From the IMG/VR virus record IMGVR_UViG_3300030106_006157, positions 1 through 43,749 of that record: a stretch of 43,749 nt of DNA. The stretch is one strand, 5' to 3'. Under the pieces are notes generated by a model. The model was not told the origin of the DNA. It ran no database searches and was given only the letters and a program-made list of their open reading frames with translations. Origin of the DNA: a virus. Both the position numbers and the translations under genes were made by a program. This document shows positions 1 to 43,749 of the stretch, in pieces. The number at the start of each line of letters is the position of its first letter. The first letter of the stretch is position 1.

Positions 1-833
1 TCCAGGAGAAAAGCATAATGTTTACTACGCAAGCAATTATGACGGCTTGATTTTTGATGGCAATGCAAGTTTTGACTCCATATTCAATATAGATCTGTTC
101 GGCATTGGTGGAGGTGGAAGCACTTTAGACGATTTGTTCGGAACAATGTTTACAAGTGGAGAGTATTTCTTCAACAGTGTTCTTGACCTTGGCGCAAAGT
201 ACAGCGTTCGATTGGAACGGATTCTTAATGCGCGTGGCATCTATGTGACTGACCTTATCGACGGAAGAACTGAGCTAATCGATACGTGGTCTGATTTTGA
301 TGGAGACATCCCTGACGATACCAATGTTGAGGTTTATTTTAGAAAATCTGATTCTACGGAAACCGATGGCAGCATCATTTTCGAAGATAGCGGTTACATT
401 GAGCTTGAAGGTGACACGGTGACAACTACGGTGCAAGTCGCTGATCTTGGCGCAGGCAACAAGGCGTTTAGGTTTGACGGATCAAACATCAACAACCCAC
501 AGCAGCCTTTGGATGAAGGAAATGTCTATATCTTTGATCAATCTCATTCTAGCAACTCAGGATTTTCGTTTAGGTTTAGCGAAACGGTAAACGGAACTCA
601 CAATGGAGGTTCAGAATATACGACTGGCGTTACTGTTGTTGGTACGCCAGGCTCAGTAGGCGCTTATACACAGATCAATGTAGTCAACAACGCGCCAGGG
701 CTTTTTTATTATTGTCCCGCTCAAAACGCAATGAGTGCAACAGTCTCAACAAATGCAAGATTATGCACGGTTCGCGGCCAAGCGTGTCCAAACGTATTGC
801 AGCAGTCAACGCTTGTTTTTGATGATTGGATCC
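1..833. repeat. Left-end copy of an inexact terminal repeat within gene J
   Basis: Bases 1-833 align end to end with 42932-43749. Both copies encode the same J segment in the same frame. They differ by a net 15 nt, all in the stretch after the residues GNASFD, and by about 21 amino-acid substitutions elsewhere. Their outer edges (roughly the first 70 and last 70 bases) are essentially identical. This is what an assembler gives when it closes a circular or permuted genome across a region where two strains differ. A true tandem duplication inside J would look the same. Confidence 0.9.
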
Positions 834-1210
834 CGCTTGAAAACAACACCTACGTTGGTAGGTCTTTCCAATTCAAGGCAGTGCTATCAACAGAACACGT
901 TGATCAGACCCCGCTTGTTGATCAGCTAGGTGTCAAAGTGCAATTTGAACGTCGCACTGAAAACAGCGAAACCATTAATTCTGGATTGTCAGCATCCGGC
1001 AAAGCAGTGACTTTTAAGAACGCTTTTTACACCGATAATGACACCAAGGTCACAGTTGGAATTACAACGTTCAACATGGGTGCTGGCGATTATTACGTGA
1101 TGTCAGAACCAAGCGCGACAGGTTTCACAATTACGTTCAAAAACGGTGGTCGTGTCGTCGAAAGAAATTTCCAGTACACTGCGATAGGATTTGGCAACCA
1201 GCAGTCTTAA
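2..1210 (+). CDS. Tail tip host-specificity protein J, C-terminal part (partial at the left edge)
   Basis: The frame is open from base 2 to TAA at 1208-1210, about 402 residues. The first 277 or so residues match the end of the J gene that starts at 40209, so this is the continuation of that gene across the contig junction. An internal TTG at 47 is not a real start. The C-terminal portion is beta-rich with short Gly/Thr segments and a four-cysteine stretch (YYCPAQN...RLCTVRGQACPN), and it ends in a domain not present in the right-end copy. In lambda-type phages the distal part of J contacts the host receptor. Joined to the 5' part, J would be about 1,305-1,310 residues, somewhat longer than lambda J (1,132). 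Family membership comes from the N-terminal part and gene order. The receptor role is inference. Confidence 0.8.
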   Translation, partial: PGEKHNVYYASNYDGLIFDGNASFDSIFNIDLFGIGGGGSTLDDLFGTMFTSGEYFFNSVLDLGAKYSVRLERILNARGIYVTDLIDGRTELIDTWSDFDGDIPDDTNVEVYFRKSDSTETDGSIIFEDSGYIELEGDTVTTTVQVADLGAGNKAFRFDGSNINNPQQPLDEGNVYIFDQSHSSNSGFSFRFSETVNGTHNGGSEYTTGVTVVGTPGSVGAYTQINVVNNAPGLFYYCPAQNAMSATVSTNARLCTVRGQACPNVLQQSTLVFDDWIPLENNTYVGRSFQFKAVLSTEHVDQTPLVDQLGVKVQFERRTENSETINSGLSASGKAVTFKNAFYTDNDTKVTVGITTFNMGAGDYYVMSEPSATGFTITFKNGGRVVERNFQYTAIGFGNQQS

Positions 1211-1219
1211 GGCTTCATC

Positions 1220-2257
1220 ATGGCACAGGCGGATGGGATAGTTTCAAACGCTAGTGGTGCAGCCGTCAGGGCAGACATCAATAATCAGCTTGCTGCTGTC
1301 TTTACGAATCACAGTGGCACAAACGCTCCATCAACGACTTATGCGTATCAGTTTTGGGCAGACACGACAAACGCTCAGCTAAAGATCCGAAATAGCGGCA
1401 ACTCAGCGTGGATAACGCTTCGAGGGTTGGATGGATCTTTTAACGTTAGTGATGGAACGGTTTCTGCCCCAAGCCTAAATTTCGCCTCAGACACAAACAC
1501 AGGCTTCTACAAAGCGGCATCGGATACTATTGGCGTCTCATGCGGTGGCGTTAAACGCTTTACTGTTGGTGGAGCGCTTGTAACTGATGACGGCGGCCCA
1601 TCTTTGCTATGGAAAACTGATGTCAATCCAATTGGTAGCTCGCTTGAAGCGGCGGAAGGACTACAGATCACCCAGCGCGGTAAGTTAAATATTGGTCAGT
1701 TTGGCGCTGTTTGCGCAGTTCTAAATAGAAATAGTGATGACGGGAAGCTAATGGCCTTCCGTCAAGCTTCGACGGAAGAAGGCAGCATCTCTGTTAGTGG
1801 AACAACTGTCAGCTTGAATGGCGGACACCTTGCGCGTTATTCACAGCTACCAAGCAATGGCGCTCGTACTGAAATTTTGCGCGGCACGGTATTGACTAAC
1901 CTTGATGAAATGTGCGAATGGGGTAGCGAAGACAATGAGCAGTTAAACCGAATGCAGATTTCAAGCGTTGAAGGTGATGTCAACGTTTCTGGCGTTTTTC
2001 AAGATTGGGATAATGACGATGAGACATATACAAAAGACTTCTATTGTGCAATGACTGGTGACTTTATTATCCGCATCGCTAAAAGCACGACCGTGGCTCG
2101 CGGGGATTTGTTGATGTCAGCTGGTGATGGAACGGCAAAACCTCAAGACGACGACATTGTGCGTAGCAAGACGATTGCGAAAGTTACGAGCACAGCAACT
2201 GCAGTCACCTATTCAGACGGCAGCTACTGTGTCCCTTGCGTCCTAATGGCTTGTTGA
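1220..2257 (+). CDS. Tail-fibre-like structural protein
   Basis: This 345-residue protein begins 9 nt after J. Residues about 82-100 carry the module SAPSLNF.SDTNTGFYKAA followed by DTIGVSCGGVKRF, a tail-fibre signature repeated in the next two genes. The C-terminal half (GDFIIRIAKSTTVARGDLLMSAGDGTAKPQ, then a Cys-rich end VPCVLMAC) resembles the tip of marine phage fibres. Position directly after J and tight spacing (1 nt to the next gene) indicate one late operon. The likely role is a side or tip fibre in host recognition. The exact attachment point cannot be read from sequence. Confidence 0.7.
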   Translation: MAQADGIVSNASGAAVRADINNQLAAVFTNHSGTNAPSTTYAYQFWADTTNAQLKIRNSGNSAWITLRGLDGSFNVSDGTVSAPSLNFASDTNTGFYKAASDTIGVSCGGVKRFTVGGALVTDDGGPSLLWKTDVNPIGSSLEAAEGLQITQRGKLNIGQFGAVCAVLNRNSDDGKLMAFRQASTEEGSISVSGTTVSLNGGHLARYSQLPSNGARTEILRGTVLTNLDEMCEWGSEDNEQLNRMQISSVEGDVNVSGVFQDWDNDDETYTKDFYCAMTGDFIIRIAKSTTVARGDLLMSAGDGTAKPQDDDIVRSKTIAKVTSTATAVTYSDGSYCVPCVLMAC

Positions 2258-2258
2258 G

Positions 2259-3356
2259 ATGAGCAGCAGAAAAATTTCACAGCTTGCTGAACTGACCGCA
2301 CCAGACGTTGGTGACACCTTTGTCGTTGTTGATGCTAGTGAATCCGCAAGCGCCGCTAAAAACAAACAGATTTCGTTTCAAACAATTCATAAAGCAGCGC
2401 CTGATGGAACCGCTTCTGCGCCTGCAATTAGCTTTTTAAGCGATTCGAGCGTGACCGGCTTTTACCGTAGTGCTGCCAATGAAATTGGAATTACTGCAAA
2501 CAGCAGCTACGTTGCCAAATTTACAACAACTGGATTTCAGCTAGGCACTGGAACGGCAGCAGCACAACTGCATCTGTTTAGCACCGATACGACTGACCAA
2601 GTCATTATTGAGAACACGGACGCTGGTTTAGATACAGCTCCTGATGTTGTGCTGTATCGCAACTCAGCTTCACCTGCTGCCAACGATAATCTTGCCAACC
2701 TTGAGTTTCGCGGCAGGAATGCTGCAAGCCAAGACGTTGCCTATTGCCAGATTTCTGCGCAGTTGGCTGATGCTACTGATGGCAGCGAGGATGGCAGCCT
2801 TCAGTTGATGGCGATGGCTGGTGGGTCAACTGCAGCGCGAATTACGGTCAAAAGCGACAGGGTCGGCATTAACGAAAACGCTCCAGAGCATCCGCTGCAT
2901 ATTACGGAATCCGTTGAAAACACTGGCTTGTTTATCGAGTCAGCTGAAGCCGTTGCTGTTAGCGCTGCTGACATCACGCTGTATCACCATCGCGGATTAA
3001 GCGTTGCAGGGCAAGACAACGATGTCTTGAGCAGCATCAATTTTCAAGGAAACAATGATGCGTCAACGCCTGAGCAGATTCTGTTCAGCAAGATTGAGTC
3101 AACGATTCTCGATGCAAGCGACACTACAGAAGACGGCAAGCTTGACTTTAAAGTCCAGTCTGCTGGAACGTTAACAAGCATGGCGGCAATCACTGCTGCC
3201 AATGTGACGCTTGCTGCAAGACCAGTTATTCCAACACATACGCCGTCTTCAGCAACAGCGACAGGAACAGCAGGCGAAATTGCGTGGGATGCAAACTACC
3301 TTTATGTCTGCGTGGCTTCTAATACGTGGAAGCGCGTTGCAATTGCCACTTGGTAG
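2259..3356 (+). CDS. Tail-fibre-like structural protein
   Basis: This is a 365-residue protein starting 1 nt after the previous stop. The N-terminus (KISQLAELTAPDVGDTFVVVD) is the same anchor-like module that opens the next gene (KLTELTAYTSPVSTDVLPIVD), so the two are likely paralogues joined to the same baseplate part. Residues about 52-75 hold SAPAISF.SDSSVTGFYRSA. The middle contains two repeated segments of the type VII/FIEN-EA..A.DI.LYR/HR..S.AG.DN.L..I.F.G.N, suggesting an internal duplication. There is no S74 chaperone at the C-terminus. Function as a fibre is inferred from modules and position. Confidence 0.7.
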   Translation: MSSRKISQLAELTAPDVGDTFVVVDASESASAAKNKQISFQTIHKAAPDGTASAPAISFLSDSSVTGFYRSAANEIGITANSSYVAKFTTTGFQLGTGTAAAQLHLFSTDTTDQVIIENTDAGLDTAPDVVLYRNSASPAANDNLANLEFRGRNAASQDVAYCQISAQLADATDGSEDGSLQLMAMAGGSTAARITVKSDRVGINENAPEHPLHITESVENTGLFIESAEAVAVSAADITLYHHRGLSVAGQDNDVLSSINFQGNNDASTPEQILFSKIESTILDASDTTEDGKLDFKVQSAGTLTSMAAITAANVTLAARPVIPTHTPSSATATGTAGEIAWDANYLYVCVASNTWKRVAIATW

Positions 3357-3397
3357 CAGGAGCTAAGATTGGGCTAGCAAAAGCAGCCTAGGGTGTC

Positions 3398-6300
3398 ATG
3401 GCAAACGTCAAGCTAACTGAGCTGACGGCTTATACAAGTCCGGTCAGTACAGACGTTTTGCCGATTGTTGACCTCGTCAATAATCAGACTAAGAAAGTAA
3501 CGGTTGCGGATTTATTGAAAAGGTTTGGCGCTGGGACGGCGTCAGCGCCATCTTTTTCTTTTAGCGGTGATATTGATACAGGCATTTATAGCCCTGGGGC
3601 AAATCAATTTGCGGTTACAACTGGCGGCACGCAAAGGCTTCTGATCGATGCGTCTGGAAATACGACGGTCCAAGGAAATTTAACTGTTAATGGAACGACT
3701 ACAACGGTTGAGAGCAATACGCTTTCGGTCAAGGATAAGAACATTGAGATTGCGGTTGTTTCAACGCCAACGGATACGACTGCTGATGGCGGCGGAATCA
3801 CTGTCAAGGGTGCTAGTGATAAAACGATCAACTGGGTGCAAAGCACTGGTTGCTGGACGTTAAATCAGCCAACAAATTTTAACAACCATGTTCGGATTGA
3901 CTCAAGCGGTCGCGTGGGGATGGGCACTGATTCCCCAGGATCGTATAACGCTAGCGCCGACAATTTAGTCGTACAAAATGATGGCGGCACTGGCTCTGCG
4001 GGAATAACTGTTCGCGCAGGAACTGGAGCGCAAAGCACAATATATTTTGCTGATGGAACCGGAGCAAGTGATGCTATTAGGGGTTATGTTCAATACTTCC
4101 ATAATGGTGATTTCTTGCGGTTTGGTACAGACGCTAATGAAAGGCTCAGAATAACTAGCGATGGCAAGATGTTATTAGGCCTGACCACTGCCATCGGCAC
4201 CGATGGCTTACAAAATGGTGGCAGTGGAAATGCTGGAAATGGTGCTTTTTATAGGTTTGATGCCAACGATAGTGGACCTTTCTTGCAACTTGCTAAATCT
4301 AGAAATGGAACAGTAGGTGGAAACACTGTTGTGCAAAGTGGCGATGAACTTGGAACAATTAATTTTCAAGGCGCTGATGGCACTGATTATCACTCAGGCG
4401 CAAGAATTGCAGCATTTGTAGATGGTACTCCTGGAAATAATGACATGCCTGGCAGGCTTGTATTTTCCACTACTAATGATGGCGCGTCATCGCCAACGGA
4501 GAAACTTCGTATAACTAGCGATGGAAAATTAGGGGTGGGGACGGTAAGTCCAGCCTCAAATTTAGATTTTGGTGTCACATCAAACAATGCATCTATTATT
4601 AATCTAAGAAGAAATGTTGGCGGCGGAACTACTAGTGTAGTTTCTCTTGGCGTTAATGCAGAATATGGTGCAAGAATTGCTGGACCTTCAGATGCAACTG
4701 CTCCAGTTTCTTTTGGAACTATTTCTACAAGTGATGGTACTACTTTTTCGGAGAAAGTCAGAATAACTAGCGCTGGAAATGTCGGCATAGGCAATTCGGC
4801 TCCAGGAGCTAAATTACAAATTGAGAGCACATCTGATCAATTAAAACTCACTTACCCTAGTATTGCTTCGTATATCCATGAAGTACATTCTAATGGTGAT
4901 TATTCAATTGCAAAGGACAGTAGTGAAAGACTTAGAATCGACAGTTCAGGTCGATTGCTATTAAGCGGTGGCTCTGATGTACGAATGGAACTTGGCACTA
5001 ATGGTACTACTGGAACAAATGATCGTAATCATCTTAGAGCTGATGGTGATAATTTAAAATACAATACTTGTGATACTGGAAATCATATTTTTGAAATTAA
5101 CGGAAGCGAAAAAGTACGTTATGACGCATCGGGTAACGTAACTATTGGACCGTATATGACCTCGCCTTACGTGAAAGGAATGAGGTTGTTTCCAGATAAT
5201 AGCGGCCGCTCAGCCATAGTTTTGAACGGCACTGGCACCGATCACACAGCGTTAGGTGTCTATGACGGCAACTCAAGCAGCTACAAACTTAAACTTCAGC
5301 ATAACGGCAGCGCTACTTTCGGACCATTTAACAACGCTTCAGCTAGTGGATATGGTGCAAAAATCAATATAACGGCAAATGCGGCGCAAATACGTGCTCA
5401 AATTCAAAGCACTGGCAGTGGAGTTACTGATCTATTTAGCGGCTTCTATGGCGCCACTCAAACCTCTTTTGTACTAGCTAATGGTGGAGCATATTTTGCT
5501 GGAAATATTGGGGTTGGAACCACCAGCCCGACTAGCGCTCTTACCATAAATAGCGCCACTAATGCTTACATGGTACAAAATAGAACTAATTGTTCATCAA
5601 TAATTGGACCTGCTGGTGTCAACGCAAGCGATGGTGTTTTATTTGGAACATCAACAAATAGTCCTTTTATTTTTTGGGTAAATAACAGTGAAAAAGGTCG
5701 GGTAGATACAAGTGGTCGGTTTGGGGTCAATAATTCAAGCCCTTCAGTTAATTTAGAGGTTGGAGCTAATGATGACGATGTTGCTGCTATTTGTGTCCGT
5801 TATTCAACAGTGCCTGGATACATCACTAACTCTTTTGATGGTTCTCTTGGGCTAACGACGATTTCAAATAATACACGTAATACGTCTGATGCTTCATCTT
5901 CCTGGTCAAGTTTTCAGAATGCAGGCTATTCAAGCGCTGCTATTCAACTAACGAGCTCTAACGCTTCTGAATCTACAATTAGGTTCATGACGGCATCAAC
6001 AAGTAATACTGTTCCGTCAGAGAAAATGAGGATAAATGGAGGTGGTGCGATGCAAATGGGTGATCCATCCACAAGCGGTAATGGTGGGTGGAGTGTTTTT
6101 GCCTCGGACTCTGGCACTGACAACCAGCGTGGCAGGATGATTTTTTATGCAAAGTCTACTTCTGGTAATACGCAAGAAATTATTCAGATATATCAGGGTA
6201 CAACAGAAAGGCTAAGGATACGTGCTGACGGCGGTGTTTATAACTCCACCGATACCTTCGGTGCTCTTTCTGACGCGAAATTAAAAGAAAATATTGTAGA

Positions 6301-6589
6301 TGCTTCTTCTCAATGGTCTGATATCAAAGCTCTTCAAGTTCGTAACTTTAACCTTATTGAAGGACAAACACACACTCAAATTGGTCTTATCGCCCAAGAA
6401 GTTGAAACTGTATCACCTGGCCTTGTTTCTGACCAGCCTGATAAAGATGAAGACGGTAACGATCTCGGAACCGTCACCAAAGCGGTTAAGTATTCTGTGC
6501 TTTATATGAAGGCTGTTAAGGCACTTCAAGAAGCAATGGCACGTATCGAAACCCTAGAAACAAAAGTCGCCCAACTTGAGGCTGGCTAA
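3398..6589 (+). CDS. Long tail fibre with C-terminal S74 intramolecular chaperone
   Basis: At 1,063 residues this is the largest fibre. The N-terminus is the anchor module (KLTELTAYTSPVSTDVLPIVD), followed by SAPSFSFSGDIDTGIYSPG at about 48-66. The shaft carries at least eight copies of a short repeat of the form E[RK][LVM]R[IY]..[DS]G...[IV]G, typical of trimeric marine phage fibres. The end is a Peptidase_S74 / endosialidase chaperone: LSDAKLKENI with Ser958, a glycine-poor core (QIGLIAQEVE) and a C-terminal coiled coil (ALQEAMARIETLETKVAQLE). In this family the chaperone trimerises the fibre and cuts itself off at the Ser-Asp site, here releasing about 106 residues. A terminator follows directly. 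Confidence 0.85.
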   Translation: MANVKLTELTAYTSPVSTDVLPIVDLVNNQTKKVTVADLLKRFGAGTASAPSFSFSGDIDTGIYSPGANQFAVTTGGTQRLLIDASGNTTVQGNLTVNGTTTTVESNTLSVKDKNIEIAVVSTPTDTTADGGGITVKGASDKTINWVQSTGCWTLNQPTNFNNHVRIDSSGRVGMGTDSPGSYNASADNLVVQNDGGTGSAGITVRAGTGAQSTIYFADGTGASDAIRGYVQYFHNGDFLRFGTDANERLRITSDGKMLLGLTTAIGTDGLQNGGSGNAGNGAFYRFDANDSGPFLQLAKSRNGTVGGNTVVQSGDELGTINFQGADGTDYHSGARIAAFVDGTPGNNDMPGRLVFSTTNDGASSPTEKLRITSDGKLGVGTVSPASNLDFGVTSNNASIINLRRNVGGGTTSVVSLGVNAEYGARIAGPSDATAPVSFGTISTSDGTTFSEKVRITSAGNVGIGNSAPGAKLQIESTSDQLKLTYPSIASYIHEVHSNGDYSIAKDSSERLRIDSSGRLLLSGGSDVRMELGTNGTTGTNDRNHLRADGDNLKYNTCDTGNHIFEINGSEKVRYDASGNVTIGPYMTSPYVKGMRLFPDNSGRSAIVLNGTGTDHTALGVYDGNSSSYKLKLQHNGSATFGPFNNASASGYGAKINITANAAQIRAQIQSTGSGVTDLFSGFYGATQTSFVLANGGAYFAGNIGVGTTSPTSALTINSATNAYMVQNRTNCSSIIGPAGVNASDGVLFGTSTNSPFIFWVNNSEKGRVDTSGRFGVNNSSPSVNLEVGANDDDVAAICVRYSTVPGYITNSFDGSLGLTTISNNTRNTSDASSSWSSFQNAGYSSAAIQLTSSNASESTIRFMTASTSNTVPSEKMRINGGGAMQMGDPSTSGNGGWSVFASDSGTDNQRGRMIFYAKSTSGNTQEIIQIYQGTTERLRIRADGGVYNSTDTFGALSDAKLKENIVDASSQWSDIKALQVRNFNLIEGQTHTQIGLIAQEVETVSPGLVSDQPDKDEDGNDLGTVTKAVKYSVLYMKAVKALQEAMARIETLETKVAQLEAG

Positions 6590-6599
6590 GCGGCAACCC

Positions 6600-6625
6600 G
6601 CCCTGTGGCAACGCAGGGCTTTTCT
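6600..6625 (+). terminator. Rho-independent terminator after the tail fibre
   Basis: GCCCTG and CAGGGC arms (6600-6605, 6614-6619) enclose an 8-nt loop and are followed by TTTTCT. It lies 11 nt after the fibre stop codon and closes the fibre transcript. Confidence 0.8.
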
Positions 6626-6654
6626 CGTACACTATCATTAAGGAATTTTTTCTT

Positions 6655-6978
6655 ATGGCTAACACCTACACATGGAACGTCGGTCAATGTGACCGCACCC
6701 TTTCAGATGGCATGATTATAACGCTCCATTACACCGTGTCTGCTGTGACTGAAGACGGTGTGTATTCTGCTGGAGCGTATGGTTCAGTTGGCCTTGAGGC
6801 TGCTGAAGCCGACAGCATGATTGCTTATGACAAGGTCACTGAAGAGCAGGCTGTCATCTGGGCAAAATCGGCCATTGGTGGCGATGACAAGGTTGCAGAA
6901 ATCCATGCTGCTCTTGATGCGCAATTGACAGAAAAGCGCACTCCAACCACTGGTGCTGGAACACCCTGGTCTGCCTAA
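6655..6978 (+). CDS. Small phage protein of unknown function (DUF7936-like)
   Basis: This 107-residue protein has an N-terminal beta-strand segment (TYTWNVGQCDRTLSDGMIITLHYTVSAVTEDGVYSAGAYG) and a helical C-terminal half. The layout resembles short phage proteins grouped as DUF7936, from memory and without a search. A purine-rich AAGGAA sits 10-15 nt upstream of the ATG. It follows a terminator, so it probably has its own promoter in 6626-6650, although no convincing boxes were found. Its stop overlaps the next start (TAATG). No enzymatic motif is visible, and the product may be a minor virion or tail-associated protein. Confidence 0.65.
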   Translation: MANTYTWNVGQCDRTLSDGMIITLHYTVSAVTEDGVYSAGAYGSVGLEAAEADSMIAYDKVTEEQAVIWAKSAIGGDDKVAEIHAALDAQLTEKRTPTTGAGTPWSA

Positions 6979-7169
6979 TGCAACGTCCTGATCCAATGAT
7001 TCCGTGCAAGCCTGGTGCGGAAGACTTACCTGCCATGCGTAATCGGGCTGCATGGCTTGAGGAATTGTTCTTCCTTGACGGTCGCGATCGAAAAGACCAT
7101 CCACAATGTGGCTTGTTTACTGGTCTTGCTGAAAAGTACAGAACCCTGCAGTCCACTGATGGCTACTAA
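6978..7169 (+). CDS. Small protein of unknown function
   Basis: Sixty-three residues, translationally coupled to the gene before (TAATG, one-base overlap) and the gene after (TAATG again). The sequence opens PDPMIPCKPGAEDL and continues with a helical segment ending FFLDGRDRKDHPQCGLFTGLAEKY. It is soluble and mildly charged, with Cys residues at 10 and 45. It is not recognised. The double coupling within a three-gene run and the absence of low-complexity bias support real coding. Confidence 0.6.
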   Translation: MQRPDPMIPCKPGAEDLPAMRNRAAWLEELFFLDGRDRKDHPQCGLFTGLAEKYRTLQSTDGY

Positions 7170-7294
7170 TGGCTAAGACAGTTGGCGGTCAGCTTTTTGT
7201 TGTTAGCAAACCAAAAAAGACCAAACAAGGAAATGGCCAGCAATCGCGTCCCAAAAGAGACAAAAAAGCCTACCGTGGTCAAGGAAAACGTTAA
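7169..7294 (+). CDS. Very small basic protein (41 aa)
   Basis: This ATG overlaps the preceding TAA as TAATG and opens a 41-residue frame ending at TAA 7292-7294. The product is strongly basic: MAKTVGGQLFVVSKPKK, then TKQGNGQQSRPKRDKKAYRGQGKR. The KQGNG..SRPK....YRGQG.R pattern resembles tiny basic proteins seen in cyanophages and T4-like marine phages. That is recalled rather than searched. It may bind nucleic acid, but that is inference. Confidence 0.55.
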   Translation: MAKTVGGQLFVVSKPKKTKQGNGQQSRPKRDKKAYRGQGKR

Positions 7295-7305
7295 TCACTC
7301 TTCCG

Positions 7306-7674
7306 ATGATCAAGTCTCTGATTGCGAGTGGTGTCGCCGTATGCGCCAGTGCGCTGGGCACAGCTGCTCTCGCCGCTCCGACTTTTTACTTCAACCCTGA
7401 ATTCAATGGTGCGACTTATGACAGCGAGTATCTTGGCGGAACTTTGACGCTTGATCTAGGGATCAAAGGCGGAGAAGGCCCTTACAGCTATTACATCCAA
7501 GGCGGTCCTGCTTATGTCATGCCAGATGGCGAGGATGGCGAGATTGAATTCGCTGGGAAATTTGGTGGAGCAGTGCAGGCAAACGACAAAGTCAGTGCCT
7601 ATGCAGAACTCAGCGGTATTTCTGGGGAAGAGTTTGGCTGGGGTTCCAAGCTTGGTGTTGTTTACGATTTCTGA
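7306..7674 (+). CDS. Exported protein with signal peptide, beta-barrel-like
   Basis: This 122-residue protein has a clear signal peptide (basic MIKS, hydrophobic core, probable cleavage after ALGTAALA at residue 23-24). The mature part alternates polar and aromatic residues in short strands and ends GSKLGVVYDF. A terminal Phe after alternating residues is typical of outer-membrane beta strands. It begins 11 nt after the preceding small gene and is followed by a strong terminator. It could insert into the host envelope or sit on the virion surface. No family was recognised, so the export is well supported and the role is open. Confidence 0.7.
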   Translation: MIKSLIASGVAVCASALGTAALAAPTFYFNPEFNGATYDSEYLGGTLTLDLGIKGGEGPYSYYIQGGPAYVMPDGEDGEIEFAGKFGGAVQANDKVSAYAELSGISGEEFGWGSKLGVVYDF

Positions 7675-7698
7675 GCTAACCTAAAGTTGGTCGTAAGG

Positions 7699-7735
7699 CC
7701 CTTCTCCTTCTCACACGGGAGAAGGGTTTTCTTTT
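7699..7735 (+). terminator. Rho-independent terminator
   Basis: Perfect 9-bp arms CCCTTCTCC (7699-7707) and GGAGAAGGG (7718-7726) are followed by TTTTCTTTT. It ends the 6655-7674 block. Confidence 0.9.
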
Positions 7736-7745
7736 ATGAGGGATC

Positions 7746-7988
7746 ATGCAAAAGGCTTTCAACGTTATGGCAGCGGCAGCGTTCGCTATGTCTGGCGGCA
7801 TGGTTGTAGGCACCGTTATGCTCTATACCCGCATCCCATCACTGACCAAGTATTACATCAATGAGTTAAAGCTAGAGCTAACAGAAATGGTGCTTGAGAT
7901 GGTGCCAGCACAGATTGAAAAGGCTGTGCCAGACTTGCCAACAGAGACTGGTCTTCCTATTCCGTCGCAGCTTGACTTTTTTAAGTGA
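7746..7988 (+). CDS. Small single-pass membrane protein
   Basis: Eighty residues with one N-terminal transmembrane helix (about residues 7-28, AAAAFAMSGGMVVGTVML) followed by an amphipathic helix and a proline-rich tail ending LDFFK. It begins 11 nt after the terminator. Its stop overlaps the next gene's GTG start as GTGA. It could be a membrane-active accessory protein, and a role in lysis or superinfection control is only a guess. Confidence 0.6.
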   Translation: MQKAFNVMAAAAFAMSGGMVVGTVMLYTRIPSLTKYYINELKLELTEMVLEMVPAQIEKAVPDLPTETGLPIPSQLDFFK

Positions 7989-8206
7989 TCGACAAAGCTA
8001 TTGCCATGCTGCAAGAGAAACATCCTTGGATGACTTACGCAGAAGGCTTTGCTTTGATGATGGACGCTTACAACCGCTTTTTGCCATATAACAACAAATT
8101 TTGCGCAACCAAGACTTTGATTGGAATTAGTTTTGGGATCTTTTTGCGTGAAGACCGAAAGCAGCTCATGAATCGCCTGGCTGTGATTCAAGAGTGGCAA
8201 CGTTAA
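7985..8206 (+). CDS. Small protein of unknown function, GTG start
   Basis: Seventy-three residues starting at GTG 7985 in a four-base GTGA overlap with the membrane protein before it, so translation is coupled. The sequence is helical (AMLQEKHPWMTYAEGFALMMDAYNRFL) with a short hydrophobic stretch (TLIGISFGIFL) and a basic C-terminus. It is not recognised. It ends just before a hairpin that could stop transcription in both directions. Confidence 0.55.
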   Translation: MIDKAIAMLQEKHPWMTYAEGFALMMDAYNRFLPYNNKFCATKTLIGISFGIFLREDRKQLMNRLAVIQEWQR

Positions 8207-8210
8207 CACA

Positions 8211-8236
8211 AGAAAACCCCGCCATGGCACGGGGTT
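8211..8236 (-). terminator. Terminator for the leftward gene at 8311-8625, possibly bidirectional
   Basis: Arms AACCCCG (8215-8221) and CGGGGTT (8230-8236) flank an 8-nt loop. Read leftward, the hairpin is followed by TTCTTGTG, a fair U-rich tail. Read rightward the tail is poor. Confidence 0.6.
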
Positions 8237-8310
8237 CTCAAGATACGCAGTGACGGACTCCGGTCGCAGCGGTGGTCGATGTGCGTACGCCATTTATAGC
8301 ACAGGAGCGC

Positions 8311-8625
8311 TCAAGCCACCATCTTGGTGTTAGCTGTTGGATCGTCATCATGTGCTTCTGGTCCAAAACCTTCATTCTTAATTACAGCCATGTCAAGTTC
8401 TGGCGTGGCTGCATCTGGTTTTTGATCAAACGACGCAAGCCAGTCACGTAACGCTTGACCTGTTGGCGTTGAAGCTGGCCACTTTACAAATTTGAGCAGT
8501 GTTTTCTGGTCCGCAAACAGCTTTGATGTCTTGCCACATAAAACGGCATAAACAACAGGCGGCCCTTCTCTCATACGATTACGTTCAATCCAAAGCTGGC
8601 CAGTTGTAAAGCGATCTGATTTCAT
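8311..8625 (-). CDS. Small soluble protein of unknown function
   Basis: One hundred and four residues on the minus strand, surrounded by plus genes. Features include FTTGQLWIERNRMREGPPVVYAVLCGKTSKLFA and a Pro/Asp-rich C-terminal tail. Its ATG (8623-8625) shares two bases with the ATG of the divergent plus gene at 8624, so both starts sit in one CATG. An internal Met at residue 18 (start 8574) would leave room for a promoter, but neither start has a clear ribosome site. The terminator at 8211-8236 supports it as a monocistronic leftward unit. Function is unknown. Confidence 0.55.
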   Translation of the reverse strand: MKSDRFTTGQLWIERNRMREGPPVVYAVLCGKTSKLFADQKTLLKFVKWPASTPTGQALRDWLASFDQKPDAATPELDMAVIKNEGFGPEAHDDDPTANTKMVA

Positions 8626-9400
8626 GCCTGAAATTCCTGAGATTGGAGTTCGTGATGTTGTGGTGCCAGAGATCCCAAGTTGGCAGTCAATTCCACCTCA
8701 AAGCATTCCAACAGAACCGCCTGTGAGTTTAATGCTGGGTTTTCCAGTTGTTGATATGCCTGGTTGCGTTGAGACTCGTGACACTCAACCTGGCAACGAA
8801 GACGCATACGACATTGATCCAAGAGGAAATTTCACGGTGTGTACTGACGGCACAATGCCTTCGTACAAGCCGCTTGATTTTACGCCTGGCACGTTGACGT
8901 ATGAGCGGACAGACCCTCCAGCAATAGACCCGACAGACATTGTCAAAAAAGAACCGGCTGGGGTCTCAAGTCAGCCGGTCAGTAATGCCTCTCCCCAATT
9001 GCCGAGTGCGTTGCCCGACAACTTAAATTTAGACACAGAGTTGCCATGTCCGCCACCAGATGCAATACCTATTGGCGCCAAAAGTAAATCTCAAACTTCT
9101 GTGATAATTGGTTACAAAATAATCAACGGCAAGTGTGAGGCGCAAACGGAAGGTCTGCCTGTGCTCTCCATCGTCAGCAATTATCTTCCTGGTGCGCCTG
9201 TTGTGGTTACGACCGCGCTGATTGCAACAACAGCAACGGTTGCCGCAATTGTGGCAAAACCGTTAGGCGACATCCTGCTTAAAGCCGTAAAGCCAATCGT
9301 CAAAAAGACAATCAAAAAAATTAAGGAGAAGCTTGGGAAGAAGGTTGCTGTTGAGTCTGTTGCGGAGCGACGGAAGTTTCAGAGGTCCCTGAAGAAGTAG
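8624..9400 (+). CDS. Proline-rich membrane-anchored structural-type protein
   Basis: Two hundred and fifty-eight residues: a long proline- and acid-rich N-terminal half (VPEIPSWQSIPP, LDFTPGTLTYERTDPPAIDPTD), a transmembrane segment at about 193-213 (APVVVTTALIATTATVAAIVA), and a Lys-rich C-terminus (KAVKPIVKKTIKKIKEKLGKK). The order Pro-rich, then hydrophobic helix, then poly-basic tail matches hypothetical proteins I associate with marine cyanophages. The 3' end overlaps the convergent gene 9321-10052 by 80 nt. It may be a virion or injected protein crossing the host membrane, which is inference. Confidence 0.65.
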   Translation: MPEIPEIGVRDVVVPEIPSWQSIPPQSIPTEPPVSLMLGFPVVDMPGCVETRDTQPGNEDAYDIDPRGNFTVCTDGTMPSYKPLDFTPGTLTYERTDPPAIDPTDIVKKEPAGVSSQPVSNASPQLPSALPDNLNLDTELPCPPPDAIPIGAKSKSQTSVIIGYKIINGKCEAQTEGLPVLSIVSNYLPGAPVVVTTALIATTATVAAIVAKPLGDILLKAVKPIVKKTIKKIKEKLGKKVAVESVAERRKFQRSLKK

Positions 9401-10052
9401 GAATTGTGTGTTTGTGGGGCGCAACAACACCAGGCGGATTGACTAGGACAACATCAGCGCAAATCGACCTGTAAGGCGAGTCAGGATGAAACATGATTCC
9501 TTGTTTCATAAGCTCTCCACAATTTTTTAGCCTGGCAACTTCATAGTTGAGCCTGGAGTCAGCAAGTTTTGCGTCTAATAGTGCAACTTGTTTTTCTGCT
9601 GCTTTTTGGCAAGCGCGAACGTGTCTACGATCTAAAGGGATCGTGATTTGCGCTGTGATGCCGCCGTTAATCGAGAAGTTATTTTTCTGACCGGTTCGCA
9701 CCGGCTTAAAAAAAAGGACATTACCCGGATTATCGGGCCTGCCATCCGGGATGGGATTACCTTCCGGATCAACCGCGCCAATAAGATCGATCGTGTCATA
9801 AACAGGTTCGTTGTAGTGCGATTCATAAGGTTGCGCCCAGCTTGTCGTACTACTTAAGAAAGGATTGATATGAAGTGTTGTTCCTGGGCAACTAAAGGTG
9901 TTGTATTGGAACGTAGCAGTACGAGAAGGAACAACCTGTACGGCTTGGTTTGTGACACTTCCTGAACTGTTTGCAACTGGCGCTGCTGTGCTGCTGACTT
10001 GCGCTTGCGCTGGAGCGGAAAACAGCAAAAGCGTTGCTACAACTCGTCTCAT
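9321..10052 (-). CDS. Exported protein with signal peptide (cluster member 4)
   Basis: Two hundred and forty-three residues with a signal peptide (RRVVATLLLFSAPAQAQ, cleavage near residue 18). The mature region includes FQYNTFSCPGTTLHINPF, a beta-rich middle, and a C-terminal half with a helix (RACQKAAEKQVALLDAKLADSRL) and Cys residues that could form disulfides in the periplasm. It ends with a Gln/Ser-rich tail. Its start overlaps the upstream gene as ATGA. It is the last of four co-oriented genes, 11246 down to 9321. I recall such trios in cyanophages as conserved unknowns, possibly virion components. Confidence 0.65.
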   Translation of the reverse strand: MRRVVATLLLFSAPAQAQVSSTAAPVANSSGSVTNQAVQVVPSRTATFQYNTFSCPGTTLHINPFLSSTTSWAQPYESHYNEPVYDTIDLIGAVDPEGNPIPDGRPDNPGNVLFFKPVRTGQKNNFSINGGITAQITIPLDRRHVRACQKAAEKQVALLDAKLADSRLNYEVARLKNCGELMKQGIMFHPDSPYRSICADVVLVNPPGVVAPHKHTIPTSSGTSETSVAPQQTQQQPSSQASP

Positions 10053-10498
10053 TGCGTAAACGTGCTGGTTGTTTCAGTAATCGACTCGATATCTGTGTCG
10101 CGATTAATCAAGGTGTGCATTGTCAAGCCTGGAGCCATCAAAGTTTCAGTGAACTGAAAAGCAGAGCCTTGATTGACAATATTCCACGCAGGCTTGTCTG
10201 ATGGGTCTAAGCCACGCCAAACGCTTGTCACGCCATTCAAAGTATTGGTTGTTGTCGTCAAAGCGCGAGGTGCAATTTCGCCGCCTACTGGTGCAACATT
10301 TGTGCCAGTAACAGTGTATTCATAACCAGTGCGATATTCGTATGAGTTAATAACTTCTGTGACTTTAGTTTTAGTGGTCGTGGTGGAATTCAAAACGCCG
10401 CTGGAGAAGTTTGGGACTACTGGGATTGCATTTGCTGGAGCAACAGTCACTAAAAGATTAAAAGATAAACACAAGCAAGAAATCCAATATCTATTCAT
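10049..10498 (-). CDS. Exported beta-rich protein with signal peptide (cluster member 3)
   Basis: One hundred and forty-nine residues. A signal peptide (ISCLCLSFNLLVTVAPANA) with likely cleavage after residue 24 precedes a Thr-rich beta mature domain (STTTTKTKVTEVINSYEY, TGYEYTVTGTNVAP). It overlaps both neighbours by 4 nt (ATGA), so the three exported proteins are probably made together and at matched levels. No catalytic motif is seen. A periplasmic or virion-surface role is inferred from the signal peptide and the neighbours. Confidence 0.65.
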   Translation of the reverse strand: MNRYWISCLCLSFNLLVTVAPANAIPVVPNFSSGVLNSTTTTKTKVTEVINSYEYRTGYEYTVTGTNVAPVGGEIAPRALTTTTNTLNGVTSVWRGLDPSDKPAWNIVNQGSAFQFTETLMAPGLTMHTLINRDTDIESITETTSTFTQ

Positions 10499-10989
10499 TT
10501 AATAGTCAACTCTTGGATAACTTGACCAATAGCAGAAGTACCAGCGCCACCAGCAGTAATTGTAAGAGCACCATCTGTTGCAATCGTTCCAGCAAGAGTG
10601 CCAGCAACACCACCTGATGTTGTCGTAGTGCTGCCAAAAATAGGCAATGCTGGAACTACTCCTGAGTTGACTGTTGTTGAGAGGAGGCTTGGAACGTTAT
10701 CTCCTTCTGAATAGCTTTCGCTGTAACTAAAAGCATCACCAGCAGTAGTAATAGTAAAAGCGCCAGGAGTGTATCCCAAGGCTGTCCCGGCAGTATGAGT
10801 CTTAAGGACAGGCACAGTACCCAAAGTGACGTTATTGCCAGATACCGCCATCGCAGAAGGGATGCGCGTTGCAACTGATCCCGCTCCATCAACTGACAAC
10901 GACACAGACGATTGAATTCTATGAACGATGTCCGCTTGCGCTGGCACGGCAAGGGCTCCCAAAATCAACAGCAGTGCAAAGCGTTTCAT
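10495..10989 (-). CDS. Exported Gly/Thr-rich protein with signal peptide (cluster member 2)
   Basis: One hundred and sixty-four residues with a textbook signal peptide (KRFALLLILGALAVPAQA, cleavage at about residue 19). The mature chain is low-charge and rich in Ser, Thr, Gly and Ala (FGSTTTTSGGVAGTLAGT), suggesting an extended beta structure or oligomeric assembly, and it carries a SYSESYSEGD motif. It overlaps the genes on both sides by 4 nt. No family was recognised. Confidence 0.65.
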   Translation of the reverse strand: MKRFALLLILGALAVPAQADIVHRIQSSVSLSVDGAGSVATRIPSAMAVSGNNVTLGTVPVLKTHTAGTALGYTPGAFTITTAGDAFSYSESYSEGDNVPSLLSTTVNSGVVPALPIFGSTTTTSGGVAGTLAGTIATDGALTITAGGAGTSAIGQVIQELTIK

Positions 10990-11246
10990 TTGGGCTTTTG
11001 GGTAGACGGCTGTTCCTTAATTGTAGGTTCTTCCTTTTTCTTCCTGTTGTTTCCAACGGCCAAACCAAAGGAAGCCGCCGTTCCAGACAAAATTGATGCT
11101 GGATAGGTTGGATCAAGTGACTGCTTAAAGACGCCAAGGTAGTTTGCGGTCAAGATCGCCATTGACCAGCTAAGCAGCACAATTTTAACGACATCGCCTA
11201 AACGCGAATTGCCGTCATCTGCTTGTTTTTCAGTAGGCTCTGCCAT
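10986..11246 (-). CDS. Small membrane protein, holin candidate
   Basis: Eighty-six residues: a charged N-terminus, a strong transmembrane helix (about 19-40, VVKIVLLSWSMAILTANYLG), a weaker hydrophobic stretch (PASILSGTAASFGLAVG, 50-66) and a Lys/Glu-rich C-terminal tail. Two short membrane segments with a charged tail in fewer than 100 residues fit class II holins, but nothing specific proves it. It opens the leftward four-gene operon and is divergent from a small coiled-coil membrane protein only 26 nt away, so a promoter must overlap coding sequence. It could also help export or insert the three secreted proteins made from the same operon. Confidence 0.5.
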   Translation of the reverse strand: MAEPTEKQADDGNSRLGDVVKIVLLSWSMAILTANYLGVFKQSLDPTYPASILSGTAASFGLAVGNNRKKKEEPTIKEQPSTQKPK

Positions 11247-11272
11247 GATGAAGGAGCGTTAAGGGGCGGTTC

Positions 11273-11524
11273 ATGGTTGAAGTCTGGGCCGCCGTTGCTG
11301 GCGCGTCAATCACAGTGGCTGGTTTAGGTATCTCAGGATTCAACCGCCAAGGTCAGCAGGGTAGAGATTCATTGGTGCGTCTAGCGACAGCAGTAGACAA
11401 CCTGACTGCAAGGTTGGACATTTTGCACAATGACATCAAGACGAAAGACATGGAAGTCTTTGCAAGGCTGAATGAATTGGAGCGTTCAGTTGCACGTCTA
11501 GAAGGTCACACGGATCGGCATTAG
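11273..11524 (+). CDS. Small membrane-anchored coiled-coil protein (spanin/XhlA-like layout)
   Basis: Eighty-three residues: an N-terminal hydrophobic helix (VWAAVAGASITVAGLGISGF, about 3-22) then a heptad-patterned helix (LATAVDNLTARLDILHNDI, MEVFARLNELERSVARLEGH). Membrane anchor plus coiled coil is the layout of inner-membrane spanins and XhlA-type proteins near phage lysis genes. A CDS of 57 aa and a cysteine peptidase follow on the same strand. The lysis role is inferred from architecture and context. Confidence 0.55.
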   Translation: MVEVWAAVAGASITVAGLGISGFNRQGQQGRDSLVRLATAVDNLTARLDILHNDIKTKDMEVFARLNELERSVARLEGHTDRH

Positions 11525-11548
11525 ACTGTTGCCAAATGCGATCGTCCA

Positions 11549-11722
11549 ATGCTTCTACTGATCCGTCCAATTTTGTTTCGTTTTTTGCAGTCCAAAGGCG
11601 TCAAGATTTTAGTTGTTGATTTGTTGACGGCGTATTGCAAGACAACGGACAACACTGTTGACGATAAATTGGTAGATTTTGTTACTCAAAATTTATTTCC
11701 AGGCACAAGAGTTGAAAAGTAA
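11549..11722 (+). CDS. Very small protein (57 aa) of the lysis/late region
   Basis: ATG at 11549 opens a 57-residue frame ending TAA 11720-11722. The sequence (MLLLIRPILFRFLQSKGVK, ILVVDLLTAYCKTTDNTVDD, KLVDFVTQNLF) has a hydrophobic N-terminus and a C-terminal helix with regular acidic residues. The layout (I/L-rich start, VK.LVVDLL..., TDN.VDD.LV..V) resembles small conserved phage proteins found beside holins, from memory. It fills most of the gap between two plus genes. Confidence 0.55.
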   Translation: MLLLIRPILFRFLQSKGVKILVVDLLTAYCKTTDNTVDDKLVDFVTQNLFPGTRVEK

Positions 11723-11764
11723 AATCAGCGTCAATTTTGCTGGCAACGGGCGTTGCTTAGAGGC

Positions 11765-12502
11765 ATGATCGGATTAATAATTATTTTTTTGCTTGTGACA
11801 CTTGCTTTATTGCCGTTTTTTCAGTTTTTTCGTGGCACCCCACACCAATTGGCAGCTATTAAAGAGTTTGAAGAGTCAATGCCGCCTGAATTATTGGAGG
11901 AAGATGCCGCTTGGTTTGAAGCCTGGCGGGCAAGTGGTATTGACCAGCAAGTCCTCATGCCTTACTTCACACAACTCGACAACCAAAGTGGCACTGGATA
12001 TAGAGAGTGTTTCTCCAGTGCAGCTGCAATGGTGGCATCCTTTTACAAAAAGGTTAAAACAGACGATGAATACAACAAAATCCGTGCTCGGTTTGGGGAC
12101 ACCACTTCAGTAGAGGCTCAACTGCAAGCGTTACGAAGTCTTGGTTTAAATGCTGAGTTTCGTAAAGATGGTGACTCTGATCTTATTGAGCTAGAGGTTG
12201 AGCGTGGAAGACCAGTTTTAGTTGGGTGGCTAAACCACGGAAACCTGTTACGAGGCGAGTCACCAAGCTGCAGTAGCAATGGATGTGGTCATTGGAGCGT
12301 GGTCAGTGGGTATGCGGGGAAGCATTCCAACGATCCAGAATGGATCATGCAAGATCCACGTGGTTTGCCTGACATGGTGCAAGGCGGTCACAAGAAAGCG
12401 TCTTTAGGACGCAATGCGCGAGTAAGGCAAGCTGAATTTTATCCGCGATGGGAAGTTGAAGGCCCTAGGACTGGCTGGGTCATTCTTGTAGATGACGAGT
12501 AA
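11765..12502 (+). CDS. C39-like cysteine peptidase with N-terminal membrane anchor
   Basis: The preferred start is ATG 11765 (245 aa), although an in-frame TTG at 11753 is possible. It has a transmembrane helix at about residues 3-20, then a papain-like C39 fold: catalytic Cys82 in YRECFSSAAAMVA, His176 in CGHWSVVSGY and Asp197 in MQDPRG, numbered from the ATG. Family members (Peptidase_C39-like) cut peptide bonds, often with the leader-peptide cleavage fold. Beside small membrane proteins in a late block with no classical endolysin, it may be the murein endopeptidase or process another phage protein. The three catalytic residues are visible. The substrate is not. Confidence 0.7.
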   Translation: MIGLIIIFLLVTLALLPFFQFFRGTPHQLAAIKEFEESMPPELLEEDAAWFEAWRASGIDQQVLMPYFTQLDNQSGTGYRECFSSAAAMVASFYKKVKTDDEYNKIRARFGDTTSVEAQLQALRSLGLNAEFRKDGDSDLIELEVERGRPVLVGWLNHGNLLRGESPSCSSNGCGHWSVVSGYAGKHSNDPEWIMQDPRGLPDMVQGGHKKASLGRNARVRQAEFYPRWEVEGPRTGWVILVDDE

Positions 12503-12524
12503 GCTAGTTTTTTATTGATGTGGC

Positions 12525-13043
12525 ATGACGGTTCTGTGTGATTGGGAGATCCGCGCTAGGGCAGAAGGCAGTCAGATGGTTGTTCCGTTTAATCCAGAAC
12601 TTTTAAATCCAGCCAGCCTTGACGTGTTGCTTGGGGATTTCTTGATGGTTGAAATCATGTATCAAGAAGATCTGCTCAGGGTCGACATCTCAGGTAAGAC
12701 AGAGGATGACCCATACAAGCTTCTCCCCGGCCACTTTTGCTTGGCTGAGACACGTGAGTTGTTTAATATCCCCGACGACATCAGTGCTCAATTTGTACTC
12801 AAGTCAAGCCGTGCCAGGAGTGGCATTGATCATCTTCTTGCTGGTTGGATCGATCCAGGATTTCATGGAAGTCGATTAACGCTTGAATTAAAAAATGTTC
12901 GTCGTCATCATAGTTTGCCATTGTGGCCAGGAATGAAAATTGGCCAGTTAGTTTTCCATTCTATGTCAAACGTTCCAGTGCATAGTTATCGCGAAACTGG
13001 AAATTACAATAATCACTTGACTGTAATGCCGAGCGTTGCATGA
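12525..13043 (+). CDS. dcd: dCTP deaminase
   Basis: One hundred and seventy-two residues of the dCTP deaminase/dUTPase fold. Diagnostic segments are NPASLDVLLG (28-37), FVLKSSRARSG (90-100) and AGWIDPGFHGSRLTLELKN (106-124), with the catalytic glutamate predicted at E121. The reaction is dCTP + H2O to dUTP + NH3, feeding dTMP synthesis. A bifunctional (deaminase plus dUTPase) form cannot be excluded by eye. It probably shifts the host pyrimidine pool during phage replication. It overlaps the next gene by 4 nt (ATGA). Phages often carry this enzyme beside thymidylate synthase, but none is present here. Confidence 0.88.
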   Translation: MTVLCDWEIRARAEGSQMVVPFNPELLNPASLDVLLGDFLMVEIMYQEDLLRVDISGKTEDDPYKLLPGHFCLAETRELFNIPDDISAQFVLKSSRARSGIDHLLAGWIDPGFHGSRLTLELKNVRRHHSLPLWPGMKIGQLVFHSMSNVPVHSYRETGNYNNHLTVMPSVA

Positions 13044-13306
13044 GCTGGTACGTCTTTTGGAGCAACGTCACTGCTTTCTGGACGACAGTAGTGATGAATT
13101 GCATACAGCCAGTCAATTGGCAGTATTGTTTGCCAGTGCAGGATTGGCTGTTTCCCGCTATAGGTGATTACATATTATTCAGGAGGGAACAGCCTTATGG
13201 GTCTGAGCGCAGAATTCTTCAGTCGCTCCAAGAGCAGGAAGAGTTGAAGCGCATTCAGCAAGCCTTGCAGTCACTGGAGCATTCTGATGGATTGGATGAT
13301 TATTGA
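13040..13306 (+). CDS. Small Trp-rich, partly hydrophobic protein
   Basis: Eighty-eight residues coupled to dcd by ATGA. The N-terminal 50 residues are rich in Trp, Phe and Val (MSWYVFWSNVTAFWTTVVMN, WQYCLPVQDWLFPAIGDYI) and could associate with a membrane. The C-terminal 35 residues form a charged helix (RRILQSLQEQEELKRIQQAL). It is not recognised. Its 3' end overlaps the next gene by 20 nt in another frame. The compact coupling supports reality. Confidence 0.55.
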   Translation: MSWYVFWSNVTAFWTTVVMNCIQPVNWQYCLPVQDWLFPAIGDYILFRREQPYGSERRILQSLQEQEELKRIQQALQSLEHSDGLDDY

Positions 13307-13493
13307 GCCAAGTCTGGAATCCAGGTTGGCCGTTGAATGTACGTGTAGAGCTATTTCGGAGACAACAGATTTTGATCAGGTTCGAGACTTGTGTGTAGAG
13401 CTTACTCGTCAGAACTGGCATCAGTCGCTGCTTCTGAAGCAAGCGGTGACGCACATTGGTTCGTTGGAGTCTGGTGCATTTCTTTCTGACTAA
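13287..13493 (+). CDS. Small helical protein, NblA-like candidate
   Basis: Sixty-eight residues. Compared with the NblA pattern recalled from cyanobacteria (LSLEQ.F..R......, then DQ...FL..LY.QM, then ...LLKH), this protein shows PSLES, a helix, DQVRDLCVELTRQNW and SLLLKQAVTH at almost the same spacing. It also has the two-helix, about 60-residue length of NblA. NblA binds phycobiliproteins and recruits the Clp protease to dismantle phycobilisomes, and freshwater cyanophages are known to carry it. Sequence identity is low, so the call is a hypothesis. A generic small helical phage protein is the alternative. It overlaps the previous gene by 20 nt and the convergent gene by 92 nt. Confidence 0.4.
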   Translation: MDWMIIEPSLESRLAVECTCRAISETTDFDQVRDLCVELTRQNWHQSLLLKQAVTHIGSLESGAFLSD

Positions 13494-13746
13494 GGCGTTG
13501 TTGACGATTTGCAGCACGAGCAGCCAAGCGTGATTCAACAGCTTCACGCCATTTTTTATTGTCTTGGACATGAGCGTCTAGGTAGTCGTTTTGCGGCAGT
13601 TCCTGCGAAAGGTAGTCGTAAACGAGTTGTCTAATCTTGGCGGATGGTTTAATTTCAGCAGCTTCACAGTCTTGGACAAACAGCTCACCACGAAACGGGT
13701 CTAGCAAGACTTGAATGTAGACACGGTTGCCGTGCTTCGTCGCCAT
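13402..13746 (-). CDS. Small DNA-binding-like protein (ribbon-helix-helix type N-terminus)
   Basis: One hundred and fourteen residues. The N-terminus has a short strand (NRVYIQVLLDP) followed by two helices (FVQDCEAAE, SAKIRQLVYDYL), the order of a ribbon-helix-helix dimer. The rest is a charged helix (KKWREAVESRLAARAANRQQR) and a disordered Ser/Ala tail. It might repress nearby early genes. It is the last gene of the leftward block and its 3' end runs antisense for 92 nt across the NblA-like gene. RHH assignment is by layout only. Confidence 0.55.
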   Translation of the reverse strand: MATKHGNRVYIQVLLDPFRGELFVQDCEAAEIKPSAKIRQLVYDYLSQELPQNDYLDAHVQDNKKWREAVESRLAARAANRQQRLSQKEMHQTPTNQCASPLASEAATDASSDE

Positions 13747-13770
13747 CGGCTTTAAAATACTAAAGGAATG

Positions 13771-13947
13771 TTACCATGTTATCGAGTCGTCAACCTTTTT
13801 CTTCCAAGCAGAACTCTGCGCAGATCTGGCATTGGTACGTTGGTTGCGACAACCGTTTCTGACCTCTCTTGCTTGCTCAAGAAACATTGCAGCTCTTTGG
13901 AGGTCACCTGTTGTTGAAAGCTTTATGGCCTTCATAAGGCGCTCCAT
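13771..13947 (-). CDS. Small basic protein of unknown function
   Basis: Fifty-eight residues if ATG 13947 is used, although ATG 13935 or 13998 are also in frame. It is helical in the first half (TTGDLQRAAMFLEQAREVRNG) and basic and Trp-containing in the second. The start lies inside the upstream gene (44-nt overlap), as is common in this block. It is unrecognised, and the coding call rests on operon packing and amino-acid composition. Confidence 0.45.
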   Translation of the reverse strand: MERLMKAIKLSTTGDLQRAAMFLEQAREVRNGCRNQRTNARSAQSSAWKKKVDDSITW

Positions 13948-14077
13948 TATCAGTTGCCTGCCTGATTTGGGTTGAGGCATCGTCCATTGCGGCAGCAAGG
14001 TTTTGATGGAACGTTATCGCATTGTACTGATTTAGCACGATCCAATCGTTATTGTGTTTAAAAATCCGCAAGTTCAT
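13904..14077 (-). CDS. Small protein of unknown function
   Basis: Fifty-seven residues starting at ATG 14077, which overlaps the preceding TAA by one base (TAATG). Sequence: a short strand region (NLRIFKHNNDWIVLNQYN) then a helix (FHQNLAAAMDDASTQI). It resembles tiny phage proteins with a beta hairpin and helix, but no family was recognised. Confidence 0.5.
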   Translation of the reverse strand: MNLRIFKHNNDWIVLNQYNAITFHQNLAAAMDDASTQIRQATDNGAPYEGHKAFNNR

Positions 14078-14343
14078 TATTGTTTGCGGCAAAGATAATC
14101 TAATCGTTTAAAGTGGGATATTGGAGCGGCAGTTAAGATGCTAACTTCTACATTGCAGTGAAGCGCGTCGATAACTTGACGTTCCAAATAATCAGGATTG
14201 GACTCGTAAATAACTTGTTCAACGCTCAAAGGCTTGTTTTCTAGGTCGTAGGCGGTAAAGCGTGTGATTGCCAAAGGGAGATCATCGTCATCAATTTGGC
14301 AGTAATGAAGGCAAACCTCTTTGCCAGAGGACTTGTTAAGCAT
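14077..14343 (-). CDS. Small protein of unknown function
   Basis: Eighty-eight residues from ATG 14343, overlapping the end of the upstream RHH-like gene by 8 nt. A longer frame reaching to 14502 exists but runs through that gene and is not its start. The product is mixed alpha/beta (CLHYCQIDDDDLPLAITRFTAYD, NVEVSILTAAPISHF) and has three Cys. It sits between two other small genes in a run that looks like an early regulatory cassette. Function is unknown. Confidence 0.55.
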   Translation of the reverse strand: MLNKSSGKEVCLHYCQIDDDDLPLAITRFTAYDLENKPLSVEQVIYESNPDYLERQVIDALHCNVEVSILTAAPISHFKRLDYLCRKQ

Positions 14344-14596
14344 GTTTTGGTCCAAAGAATTCATTGACAACAGTGGCGACGAGGCTTTCGGCTTGCCGTC
14401 TGTCCAAACCGAAGCTAGAGCGGCGGCGAACTTTGTTAACAGTGTTGTGAAAATCATCGGTTGTAAAGCTGGATCGAGAAGGAGACTGTAAAAGACGCTC
14501 ACGAATTAATTGTGATCTGTTGATACCTTTTTGTTTAGCCTGCGTTGACAGCTCGTCAATCAGCTCTTCGGGGAGAAAAGTTTTAATTTCTTTCAT
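14336..14596 (-). CDS. Ribbon-helix-helix (CopG/MetJ-type) DNA-binding protein
   Basis: Eighty-six residues. The N-terminal 40 residues fit a ribbon-helix-helix: strand KEIKTFLPEELIDEL with the alternating polar residues that read the major groove, helix ELSTQAKQKGI, then NRSQLIRERLLQS. In the family, two such chains dimerise to repress their own or neighbouring promoters. The C-terminal half (TDDFHNTVNKVRRRSS...) looks like an oligomerisation segment. It is followed immediately by three small coupled genes. A plausible operator is within 14597-14605 or upstream, but none was identified. Confidence 0.7.
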   Translation of the reverse strand: MKEIKTFLPEELIDELSTQAKQKGINRSQLIRERLLQSPSRSSFTTDDFHNTVNKVRRRSSFGLDRRQAESLVATVVNEFFGPKHA

Positions 14597-14605
14597 AAAA
14601 AGAGT

Positions 14606-14788
14606 TTACTTCTGTTTGCCAGGTTTTTTCTTTTTGCGGGACGGTTTGATACGAGGTTTTACTTTAAGACGAGCAACGGTCTCGTGATAGCCAGGAGCAT
14701 CTGGGACGCCTGCACGTTTCAAGATTTGAGTCCAGTCCAATGGCGTCTTACGCGCGTATAAATGTCCAGAGTGTCCAGGGCGCTCCAA
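14606..14788 (-). CDS. Small basic protein, possibly a readthrough extension of the replication protein
   Basis: The frame from TTG 14788 gives 60 residues (RPGHSGHLYARKTPLDWTQI, then LKRAGVPDAPGYHETVARLK, then a tail of Lys/Arg/Pro). It is in the same frame as the prim-pol/helicase gene upstream, which ends in TGA at 14858-14860, and no other stop lies between. There is no ATG in the 23-codon linker. It is therefore either an independent gene with a weak TTG start or the distal part reached by TGA readthrough. The pattern W..IL..AGVP..PGY.E is one I associate with small cyanobacterial-plasmid/phage proteins. Confidence 0.45.
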   Translation of the reverse strand: MERPGHSGHLYARKTPLDWTQILKRAGVPDAPGYHETVARLKVKPRIKPSRKKKKPGKQK

Positions 14789-15034
14789 AAAACAGTGATG
14801 CCAATGGATTAGACCCTGGACACGGGGGGTGGACAGGTTAGATGTGTCCAGCCTTAATCAAGCGTATGGCTCGCCTAACTCATCGTCTGGAACAAGCACT
14901 CCATCAACGCAAGCGTCAGACATGTCAATCTCAACCGCTCCATCAAACAGACCCTGGACACCTTGTGATTGTCCAGGGGTAGTGTCCAGGGGTAGATCCT
15001 GCTCCAGCAAAGGTTTTATTGGAGCGGTGGACAC
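14763..15034. repeat. Iteron-like cluster of GTGTCCAGG elements
   Basis: About nine copies of TGTCCAG[GA] or its complement lie within 272 bp: TGTCCAGA 14763-14770, GTGTCCAGGG 14771-14780, CCTGGACAC 14815-14823, TGGACAG 14830-14836, GTGTCCAG 14844-14851, CCTGGACAC 14953-14961, a 13-bp tandem pair GTCCAGGGGTAG at 14971-14983 and 14984-14996, and GTGGACAC 15027-15034. They sit at the 3' end of a replication gene, some of them inside its coding sequence. Such arrays bind initiator proteins at plasmid and phage origins. Binding here is inference. Confidence 0.7.
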
Positions 15035-17128
15035 TCTCTCTCCCTCTCCACACGCGAGGACGGCTTTCCAAGTCTTAGCTTGATTGTTTTCTGGGACGGC
15101 AGAGACAACCAAGCCACGCTTTTCAAGTCTTTGGAGCGATTTCTGAATCGCAGCAGGCTTACCGTCAATTAGCGGATCACAGACGAGATCATCTTTGGTG
15201 CGTGTCTCGGGGTAAACGACTCTGAGTTTTTGAAGGACGCGGTCAGTTACGGAAGCTGGAGAGGTGTCTGTCTCGTTAATGGCAGGAGTGAAGTCAGAGA
15301 TGGTGAAGGAGAGGTCGTCTTGCATCTGCATGACAAGTTGAGTGCCCATGCGACCAGAACGAGACTTCTCGATCGTTATAAAACGGCTGTGAGCCCCTAC
15401 AGAGCGCTTTTCCTCATCTGTCGGCTTGCGTAGCGCCCAAGTCTCGTCAACGGCGTCACGGATGGCTGAGGTGCCTCTAAAGCCACCGGTCTTGTTGGCA
15501 TGGTGAACGATGAGAATTGTGGTTTTAGGGAAGAGGACGCCGTTGTTTTTGGTGAGCCAGTAAAGCGGTGTCGCAAAATCAGACTTGTTCTCATCAAAAG
15601 CTCTACCGCCAGAGCAGCCAATCAACGAGTCAATAACAACCAATTTCGGCTGATGTTTTTTCATCAGTTTGATGAATTGTGCATAGCGCTGAAGCTGCCA
15701 ATCCGTTTGGATCATGCTGTCTGCGGTGATAGGAAAATCAACCTCTTGCAGTTGCTCTTTAAGTTGAACCAAGGGCTGATCGCCATTCAAGAGAACAACT
15801 GGGCCTTGTTTCACTGGGACGTGGTTTCCTCTGACGACAAAGGGTTTGCCTAAGGCGATGTGTTTAGCAAGCGCCCAAGCAGACATTGACTTACCGTCAC
15901 CACCAGCGCCATATATCAAAACAACAGAAGGATGAGGCAAGACATCGGGAATCAAATACTCCCTTTCAGTTTCAGTTTCCATCAACTCTTTAATACTCAT
16001 AATGTCCTTGGACTCTTCAAAAGAAATTTGGTCAACAATTAATTTTTCGAGAGCAGTTTGATCTCGATAGCCAGCTTGTAGCGCAAGAGTATTAAGCTTG
16101 TAATTTACTTCAGCAGGGTTGTCAAGCTCAAGTATTTTCTTGGCGCGTCGGATCACTTCATCGAAGTCAAGGGTAGCTTGGCGGATTTCAGTTACAACTT
16201 TGGCTTCCGCAGATTGAACGATCTTCTTAGTGTCGTCTGAAAATCGTTTACGATCTTTATCTTCTCGATCTGCAAGCCAAATTAAAGTTCCAAGGCCAAT
16301 ACCACTGCCTTTAAATGAGTACCAAATCTCTTTACAAGGGTTTGAATCTTTCCATTCTTTAGCGTAATCAGGGTCATCACAGGACCATGAAGACCAAAGA
16401 TGAAGGCCCATTTCAGTAGGTAAAGCGGAATGAATTGCCATTCCAATCTTTACCCAATGATCACGAGTACCTTTGCCTTGCTGAGTAATAACTGAAAGGC
16501 ATTCAAAGATGATTTGAGCAATCTCATCTTGAGTGCGATCAGTAAAATCCAATTCCTTTTTATTAATGGTGCGGGGAGGTTGTTTCATCTCTGCCAACAA
16601 CCAATCAGGAGCTGTTGGGATCGAAGAGAGGTCACCTTTTAAAAGGTATTGACCTGGATCAGAAACCTTGCCACCAGGGTAAGCGCCAAAAACTACACCT
16701 TGGCGACCCCATAGGATTTCGTAGTCTCCACCGTCTTCTTTGCGCAAGCCATGACCCTTTACGTCGGCCCACAGTTCTTCAGGGATACGGAAGAGGTACT
16801 TGGCTGCGTTGGCCTTAGTGGATGTAATTATTGGAGCGGCATCAAGCGTGGAGCCCCAAGCGTTCAAGTATTTGGAGAGGTTGCGGTCAACATCGAGGAT
16901 GACGATGCCATTGCCACGGATACCAGTGAAGACGCCAACAGCTTTGAGGTCAGGGTTACGTTGGATCGCGAGAGCTACATCGGCAGGTCCGAACTTTTGT
17001 TCATAGCTGGCCTCTAGAGGATTTTTACCAGTAGCTTTTTTGCCAGAAAGCATTCGAGTGCCTTTGGCATAGATTGGAGCGTAAACAAGCCCTTCTGGGA
17101 GAGCCTTGACGAACTGACTAAGATCCAT
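14858..17128 (-). CDS. Prim-pol/AAA helicase replication protein
   Basis: Seven hundred and fifty-six residues with three recognisable parts. (1) A bifunctional primase-polymerase N-terminus with the hhhDhD motif GIVILDVDRN at about 73-82. (2) A PriCT_2-like region at about 205-290 (GKGTRDHWVKIGMAIHSALP, LGTLIWLA). (3) A RepA-type AAA ATPase with Walker A GAGGDGKS near 405-415 and Walker B KLVVIDSL near 494-502. The protein would both prime and unwind DNA at the phage origin. A low-complexity tail (LDTTPGQSQGVQGL) encodes the iteron-like repeats. No separate DNA polymerase was found in the window, so elongation probably uses the host enzyme. It is driven by the leftward promoter at 17.2 kb. 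Confidence 0.85.
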   Translation of the reverse strand: MDLSQFVKALPEGLVYAPIYAKGTRMLSGKKATGKNPLEASYEQKFGPADVALAIQRNPDLKAVGVFTGIRGNGIVILDVDRNLSKYLNAWGSTLDAAPIITSTKANAAKYLFRIPEELWADVKGHGLRKEDGGDYEILWGRQGVVFGAYPGGKVSDPGQYLLKGDLSSIPTAPDWLLAEMKQPPRTINKKELDFTDRTQDEIAQIIFECLSVITQQGKGTRDHWVKIGMAIHSALPTEMGLHLWSSWSCDDPDYAKEWKDSNPCKEIWYSFKGSGIGLGTLIWLADREDKDRKRFSDDTKKIVQSAEAKVVTEIRQATLDFDEVIRRAKKILELDNPAEVNYKLNTLALQAGYRDQTALEKLIVDQISFEESKDIMSIKELMETETEREYLIPDVLPHPSVVLIYGAGGDGKSMSAWALAKHIALGKPFVVRGNHVPVKQGPVVLLNGDQPLVQLKEQLQEVDFPITADSMIQTDWQLQRYAQFIKLMKKHQPKLVVIDSLIGCSGGRAFDENKSDFATPLYWLTKNNGVLFPKTTILIVHHANKTGGFRGTSAIRDAVDETWALRKPTDEEKRSVGAHSRFITIEKSRSGRMGTQLVMQMQDDLSFTISDFTPAINETDTSPASVTDRVLQKLRVVYPETRTKDDLVCDPLIDGKPAAIQKSLQRLEKRGLVVSAVPENNQAKTWKAVLACGEGERVSTAPIKPLLEQDLPLDTTPGQSQGVQGLFDGAVEIDMSDACVDGVLVPDDELGEPYA

Positions 17129-17154
17129 GTAAGATAGTAAAGGAAAGGAACCAA

Positions 17155-17199
17155 ACCCGATTAAGCCCTTTACTCCGGGGCTTGGTCGGGTCTTTTTTT
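17155..17199 (+). terminator. Orphan rightward terminator in the divergent intergenic region
   Basis: A 14-bp stem (17155-17168 with 17178-17191, two G-T pairs) encloses a 9-nt loop and is followed by seven T on the plus strand. No plus-strand gene ends here: the previous plus gene stops at 13493. It may block antisense transcripts entering from the left. On the minus strand the same stem lies in the leader of the prim-pol mRNA. Confidence 0.8.
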
Positions 17200-17227
17200 A
17201 TTCTACCCGAACTTGACAGCAGGTCAA
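17200..17227 (-). promoter_or_regulatory. Leftward sigma-70-type promoter for the prim-pol gene
   Basis: On the minus strand TTGACC (plus 17222-17227) and TAGAAT (plus 17200-17205; five of six match to TATAAT) are separated by 16 nt. Predicted initiation is near 17193, inside the hairpin leader. Confidence 0.6.
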
Positions 17228-17241
17228 TCTCGGCTTACTCT
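17213..17241 (+). promoter_or_regulatory. Rightward sigma-70-type promoter for the SSB/exonuclease block
   Basis: TTGACA at 17213-17218, a 17-nt spacer and TACTCT at 17236-17241. It overlaps the divergent promoter, and together their -35 regions form the inverted repeat TTGAC-N5-GTCAA (17213-17227), a possible operator. Confidence 0.6.
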
Positions 17242-17288
17242 AATGAAGCGTCTCAAGTTAGACGCGACAACCTACACGACAATTTATC

Positions 17289-17894
17289 GTGAAATTTTCC
17301 GACAGTTTTCTCGCAACGATCGAGAAGGACAGCGAAGGCTCGTCTTCAGCAGATAATTATCTGCGATACACGAAGCTAGATCAAGGCAAGCCTGCCAATT
17401 TCGCCTTACTTGAGCAAGACCCGCTTGAGTATTGGCTTGTTTGGGGCGTAGCCAAAGAAAACGATTCAATGAAGCCGTTTCGTTTTCCTCAGCAACCCAG
17501 CCAGGAAGACATTGATCTTGAGCTTGGCACGGATTATGTGCAGTCGATGAATTTTGACAAGACTGCAGTTCGCAAGCCATCTCAGTGCTTGACTTGGCCT
17601 GTGTATAACTGGGACGTCAACAAAGTCCAAGTGCTTGAGGTGTCTCACATTTCATTGGCACGTCAGTTTGCAAAGTATGGTTTGAACAAAAAGTACAGCC
17701 GTAATTTGCTGGACTGGGATTTTGAGCTGTCGAAGATCAAGGCAGACATGGTCAAGTATGAGCTTTTGATTGTGCCTCGTGACGAGGATGAGCATGACGA
17801 AGCTGCAATGGAAAAAGATTGGAAAGCTGCTGAAAAAGCAGGTTTTGATTTAAGCCGACTTGTAGCTGGCGCTGATCCATTTAGCGAAGGCTAA
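17289..17894 (+). CDS. Single-stranded DNA-binding-like protein
   Basis: Two hundred and one residues from GTG 17289 (no closer ATG). The layout is an N-terminal region with YLRYTKLDQGK.ANFALL, a charged linker, then LTWPVYNWDVNKVQVLEVSH and a closing strand YELLIVPRDED. This resembles the phage OB-fold proteins in which a motif like F.VWNYD...V.VLEIT is followed by a strand ending ITR/VPP. The C-terminus is acidic and ends GADPFSEG, like the SSB tail that recruits partners. It would protect ssDNA for the prim-pol/helicase and the exonuclease encoded nearby. Moderate confidence: layout only, no search. Confidence 0.55.
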   Translation: MKFSDSFLATIEKDSEGSSSADNYLRYTKLDQGKPANFALLEQDPLEYWLVWGVAKENDSMKPFRFPQQPSQEDIDLELGTDYVQSMNFDKTAVRKPSQCLTWPVYNWDVNKVQVLEVSHISLARQFAKYGLNKKYSRNLLDWDFELSKIKADMVKYELLIVPRDEDEHDEAAMEKDWKAAEKAGFDLSRLVAGADPFSEG

Positions 17895-17973
17895 AAGGGT
17901 TTAGTGGGCATCAATTTTGTGTAAGTCCCACGCTTTTTATAAGTTCGTTGTCCTCCACCGCGTGGTTTCCTCC

Positions 17974-18468
17974 ATGAACGCAGTTTCCAAACGCAAAGGA
18001 CTTGCAAAAGTTCTTCGCAAAGTCGAGCACAAAGAGTTATTGGTTGTTGAGGTTACTTTTGACCCAAGCAATGAATGTACTGGTGCGGAAAGCCTTTGTT
18101 TCATTAACAAGACTAAACAGTCTTGGATGATTCAATCTCTTGAAGAAGGAGATGAGATTGGCATTGAGTTGCCTCTCAAGGCAGGTCGTGGCCCTGATCC
18201 GGTCACATGGGCTTTGCAAAATCACGATCAACCTGAAAGTCTTCGACAGTTAAATCCTTTAACTAATGAGACTGATTCTGTTTTGCCAGGACTTCAGGCT
18301 GTTGAGTCAAATGAAATTAAGTTTTCGTTTGCATCGGCCAAGTTTACTGGTGAGGAGGCGGAATGGTTAAACAGGTTTTGCGGTAACAAAAACAAGGGTG
18401 ATGCTTTTGAAGATCTCTTTAAAGCAGCGTTGCCAATGTTGAAACTGTTGCAGCAGAAAAAAATCTAA
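17974..18468 (+). CDS. Unknown protein of the recombination block
   Basis: One hundred and sixty-four residues from ATG 17974, although an upstream extension to 17917 is possible. The N-terminus is basic (NAVSKRKGLAKVLRKVEHKE) and the remainder alternates beta strands (LLVVEVTFDPSN, WMIQSLEEGDEIGIELP) with a C-terminal helix (AFEDLFKAALPMLKLLQQKK). It is not recognised. Position between an SSB-like protein and an exonuclease suggests a DNA-metabolism accessory role. A terminator follows directly. Confidence 0.55.
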   Translation: MNAVSKRKGLAKVLRKVEHKELLVVEVTFDPSNECTGAESLCFINKTKQSWMIQSLEEGDEIGIELPLKAGRGPDPVTWALQNHDQPESLRQLNPLTNETDSVLPGLQAVESNEIKFSFASAKFTGEEAEWLNRFCGNKNKGDAFEDLFKAALPMLKLLQQKKI

Positions 18469-18472
18469 AGCT

Positions 18473-18496
18473 AGGGGGCCTTGCGCCCCCTTTTTT
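18473..18496 (+). terminator. Strong Rho-independent terminator
   Basis: AGGGGGC (18473-18479) and GCCCCCT (18485-18491) form a 7-bp GC-rich stem with a 5-nt loop, followed by TTTTTT. It separates the SSB block from the exonuclease block. Confidence 0.92.
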
Positions 18497-18528
18497 GTGT
18501 GTATATTAGTTTTGGAAAGGAGTGTCTA

Positions 18529-18693
18529 ATGATCGAAGCACCAGAAGCTGTGACGACATTCATGGAAGACGGTTCTGTTGCGGTCATTGTTGGTAATCTG
18601 ATTGGGGTTGTGTCCAGCACTCATCTGGCGGAACCAAAAGCAAACCAGCTACGTCAACGCTGGCTGGAAGAAAACGCCATTCATGACGATTAA
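18529..18693 (+). CDS. Very small protein upstream of the exonuclease
   Basis: Fifty-four residues starting at ATG 18529 after a good ribosome site (GGAAAGGAGTG, 4 nt away). Sequence MIEAPEAVTTFMEDGSVAVI then VGNLIGVVSSTHLAEPKANQ, compact and beta-rich with a charged C-terminal helix. It overlaps the exonuclease start by 11 nt, so it likely couples translation or modulates the exonuclease. Function is unknown. Confidence 0.6.
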   Translation: MIEAPEAVTTFMEDGSVAVIVGNLIGVVSSTHLAEPKANQLRQRWLEENAIHDD

Positions 18694-19504
18694 AGCTGAT
18701 CCTCAAAACATTTTGGCGTCATTGAGGCGTTGGGAGCTAGAACAGGATAACTCTGGTCCATTCAGGGTTTATCGAGATCAAGAGGGGCAGATTTATCATT
18801 CTGTCACTCATATCTTGAAGCACACCGCTCCTCAATCGCAGAAAGATGCATTGGAACGCTGGTCTAAGAGAGCTGGCAGTGGTTTGGAGCGTGACCTTGC
18901 TTGTGACCGTGGCACCATTGCTCATGAACATTGTGAATATATTCTCAAGACCGCGTCCAAGCTGGCACGTCAAAGTGCCAACAAGAAAGGATCGTGGAAG
19001 ATTTGGGATGATGGTTTGGCACGTGCTCCAAAAGCCATCACCTCCTGGGCACTTAAGAAGTCGAAGGAAAATGCGCCAAAGGTTGCATGGCCAGCCCGTG
19101 AGTACGCCAGAGGTTTATCCGACTGGTTGGTAAGTGGCACGGTAACGGCCATTCATGCCTCAGAGTTTAGTGTCAGCAGTGAGGATGGCTTTGCTGGAAC
19201 GGCAGACGCCCTTATAGACACGCCATTGGGTTTGACGATTTGTGATTTTAAAACGACGAGTAGGGAAGCAGACAAGCCAGAGGGATGGCTAAAGGATCAT
19301 CAGGACCAACTTGGTGCTTATAGCCTTGGATTACGCGAGAGGGCTGGAATCCGTGTCGATGCTGGAGCGGTAATTATTGCGAAGCCAAACGGCAATGTGC
19401 AACTAAGGATGTTGAGCGAATTAGAGATGAGAGGCTGTGAAGCCCGATGGACTGAAAGGAACAATGCATATAAAGAGATGTTATTAAGCGGCCTTGTTTG
19501 CTAG
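18683..19504 (+). CDS. PD-(D/E)XK exonuclease
   Basis: Two hundred and seventy-three residues, with the start at ATG 18683 chosen over an upstream in-frame start because of the coupling to the previous gene. The motifs match PDDEXK_1 / RecB-like exonucleases: motif I with RGTIAHEHCEYIL (77-89), E161 in the EFSV strand, D175 in GTADA, D188-x-K190 in ICDFKTT, and QLGAYSLGL (209-217). It would digest one strand of duplex ends for recombination, repair or host DNA breakdown, using ssDNA that the SSB-like protein could coat. The 3' end overlaps the convergent gene by 4 nt. Confidence 0.85.
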   Translation: MTIKADPQNILASLRRWELEQDNSGPFRVYRDQEGQIYHSVTHILKHTAPQSQKDALERWSKRAGSGLERDLACDRGTIAHEHCEYILKTASKLARQSANKKGSWKIWDDGLARAPKAITSWALKKSKENAPKVAWPAREYARGLSDWLVSGTVTAIHASEFSVSSEDGFAGTADALIDTPLGLTICDFKTTSREADKPEGWLKDHQDQLGAYSLGLRERAGIRVDAGAVIIAKPNGNVQLRMLSELEMRGCEARWTERNNAYKEMLLSGLVC

Positions 19505-20142
19505 AACCCTTGGGGCGGTTTCAGCGCTTTGGATTTAAACTTTGCTTGATTTAAGTTCATGCATTTACCATTTTTAAGCACAGTCTTCTCTTTTTCTCTT
19601 TGAAGTTTTAGGGACCGTTTAGCCTGCTCTCTCTGCTCTAAAAGTTCTTGGTAATATTCTGAAACACCCCTCGTCATTCCAAAAACAATACCTTCACCAT
19701 TTTGACATTTCTCTATAAGTTTTATGTGCTCATCAAGAGCAAAAAGCCTTCCTTCGAGGCTGCAACCCCTATCCATCTGTTTATTAAGCCTCCTGATGCT
19801 GTCCTCTAATGAGTACATGCCTGTAGCTTTAACTGTGAAGTCTAGGCTTCCATCATTTCTTCGATACTTACCAACGATGCCAATACTTCCAATTCGTTTA
19901 TAAACAAGATTTTTGTTGGTGTACATTTTTTCATCTCGGGCGTTCTGGTCAGGGGAGAACCAGAAATGATCGAGTTTCACTCCACCAGATTTGTTTGCCA
20001 TGTCCTGAACAGAGCTATCCATGTCCCACGGAATGACATAAGCGTTTTTAACGCAGACCCAGGTTTGATTAAAACGAGCTGAGGTGTACCATCCATTGAA
20101 GGCAACTATTTTGCCTTCCCATTTAGCGAGTGAAGTTCTCAT
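19501..20142 (-). CDS. Unknown protein with C-terminal coiled coil
   Basis: Two hundred and thirteen residues. The N-terminal half is beta-rich with many aromatic residues (WEGKIVAFNGWYTSARFNQTWVCVK). The second half has a long charged helix (YQELLEQREQAKRSLKLQREKEK) and ends in a basic patch. No family was recognised, and a nucleic-acid-associated role is only suggested by charge. Its ATG (20140-20142) shares two bases with the divergent gene at 20141 in one CATG. Confidence 0.6.
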   Translation of the reverse strand: MRTSLAKWEGKIVAFNGWYTSARFNQTWVCVKNAYVIPWDMDSSVQDMANKSGGVKLDHFWFSPDQNARDEKMYTNKNLVYKRIGSIGIVGKYRRNDGSLDFTVKATGMYSLEDSIRRLNKQMDRGCSLEGRLFALDEHIKLIEKCQNGEGIVFGMTRGVSEYYQELLEQREQAKRSLKLQREKEKTVLKNGKCMNLNQAKFKSKALKPPQGF

Positions 20143-20341
20143 GATGAATGAAAAGCTTGAGTTAGCAATGATTGAGCTTTACAGCGGTCGTTGTAATGTT
20201 GCCTTAAAAGCAAAAGAAATAGACGTTCCACTAGAAGAATTGAAACGCCTATTTAACGAATATGTATCTCAGCGTCCAATCGATGTCAGGGACCCTGATT
20301 TATGGAGCGGAGATCATGAACTAGCCTGGCCCTGGGTTTAG
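20141..20341 (+). CDS. Small HTH-like protein
   Basis: Sixty-six residues from ATG 20141 (or 20144). It looks like a helix-turn-helix followed by a short tail: ELAMIELYSGRCNVALKAKEIDVPLEELKRLFNEYV, then DPDLWSGDHELAWPWV. The closing motif W..D.EL.WPW is one I associate with small marine cyanophage proteins. It is divergent from 19501-20142 with overlapping starts, and its 3' end overlaps the next minus gene by 4 nt. It may be a transcriptional regulator. Confidence 0.6.
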   Translation: MMNEKLELAMIELYSGRCNVALKAKEIDVPLEELKRLFNEYVSQRPIDVRDPDLWSGDHELAWPWV

Positions 20342-20589
20342 TGAAAGAAATCATAGGCAGTTTCCGGTGTTGGATCGTAATCGACTTCTTTTTGCAACTC
20401 AGGAATGATCTCATATTCAAGAAGATCTATTAGGCTGGTAGTTAACTGAGCGTCCATTATGTTGCGTTTTTGGCGCCTACGCTCACGTTTAACAACGCCT
20501 TCAAGGATGTCCAAAGCGCGTTCAACCTTGGTTGATTCATACTCTTGAATTGGTCGATAGTGATACACTTCTGTGGTTTGGTTTACCAT
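20338..20589 (-). CDS. Small charged protein of unknown function
   Basis: Eighty-three residues, highly charged and helical (YESTKVERALDILEGVVKRE, then RRRQKRNIMDAQLTTS, then a helix to PTPETAYDFFH). Its start lies inside the upstream gene's end (7-nt overlap). It is the last of a six-gene leftward cassette from 22053. No family was recognised. Confidence 0.55.
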   Translation of the reverse strand: MVNQTTEVYHYRPIQEYESTKVERALDILEGVVKRERRRQKRNIMDAQLTTSLIDLLEYEIIPELQKEVDYDPTPETAYDFFH

Positions 20590-20867
20590 TGGATTTCGTG
20601 AATAAGTTGGTTAATTGTTTTAAGAGATTCGATGCTCTCGATTTTAGTTTTAGCGCGTTTGACGGCATTTCTTTTGACTTTTGGATCAGAAGATTTTAAG
20701 CTCAACCCTAAATCTTGTTCCACAAGTTCAGAGCAGAGTTCAAGGCGTTCTGAAAGGTTGTCATAGAGATGCCTTGACTCCTTGGAGTGTTTAGACCCTA
20801 GGACCAGGCAGAGGAGCTGTGTGACAGCTCGATCAACATTGGAGCGTTTGATTAATTGTTGAGTCAT
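20583..20867 (-). CDS. Small helical protein of unknown function
   Basis: Ninety-four residues, Leu-, Lys- and Ser-rich and predicted all-helical (DRAVTQLLCLVLGSKHSKES, LYDNLSERLELCSELVEQDL, AKTKIESIESLKTINQLIHE). The start ATG at 20867 follows the upstream gene with a one-base overlap. It could be an oligomeric adaptor or inhibitor, as many early phage proteins of this size are. Function is unknown. Confidence 0.55.
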   Translation of the reverse strand: MTQQLIKRSNVDRAVTQLLCLVLGSKHSKESRHLYDNLSERLELCSELVEQDLGLSLKSSDPKVKRNAVKRAKTKIESIESLKTINQLIHEIQW

Positions 20868-21169
20868 CAGAAGCCTGTTGGTTTCCAGTTGTGTACGTGT
20901 TCTTCCAAGTATTGGAAGAGTTCTGAGTCTGGAGCGTTAGTTGGAGGGCGAAGCTCTCCTGGCTCTAGTGTGAAAGTGCCAATACATTGGGCAGGACCAA
21001 ACTCAGCAGGTTCTGCAAGTTCTGGTGGATAAATTCTGGCTGGTAGAATCTGAACCATGTCATCAATTAAGGCGATCACTTCATAAGTAACTGATACTTG
21101 TTGGAGCGGGAAGACCCCAGGAGAGGGGTCTAGAGGTTCGATCGTTTGGACGCGAATGATGTCAGTCAT
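20867..21169 (-). CDS. Small beta-rich protein of unknown function
   Basis: One hundred residues with a beta-rich core (VTYEVIALIDDMVQILPARI, then GTFTLEPGELRPPTN) and a hydrophobic C-terminal helix (LFQYLEEHVHNW). It is coupled to both neighbours (TGATG overlap with the gene after, 4-nt overlap with the gene before). No motif for catalysis. It is unrecognised. Confidence 0.55.
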   Translation of the reverse strand: MTDIIRVQTIEPLDPSPGVFPLQQVSVTYEVIALIDDMVQILPARIYPPELAEPAEFGPAQCIGTFTLEPGELRPPTNAPDSELFQYLEEHVHNWKPTGF

Positions 21170-21435
21170 GATTCAATTTTGGTGATGGTGGCTTGGAGCG
21201 TTGCAGGATCTTTGGTGCCAAATGGGCTTGTCCATAGAGGAACAGAATCCCAGGCTTCAGCACACATAGTCAGAGGCAGTTTGTAGGCATCCACTTCGTT
21301 GCAATCGGGATTGTTATAAAACAACCAGTTGCCCATAATCGCGATGTCTCTTGGAGCGACATCCAGCCCAGTGCGTTCGCCTAAGGCGACTGCCATGGAC
21401 TTTCGCTGATCTGCTGTGAGTTTGCTTGGTGTCAT
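21166..21435 (-). CDS. Small protein with an HTH-like N-terminus
   Basis: The start at ATG 21435 (89 aa) is preferred over ATG 21513, which would run 53 nt into the upstream gene. The N-terminus (MTPSKLTADQRKSMAVALGE) could form a helix pair. The rest (WLFYNNPDCNEVDAYKLPLT, then PFGTKDPATLQATITKI) is compact. No function was recognised. Confidence 0.5.
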   Translation of the reverse strand: MTPSKLTADQRKSMAVALGERTGLDVAPRDIAIMGNWLFYNNPDCNEVDAYKLPLTMCAEAWDSVPLWTSPFGTKDPATLQATITKIES

Positions 21436-21460
21436 GGGGTCGGAGCGTTTAGTTTGAGAT

Positions 21461-21817
21461 TTAAGTCTCAAGAGATTTGAGACCACCCATGCGGGCGAGT
21501 CTTTCGTATTCACGAATTAAGCGTGAATAATCTTGGACGTTGCCCTCGTGATAACTAGCGATGAGCATCTGGCGTGTCATTCGCATTAAGGCATCGCGGT
21601 CTTCCAAAGAGATTGCTGGTACGGGATCAGCCTCAATGGTGTGATCTTCTTTGTAGCGGGTTTGATCGCTTTCATCGACATCACGAAAGGCTGTCGCACG
21701 ACTAACGCCAAATTTGCGCTGCAAAGCAGCAGCTACGTCAGCTTTGCGTAGACCAAGGTCTAGAAGGCTGGCAGCATGCTGCTGTTGCGCTTTAACTTGT
21801 TGCTCAGTCCGCTTCAT
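21461..21817 (-). CDS. HTH protein, small-terminase-like or regulator
   Basis: One hundred and eighteen residues. An N-terminal helix-turn-helix (LGLRKADVAAALQRKFGVSRATAFRDV) is followed by a long helical half (DALMRMTRQMLIASYHEGNVQD, then YSRLIREYERLARMGG). The pattern of DNA-binding helices plus a C-terminal two-helix hairpin resembles both terminase small subunits and phage HTH regulators. The gene next to the large terminase (24448-24822) has the same plan, so one of the two is probably the true small subunit. The adjacent early cassette makes a regulator the better reading here. Confidence 0.55.
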   Translation of the reverse strand: MKRTEQQVKAQQQHAASLLDLGLRKADVAAALQRKFGVSRATAFRDVDESDQTRYKEDHTIEADPVPAISLEDRDALMRMTRQMLIASYHEGNVQDYSRLIREYERLARMGGLKSLET

Positions 21818-22053
21818 GCCTTAGCGTTGTCAGTCTTGCGGATGTGCTCTGTCAGGAGCTGTGAGAAAATCTCCTGAGTGGAGCGTGAGCAAGACGTCAG
21901 ACGTTTGGCAATCGCATCATTCAAGGCGTCTTGATTGAGGCTGATTGTGACGTTTTGACCTGAGTCGTCAGAGACCTGAATCATTCCATGGTCAAAATTG
22001 ACGGTTTGACTTGAGAAGTTTGGTGTGATGATCAAAGTTCTAGTGAATTTCAT
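21814..22053 (-). CDS. Small beta-domain protein, paralogue of 23724-23978
   Basis: Seventy-nine residues: a strand region (RTLIITPNFSSQTVNFDHGMI), then VSDDSGQNVTISLNQDALNDAIAKRLTSC, then a helix SRSTQEIFSQLLTEHIRK. The arrangement V..[SD]..SG..VTI.[LV]...A...AI.K is shared with the gene at 23724, which suggests duplication within the region. The start is close to a candidate leftward promoter at 22105-22132. No function was recognised. Confidence 0.55.
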   Translation of the reverse strand: MKFTRTLIITPNFSSQTVNFDHGMIQVSDDSGQNVTISLNQDALNDAIAKRLTSCSRSTQEIFSQLLTEHIRKTDNAKA

Positions 22054-22104
22054 TGGGTTGGTGTTTGTTGGAACGGAGACGGCTTGACCCGGTTCTCTTG
22101 TGCT

Positions 22105-22132
22105 ACTGTATCACAGAACTAAGCAAGGTCAA
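22105..22132 (-). promoter_or_regulatory. Candidate leftward promoter for the 22053-20338 cassette
   Basis: On the minus strand TTGACC (plus 22127-22132), a 16-nt spacer and TACAGT (plus 22105-22110, four of six). The plus strand has a weaker divergent arrangement with TTGACC at 22084-22089, which could serve the gene at 22145. The overlap mirrors the 17.2 kb divergent promoters. Confidence 0.45.
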
Positions 22133-22144
22133 CCCGTGGCTACC

Positions 22145-22351
22145 ATGAAAAGACTTCTAGAGGATCAAATGGCCATTCAGGGTCAAGATGTTTGGATCTG
22201 TCCCGATGAAGGCGAGATCCTTCTAGAAGCTCTTTATGCCTACTCTGTGTCCAATGATGGCAGGCGTAAAGCTGGCAGGGTCGCATGGCTTAGGGAAAAA
22301 GTCCTTCAAGCTGTTAAAAACAATTCAGCAATTAAGATTGTTGGAACGTAG
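22145..22351 (+). CDS. Small protein of unknown function
   Basis: Sixty-eight residues from ATG 22145, preferred over an in-frame GTG at 22100 that would overlap the presumed promoter. The sequence is helical in the first part (KRLLEDQMAIQGQDVWICPD, then EGEILLEALYAYSVSNDGRR) and basic at the end (REKVLQAVKNNSAIKIVGT). It is isolated among minus genes, divergent from the cassette starting at 22053, and possibly a regulator of it. No clear HTH. Confidence 0.5.
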   Translation: MKRLLEDQMAIQGQDVWICPDEGEILLEALYAYSVSNDGRRKAGRVAWLREKVLQAVKNNSAIKIVGT

Positions 22352-22355
22352 GCAC

Positions 22356-22377
22356 AAAAAAAGGCCCTTAAGGGCCT
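22356..22377 (-). terminator. Leftward terminator of the 22652-22377 gene
   Basis: A perfect palindrome AGGCCCTTAAGGGCCT (22362-22377) is preceded on the plus strand by AAAAAAA (22356-22362), which becomes the U-tract when read leftward. It sits directly after the minus-strand stop codon. Confidence 0.9.
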
Positions 22378-22652
22378 CAATCAAATAATTCATTCATGCC
22401 GCATTTATTGATAAGCGCTACGAGTTCAGACTCTCGACTCTCCAATTCTGCAATCCCTAGGTCGATTCTGGCAATCTCAGAATCTGAAGCAATACATTCA
22501 GGAGATTCAGCAAACGTTTTCAGACGTTTCATGCTTTGAAGCGTTTTTTTGGCTTCAATCAAACTGTCCAGGTGCTCACGAGCCTCTCCTAAATCTGAAA
22601 AATGCAGATCTGCCCATGTGCAGTCTGCTAGTGTGAATTCGTGCGCTGACAT
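22377..22652 (-). CDS. Small helical protein with a defined start
   Basis: Ninety-one residues from ATG 22652, which is preceded by AGGAG 8-9 nt upstream, so this start is well supported over the upstream frame. The product is mainly helical (ADLHFSDLGEAREHLDSLIE, then AKKTLQSMKRLKTFAESPEC, then IARIDLGIAELESRESELVA). It may be a coiled-coil adaptor. It is unrecognised. It is the last gene of the leftward operon from 23978 and is followed by a strong terminator. Confidence 0.6.
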   Translation of the reverse strand: MSAHEFTLADCTWADLHFSDLGEAREHLDSLIEAKKTLQSMKRLKTFAESPECIASDSEIARIDLGIAELESRESELVALINKCGMNELFD

Positions 22653-22670
22653 AATAAAACTCCTGTTAAG

Positions 22671-22701
22671 TAAAAAGAAGACCGCCAAATTAATGGCGGT
22701 C
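22671..22701 (-). terminator. Leftward hairpin between small genes
   Basis: Arms GACCGCC (22680-22686) and GGCGGTC (22695-22701) with an 8-nt loop. Read leftward the stem is followed by TTCTTTTTACT. It overlaps the stop of 22690-22881 and lies before the AGGAG ribosome site of the next gene, so it may attenuate as well as terminate. Confidence 0.75.
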
Positions 22702-22881
22702 GCTAATGTCCCAGACGCCACAATTCAGAGGATGATTGATCTCTTCTAGTCTTTGGCGTCTCTCTAGTCTTGCTTGCTTAAGTTTGTTTGTTGCAATGTT
22801 AGCGACAACTCGCTTAAGTAGCGCTTCAGTTTCTGAATCACTGGCAGCGATCCATACACCGACGGATTCAAACTGTTTCAT
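22690..22881 (-). CDS. Small basic helical protein
   Basis: Sixty-three residues from ATG 22881, which lies 14 nt inside the end of the upstream gene. The middle is helical and basic (ATNKLKQARLERRQRLEEIN), and the C-terminus holds CGVWDISDRH. Its stop codon falls in the loop of the leftward hairpin. It is unrecognised. Confidence 0.5.
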   Translation of the reverse strand: MKQFESVGVWIAASDSETEALLKRVVANIATNKLKQARLERRQRLEEINHPLNCGVWDISDRH

Positions 22882-23569
22882 TGTTTAAAAGCAAATTTGC
22901 AGTGTTTTTGTGTGTACCATGTGCAAGAAAGGCGATTATCACCTTTGATCCTCGCTTGTGGCACAACATGCAGCGATTGCAGTCCGTATCCCGATCCCGC
23001 AATTGAGCAGGGCAGACTTTAACCAAGTTTTTTTCAGGCGTTCTCCACACTGTCCGGTTTTCTTCGCTGTTAACAGCTAAGACAGCTGGAAAACCTGAAG
23101 CAATCGCAAGGTCTGCAGATTCTTCGGTTTCCGTAGAAACGTTGATTCTGAAGCCTCCGCGATTAGCGCGCCTTAAAAGCTTCGCATTATCGCCGATGGT
23201 GTGATCATGGTGCGTATAGGTCCAGGCTTGCAGTCTACGGGCTTTGATAACAGCTAAAAGGCCATTAATAAAAGCACGTGATAATTTGCCTGAGTTAGCA
23301 ACCAAATCACCCGCTTGATTCAACCTTAAAGGTGATCCAAACGGCAAACTTAAAAGATCATCTAGATGATCCTTCCATTGTTTGGAGCGGCGACCGTCAG
23401 ACACAGCAGACCAATGCAACGCTAATGGTCCAGATGCTGCATAGCAAACTGCTTTCATTCCACAGTTAGTGGGGCAACTATTTTTTGATGTTGTCGTAAC
23501 TGCGATCGGTCCTGTCTTTTTGTTAGACGAGACTCGCGACAGATGAAAGAGTGTTTCTTTTAATGGCAT
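22868..23569 (-). CDS. Cysteine-rich phage protein (DUF7227/GP88-like)
   Basis: Two hundred and thirty-three residues from ATG 23569, preferred to an in-frame ATG at 23584. The N-terminal half has GPIAVTTTSKNSCPTNCGMK followed by AVCYAASGPLALHWSAVS, and the C-terminal part has VCPAQLRDRDTDCNRCMLCH. Two Cys clusters plus conserved His and Trp in a GPIAVTTT...CP..C...CYA..GP...HW pattern match a phage family I recall as DUF7227 or gene-product-88-like. The clusters could bind zinc or an iron-sulphur centre. Function is not known. The leader before its ATG has the same TTTTATTATG as the gene at 22652. Confidence 0.7.
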   Translation of the reverse strand: MPLKETLFHLSRVSSNKKTGPIAVTTTSKNSCPTNCGMKAVCYAASGPLALHWSAVSDGRRSKQWKDHLDDLLSLPFGSPLRLNQAGDLVANSGKLSRAFINGLLAVIKARRLQAWTYTHHDHTIGDNAKLLRRANRGGFRINVSTETEESADLAIASGFPAVLAVNSEENRTVWRTPEKNLVKVCPAQLRDRDTDCNRCMLCHKRGSKVIIAFLAHGTHKNTANLLLNNETV

Positions 23570-23570
23570 A

Positions 23571-23593
23571 ATAAAACCCGCCAAAATGGCGGG
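23571..23593 (-). terminator. Leftward hairpin before the Cys-rich gene
   Basis: CCCGCC (23577-23582) and GGCGGG (23588-23593) form a 6-bp GC-rich stem with a 5-nt loop. Read leftward it is followed by TTTTAT and then, 1 nt later, the ATG of the Cys-rich gene. The 3' arm is the only Shine-Dalgarno-like sequence for that gene, so the hairpin could control its translation. Confidence 0.65.
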
Positions 23594-23601
23594 TGATAAC
23601 G

Positions 23602-23727
23602 TTAATCGATGACACGGACATAGGCTTGAGAGCCGCTATGGCTCTCAAAGCTCATGTTGTTTACCGCGATAACAGCGAAGCCGCTAGCTGCTACGTAGGC
23701 AGCTAGCAATGAAAGAAACGTTCTCAT
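23602..23727 (-). CDS. 41-residue single-pass membrane protein
   Basis: ATG at 23725-23727 overlaps the upstream stop as ATGA and opens a 41-residue frame ending TAA at 23602-23604. Residues 4-22 are hydrophobic (FLSLLAAYVAASGFAVIAV), and the rest is polar (NNMSFESHSGSQAYVRVID). The four-base overlap and the good membrane helix support coding. Function is unknown. Confidence 0.55.
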   Translation of the reverse strand: MRTFLSLLAAYVAASGFAVIAVNNMSFESHSGSQAYVRVID

Positions 23728-23978
23728 GATGCTGCCTTAGCGTCTGCCTTAGCGTCCTCCTTGCGGTTTAGATCTGTAAGCATTGCCAGCAAGCGGTCAC
23801 GATCCCAGCGAGAGATTCGCTCGGTTGTGTACTTTTCGATGGCTTCATGCACAGCACCATAGGGCACTTCTATCGTCACACTGTTGCCGGATGTTTGGCA
23901 AGTCGCGACAATGCGACTCCCAGCGATCTCGACTTGTCCAGTGGTGACACTGTGAACCGTTTGTGTTCTGGTTTCCAT
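23724..23978 (-). CDS. Small beta-domain protein, paralogue of 21814-22053
   Basis: Eighty-four residues from ATG 23978, preferred to a longer frame from 24107. The region VTTGQVEIAGSRIVATCQTS, GNSVTIEVPYGAVHEAIEKY, then a helical tail (RISRWDRDRLLAMLTDLNRKEDAKADAKA) has the same plan as 21814-22053. It opens the leftward operon ending at 22377. It is unrecognised. Confidence 0.6.
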   Translation of the reverse strand: METRTQTVHSVTTGQVEIAGSRIVATCQTSGNSVTIEVPYGAVHEAIEKYTTERISRWDRDRLLAMLTDLNRKEDAKADAKAAS

Positions 23979-24447
23979 TGTGTTTGGTGGGTAGGCTCTC
24001 TGTGTTTGCTGATAGCGTTGTCTGTGAACGACTGAATCGCTGGAGGGTTTGTCAAGTCTGGGAGGTTTAACCCGCAGCGCTTGAAGAATCCAGCGGATTG
24101 CTATCAACGGTGTATGCAGTTGTCTAGGTGCGAGCGAGAGACGGGATGAATCCGATCCCTCTCGTCTATCCTATCACATTAGAAACGTTCAGGACAGGCA
24201 GTCAACGAAAGAAAAACAAAAATCTTTTTTCCGAAAAACCAAAAATGTTTTTTCGGAATCAAAAAAATGCTTTTTTCCCTTCGACATTATTAGTCTAGCA
24301 CTTGAAAGCCCTATTTAGGGGCAGGGTAGCAAAACTTAACAAACGCGCGCAGTGGCCTGGTACCCTGCACATATATCCGCTAAACAGTATTCGTGTGCTA
24401 AAAAGCCCCTTAAGGGGGGCAGGGGTTTGAGATTGCTGGAGCGACAG
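23979..24447. other. Non-coding region with AT-tract repeats and inverted repeats, possible origin or packaging site
   Basis: No convincing coding frame is seen in this 469-base stretch. It contains a TTGACA-like box on the minus strand near 24051-24056. It also holds three spaced AAAAT..TTTTTT elements between 24219 and 24280, with a 10-bp inverted repeat TTCCGAAAAA/TTTTTCGGAA (24229-24258) inside them. A second inverted repeat GCAGGGTA/TACCCTGC (24321-24328, 24361-24368) encloses a GC-rich loop, and a leftward terminator sits at 24400-24420. It is next to both terminase genes, which makes a packaging (pac/cos) or regulatory role plausible. Confidence 0.6.
24400..24420 (-). terminator. Leftward terminator after the small terminase candidate
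   Basis: GCCCC (24405-24409) and GGGGC (24416-24420) form the stem, and read leftward it is followed by TTTTTAGC. It lies 28 nt after the stop of 24448-24822. Confidence 0.8.
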
Positions 24448-24822
24448 CTAGTCGTCTTTATTTTCAATCGAGATTTTAAGTTCAGGCGCTTGGATATTGA
24501 CAGTTTCGACTGATTCACCAATGACGCGACCAATGGAATCAAGCACTTGGCTTGCGGTTTGCAGTTGTCCTTTCTTCAGAGCTTGATTAAACAGCTTGGT
24601 ACGCATGTGTTGAAGACGTGCGAGCATATTTTCGCGATCAGCTTTCCAGTCTTCATCAACGATTTTTTTGACATCTGCCCAATCACGCCAAGCGGTTATG
24701 ACCGAGACCTGTTCTTTCTCAGCATGATCGTAAACAAGGGCTGTTGAGGACAGTCCTTCTAGCTGACGCTTGTAAAGGCGACGAACGCGACCTTGCTTAG
24801 CTTCTGATTGATCAGGTTGCAT
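24448..24822 (-). CDS. Terminase small subunit candidate
   Basis: One hundred and twenty-four residues, divergent from the large terminase at 24923. An N-terminal HTH-like region (VRRLYKRQLEGLSSTALVYD, then SVITAWRDWADVKKIVDED) is followed by the C-terminal oligomerisation hairpin (MLARLQHMRTKLFNQALKKG, then QLQTASQVLDSIGRVIGESV), the plan of many TerS proteins. TerS rings recognise the pac/cos site and load the large subunit. In most phages TerS precedes TerL on the same strand, so the divergent arrangement is unusual. The flanking region 23979-24447 could be its recognition site. Confidence 0.6.
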   Translation of the reverse strand: MQPDQSEAKQGRVRRLYKRQLEGLSSTALVYDHAEKEQVSVITAWRDWADVKKIVDEDWKADRENMLARLQHMRTKLFNQALKKGQLQTASQVLDSIGRVIGESVETVNIQAPELKISIENKDD

Positions 24823-24922
24823 TACCGCTCGACCCTGTTTCTTTGGATGATAACTTGTTATGTGACGTTATGGAACGACTTAGTGGGGGGTAGGGGTTGA
24901 AAACCTGTGTAATGTAATAGGC

Positions 24923-26176
24923 ATGAGCACAAAAGCAGAGCCCATAAACCTTCGTTGGGCACAAGGACAGGTTTATTCGAGCGAAAAGCGCTTTCGAGTG
25001 CTTGTAGCGGGACGCAGGTTTGGAAAATCGTACTTGTCATGCGTTGAGTTATTACGTGGAGCGATTGAGAGGCCAGGGGAGACGTTTTTTTATTGTGCTC
25101 CGACGTATCGAATGGCAAAGGACATTGCTTGGAGAGCATTAAAGAAGTTGGTACCGAGGGTATGGATCAAAACTAAGAATGAAACGGACCTTCGGATTGA
25201 GCTTGTAAATGGTTCAACGATTGAATTGAAGGGTACTGAGAACGCAATGGCACTAAGGGGTCGAAGTTTGAGTGGTGTGGTGTTAGATGAAGCTGCATTT
25301 ATGGATGCGGAGGTATGGTTTGAGGTAATTCGACCAGCTTTAGCGGATAAGGAGGGGTGGGCGTTATTTATTTCAACACCAGACGGCACTGCAAGTTGGT
25401 TTTATGATTTGTGGTGTTATGTGCCAGAAGATGAAACAAAAGAGTGGCAAAGGTGGAGTTATACAACGATCGAAGGAGGAAACGTCAGCAAGCATGAAGT
25501 CGAAGCAGCCCGCGCTCAACTTGATACGCGCACGTTCCGCCAGGAATTCGAAGCGTCCTTTGAGAACTTAACTGGTTTGGTTGCAATCAGTTTTTCGGAC
25601 GAAAACATTTCAACCGAAGCGAAGGATATATCGATCCAACCGTTATTGCTGGGGGTAGATTTTAACGTTGATCCAATGAGTGGCATTTGCGCGATCAAAG
25701 ATTCTGACACGCTTTATGTATTTGACGAAATTACGTTGACAGGTGGAGCGACGACATGGGATTTTGCAGATGAGGTTACGCGACGATATGGAGTAGATCG
25801 CAGAGTTATTGCATGTCCTGACCCAACTGGCGGCGCAAGAAAAACGAGTGGTGTTGGTGTGACAGACCACGCAATTTTGAGACGTAGCGGCTTCACGGTT
25901 CAAAGTCCTAGATCACCGTGGAAGATCCGAGACAAGATTACAGCCGTCAACACCGGTCTAATGGATGCTTCTGGAACGCGAAGGGTCAAGATTCATCCAA
26001 AGTGCAAAGAACTTATTAAATCTCTAAGGACATTAACGTATGCACCGGGGACTGGCTTGCCTAACAAAAACTTAGGAGTGGACCACGCCTTTGATGCGTT
26101 CGGTTATTTAGTTTTACAACAATTTAATTTGGCTAAGCCAGAGACGATGGGTACTACGTCTTACCGGCTGTATTGA
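24923..26176 (+). CDS. terL: Terminase large subunit
   Basis: Four hundred and seventeen residues with an N-terminal ATPase (Walker A AGRRFGKS at 29-36, Walker B VVLDEAA with D122-E123) and a C-terminal RNase-H-like nuclease (acidic D246 in LLLGVDFN, and D387/D391 in DHAFDAFGYL). This enzyme cuts concatemeric DNA and pumps it into the prohead. Length is normal for siphovirus TerL. It starts the long rightward late run and is divergent from the small terminase candidate. Confidence 0.95.
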   Translation: MSTKAEPINLRWAQGQVYSSEKRFRVLVAGRRFGKSYLSCVELLRGAIERPGETFFYCAPTYRMAKDIAWRALKKLVPRVWIKTKNETDLRIELVNGSTIELKGTENAMALRGRSLSGVVLDEAAFMDAEVWFEVIRPALADKEGWALFISTPDGTASWFYDLWCYVPEDETKEWQRWSYTTIEGGNVSKHEVEAARAQLDTRTFRQEFEASFENLTGLVAISFSDENISTEAKDISIQPLLLGVDFNVDPMSGICAIKDSDTLYVFDEITLTGGATTWDFADEVTRRYGVDRRVIACPDPTGGARKTSGVGVTDHAILRRSGFTVQSPRSPWKIRDKITAVNTGLMDASGTRRVKIHPKCKELIKSLRTLTYAPGTGLPNKNLGVDHAFDAFGYLVLQQFNLAKPETMGTTSYRLY

Positions 26177-26191
26177 AAGGATGTTTTAGCG

Positions 26192-26386
26192 TCATGTTGG
26201 CACTCTGACTTGATCGCCAATCCAGTGCAGATAGGTGCCGATATTTACCTCTGGTCCTTGCGCGGTGTACCACCGATATTCGCAAGAGTTGCAAGCACGA
26301 CGACGCACCTTTTCGTAAGGCCCTTCAACAGTTGTTTTCGTCGTAACGACACGCACCCTGAACGACCCGCATTTTGGACACTTCAA
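26192..26386 (-). CDS. Small zinc-ribbon protein
   Basis: Sixty-four residues with two CxxC knuckles, C3-P-K-C6 and C32-N-S-C35, separated by a basic strand pair (FRVRVVTTKTTVEGPYEKVRRRA). The layout CP.CGS...V....RRR.C..C.YR[WF]YT is that of the N-terminal zinc ribbon of NrdR-type regulators, without the ATP-cone. It is the only minus gene inside the late rightward run, convergent with terL and divergent from the next gene. It may bind nucleic acid. Confidence 0.65.
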   Translation of the reverse strand: MKCPKCGSFRVRVVTTKTTVEGPYEKVRRRACNSCEYRWYTAQGPEVNIGTYLHWIGDQVRVPT

Positions 26387-26439
26387 CGTGTTTGTTTATT
26401 GGTACGAAAGGCTAGGATAGGTCAAAGCCAAGCTTCGTC

Positions 26440-26652
26440 ATGCCCCAAGGTCGCGGAACTTACGGAAGCAAAAAGGGTCGTCCTGCCAAGAAGAAAAAAG
26501 GGCTGTACGCAAATATCGCAGCAAAAAAGAAGCGAATTGCGGCTGGATCTGGTGAAAAGATGAGAAAACCGGGCGATCCTGGCGCTCCAACAGCAAAAGA
26601 CTTTAAGAAATCTGCCAAAACCGCCAAAAAACCACCCAAAAAGAAAAAGTAA
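26440..26652 (+). CDS. Small Lys-rich protein beside the portal
   Basis: Seventy residues with very high Lys and Arg content (KKGRPAKKKKGLYANIAAKK, then KRIAAGSGEKMRKPGDPGAP, ending KKPPKKKK). This composition matches small phage proteins placed next to head genes, and the K.GL.ANI..KK pattern is one I recall there. The last base of its stop overlaps the next gene's ATG (TAATG). It may bind DNA or help fold the packaged genome. Confidence 0.65.
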   Translation: MPQGRGTYGSKKGRPAKKKKGLYANIAAKKKRIAAGSGEKMRKPGDPGAPTAKDFKKSAKTAKKPPKKKK

Positions 26653-26918
26653 TGGCTGAAAAGAAAAAACGCAAAAAGGGGCCAAATCTTAGTGTTGGCC
26701 GTGGTGAAAAGCTTCCAGCAAGTAAAGGTGCAGGATTGACTGCAAAGGGGAGGGCTAAATATAATAAAGAGACTGGTTCAAATTTAAAAGCACCTGTTAC
26801 CGGCAAGCCTAAGACCAAAAAAGAAGCAGCACGTAAGAAATCTTTCTGTGCTCGTAGCAAAAGTTGGACTGGCGAACGAGGCAAAGCTGCTCGAAGGAGA
26901 TGGGGTTGCAACAACTAA
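26652..26918 (+). CDS. Lys-rich small protein (DUF6321-like)
   Basis: Eighty-eight residues. LPASKGAGLTAKGRAKYNKETGS and the C-terminal half KKSFCARSKSWTGERGKAARRRWGC match the conserved pattern of a phage family I recall as DUF6321. It is basic throughout, with paired Cys residues near the end. Its start is in a one-base overlap with the preceding gene. The role is unknown, and the neighbouring Lys-rich protein and portal suggest a head-associated or DNA-binding protein. Confidence 0.7.
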   Translation: MAEKKKRKKGPNLSVGRGEKLPASKGAGLTAKGRAKYNKETGSNLKAPVTGKPKTKKEAARKKSFCARSKSWTGERGKAARRRWGCNN

Positions 26919-26938
26919 TCAGCGGTTAAAATAATGAC

Positions 26939-28390
26939 ATGACTTACTCCGTCCCAGGGCTCGTTCGGACCCATTTAGTCAGCAGCTCCTATATGGGGAG
27001 TATTGACAGTCCATTTGTCCGAACACGGGCAGTGATTGACCAGATGAAAAGCTGGGAAATTATGAAAGCCGTGGTTTCCGGTACTGAGTATTTACGTGAT
27101 AACAGCGAAGCATTCCTGCCATTAGAGCCTCGCGAAGATTATTCGGCGTATTTAGCGCGTGTCAACCGTGCTGTTTTCACGCCTTACACCCAGCGACTTA
27201 TTGCTGGTGCGGCGGGGTTAATTTTGCGTAAGCCGATCAGTATTGAAGGTGATTCGTATTGGACAGAAATTTTCAACAAAGATGTTGATGGTTGTGGGTC
27301 AGATTTAGACGAATATGCACGTCGTCTGGTTATTTGTGCATTAACCTATGGTCACTCCCATATTTTAGTTGATTTTCCCGCTCCAACAGATGCTAAAAGC
27401 CTTGCAGAAGAGCGTGCATTAAATCGTCGTCCGTATTGGATTGAGGTTGATCCCACTAAAATTTATGGGTGGCGTTTAGACCGTGAATCTAATTATGGCA
27501 ATTTAACGCAAGTTCGTATTGGTGAAAAAGCTGTTGTTGCTGACGGAGAGTTTGGAGAAAAAGTTTATGACCAAATTCGTGTTATTGAACCGGGTCGTTA
27601 TCGCGTCTATCGACAAGAGCAGCAGAAAAAAGAGATGCAAGGGGATTTTCCATATCCCTCTTCGTTCGATCAATCCGACGCTACGGCGGAGTTTGAGCTT
27701 ATTGAATCTGGACCGTACTCACTTGAGCAAATCCCCCTGGTCACCGTTTACGCAAGCAAAGCCGACACAATGACCAGTCGTCCACCATTGCTGGACATTG
27801 CTCATTTAAATCTTGCTCATTTTCAGCGTCAAGCTGATTTGATCCATAGCCTACATATTGCAAGCCAACCAATGCTGGTCCTTGAAGGCTGGGACGATCA
27901 GACTAAGGATATGGCGATCAGTGTGAATTATGCGATGGCAACACAGCCAGGAAACAAGGTTTATTACGTGGAGCCTGCCTCTAGTGCTTTTGAAGCGCAA
28001 TCGGCGGAAATCCAGGAGTTACAGCAGCAAATGGCATCATTGGGCCTTAGCACGCTTAGCCAACAAAAATTTGTAGCGGAGTCTGCTGATGCACGACGCC
28101 TAGATCGAATTGACACAAATTCAATGCTGGCAATGGTTTCAATGGATTTGGAGTCAGGTTTGCAGAAGTCTTACAACCTAGCTGCTAATTATTTAGGCAT
28201 TGAGCCACCTAAGGTCAAAATTAGTCGTGATTTCGACCTTCAGCGTCTTATCGGGCAAGATATTGCAGCAATGGCTCAGCTGTTTGAAGGCAATGTTATT
28301 GATCGAGAGGAGTTCCGCGACATGCTGGTGCAAGGTGAAATTTTGCCTAACGCTGCTGAGTCGCCAGATTCCGCGCCAGGGTTAGAGTAA
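26939..28390 (+). CDS. Portal protein (DUF4055 type)
   Basis: Four hundred and eighty-three residues. The N-terminal segment (MKSWEIMKAVVSGTEYLRDN, then AVFTPYTQRLIAGAAGLILRKP) and the core (SDLDEYARRLVICALTYGHSHILVDFP) fit the DUF4055 portal family. The portal forms the dodecameric DNA gate at one vertex and anchors the terminase and tail. It follows terL by two small genes and precedes the scaffold. The C-terminal Glu-rich end is typical for the family. Confidence 0.85.
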   Translation: MTYSVPGLVRTHLVSSSYMGSIDSPFVRTRAVIDQMKSWEIMKAVVSGTEYLRDNSEAFLPLEPREDYSAYLARVNRAVFTPYTQRLIAGAAGLILRKPISIEGDSYWTEIFNKDVDGCGSDLDEYARRLVICALTYGHSHILVDFPAPTDAKSLAEERALNRRPYWIEVDPTKIYGWRLDRESNYGNLTQVRIGEKAVVADGEFGEKVYDQIRVIEPGRYRVYRQEQQKKEMQGDFPYPSSFDQSDATAEFELIESGPYSLEQIPLVTVYASKADTMTSRPPLLDIAHLNLAHFQRQADLIHSLHIASQPMLVLEGWDDQTKDMAISVNYAMATQPGNKVYYVEPASSAFEAQSAEIQELQQQMASLGLSTLSQQKFVAESADARRLDRIDTNSMLAMVSMDLESGLQKSYNLAANYLGIEPPKVKISRDFDLQRLIGQDIAAMAQLFEGNVIDREEFRDMLVQGEILPNAAESPDSAPGLE

Positions 28391-28411
28391 CGATAAATCG
28401 CTTCTTACAGC

Positions 28412-28585
28412 ATGGCTAAGTCTCTGGACAAGGTGTTGCAGGCTGATGGTTCCTACAAGTGGGAACTGGTTGACTCTTGGAATCCTTCTTCTGAAAACAA
28501 AGCTGAAGAAAAAACTTCTGAAAGCCCAAAAACCGCGCCAAAAAGAACAACCAGGAAGACAAAAGCTAGTAAAGTATCAGAGTAA
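28412..28585 (+). CDS. Very small protein between portal and scaffold
   Basis: Fifty-seven residues from ATG 28412 (21 nt after the portal stop): MAKSLDKVLQADGSYKWELV, then DSWNPSSENKAEEKTSESPK, then a basic tail. The first half looks folded and the second half disordered and charged. Spacing is tight on both sides. It is likely a small head-assembly accessory protein. It is unrecognised. Confidence 0.6.
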   Translation: MAKSLDKVLQADGSYKWELVDSWNPSSENKAEEKTSESPKTAPKRTTRKTKASKVSE

Positions 28586-28599
28586 ACTGATTTTTAGTA

Positions 28600-29304
28600 A
28601 TGGAAGAACAAGTCATCCAGGAGACGCCTGTGGCGTCCCCGGAGCAGCCTGTGGCTGCGACTGAAACTCCTGCTGTCGATGCTTCTGCTTACGAACAGCA
28701 AATTCAAGCGCTTCAGCAACGTGCTTCTGAAGCTGAAGAAAAGTTTCAAGGCATTAAGGGCAAGCTAGACGAGGTTTACAAAAAGCAAGACGACCAACGT
28801 AAAAAGACGTTGGAAGATCAAGGTCAGTGGAAAGACCTTTGGGAGGAGGCAAACAAGACTGCTCAAGACAAGGAGCAAAAAATTAATGAGTTGCAGCGTC
28901 AATTAGAAGATCTTCGGACTTCTAACGAAACTGCTGCAATGAAAAATTCTGCATTGTCAGCAATTAGTCAGGCTGGAGCAATTAATGCAGAGCAAATGCT
29001 GCAACTGGTTCAAGGTAACTTAAAAAAATCCGAGACTGGTGCAGTTAAGGTGCTTGATGGTGGTGTTGAGCAAGATCTTGGCGTTTATTTGGCCAAGTTG
29101 AAAAATCCTGGTTCAGGCTTTGAACATCATTTTAAGCCAAGCGCACAAGCTGGTATGGGCGCTAAGCCTTCGGTAGGTACTGCGGGTGCAGCAGGTGTCG
29201 CAAATCCTTGGCTAGACGGTAGTATTAACTTAACAAAGCAACTAGCTTTGGAAGTTACCGACCCTGATCTTGCAGCTGTGCTCAAGAGAGAGGCTGGTAA
29301 ATAG
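28600..29304 (+). CDS. Scaffold protein
   Basis: Two hundred and thirty-four residues, acidic and helical with a long coiled-coil middle (YEQQIQALQQRASEAEEKFQ, then KINELQRQLEDLRTSNETAA) and a Gly/Ala-rich C-terminal tail. Its place directly before the major capsid gene and this composition are the classic marks of a head scaffold. No protease motif (Ser, His) was seen, so scaffold removal is probably by another route. Confidence 0.8.
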   Translation: MEEQVIQETPVASPEQPVAATETPAVDASAYEQQIQALQQRASEAEEKFQGIKGKLDEVYKKQDDQRKKTLEDQGQWKDLWEEANKTAQDKEQKINELQRQLEDLRTSNETAAMKNSALSAISQAGAINAEQMLQLVQGNLKKSETGAVKVLDGGVEQDLGVYLAKLKNPGSGFEHHFKPSAQAGMGAKPSVGTAGAAGVANPWLDGSINLTKQLALEVTDPDLAAVLKREAGK

Positions 29305-29368
29305 TCCCTGTGGGACACCACTTTGAGTCTGTGACTTGAAACCCGCAAACGTTATCCCTGAATAAGAA

Positions 29369-30451
29369 ATGGCCGCACCATTTCAAAATTATTCCGGCGG
29401 TGTCCTTCTGGCGGACATCGTAAAAAGGAATAATCTCAGCAAGTATGTGTCTGAGGCAATTAAAGAACGCAGCCAGTTCATTAAATCTGGCGCTGTAGTG
29501 CGTAATGCACTGCTTGACGCTCGTGAAGGTGGCACTCGAATTCAAGTTCCTGAATTCAACCCTGTGTCTCCTACGGAAGAGATTTTTGATGGCACTGCCA
29601 CTTGGGGCACTGGTGGCGCTGGTTATTTGACTCCTCAAAAAATCGGAACCGGGACTCAAATTGCATCCATCGTTCATCGTGGATTTGCTTACGCCGTAGA
29701 TGACATCGCGGTTTTAGCAGCTGGTGAAGATCCAATGCTTCACATCCGCAATCAGCTGGCTGATGCTATTAACAAGCTAAGCACTGCTCGTTTGTTTGAG
29801 CAGTTGACTGGTTTGTTTCACACTGCTCTCAATGGCCACCGCCTTGAAAAGCAGCTTGGTGGCTCTGGTTCTACTGCTGAAGCTAATTACCTGACCGCTG
29901 CAACTGTTGCAGAAGCTCGCTCTAAATTGGGTGAGCGTGGTGAGGAAATGGATCTTTTGATCGTTCACCCTTCTGTCGCTTACTACCTGTATCAGGTAGG
30001 TTTGCTAACTTTCTCTACCTCTGCACTGGCTGCTTCTGGCGCAGTGACTTGGGGTGGTGGTGGTGTTGGTATCGGCGCTCGTGAAGTTGGTGAGTTTGCT
30101 GGTTGTCGCGTCATCGTTGATTCTCAAGTCAACATCAATGACCCGACTACTACTGGCAACCGTCAGGAGTTCCGTTGTTACATGATGAAATCCGGGACTG
30201 TCCTTGAAGGCGTGCAGCAAGATCTTCGGATTGAAGCTGATCGCAACGTGCTGTCTAAGCAGGACGTATTGTCTGTGGATTACCACTCTGCCTATCACGT
30301 GATGGGTACTAAGTGGTCTTCTGCTTCTGACAACCCCACTAACGCAAATCTGCGTACCGGCAGCAACTGGGCTGCCACCTACGACATTGATCTCATTCCT
30401 ATGGTTGAGATTTTTGTTAACACTCCTCTGGATAACGGACTTAAGTCCTGA
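29369..30451 (+). CDS. Major capsid protein (HK97 fold type)
   Basis: Three hundred and sixty residues. It begins directly with a folded domain (FQNYSGGVLLADIVKRNNLS) and has the ordered features of the HK97-like coat family: a helical backbone (DPMLHIRNQLADAINKLSTA), a beta-rich P domain (MDLLIVHPSVAYYLYQVGLL) and a C-terminal strand domain (VLSVDYHSAYHVMGTKWS). The scaffold is directly upstream and a terminator with its own T-run directly downstream, which is typical for a highly expressed capsid gene. Confidence 0.88.
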   Translation: MAAPFQNYSGGVLLADIVKRNNLSKYVSEAIKERSQFIKSGAVVRNALLDAREGGTRIQVPEFNPVSPTEEIFDGTATWGTGGAGYLTPQKIGTGTQIASIVHRGFAYAVDDIAVLAAGEDPMLHIRNQLADAINKLSTARLFEQLTGLFHTALNGHRLEKQLGGSGSTAEANYLTAATVAEARSKLGERGEEMDLLIVHPSVAYYLYQVGLLTFSTSALAASGAVTWGGGGVGIGAREVGEFAGCRVIVDSQVNINDPTTTGNRQEFRCYMMKSGTVLEGVQQDLRIEADRNVLSKQDVLSVDYHSAYHVMGTKWSSASDNPTNANLRTGSNWAATYDIDLIPMVEIFVNTPLDNGLKS

Positions 30452-30467
30452 TCCTGACGAGACAAAT

Positions 30468-30500
30468 GGCCCTACCATTAGGTGGGGCCACCTTATTTTT
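30468..30500 (+). terminator. Rho-independent terminator after the capsid gene
   Basis: GGCCCTACC (30468-30476) and GGTGGGGCC (30481-30489) form a 9-bp stem with one U-G pair and a 4-nt loop, followed by TTATTTTT. It probably allows partial readthrough, giving lower connector and tail expression. Confidence 0.85.
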
Positions 30501-30505
30501 GCCTT

Positions 30506-31036
30506 ATGGCTGCCACGATCAACGCCACACTCAAGAGCGCGACAGCCAACAGTTATGTGACGTTGGCAGAAGCGGATGCGTATTTTGAAACCGTTCCAAG
30601 CAGTACGCAGTGGGACAACAAGCAAGACGACAGCAAAAATCGTGCATTGATTTCAGCAACAGGCTGGATTGACACGTTGGTTTTTTACGGTGATCGTTGC
30701 GATGCCGATCAAGCATTAAAGTGGCCTCGTAATAATTATCATGTCGATCGCGTTGAACTGACTTGTTCCGCGATTCCAAACGAGATTAAAAAGGCTACAT
30801 ATTTACTAGCGTTTGAGCTTGCTAATGACACGGACGCGATTACAGGGACTACCGGCGATAAGGGGTTATACGAAGAAGTCAAACTCGGAGACCTCCAAGT
30901 CAAATACAACACTGATAGCCAGGCTGTTGGAGCTGTCAATAACGTATTCGACGTTTACCCTTGGCTGCAGTCTTATCTTGGTGCTTATTGCCTTGGAGGT
31001 TCTGGCTCTTATCAAGTTCGTGTGGTGAGGGGTTGA
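30506..31036 (+). CDS. DnaT-like head-completion protein
   Basis: One hundred and seventy-six residues from ATG 30506. Conserved blocks: ATINATLKSATANSYVTLAEADAYFETV, then WDTLVFYGDRCDADQALKWP-type region, and a final strand domain. It resembles the phage protein grouped with a DnaT-like ssDNA-binding domain that usually follows the capsid gene and acts as a connector. The function as a head-tail connector is inferred from position. Confidence 0.7.
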   Translation: MAATINATLKSATANSYVTLAEADAYFETVPSSTQWDNKQDDSKNRALISATGWIDTLVFYGDRCDADQALKWPRNNYHVDRVELTCSAIPNEIKKATYLLAFELANDTDAITGTTGDKGLYEEVKLGDLQVKYNTDSQAVGAVNNVFDVYPWLQSYLGAYCLGGSGSYQVRVVRG

Positions 31037-31037
31037 G

Positions 31038-31415
31038 ATGTCATTAGTAGACAGCACTTTCAAGTCAATCCCAAAATCATTGCTGGATGACTGGGGTCAG
31101 GACATAACGCTTGTCAAAACAGTGACACCGCGTACGTACAACCCATCAACAGGAGCTGTCACTGGTGCGGATACATCAGTGGCGTTAAAAGGGTTGATTT
31201 CTAATGTGTCTTCTAGGGAAAGCGAGGGCCTTTATCAGACGACTGACATTAAGGTAATTATTGGAGGTGATGAGTTGGGTTCTTATTATCCAACGCAGGC
31301 TGATCGTATCCAGTATTCTCAGGCTGGCGTTACAAGAGAAGCTAAAATTTTAAACGTATTAAGCTTTAGGGGTGAAGACCCCTTGCTTCACACAATCATT
31401 GCGAGGCCGCAGTAA
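31038..31415 (+). CDS. Head-tail connector (head closure) protein
   Basis: One hundred and twenty-five residues: a helical N-terminus (STFKSIPKSLLDDWGQDITL) and a beta domain (VALKGLISNVSSRESEGLYQ, TTDIKVIIGGDELGSYYPTQAD). The size, beta sandwich and position after the DnaT-like protein are those of head-closure or head-tail stopper proteins. Overlaps the next ATG as TAATG. Confidence 0.7.
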   Translation: MSLVDSTFKSIPKSLLDDWGQDITLVKTVTPRTYNPSTGAVTGADTSVALKGLISNVSSRESEGLYQTTDIKVIIGGDELGSYYPTQADRIQYSQAGVTREAKILNVLSFRGEDPLLHTIIARPQ

Positions 31416-31936
31416 TGTCCGCAAAACGCAGAGAAATAAGTCAGCTTCCAACTGACATCCGTGGCTTAATTAATGACGTCACCCGTGTTGCTGCTGTCAA
31501 TATTATGAATGATCTTGCAGAAGCTGGGCCAGAATGGAGTGGAGAGTTTCAGGATAGTTGGATAGCTGTGCCTGTGGGGCGGGGAGCGTCTGGTTCAACA
31601 GGAGGAGGTTATCCGTACACTTTGAGTGATGTTCCGAGATTGTCTATTTCAATTAAAGAAACAGCTAGAGTTAAAAAGTTTGAAATTGTAAATACGCAAC
31701 CTTATGCAGAATACGCGCTTGATTTAAAAGAAGGCGAGTTTAAAGGTATTGGAAATCCAGCAGGTGATGTTGTTGCGACTGGCTCTCGCCCTACTCCTGG
31801 ACGTCGTGGCGATGTCTCTGGGGACGGAGACGCTAGAAGCACAGCACCTTTGGACTGGTATACCACCTATTTAAACGGTGGTGGAATTACAAAAGCGTTG
31901 CAAGACGGCGTAACCTTTGCATTTAGAGGCAGGTGA
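31415..31936 (+). CDS. HK97 gp10-like tail completion protein
   Basis: One hundred and seventy-three residues. The N-terminus (SQLPTDIRGLINDVTRVAAV) and the central block (LSISIKETARVKKFEIVNTQ, then PYAEYALDLKEGEF) resemble HK97 gp10-like tail-completion proteins that join the tail tube to the head. There is an inserted Gly/Arg-rich loop (GSRPTPGRRGDVSGDGD). It overlaps the genes on both sides by one base. Moderately confident because the family is defined mainly by position. Confidence 0.65.
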   Translation: MSAKRREISQLPTDIRGLINDVTRVAAVNIMNDLAEAGPEWSGEFQDSWIAVPVGRGASGSTGGGYPYTLSDVPRLSISIKETARVKKFEIVNTQPYAEYALDLKEGEFKGIGNPAGDVVATGSRPTPGRRGDVSGDGDARSTAPLDWYTTYLNGGGITKALQDGVTFAFRGR

Positions 31937-32367
31937 TGAGATACCAAGCAATCCGCGCTGCCATTGAGTCGCCGCTCCAAGGAGCATTTGGGTCGTTAAG
32001 CCCTGCAGTTCCTGTGTTCTTTGACGGAATCACTGCAGCTCCGGCTAATGCAACAACTGAGTACATTCGAGTCAACATTACGTTTGGTCTGACGACAGAA
32101 GTAACGTTGACCAGCAGTTTAGATTTTATTCGTGGCAGTGTGGTTATTCGTGTTTACAGCGAAAAAGGCAAAGGGCCTGCCAGAAATCAAACTTTATTAA
32201 ATACCGCAGTAAACACTTTGACTGGCTTGGCTGCGTCTACAAGAGATGATTCGGGGATTTATTTGCGTCCTGGCTCAGTCAATGGCCCTATTTTTTCAGC
32301 AGAGGAAGCAAGTCCGCATTTAGTCGGACGCATAGATGCGCCATTTACGGCAGAGGATCAAGATTAG
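31936..32367 (+). CDS. Tail terminator protein (DUF4128-like)
   Basis: One hundred and forty-three residues from ATG 31936, with TGATG coupling to the preceding gene. It is a compact alpha-beta protein (IRAAIESPLQGAFGSLSPAV, then YIRVNITFGLTTEVTLTSSL, then HLVGRIDAPFTAED). Position directly before the tail tube and the beta-barrel-like layout match tail terminators that cap the growing tail at the head end. Confidence 0.65.
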   Translation: MRYQAIRAAIESPLQGAFGSLSPAVPVFFDGITAAPANATTEYIRVNITFGLTTEVTLTSSLDFIRGSVVIRVYSEKGKGPARNQTLLNTAVNTLTGLAASTRDDSGIYLRPGSVNGPIFSAEEASPHLVGRIDAPFTAEDQD

Positions 32368-32441
32368 ATGTTTTGCTGTTAGCACGCTAAGCTGTATGTG
32401 TCCGGGTTTCGCCCGTAAGTCCACCATTCTCCGTATTACGA

Positions 32442-33182
32442 ATGGCTACCGTCCTTTCGGGCACCTCTGGAGCCCTCTACTACAAACCTGCTGGCACATC
32501 TGGCACCTTTAAGGCTGCTGATGTCACCAATGCCGACAACACCATAAACGTCGGAACGTTTTTGAATTTCAAGGTAGACGACAAAGTTTCGTTTACTACT
32601 GGTGCTGGCACCTTGCCTGGTGGCTTGGCTGCAGGAACTCCTGTCTTTATCAAAACGTACACAGCAGCCACTGGAGCAGCCACTTTTAGTGCAACTGCTG
32701 GTGGTTCAGTGTTGTCTCTAAGCAGTGACGGTACTGACGGCACTAGCGATTTCACGATTAAGTACACCGAGTTTCAATCGGTTGCAAATGTAAGGTCTTG
32801 GTCGTTTGAAGTGACTCGTGAAGAAATCGATGTAACCAGCATCGGTGGAACACTGGGCCAAACCGCTCCATTCCGTACTTTTATTTCAGGTTTTGCCGAC
32901 GGTACAGGCTCTGCAGAAGTTTATTTCAGTGACGATGACACTGGCATTTCTGCTCGTTTGATTGAAGACGTTACGCAGCGCAATCAAGCTGGTGCGACCT
33001 TCAAGCTGTATATGGACACTGTAGTGTCTTCTGGAACGCCAGATGACGCCAAGAGTCGTTCAATTGAGCTTGAAGCGGTGTTGACCTCTGCCAGCTATGC
33101 AGTCAGCCCTGACGACGCTCAAACTGTATCGATTAATTTCCGTCCAACGTCAGCGCCTTCTTTCGACTTTGCTAAGAGCTAA
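32442..33182 (+). CDS. Major tail tube protein
   Basis: Two hundred and forty-six residues, beta-rich. The N-terminal half is Gly/Thr-rich (GTSGALYYKPAGTSGTFKAA, FTTGAGTLPGGLAAGTPVFI). The second half contains the pattern SWSFEVTREEIDVTSIGGTLGQ and AEVYFSDDDTG, which matches the tail tube fold of phages with a Thr-rich insert. The hexameric rings of this protein form the non-contractile tail. It ends with a weak hairpin (33200-33223) followed by a strong terminator. Confidence 0.82.
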   Translation: MATVLSGTSGALYYKPAGTSGTFKAADVTNADNTINVGTFLNFKVDDKVSFTTGAGTLPGGLAAGTPVFIKTYTAATGAATFSATAGGSVLSLSSDGTDGTSDFTIKYTEFQSVANVRSWSFEVTREEIDVTSIGGTLGQTAPFRTFISGFADGTGSAEVYFSDDDTGISARLIEDVTQRNQAGATFKLYMDTVVSSGTPDDAKSRSIELEAVLTSASYAVSPDDAQTVSINFRPTSAPSFDFAKS

Positions 33183-33199
33183 TAGTCGATTGTGGTGTA

Positions 33200-33223
33200 G
33201 GCTTATTTCAAGCCACGATTTTT
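33200..33223 (+). terminator. Weak hairpin after the tail tube
   Basis: GGCTT (33200-33204) and AAGCC (33210-33214) form a 5-bp stem and are followed by ACGATTTTT. It is a weak terminator and may only slow transcription. Confidence 0.5.
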
Positions 33224-33314
33224 GGTGATCGCGCGAATTAAGGCTCGCGTCCACCAATGCCCCCGGTTTTTCCGAGGGTCCGACCCCCTTAAGTGACAGA
33301 TGAGTGGCAACGAT

Positions 33315-33346
33315 AAAAGACCCCTGGCATTGTCGGGGGTCTTTTT
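33315..33346 (+). terminator. Strong bidirectional terminator between tube and chaperone genes
   Basis: AAAAGACCCC (33315-33324) and GGGGTCTTTT (33336-33345) form a 10-bp stem with an 11-nt loop, with T-tracts on both sides. The remainder of 33183-33380 holds no gene. Confidence 0.9.
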
Positions 33347-33380
33347 AGTGCTATTCTAGTAAAACAATCAGTTGTAACTC

Positions 33381-33719
33381 ATGGCATTACGCGCCATTGA
33401 TCGTCTTAAAAAAGCCGCAAACTTAGAAGCGACAAAGAAAGTAGTGACGCTTTCAGACGGAACTGAGTTTGAGATGTGGGTAGCGCCATTGACGATGGCA
33501 GAACGTCAACGCGCTCAAAAGCGTGCTGGATCGGATGACGCCAATGCGTTTGCGTTGCAATTGTTGATCAGTAAAGCTCAGGACGAGGTTGGAGAAGCAT
33601 TGTTTATTCCTGGTGAGATTGACGTTCTTAAAAACGAAGTCAAGGACAAAGATTTGCAGGCTTTGATGCTGGCTGTTTTGACTGACGACGAAGAAGAGGC
33701 AATCGACCCAAAATCTTAG
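33381..33719 (+). CDS. Tail assembly chaperone, short form (G-like)
   Basis: One hundred and twelve residues: helical, with an acidic C-terminus (KDLQALMLAVLTDDEEEAID). In lambda-like tails the G protein binds the tape measure to guide tube assembly. This is the 0-frame product, ending TAG at 33717-33719. A CCCAAAA slippery heptamer at 33707-33713 just before the stop lets a fraction of ribosomes shift -1 into the long form. Confidence 0.85.
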   Translation: MALRAIDRLKKAANLEATKKVVTLSDGTEFEMWVAPLTMAERQRAQKRAGSDDANAFALQLLISKAQDEVGEALFIPGEIDVLKNEVKDKDLQALMLAVLTDDEEEAIDPKS

Positions 33720-33904
33720 GAGCCGAGCTTCGGAAGGATAATTGGCTCATGCTGCAGTTTGGCGTTGCCAAAGAACTTGGCATGAGCTTGTCGAAGCTAC
33801 GGTCAACGATGACAGCAGAAGAGCTTTTGGGTTGGAGCGTGTATTTTGGGATATTGAACGAAGAGCAAGAAAAAGAACTCGCTAAGGCTCGCAGGCGCAG
33901 GTAG
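33381..33904 (+). CDS. Tail assembly chaperone, frameshifted long form (GT-like)
   Basis: The -1 frame from CCCAAAA stays open to TAG at 33902-33904 and adds 63 residues, giving about 174 residues in total. The extension (KILGAELRKDNWLMLQFGVA, then STMTAEELLGWSVYFGILNE, then EQEKELAKARRRR) has the W..F..L pattern of phage T-type extensions. G binds the tape measure while GT links it to tube subunits. The short distance from slip to stop and the match of both reading frames strongly support programmed frameshifting. Confidence 0.85.
33707..33713 (+). promoter_or_regulatory. Programmed -1 frameshift site
   Basis: CCCAAAA fits X-XXY-YYZ with X=C, Y=A, Z=A, and the 0-frame reads GAC CCA AAA TCT TAG. 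It lies 3 nt before the 0-frame stop triplet. A stem that could stimulate slipping was not defined by eye. Confidence 0.85.
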
Positions 33905-33934
33905 AGTGTAAAGAGAAGTTGGCAATTTCAAAAC

Positions 33935-36784
33935 GTGGCCTCCTCTTCCTATAACGCTAATATCGTTGTAAACGTTCGAAATCAAGCAAGTCTCGACAGG
34001 GTTGGGGTAAGTCTTAATAGGATACAAGGTTTACTGAAACAAATAAAGCCAATCAACTTGTTGGCCCCAGGCCGTGGAGCCGGTGCAGATCAAATTACAG
34101 TAGCGTTTGAGAAAATTAGCAAACGCGCGAAAATAATTGCAGGCGACATAAATCAAATTTCTGCAACACTTGCTGGAGCTTCTGGCCAGGCCTCGGCGTT
34201 TAAGGAGGTTTTAACAAATATAAAAATAAAACCGCTTGGTAAAAACGATTTAGAACAAGGTAAAAATTTACTAGAGGCTCAGTCAGACCAAGTCAAAAAC
34301 ATTGCCAAAGCTTTTGTTGAGACAGAAAAAAAAGCGTTTGTATATCAAAAACGTTTAAATGAAATTATCCGACTTCAAAAGGGTCTTCAGTCTCAGGCAA
34401 CACGAGATTTTGAGGTGGCACGACGCCAAAGGCTTGTGCGTGACAGGGCTCCAAGGACAAGGCTAGGTGGTATTGAGCCTGGAGGTGGTTATAAAAATTT
34501 AGAAGCAAATTTAAAACGTATTCAAAACATAGAACGTCAAATACGAGAAGGACGCGCAAAAGACACGGAAAAACTTATGCAATTAAAAGCCCTCAATCAG
34601 GGCATTGAGCGCAGCCTAGCAAAAATGTCAGAGCATGGCGTTCAAAGACTTAAAATGCAATCCACGCTTAATGAACTCAAAAAAATTGAGCTTGAGTTGC
34701 AAGAGCAGATAGCAAGAGAAGCCAGAAAGGAGCGATTAGAAAATAAAAAACGGTTTATTGCTGGTGCGAAAGCGGCACGCAGTCGTAGGCAGCAACTTAA
34801 TGAAAATCTTGCTCTTGGCGCTGGTTTTCCTTTGCTCACTGGTGGTGGGGTGGGAAGCGTAGCTGGTGGAGTCTTAGGCGCAGTAGCTGGTGCAGGTGGA
34901 AAAGGTTTTGGCTTGCAAATTTTATTTTCAGCAATTGGTCAAATAATTGACAGCGCGTTTACCAAGTTACAAGACTCAGCAAGTTCTGTTGCGAGCGAGC
35001 TTGGTGGAACGGTGTCTACGTTAGAAGCTTTGCGAAATGTTGGAATTCGAGTTAAAGATTCAAACATCGAATACATTCAATCGCTTGAAGATTCAGGTCA
35101 AGCGGTTTTGGCTTATGAGTTAGTTCAAAAACAATTAACTGACTTGTATGGGAATGAAGGAGTTGCGGTCTTGCAAGAACTTAAGTCAGCAAACGAATTT
35201 GCAAATACTGAAACGGGCAAGCTTACAGCTGTTTTGCAAACAGAGTTGGCTCCTGTATTTATTTTGTTAGCGGAAGTTGCTGGCGGTGCAGCGCGAGCGG
35301 TTAGAAAAGTTATTCCAGCCATTGCTGATGCAATAGGTGAATTTACGCTTGGGATCCCTGGCGCGACGACAACAGCTCAAGTTGTTGGTCTAAAGCCTGG
35401 AACTGATCAAGGAAGAGTAGATGCAGGTGCCCGTGACGCTGCTTTTCAGCTTCAAGGTCAAATTCAATTAAAATTGCTCAATAACCAAAACGATTCTTTG
35501 ACAAGAGCAAACGAACTTATAAAAGCAGGAAACGATTTGACGGATGAGCGCATCGTTGATTTAAAAGAAATGGATATAATTGAAAAAGCATCTGCCAGGA
35601 TACAACTATTGGATGATGAATTAGCCGCGATGGGGCCTGTTATAGACACGCAGAGGAAACAAGCGATTGAGCTCGAACAAAAAAACATTCTACAGCAAAG
35701 AAACAATGAGCTTACTCAACTGGGCGTTGATGTTGAGCTAGCAAAAGCACGAGCGGCAGAAAAAGCGGGACAACTACTTAAAAGTCAAACAAAAGAGGCT
35801 GAACGCCTTGCAAAGGCCGCTAAGCTTGAGCAGCGTAAAATTTCAAAATTAGAAAATCAGTTAAAATTAGGCGAAAAGTTGCTTGTAATAGACGAAAAAA
35901 TTTTTCAAGCAAGATTGGAGGACGATCGTACTTTAGAAGCTTCTTTGCAGAAGCAAAGGCTTAAGTCAGAGTTAGAAACAAAAATTGCTAACATCAAAAC
36001 AGAAGGTTTAAATCCTGTTATACAGGAGCTTGTAATTTTACTAGAAACCCTTAATGTAAAAAGAAATATTGCGAAAGTAGATCAAAACTTAACTCGATTA
36101 AACATTGAAGACGAAAAGTCTGCAGCTGCAAAGTTAAAAAGTTTGCAAGATGAAGGCAATTTGCTTCAAGCCAGGCTTGACGGAAGTTTTGAAGAGGTGC
36201 AATTAAACCAACGAGTTGAAGAAATACTTAAAACAAACACGGATTTAACAAGAGAGCAGGTTGAAGCAGCTTTGAGAGGAAATCAAGCTCTTAAGGAGCA
36301 GGTAAGCGCTTTGGAAGAATTAGAGTCTATGTACGCTGCAATTGGTCAAAGCATTTCAAACGGCATTGTTAATGCATTAACTGCAGCTGTTGAGGGCACT
36401 AAATCGCTTGCTGACGCAGCGTCTCAGGTGTTGCGACAAGTTGCCAGCATTTTGCTGCAGTTTGGTGTAAACGCTGCTTTAGGCGGCATTCCTGGGCTTG
36501 AAAAATTCTTTCCAGGCAGGGCATTTGGTGGTCCTGTTGCAGGCGGCAAACCTTATATGGTTGGTGAAAAAGGTCCTGAGCTTTTTGTTCCAAGCTCTTC
36601 TGGCACTATCGTTCCAAACAACAAGCTTGGTGGTGGAGCGAGTGTCGTTGTCAACGTTGATGCCAAGGGCACTTCTGCGTCAGGCGACAGTGGAGCTGCA
36701 AAGCAACTTGGCGGATTAATTGGAGCGGCAGTACAGTCGGAGTTAGTTAAGCAACAACGGCCTGGAGGCTTGCTTGCACGCTAA
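33935..36784 (+). CDS. Tail tape measure protein
   Basis: Nine hundred and forty-nine residues from GTG 33935. Long helical and coiled-coil regions (LKRIQNIERQIREGRAKDTE, then KLENQLKLGEKLLVIDEKIF) flank a Gly/Ala-rich hydrophobic segment (LLTGGGVGSVAGGVLGAVAG) that could cross the host membrane. The C-terminus has the family signature GGPVAGGKPYMVGEKGPELF. The length of the protein sets tail length, about 0.15 nm per residue, so about 140 nm here. It lies between the GT chaperone and the minor tail genes. Confidence 0.9.
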   Translation: MASSSYNANIVVNVRNQASLDRVGVSLNRIQGLLKQIKPINLLAPGRGAGADQITVAFEKISKRAKIIAGDINQISATLAGASGQASAFKEVLTNIKIKPLGKNDLEQGKNLLEAQSDQVKNIAKAFVETEKKAFVYQKRLNEIIRLQKGLQSQATRDFEVARRQRLVRDRAPRTRLGGIEPGGGYKNLEANLKRIQNIERQIREGRAKDTEKLMQLKALNQGIERSLAKMSEHGVQRLKMQSTLNELKKIELELQEQIAREARKERLENKKRFIAGAKAARSRRQQLNENLALGAGFPLLTGGGVGSVAGGVLGAVAGAGGKGFGLQILFSAIGQIIDSAFTKLQDSASSVASELGGTVSTLEALRNVGIRVKDSNIEYIQSLEDSGQAVLAYELVQKQLTDLYGNEGVAVLQELKSANEFANTETGKLTAVLQTELAPVFILLAEVAGGAARAVRKVIPAIADAIGEFTLGIPGATTTAQVVGLKPGTDQGRVDAGARDAAFQLQGQIQLKLLNNQNDSLTRANELIKAGNDLTDERIVDLKEMDIIEKASARIQLLDDELAAMGPVIDTQRKQAIELEQKNILQQRNNELTQLGVDVELAKARAAEKAGQLLKSQTKEAERLAKAAKLEQRKISKLENQLKLGEKLLVIDEKIFQARLEDDRTLEASLQKQRLKSELETKIANIKTEGLNPVIQELVILLETLNVKRNIAKVDQNLTRLNIEDEKSAAAKLKSLQDEGNLLQARLDGSFEEVQLNQRVEEILKTNTDLTREQVEAALRGNQALKEQVSALEELESMYAAIGQSISNGIVNALTAAVEGTKSLADAASQVLRQVASILLQFGVNAALGGIPGLEKFFPGRAFGGPVAGGKPYMVGEKGPELFVPSSSGTIVPNNKLGGGASVVVNVDAKGTSASGDSGAAKQLGGLIGAAVQSELVKQQRPGGLLAR

Positions 36785-37122
36785 TGACTAGCACTTTTCC
36801 TGATTTTGATCCTGCTCCAGGGATGACAAAGCAAAGCGCTCCACGAGTGCGTTTGATTCAATTTGGAAGCGGTTACAGCCAGCGAGCAACCTTTGGTGTT
36901 AATCAAAATCCAAAGACGTACAGTTTGACGTTTCGGGTGTCAGAGTCAGAAGCCGACACGATTGAATCTTTTCTTGATGCAAGAGGCGGCGTAGAAGCGT
37001 TTAATTACACACCGCCAGGAGAAGCATCGAGCAGTAAGTTTGTTTGCTCAGAATGGACCAAAACAATTCCAGTTGTCGATCGAGCGGAGATTTCAACAAC
37101 GTTTGTTCAGGTGTTTGAATAA
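36784..37122 (+). CDS. Minor tail protein, lambda M-like
   Basis: One hundred and twelve residues, ATG overlapping the tape measure stop by one base (TAATG). Beta-rich with the M-type signature RVRLIQFGSGYSQRATFGVN followed by YSLTFRVSESEADTIESFLD. This family caps the distal end of the tail tube at the start of the tip. The next gene is L-like, as in lambda. Confidence 0.8.
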   Translation: MTSTFPDFDPAPGMTKQSAPRVRLIQFGSGYSQRATFGVNQNPKTYSLTFRVSESEADTIESFLDARGGVEAFNYTPPGEASSSKFVCSEWTKTIPVVDRAEISTTFVQVFE

Positions 37123-38207
37123 TGGCTTACCCTATTGCACTGCACAAGTGGGAACCAAACAAGCTGTATGAGTTTGGCGACGTTGTACGAGCCGATCCGA
37201 CCACAAGTAGCAACACACTTGCTTTTAAGTGCATTGTTTCTGGGACGTCTGGGACAAATGCTGAGGAAGGCGATGATTATTTTAATTTTAAAGGTAAAGA
37301 GCCTCTTTTTCCGTTTAAGATTACAGAAACCCTGCAAGATGGTACTTGCACATGGGAAGCGTTTGAGCCCTTAGCTGAAGAACTATTAAAACTTGCGCCA
37401 ACAGCTGTTATTGATTTGTTTGAAATTGAATTAACAACTAAGCTTAATAACGTTGAAGATCCTGATAATCCTGGCGCAGAGATCACAGACACTTTGAGGT
37501 ATCACGCAGGTAAAAACGGCTTGACCGAAGATTTACAATTTAACGGGAAAACGTATCCAGCCGTGCCAGTTGAAATTGATGGGTTTTCTTTTTCGGCAAA
37601 AGGAACGCTGCCTCGTCCTACAATGCGAGTAGCAAATGTCAATAATGCAATCACTAATTTAATGCTTAAAATAAACAGCACTACAGGCGAGCAATACAAT
37701 CCATTAGGTGCAAAAGTAAGGCGAATTCGCACGTTTGCCAAATTTATCGATACTGCAAATTTTAGCCAAGGTTCTCTTTTTGCTAGTGATGCTGACATTA
37801 CTGATGTTTTAACAACTGAAGGCGCTGATTCGTTGATTATGCAATCATTTAACGATACAGCAGATCCGCAGGCAAAGCTTGTTGAGACGTGGTATATCGA
37901 TAGAGTTGCATCTGAAAATCAGCAATTTGTTGAATTTGAGCTTGCGCCTAAGCTTGATTTAGTTAACGTGCAAATTCCTAGACGCACAATTGAAGAATTT
38001 TGTCCATGGAAGTATCGCGAATCTGAATGCGGCTATACCGGCCGTGAGTGTTTTGATATAAACGATCAAAAAATTACCACTGGAACGCAGGAGCAAAAAG
38101 AAGATGCTGATATTTGCGGCAAGCGGTTAAAAAGTTGCCAGAAACGATTTGGCAGAGACGATGATTTGCCTTTTGGTGGGTTTTATGGGGCAAGACTTCA
38201 AGCTTAA
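37122..38207 (+). CDS. Minor tail protein, lambda L-like, with N-terminal extension
   Basis: Three hundred and sixty-one residues. The C-terminal half matches lambda L, including four Cys (C294, C303, C332, C339), with the same C-x8-C and C-x6-C spacings as the iron-sulphur-binding L. The N-terminal 90 or so residues (WEPNKLYEFGDVVRA, then FKCIVSGTSGTNAEEGDDYF, then QDGTCTWEAFEP) form an extra small beta domain like those found on phage surfaces. It overlaps the following gene by 23 nt. The iron-sulphur cluster is inferred from lambda L. Confidence 0.82.
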   Translation: MAYPIALHKWEPNKLYEFGDVVRADPTTSSNTLAFKCIVSGTSGTNAEEGDDYFNFKGKEPLFPFKITETLQDGTCTWEAFEPLAEELLKLAPTAVIDLFEIELTTKLNNVEDPDNPGAEITDTLRYHAGKNGLTEDLQFNGKTYPAVPVEIDGFSFSAKGTLPRPTMRVANVNNAITNLMLKINSTTGEQYNPLGAKVRRIRTFAKFIDTANFSQGSLFASDADITDVLTTEGADSLIMQSFNDTADPQAKLVETWYIDRVASENQQFVEFELAPKLDLVNVQIPRRTIEEFCPWKYRESECGYTGRECFDINDQKITTGTQEQKEDADICGKRLKSCQKRFGRDDDLPFGGFYGARLQA

Positions 38208-38496
38208 AGCAGCTCAGCACGCTGAGACTGAATATCCAAAAGAGGCTGCAGGTCTTGTGGTTGATGGCAATTATTTTCCGTGCAAAAACATTGCCGACAA
38301 TCCAAAAGACAACTTTGTTATCAACCCTGTCGATTATGCGCGAGCAATGACTTTAGGGAAAATCGAGGCGGTTGTCCATTCTCATCCGCAAGGCACGCCA
38401 ATAAGCAACTATGACTACAGGGCTTGTATGCAGACTAAGATGAGGTGGTACGTCTACTCTGTCCCAAGCAAGGAATGGTGGATTATAAAACCATAA
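38185..38496 (+). CDS. JAB/MPN domain protein (N-terminal half of lambda K)
   Basis: One hundred and three residues from ATG 38185, preferred to a longer frame from 38149. It has the JAMM metallopeptidase pattern: E20, H65-S-H67, S74 and D77 (HSHPQGTPISNYD, one residue shorter between His67 and Ser74 than usual). In lambda K this domain is fused to NlpC/P60, but here the two halves are separate genes overlapping by 22 nt. It probably cleaves a murein or tail-tip peptide. The metal-binding residues are visible. Confidence 0.78.
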   Translation: MGQDFKLKAAQHAETEYPKEAAGLVVDGNYFPCKNIADNPKDNFVINPVDYARAMTLGKIEAVVHSHPQGTPISNYDYRACMQTKMRWYVYSVPSKEWWIIKP

Positions 38497-38864
38497 TTGG
38501 CAAGGAATGGCAGTATGGCACGCAAGATTGCTACGGGTTGTTGCGACAGTATTACGAGCTTTTAGGTGTAATGTTGCCTGATTTTGAGCGACCTAAAAAC
38601 CTAGAAACAACTGATAGCATCTTTTTGCGTTACGCGAAGGCTTTAAATTTTGAGCGCGTAACGATGGAAAGCCGTCAGGAATCTGATGTCTTGTTAATGC
38701 GCCTTGGGACAAGAACACCAATGCACGCAGCAATTTATTTGCCTGGTGATCGGATTTTGCACCAGCGAATGAATAGTATTAGTGCGGTTGAGCCGTTCAG
38801 GCAGTATTATCGTGACAGTTTAGTGGCTGTGTATCGTCATGCAACTTGTCTTGCTGGCAGGTGA
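38475..38864 (+). CDS. NlpC/P60 peptidase (C-terminal half of lambda K)
   Basis: One hundred and twenty-nine residues from ATG 38475, chosen over an upstream in-frame start because of the AGCAAGGA ribosome site. The NlpC/P60 layout is clear: catalytic Cys19 (YGTQDCYGLLRQYY), His84 (TPMHAAIYLPGD) and H96 (ILHQRM). This enzyme cuts peptidoglycan stem peptides during DNA entry. It overlaps the JAB gene upstream and the I-like gene downstream by 26 nt. Confidence 0.82.
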   Translation: MVDYKTIIGKEWQYGTQDCYGLLRQYYELLGVMLPDFERPKNLETTDSIFLRYAKALNFERVTMESRQESDVLLMRLGTRTPMHAAIYLPGDRILHQRMNSISAVEPFRQYYRDSLVAVYRHATCLAGR

Positions 38865-40209
38865 GCTTGGCGAAAGGTACGGCACCAAGCACGAATATTA
38901 CGACCTGCATACACCAGCTGACGCGATCAAGCTGTTGTGCATCAACTATCCAGCGTTTAAGCAGGAGTTAGTTGAAGCGCACCATAACGGCATTGGATAC
39001 AAGGTAATCCAGGGTGGTGCGGCAATGGGTTACGACGAATTATTGTTGCCATTTGGCAGCAAACCGTTGTTGGTTGTGCCTGTTATTTCAGGTTCAGGTG
39101 GCGGAGCCACAACGCAAATTTTGATTGGCGTTGGCTTGGTTGCGGCGTCATTTTTGCTGCCTGGCGCTGGATTGTTTGGCACAAGTAGCATTTTTGGAAA
39201 TTTGTTAGCTTTTGGATCTGCTGTTCCGGCTATAGGAGCAACAGGAGTAGGTATTGCTGGCGGCGCATTTGCCACAGCGCTTGGCACTGGCTTGAGTGCT
39301 ATTGGTGCAGGTTTGATTTTATCTGGAACGGCAAGTCTTATTTCGCCGCAACCGGAGTTGCCAAGACTAGGCGCAGCTAGAGGTCAAGGGACAAATGTAA
39401 GGGGTCAAGGCCCAGACGGCGTTACCCGTGGCGCTTCAGACACGCAGTCTTATGCTTTTACCGGACCAGCAAACACTGTTGGAACGGGAACGACTTTGCC
39501 GGTCATCTATGGCCAGGTTATTACTGGCAGTCATTTAGTAGCTGCAAATTTAGAGGTTGTTGACGATTCAGATCCTTTGCAATTGGCAACGCAAACTCCA
39601 AGCTTGAAAACGTTAAAAATAAACGGTGAAGAGTTGACAAGAAAACTTGACAGTCTCGGCGGTTTAGATTCTGTCAGGGCATCTGTTGACCAATTAATTG
39701 TTAGAAGCAATGAGTCAAACAATAGGTCAGACAAAAGACATTTGCTTGAAAAAGTTTTTGGTCCCGGCCAACCTCAAAAGCTTGAAGAAGGCGCTGCCTA
39801 TACGACCGAAAGCGGCGACACCAATCGTCGGCATTTAAACTACAAAAAAAAGAAAAGAGACGAGTTAGACATTATTTTTAGATACAAAAAGGGTTTATTT
39901 GATTATGTCGGAGAAGAAGGTACAACCAAAATTGATGGTTTTATCACTTACGAAGTTACGGTTACCATTACAAGGGGCGATTCTGATGTTGATGTAGCTC
40001 AAGCCCGTGCAACACTGCAAGGTTTAGTGACAGACCGAAAGACTTTTATGTATGCACATCGTTTTGAAATGCCTAGTATTGACCAACGGAATGGGGAAGG
40101 AATGGATATTACTATTGAGATTATTGATTTAGCTGTTCATGACGATGCACGGTTTGAACTCCACGCCTATGGCTACAATTTAATTCCAGACGACGTTATC
40201 CCAAGCTAA
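38839..40209 (+). CDS. Tail assembly protein, lambda I-like
   Basis: Four hundred and fifty-six residues. The N-terminus (MQLVLLAGELGERYGTKHEY, then DAIKLLCINYPAFKQELVEA) fits the lambda I assembly family, followed by a hydrophobic Gly/Ala-rich stretch (about 98-168). The C-terminal half is a folded beta domain with a basic patch (NYKKKKRDELDIIF). I is needed to assemble the tip with J. Longer than lambda I (223 aa), so it has acquired an extra C-terminal domain. It overlaps the J start by one base. Confidence 0.75.
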   Translation: MQLVLLAGELGERYGTKHEYYDLHTPADAIKLLCINYPAFKQELVEAHHNGIGYKVIQGGAAMGYDELLLPFGSKPLLVVPVISGSGGGATTQILIGVGLVAASFLLPGAGLFGTSSIFGNLLAFGSAVPAIGATGVGIAGGAFATALGTGLSAIGAGLILSGTASLISPQPELPRLGAARGQGTNVRGQGPDGVTRGASDTQSYAFTGPANTVGTGTTLPVIYGQVITGSHLVAANLEVVDDSDPLQLATQTPSLKTLKINGEELTRKLDSLGGLDSVRASVDQLIVRSNESNNRSDKRHLLEKVFGPGQPQKLEEGAAYTTESGDTNRRHLNYKKKKRDELDIIFRYKKGLFDYVGEEGTTKIDGFITYEVTVTITRGDSDVDVAQARATLQGLVTDRKTFMYAHRFEMPSIDQRNGEGMDITIEIIDLAVHDDARFELHAYGYNLIPDDVIPS

Positions 40210-43200
40210 TGGCCCTTAATTCCAAGACTAATCTTAAAATTATTGACGCTTTGTGCGAAGGGCCTATTGACGGATTGGTTAGTAGAAGAAATAGCGTATT
40301 TTTAAATGAAACAAAAATTACTTACGAGCAGCAAAGAGTAGAAAAAACTGTTTCTTTTGTTGAAAAAAGAGGAACTAAAAAGCAAGGCGGATTTAACGAA
40401 AGCAGTCTTTTAAGCGATGTCCAAACAACAATTGTTAATGTTAACGAACAGGTTGGTAAAAATTACAGTGAAACCTTAAACGACAACAATCGCGTCACAG
40501 AAAGAGACTATGGCAGAGGACAGGTTGTACGGGAGATTACAGACATTGACGTTGATTTTGTTCAACTCGTTTTTACCGTTCCAAAACTTTATTGCGTAGC
40601 GCCTGAGGGGTTGGCGCGTGGGCAGTTGTTTTTTGCTCAAATTAAACTTGCAATTAGCATTCAAGATGCTGACGGTGGTTATAATTTTATCAAAATTAAA
40701 GCAGAAGGTGTTGGCAAAGATAATATTATCAAAGGCATATCAACGTCACAATATCAATTTAAAACTCAGCCCATAAACCTTAGAAGAAAAAAAGGAAAAG
40801 CAATTCCTCCATATCGCATCAGGGTGCAAAAGCTTGAGTTTGGTAACAGCGATCAAGAAAAAGAAGAGGCTTTTGAGATTAAATTCACCGACCTTCAGGA
40901 TCTTCCCAAAAAGACAGCACTAGCAGATAAGCGTGCCGATACAATTTTTTGGACGAGCATTATTGTTGGCAAAAAATTTAAGACGACTTATCCGTTCACC
41001 GCTCTCGTTCACTTAAGCATAGATTCTGAAGAATACAATACTTTGCCCGCCAGAGCTTATGAAGTGCGCGGAATGAAGGTAAGGATTCCGTCTAACGCAA
41101 TTGCTCTTCCAGATGGTCGTTTGAAATACGATACAAGCATTCCGTTTGATGGAAGTTTAAAAAGGGATAAATTTGGACGTCCAAAATTGTATTACACAAC
41201 ATGTCCTGTTTGCTGTTTTTACAATTTACTTACTAACGAAAGATATGGTTGTGGTGATTTTATCGACAAAACAAACTTAAATTGGGTTGATTTAATTGAG
41301 ATCTCTCAATACTGCAACGAACTTGTCAATACGCCTGACGGCGACGAGCCTCGCTTTGCCATCAATACAGTGCTGGGCTCTCAGGCAGAGGCTTACAACG
41401 TCTTGCAAGATATGGCAAGCGTATTCCGTGGAATGATCTTTTGGAAGTCTGACAACGTGCAGCTTGCAGCAGATCACGGAGAACTGGGACAGCAAGACGT
41501 TATTCCAGTTCATGTTTACAGCAATTCAAACGTATTGAACGGTAGTTTTGCTTATAGCGGATCTTCGCTGAAAACTCGCAGCACAAAAGTTCGTGTTAGA
41601 TACAACGATCCTGATAATTTTTATAGATCAAATTTTATTTGCATTGAAGACAGAGCGTTGATTAAAAAATACGGCGTTCAAGAAAAAAGTGTTGTTGCTT
41701 TTGGCTGCACGTCTAAATATCAAGCGCAACGCATGGGGCAGTGGATTATGCAGTCTGAAAAACTGCATGACGAAACCGTATCTTTCTCTGTAGGCATCGA
41801 AGGCTTAAATATTTTGCCAGGCCAAGTGTTTGAAGTATCCGATCAAATGCGATCAGTTGTGCGCTTAGCTGGTCGAATTGTTGGAGCAACAAAAAGCTTT
41901 GTTGATATTGATCAAACAGTAACTTTGCCGTCTGGATCAAACAATAAATTGACAGTAACAATGAAAGATGGAACGCTTGAAACGAGAAGCATTTCAGGCT
42001 TTAGTGGTAGCAGAATTCAATTAGCAACTGATTTTACGCAAGACCCACCAGACGATGCGTTATATGCAATCAGAAATGACAGCAACACTTTAAACAAATA
42101 TCGGTGTTTAACGGTTGCTGAAGGTGAAAGCGGTATTTATAGCGTTACTGGTGTCAAGCATGTTGACGGAATTTACAACATTATTGACGACGTAGGAACA
42201 AATCCAGACTTGCTGTCGCCTAGTGGAATTGACGGTGCGCCTGCAAAACCCACAGATTTGAAAATTATCTTCCAGGGTATTGATGATGGACGCAACACGA
42301 CTAATCGCGCCACATTCTCTTGGTCAAGAGGGCTCACAGGTCCAGTTTCTGAATTCAAAGCATGTCAAAAGGTTGGAGAGGGTAATTGGGAATGCACGTT
42401 TACTGAAAACAATTTCATCAACATAGACAGCAATTTAGAAACTGGAAAGCTTTTGCAGTGCAAGGTCCAAGCTATTGGTCCTGAACCTGACAACAAGAAA
42501 TCTGAGTTTGACCAGATTAGTCGCACTATTGCTCCTGGTGGCACTAGCGACACTGTTGATGGCTTGGCCACTGTTCCTCTCCCGCCAGATCCAGAAGGTG
42601 TCACGATTGAAGCCATTGGCGTCGATCAGGTTTCAGTGCAATGGTCTGCAACCGCTAGTGGTCAAAACCTAGACAACTTTGTAGCTGTTATTAGGCATTC
42701 AGGTAAAACTGACGGCACTGGATCTTGGCCAAACAGTACCTTGTTGCGTAAGGTTCAGGCCCGAACAACCTCAGTTGTTTTGCCATTAATGAATGGCGAG
42801 TATTTGGTCAAATTTGAAGATTCAGACAATCGACGCAGTGCAAATGCAGTTAGCGCAATTATTAACATCCCTGAAGGCATCCCTAGATTTAACTACGAGG
42901 TGGTACGTGAGGATGCTTCGCCCGGTGAGTTTCCAGGAGAAAAGCATAATGTTTACTACGCAAGCAATTATGACGGCTTGATTTTTGATGGCAATGCAAG
43001 TTTTGACACTATCACAAGTGTTGATGGCTTTAGCGACAACATTGATAGCCTTTTTGGAACGCAATTTACGAGTGGAGAATATTTCTTCAACAGTGTTCTT
43101 GACCTTGGCGCAAAGTACAGCGTTCGACTGGAACGGATTCTTAATGCACGCGGCATTTATATAACTGATCTTATCGACGGAAGAACTGAGCTGATTGATA

Positions 43201-43749
43201 CGTGGTCTGACTTTGACGGTCTTATCCCTGATGACACAAACGTTGAGGTTTATTTTAGGAAGTCTGATTCTGCGGAAACTGATGGCAGCATTATTTTTGA
43301 GGATAGCGGTTATATTGAACTTGAAGGTGACACGGTAACGATTACGGTGCAAGTTGCTGACGGAAACCCGACTCCAAAAGCGTTTAGGTTTGACGGGTCA
43401 AATATCAATAACCCAGCGCAATCTTTGGACGAAGGGAACGTTTATATTTTTGATCAGTCTCATTCTAGTAACTCAGGGTTCTCGCTTAGATTTAGCGAAA
43501 CATCGAATGGAACACATGGCGGAGGCTCTGAATATACAACTGGCGTCACTGTTGTTGGCACGCCAGGTTCAGCAGGCGCTTACACACAGATCAATGTAGC
43601 CAATAGTGCGCCAGGGCTTTTTTATTATTGCCCTGCTCAAAGTTTGATGAGCGCAACAGTCTCGACAAATGGAAGATTATGCACGGTTCGCGGCCAAGCG
43701 TGTCCAAACGTATTGCAGCAGTCAACGCTTGTTTTTGATGATTGGATCC
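40209..43749 (+). CDS. Tail tip host-specificity protein J, N-terminal part (partial at right edge)
   Basis: Open from ATG 40209 (TAATG with I) to the window end with no stop, 1,180 codons. Diagnostic J features: NLKIIDALCEGPIDGLV at the N-terminus, then INTVLGSQAEAYNVLQDMAS and RVRYNDPDNF, then fibronectin-type-III-like segments after 42200 (PAKPTDLKIIFQ; GVTIEAIGVDQVSVQWSATA). The last 272 codons correspond to bases 2-833 at the left edge. Together they would make one J of about 1,305-1,310 residues. J forms the trimeric tip that recognises the host. Confidence 0.85.
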   Translation, partial: MALNSKTNLKIIDALCEGPIDGLVSRRNSVFLNETKITYEQQRVEKTVSFVEKRGTKKQGGFNESSLLSDVQTTIVNVNEQVGKNYSETLNDNNRVTERDYGRGQVVREITDIDVDFVQLVFTVPKLYCVAPEGLARGQLFFAQIKLAISIQDADGGYNFIKIKAEGVGKDNIIKGISTSQYQFKTQPINLRRKKGKAIPPYRIRVQKLEFGNSDQEKEEAFEIKFTDLQDLPKKTALADKRADTIFWTSIIVGKKFKTTYPFTALVHLSIDSEEYNTLPARAYEVRGMKVRIPSNAIALPDGRLKYDTSIPFDGSLKRDKFGRPKLYYTTCPVCCFYNLLTNERYGCGDFIDKTNLNWVDLIEISQYCNELVNTPDGDEPRFAINTVLGSQAEAYNVLQDMASVFRGMIFWKSDNVQLAADHGELGQQDVIPVHVYSNSNVLNGSFAYSGSSLKTRSTKVRVRYNDPDNFYRSNFICIEDRALIKKYGVQEKSVVAFGCTSKYQAQRMGQWIMQSEKLHDETVSFSVGIEGLNILPGQVFEVSDQMRSVVRLAGRIVGATKSFVDIDQTVTLPSGSNNKLTVTMKDGTLETRSISGFSGSRIQLATDFTQDPPDDALYAIRNDSNTLNKYRCLTVAEGESGIYSVTGVKHVDGIYNIIDDVGTNPDLLSPSGIDGAPAKPTDLKIIFQGIDDGRNTTNRATFSWSRGLTGPVSEFKACQKVGEGNWECTFTENNFINIDSNLETGKLLQCKVQAIGPEPDNKKSEFDQISRTIAPGGTSDTVDGLATVPLPPDPEGVTIEAIGVDQVSVQWSATASGQNLDNFVAVIRHSGKTDGTGSWPNSTLLRKVQARTTSVVLPLMNGEYLVKFEDSDNRRSANAVSAIINIPEGIPRFNYEVVREDASPGEFPGEKHNVYYASNYDGLIFDGNASFDTITSVDGFSDNIDSLFGTQFTSGEYFFNSVLDLGAKYSVRLERILNARGIYITDLIDGRTELIDTWSDFDGLIPDDTNVEVYFRKSDSAETDGSIIFEDSGYIELEGDTVTITVQVADGNPTPKAFRFDGSNINNPAQSLDEGNVYIFDQSHSSNSGFSLRFSETSNGTHGGGSEYTTGVTVVGTPGSAGAYTQINVANSAPGLFYYCPAQSLMSATVSTNGRLCTVRGQACPNVLQQSTLVFDDWI
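42932..43749. repeat. Right-end copy of the inexact terminal repeat
   Basis: This copy aligns with bases 1-833 in the same reading frame, 15 nt shorter. The variable stretch reads DTITSVDGFSDNIDSLFG here versus DSIFNIDLFGIGGGGSTLDDLFG at the left end. Ends at a GGATCC that matches 828-833. Confidence 0.9.

Follow-up and report, generated by a model that had tools for sequence, protein, structure and literature searches.

The locus analyzed here raises the question of whether a cluster of short repeats, lying in and just after the 3′ end of a replication gene, is the origin at which a phage starts its own replication, and which protein would read it. The window, that is, the whole stretch of DNA analyzed, is a complete IMG/VR virus record of 43,749 bp. 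It corresponds to a tailed phage with genes for terminase, portal, major head protein, and tail fibre. Among named phages, cyanophage S-2L is the nearest in terminase and, considering full-length matches, in portal, with identities of 38-45%. The answer developed below, which rests on sequence comparison and predicted structures, is that the repeats probably constitute the phage's iteron replication origin, bound by its own PrimPol-helicase, a reading to which we assign a probability of about 0.82.

The TGTCCA array in the window

The proposed origin spans positions 14763-15033 (271 bp) and contains nine TGTCCA hexamers, five on the plus strand and four on the minus strand. The PrimPol-helicase gene (14858-17128) is encoded on the minus strand, and four of the sites are located inside its 3′ end, with the other five beyond its stop codon in 14763-14857. 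A first-pass annotation of this DNA had described about nine elements in both orientations, with a 13-bp tandem pair, in and just after this gene, a description that holds at each point. The two units of the tandem pair, TGTCCAGGGGTAG, match exactly (14970-14982 and 14983-14995), and the pair is present nowhere else in the record.

Eight of the nine iterons are arranged as an exact dyad. Iteron 1 (15028-15033, minus strand) is the partner of iteron 8 (14772-14777, plus); iteron 2 (14983-14988, plus), which belongs to the second 13-bp tandem unit, of iteron 7 (14817-14822, minus); iteron 3 (14970-14975, plus), from the first tandem unit, of iteron 6 (14830-14835, minus); and iteron 4 (14955-14960, minus) of iteron 5 (14845-14850, plus). 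In the four pairs (14772/15028, 14817/14983, 14830/14970, and 14845/14955) the partners lie on opposite strands and their start positions sum to 29800, with the dyad axis at 14902.5. Iteron 9 (14763-14768, plus) is an extra copy outside the dyad, located 9 bp beyond iteron 8 and shared by most members of the window's clade.

Neither the density nor the symmetry of the array is reproduced readily by shuffling. The next cluster of TGTCCA in the window has five copies, and the maximum in 200 Markov-shuffled windows was seven, versus the nine observed. Synonymous shuffling of the gene gave four copies in its last 180 nt in none of 2000 trials. Moreover, random placement of the sites never produced a four-pair dyad in 200,000 attempts, and permuting the observed spacings and orientations did so in 177 of 200,000. 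A loose 9-mer allowing two mismatches showed no enrichment over the whole window (93 occurrences versus 91 expected), which indicates that the hexamer core carries the signal.

The centre between the inner iterons (14851-14954) is 56 bp longer than in close relatives. Compared with a relative of 97-98% identity (L003), this corresponds to an insertion that replaces the conserved C-terminal EEAGHI with a longer tail and leaves all the iterons intact. No AT-rich unwinding element was found in the centre or in the flanks, the AT content of the centre being 48.8% versus 48.5% for the gene body. Also, the cumulative GC skew, suggested by the first-pass annotation as a check, rises without inflection at 14.8-15.0 kb and so lends the idea no help, this being a weak test for a 44-kb phage.

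Domain organization of the PrimPol-helicase

The gene, defined by its open reading frame, translation, and domain matches, encodes a 756-residue initiator candidate in which a PrimPol-type N-terminus is followed by PriCT_2, a RecA/RepA-like ATPase, a C-terminal winged helix, and a disordered tail. The primase-polymerase region (residues 1-200; 16529-17128, minus strand) is assigned from a match to the DNA primase family phrog_1156 over residues 19-295 and from PF09250 (Prim-Pol) in relatives. A profile search gave no direct PF09250 match in the window protein itself, the domain being above the cut-off in the relatives L074 and L126, which places the family among the AEP primases. PriCT_2 covers residues 209-286 (16271-16504, minus; 1.2e-13). 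The helicase domain, AAA_25 or RepA/DnaB-like, covers residues 379-548 (15485-15994, minus; AAA_25 3.5e-20), and its fold resembles those of RSF1010 RepA and DnaB.

At the C-terminal end, AlphaFold models predict a winged helix of the MarR/PadR type (residues 627-689; 15062-15250, minus), for which Foldseek returns MarR-family proteins, DNA complexes among them. Its predicted recognition helix comprises residues 658-670 (15119-15157, minus), and the fifth residue of this helix is Q662 (codon 15143-15145, minus). From residue 692 onward the tail is predicted to be disordered, with pLDDT below 50. The array thereby occupies a stretch of weak coding constraint, formed by the sequence coding for the disordered tail and the DNA just past it.

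Conservation of the array among relatives

Eight scans of viral sequences and one of genomes recovered 366 gene-bearing loci, many of them overlapping, of which 178 are non-redundant; the array set consists of the 163 in which a single motif occurs four or more times. In about 160 non-redundant loci, the array shares its position at the 3′ end of the gene. Close relatives, in which the first-pass annotation had allowed that the repeats might be missing, carry it with the same geometry wherever they were examined.

The core layout reads F-45-R-28-F | R-28-F-45-R, to which a 13-bp doublet may be added. Of the 163 loci, 116 have the convergent 45-bp pair on both sides and 28 have it on a single side, the inner spacing is 27-28 bp, and the outer R is either a single site or a 13-bp doublet. 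This geometry is constant to about 1 bp among proteins of approximately 42-50% identity. The stop codon is located inside the array in the window's clade and 60-110 nt past it in other families. Since the position of the stop varies, and since the 56-bp insertion spares the iterons, the array is kept as DNA and not as protein sequence.

Three further observations concern these relatives. A second element, TGGARCG, is about 11-fold enriched in the array region (1.98 versus 0.18 per 450 bp) and often lies 17-18, 27-28, or 35 bp from an F iteron, even in the non-coding region; it is present in the arrays of many relatives (for example, L086 and L222) and in the window at 14763-15033. Two gene-bearing contigs, L085 and L086, are binned with Microbacteriaceae and Saprospirales metagenome-assembled genomes, and they may represent phage DNA binned with the wrong host. 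Finally, a "RecA-family ATPase" of Synechococcus phage S-CBS4 was considered as a relative and set aside, lacking both the PrimPol layout and the array.

Residue 662 and the sixth base of the motif

The hexamer differs between families. The window's clade has TGTCCA and most others have TGTCCC; TGTCGC or TGTCAC is found in the L162/L066 group, TGTTTC in L077 and L126, and TGTCCT in L088. Within one array nearly all copies tend to switch together with the geometry unchanged, as predicted for a concerted change with one reader; mixed arrays are few. In three of these (L301, L302, and L270) TGTCCC coexists with TGTCCT or TGTCCA copies, TGTCCT being the second motif in L301 and L270, and they were perhaps caught partway through a switch.

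A comparison of the protein columns with the motif singles out residue 662. Among 597 columns in 95 loci, it is the only one with disjoint residue sets between A-class and C-class arrays. Also, it predicts motif base 6 correctly in 148 of 149 TGTCCA/TGTCCC loci, ranking first of 673 columns, with Arg or Lys accompanying C (108 loci) and His, Gln, or Gly accompanying A (40 loci). The runner-up, column 725, belongs to the tail that is encoded by the iterons themselves, and the other columns of the winged helix track the motif less well. The one clear exception is L367, with Arg and a TGTCCA array beside relatives with Gln and TGTCCA, where the Arg is possibly a recent change. The rule fails to extend to the divergent families L125, L222, and L224, whose TGTCAA arrays are found with Lys or Arg at this position.

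Trees constructed from the part of the protein that precedes the winged helix place about 5-7 changes at base 6. In the first tree, residue 662 follows the base in all five independent pairs marked by a star, and in a larger tree, which contains the exception L367, it does so in three to four of the four pairs; because independent pairs are few, the sign tests on both trees stay above 0.05. For example, the sisters L072 and L088 differ by a Lys to Asn replacement at 662 alongside a C to T change at base 6. As the winged helix adjoins the array, some of these switches possibly reflect joint recombination of both.

The identity of the residues is also suggestive. Arg and Lys tend to read G, whereas Gln and Asn tend to read A, and from this chemistry a direct contact is the natural reading of the covariation, so that residue 662 would touch base pair 6. 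A second contact at motif position 5 was considered and discarded: identical helices carry TGTCAC or TGTCGC. The covariation points to the encoded PrimPol-helicase as the reader of the repeats. Together with the conserved array, it favors what the first-pass annotation had proposed from the repeats, namely an origin embedded in coding sequence and recognized by its own initiator. The multiple short repeats clustered beside an initiator gene are also what is expected of an iteron origin.

Alternative readings of the array

The alternative that survives best, although we consider it unlikely, is that the repeats form an autoregulatory operator, bound by the winged helix or by another regulator for control of transcription and not for replication. 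The MarR/PadR type is indeed a fold of transcription regulators, and many initiators also autoregulate. However, in the 112 loci for which upstream sequence is available, sites of a locus's own motif occur upstream of the gene at 0.10 per 400 bp, compared with 6.95 in the array, and the array is placed at the 3′ end, where the coding sequence contains part or all of it. Moreover, a dyad with 45-bp arms exceeds the usual size of an operator.

Less probable still is base pairing between the inverted copies to give RNA or DNA hairpins (a stem-loop origin, a terminator, or an RNA element), which would drive the common changes of motif. Single-strand folding of the window's array does give a z of -3.3, and pRN1 and phage BIP-1 have a stem-loop 3′ of a gene for a PrimPol-helicase-winged-helix protein (PMC4234260). 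Nonetheless, a conserved large stem-loop of that type was not found here, and the two arms of a 45-bp pair do not match each other better than controls do, flank complementarity being 2.73 of 6 for 45-bp partners, 2.64 for non-partners, and 2.69 for same-strand copies, for which pairing is impossible. Also, the 13-bp doublets switch motif as well despite lying on the same strand, pairing leaves the link with residue 662 unexplained, and an Rfam search gave no match.

A comparably small chance is given to the repeats being read by a different DNA-binding protein, from the phage or its host, one candidate being the CopG/RHH-like product of the ORF at 14336-14596, downstream of the PrimPol-helicase gene. 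This ORF is a neighbor in only 73 of 165 loci, some of which are short fragments, and whole array-bearing families are without it, whereas the residue that tracks the motif belongs to the PrimPol protein itself. Finally, a chance expansion of repeats in a low-complexity tail, which a predicted disordered segment could tolerate, has a negligible probability and is excluded as a coding artefact because the non-coding half, with more than half of the window's sites, is conserved and the dyad is exact, the geometry being held to about 1 bp and synonymous shuffles failing to reproduce the cluster.

Comparison with known replication systems

The reading of the array as an origin bound by its own PrimPol-helicase finds partial counterparts in several systems. 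According to PMC7581432 (citing Ubeda et al. 2007), SaPI Rep/ori and SCCmec Cch2 have short iterons directly downstream of the gene for the initiator-helicase, recognized by the C-terminal domain of the helicase, with apparently two hexamers bound. The position of the iterons is shared with the arrays described here, which lie partly or wholly inside the gene, and so is a C-terminal DNA-binding domain on the helicase, in our case a predicted fold. On the other hand, the SaPI and Cch2 helicases are of the DUF927 or D5/Primase_Cterm types, whereas here a RepA/DnaB-like AAA_25 domain is fused to a PrimPol. In addition, unlike the SaPI ori, the array shows exact mirror symmetry, extends into coding sequence, and lacks an AT-rich segment.

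As outlined in PMC4234260, the P4 alpha protein combines primase, helicase, and winged helix in one chain and binds repeats at its origin. However, its primase is of the TOPRIM type and not a PrimPol (AEP), and the iterons differ in sequence and layout. By analogy, the array system would work like SaPI Rep/ori and P4 alpha/ori, with a helicase of the RepA/DnaB type.

Closer in their primase are pRN1 ORF904 and the replication protein of phage BIP-1, which join PrimPol, helicase, and a C-terminal winged helix and have the origin 3′ of the gene (PMC4234260). In contrast to the iterons and RecA-type helicase of the window, the origin proposed for them is a large stem-loop that has no iterons, and their helicase belongs to SF3. 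PrimQH (PrimPol-PV1), as portrayed in part of PMC5862659, consists of AEP, PriCT-1/2, a P-loop ATPase (in some cases of RepA/DnaB type), and a C-terminal winged helix predicted to recognize origins. The window protein has the same order of PriCT, P-loop ATPase, and C-terminal winged helix, and whereas those passages give no origin for PrimQH, here we describe an array cognate to the protein and a candidate residue for its specificity.

Among helicases of solved structure, RSF1010 RepA is the closest, and RSF1010 also has an iteron oriV; however, it uses three separate proteins (RepA, RepC, and RepB′), whose functions appear fused in one here. Phage lambda offers another precedent for the location, as its iterons are inside the gene of the initiator O, which is neither a helicase nor a primase and whose sequence is unrelated to that of the window protein. 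These analogues aside, no PrimPol-iteron origin or code linking a residue to an iteron was found in the searchable literature, and both the PrimPol-helicase origin and its specificity residue appear undescribed there.

Proposed mechanism and implications

In the proposed mechanism, the winged helix would bind every TGTCCA through the major groove, where residue 662, in the recognition helix, would lie opposite base pair 6. Each mirror block, composed of one outer site, the 13-bp doublet, and one inner site, would serve to assemble one of two oligomeric, probably hexameric, helicases, which would be in opposite orientation around 14902.5. The two helicases would then melt the DNA and unwind outward, and the PrimPol and PriCT domains would prime the exposed strands, giving rise to bidirectional forks. 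The array, its exact symmetry, its conservation with motif switching across families, the predicted winged-helix fold, and the covariation of residue 662 with base 6 are what the analysis shows; direct binding, melting, origin activity, the two hexamers, and bidirectionality are what we infer. The small downstream ORF of 44 residues (14606-14740, minus strand), read from the sequence and starting with TTG in the window and ATG in relatives, is dispensable to this model. An in-frame continuation past the TGA of the PrimPol-helicase gene by recoding was also considered and dropped, given that relatives stop normally nearby and have a separate small ORF with an ATG start.

If the arrangement is general, it could define a new class of replicon, a tentative proposal to which we give slightly less than even odds. 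In such a class, a single PrimPol-helicase would act on its own dyad-symmetric origin, located in the gene and devoid of a DNA unwinding element, to set up two head-to-head replisomes, and a change of one residue and one base pair would re-specify the system into incompatible origin types. The class, if real, would be widespread in phages and cyanobacterial plasmids, with the re-specification spanning all eight or nine sites.

The phages that host the array occur in many aquatic metagenomes, and no described origin was found for them; the array supplies a precise candidate for both origin and initiator in hundreds of contigs. Moreover, the families provide natural matched sets of initiator and origin whose differences are mostly confined to a single residue and a single base pair, which makes initiator specificity, origin incompatibility, and the co-evolution of a multi-copy origin with its reader directly testable. 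The pairing of the motif with residue 662 would represent a natural one-residue recognition code, accessible at the bench, and the exact mirror geometry is a structural constraint on models of how PrimPol-helicases load themselves for bidirectional replication.

Related clusters in cyanobacterial plasmids and genomic setting

A distant homologue, of about 25% identity to the window protein, is present in two cyanobacterial plasmids with comparable clusters at the end of the gene. In Anabaena pANACY.03 (L371, 3516-3735), a TGTCCA cluster at the 3′ end of the gene shows the spacing run 48-12-...-12-48, and in Nostoc p057_I (L373, 3514-3704) a TGTTAG cluster at the same place shows the spacing 47-12-.... 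A short same-strand array with spacings of 12-13 bp is also observed in Synechocystis B12 (L372, 3728-3802). The host genes of the three clusters are annotated as "AAA family ATPase," and the orientations in the plasmids form no exact mirror. A simple shuffle control over 650 bp around the end of the plasmid gene was not decisive for the weaker clusters. As plasmids need an origin, these clusters support the reading of the phage array as one, and some cyanobacterial plasmids probably share the in-gene arrangement.

The surroundings of the replication gene in the window contain other features. A strong terminator-like hairpin with a T-run is found on the plus strand at 17155-17191, just ahead of the 5′ end of the PrimPol gene. 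Also near the gene are encoded a dCTP-deaminase-like protein (12525-13043; 8.8e-30) and a PD-(D/E)XK nuclease-like protein (18602-19504; 3.4e-8).
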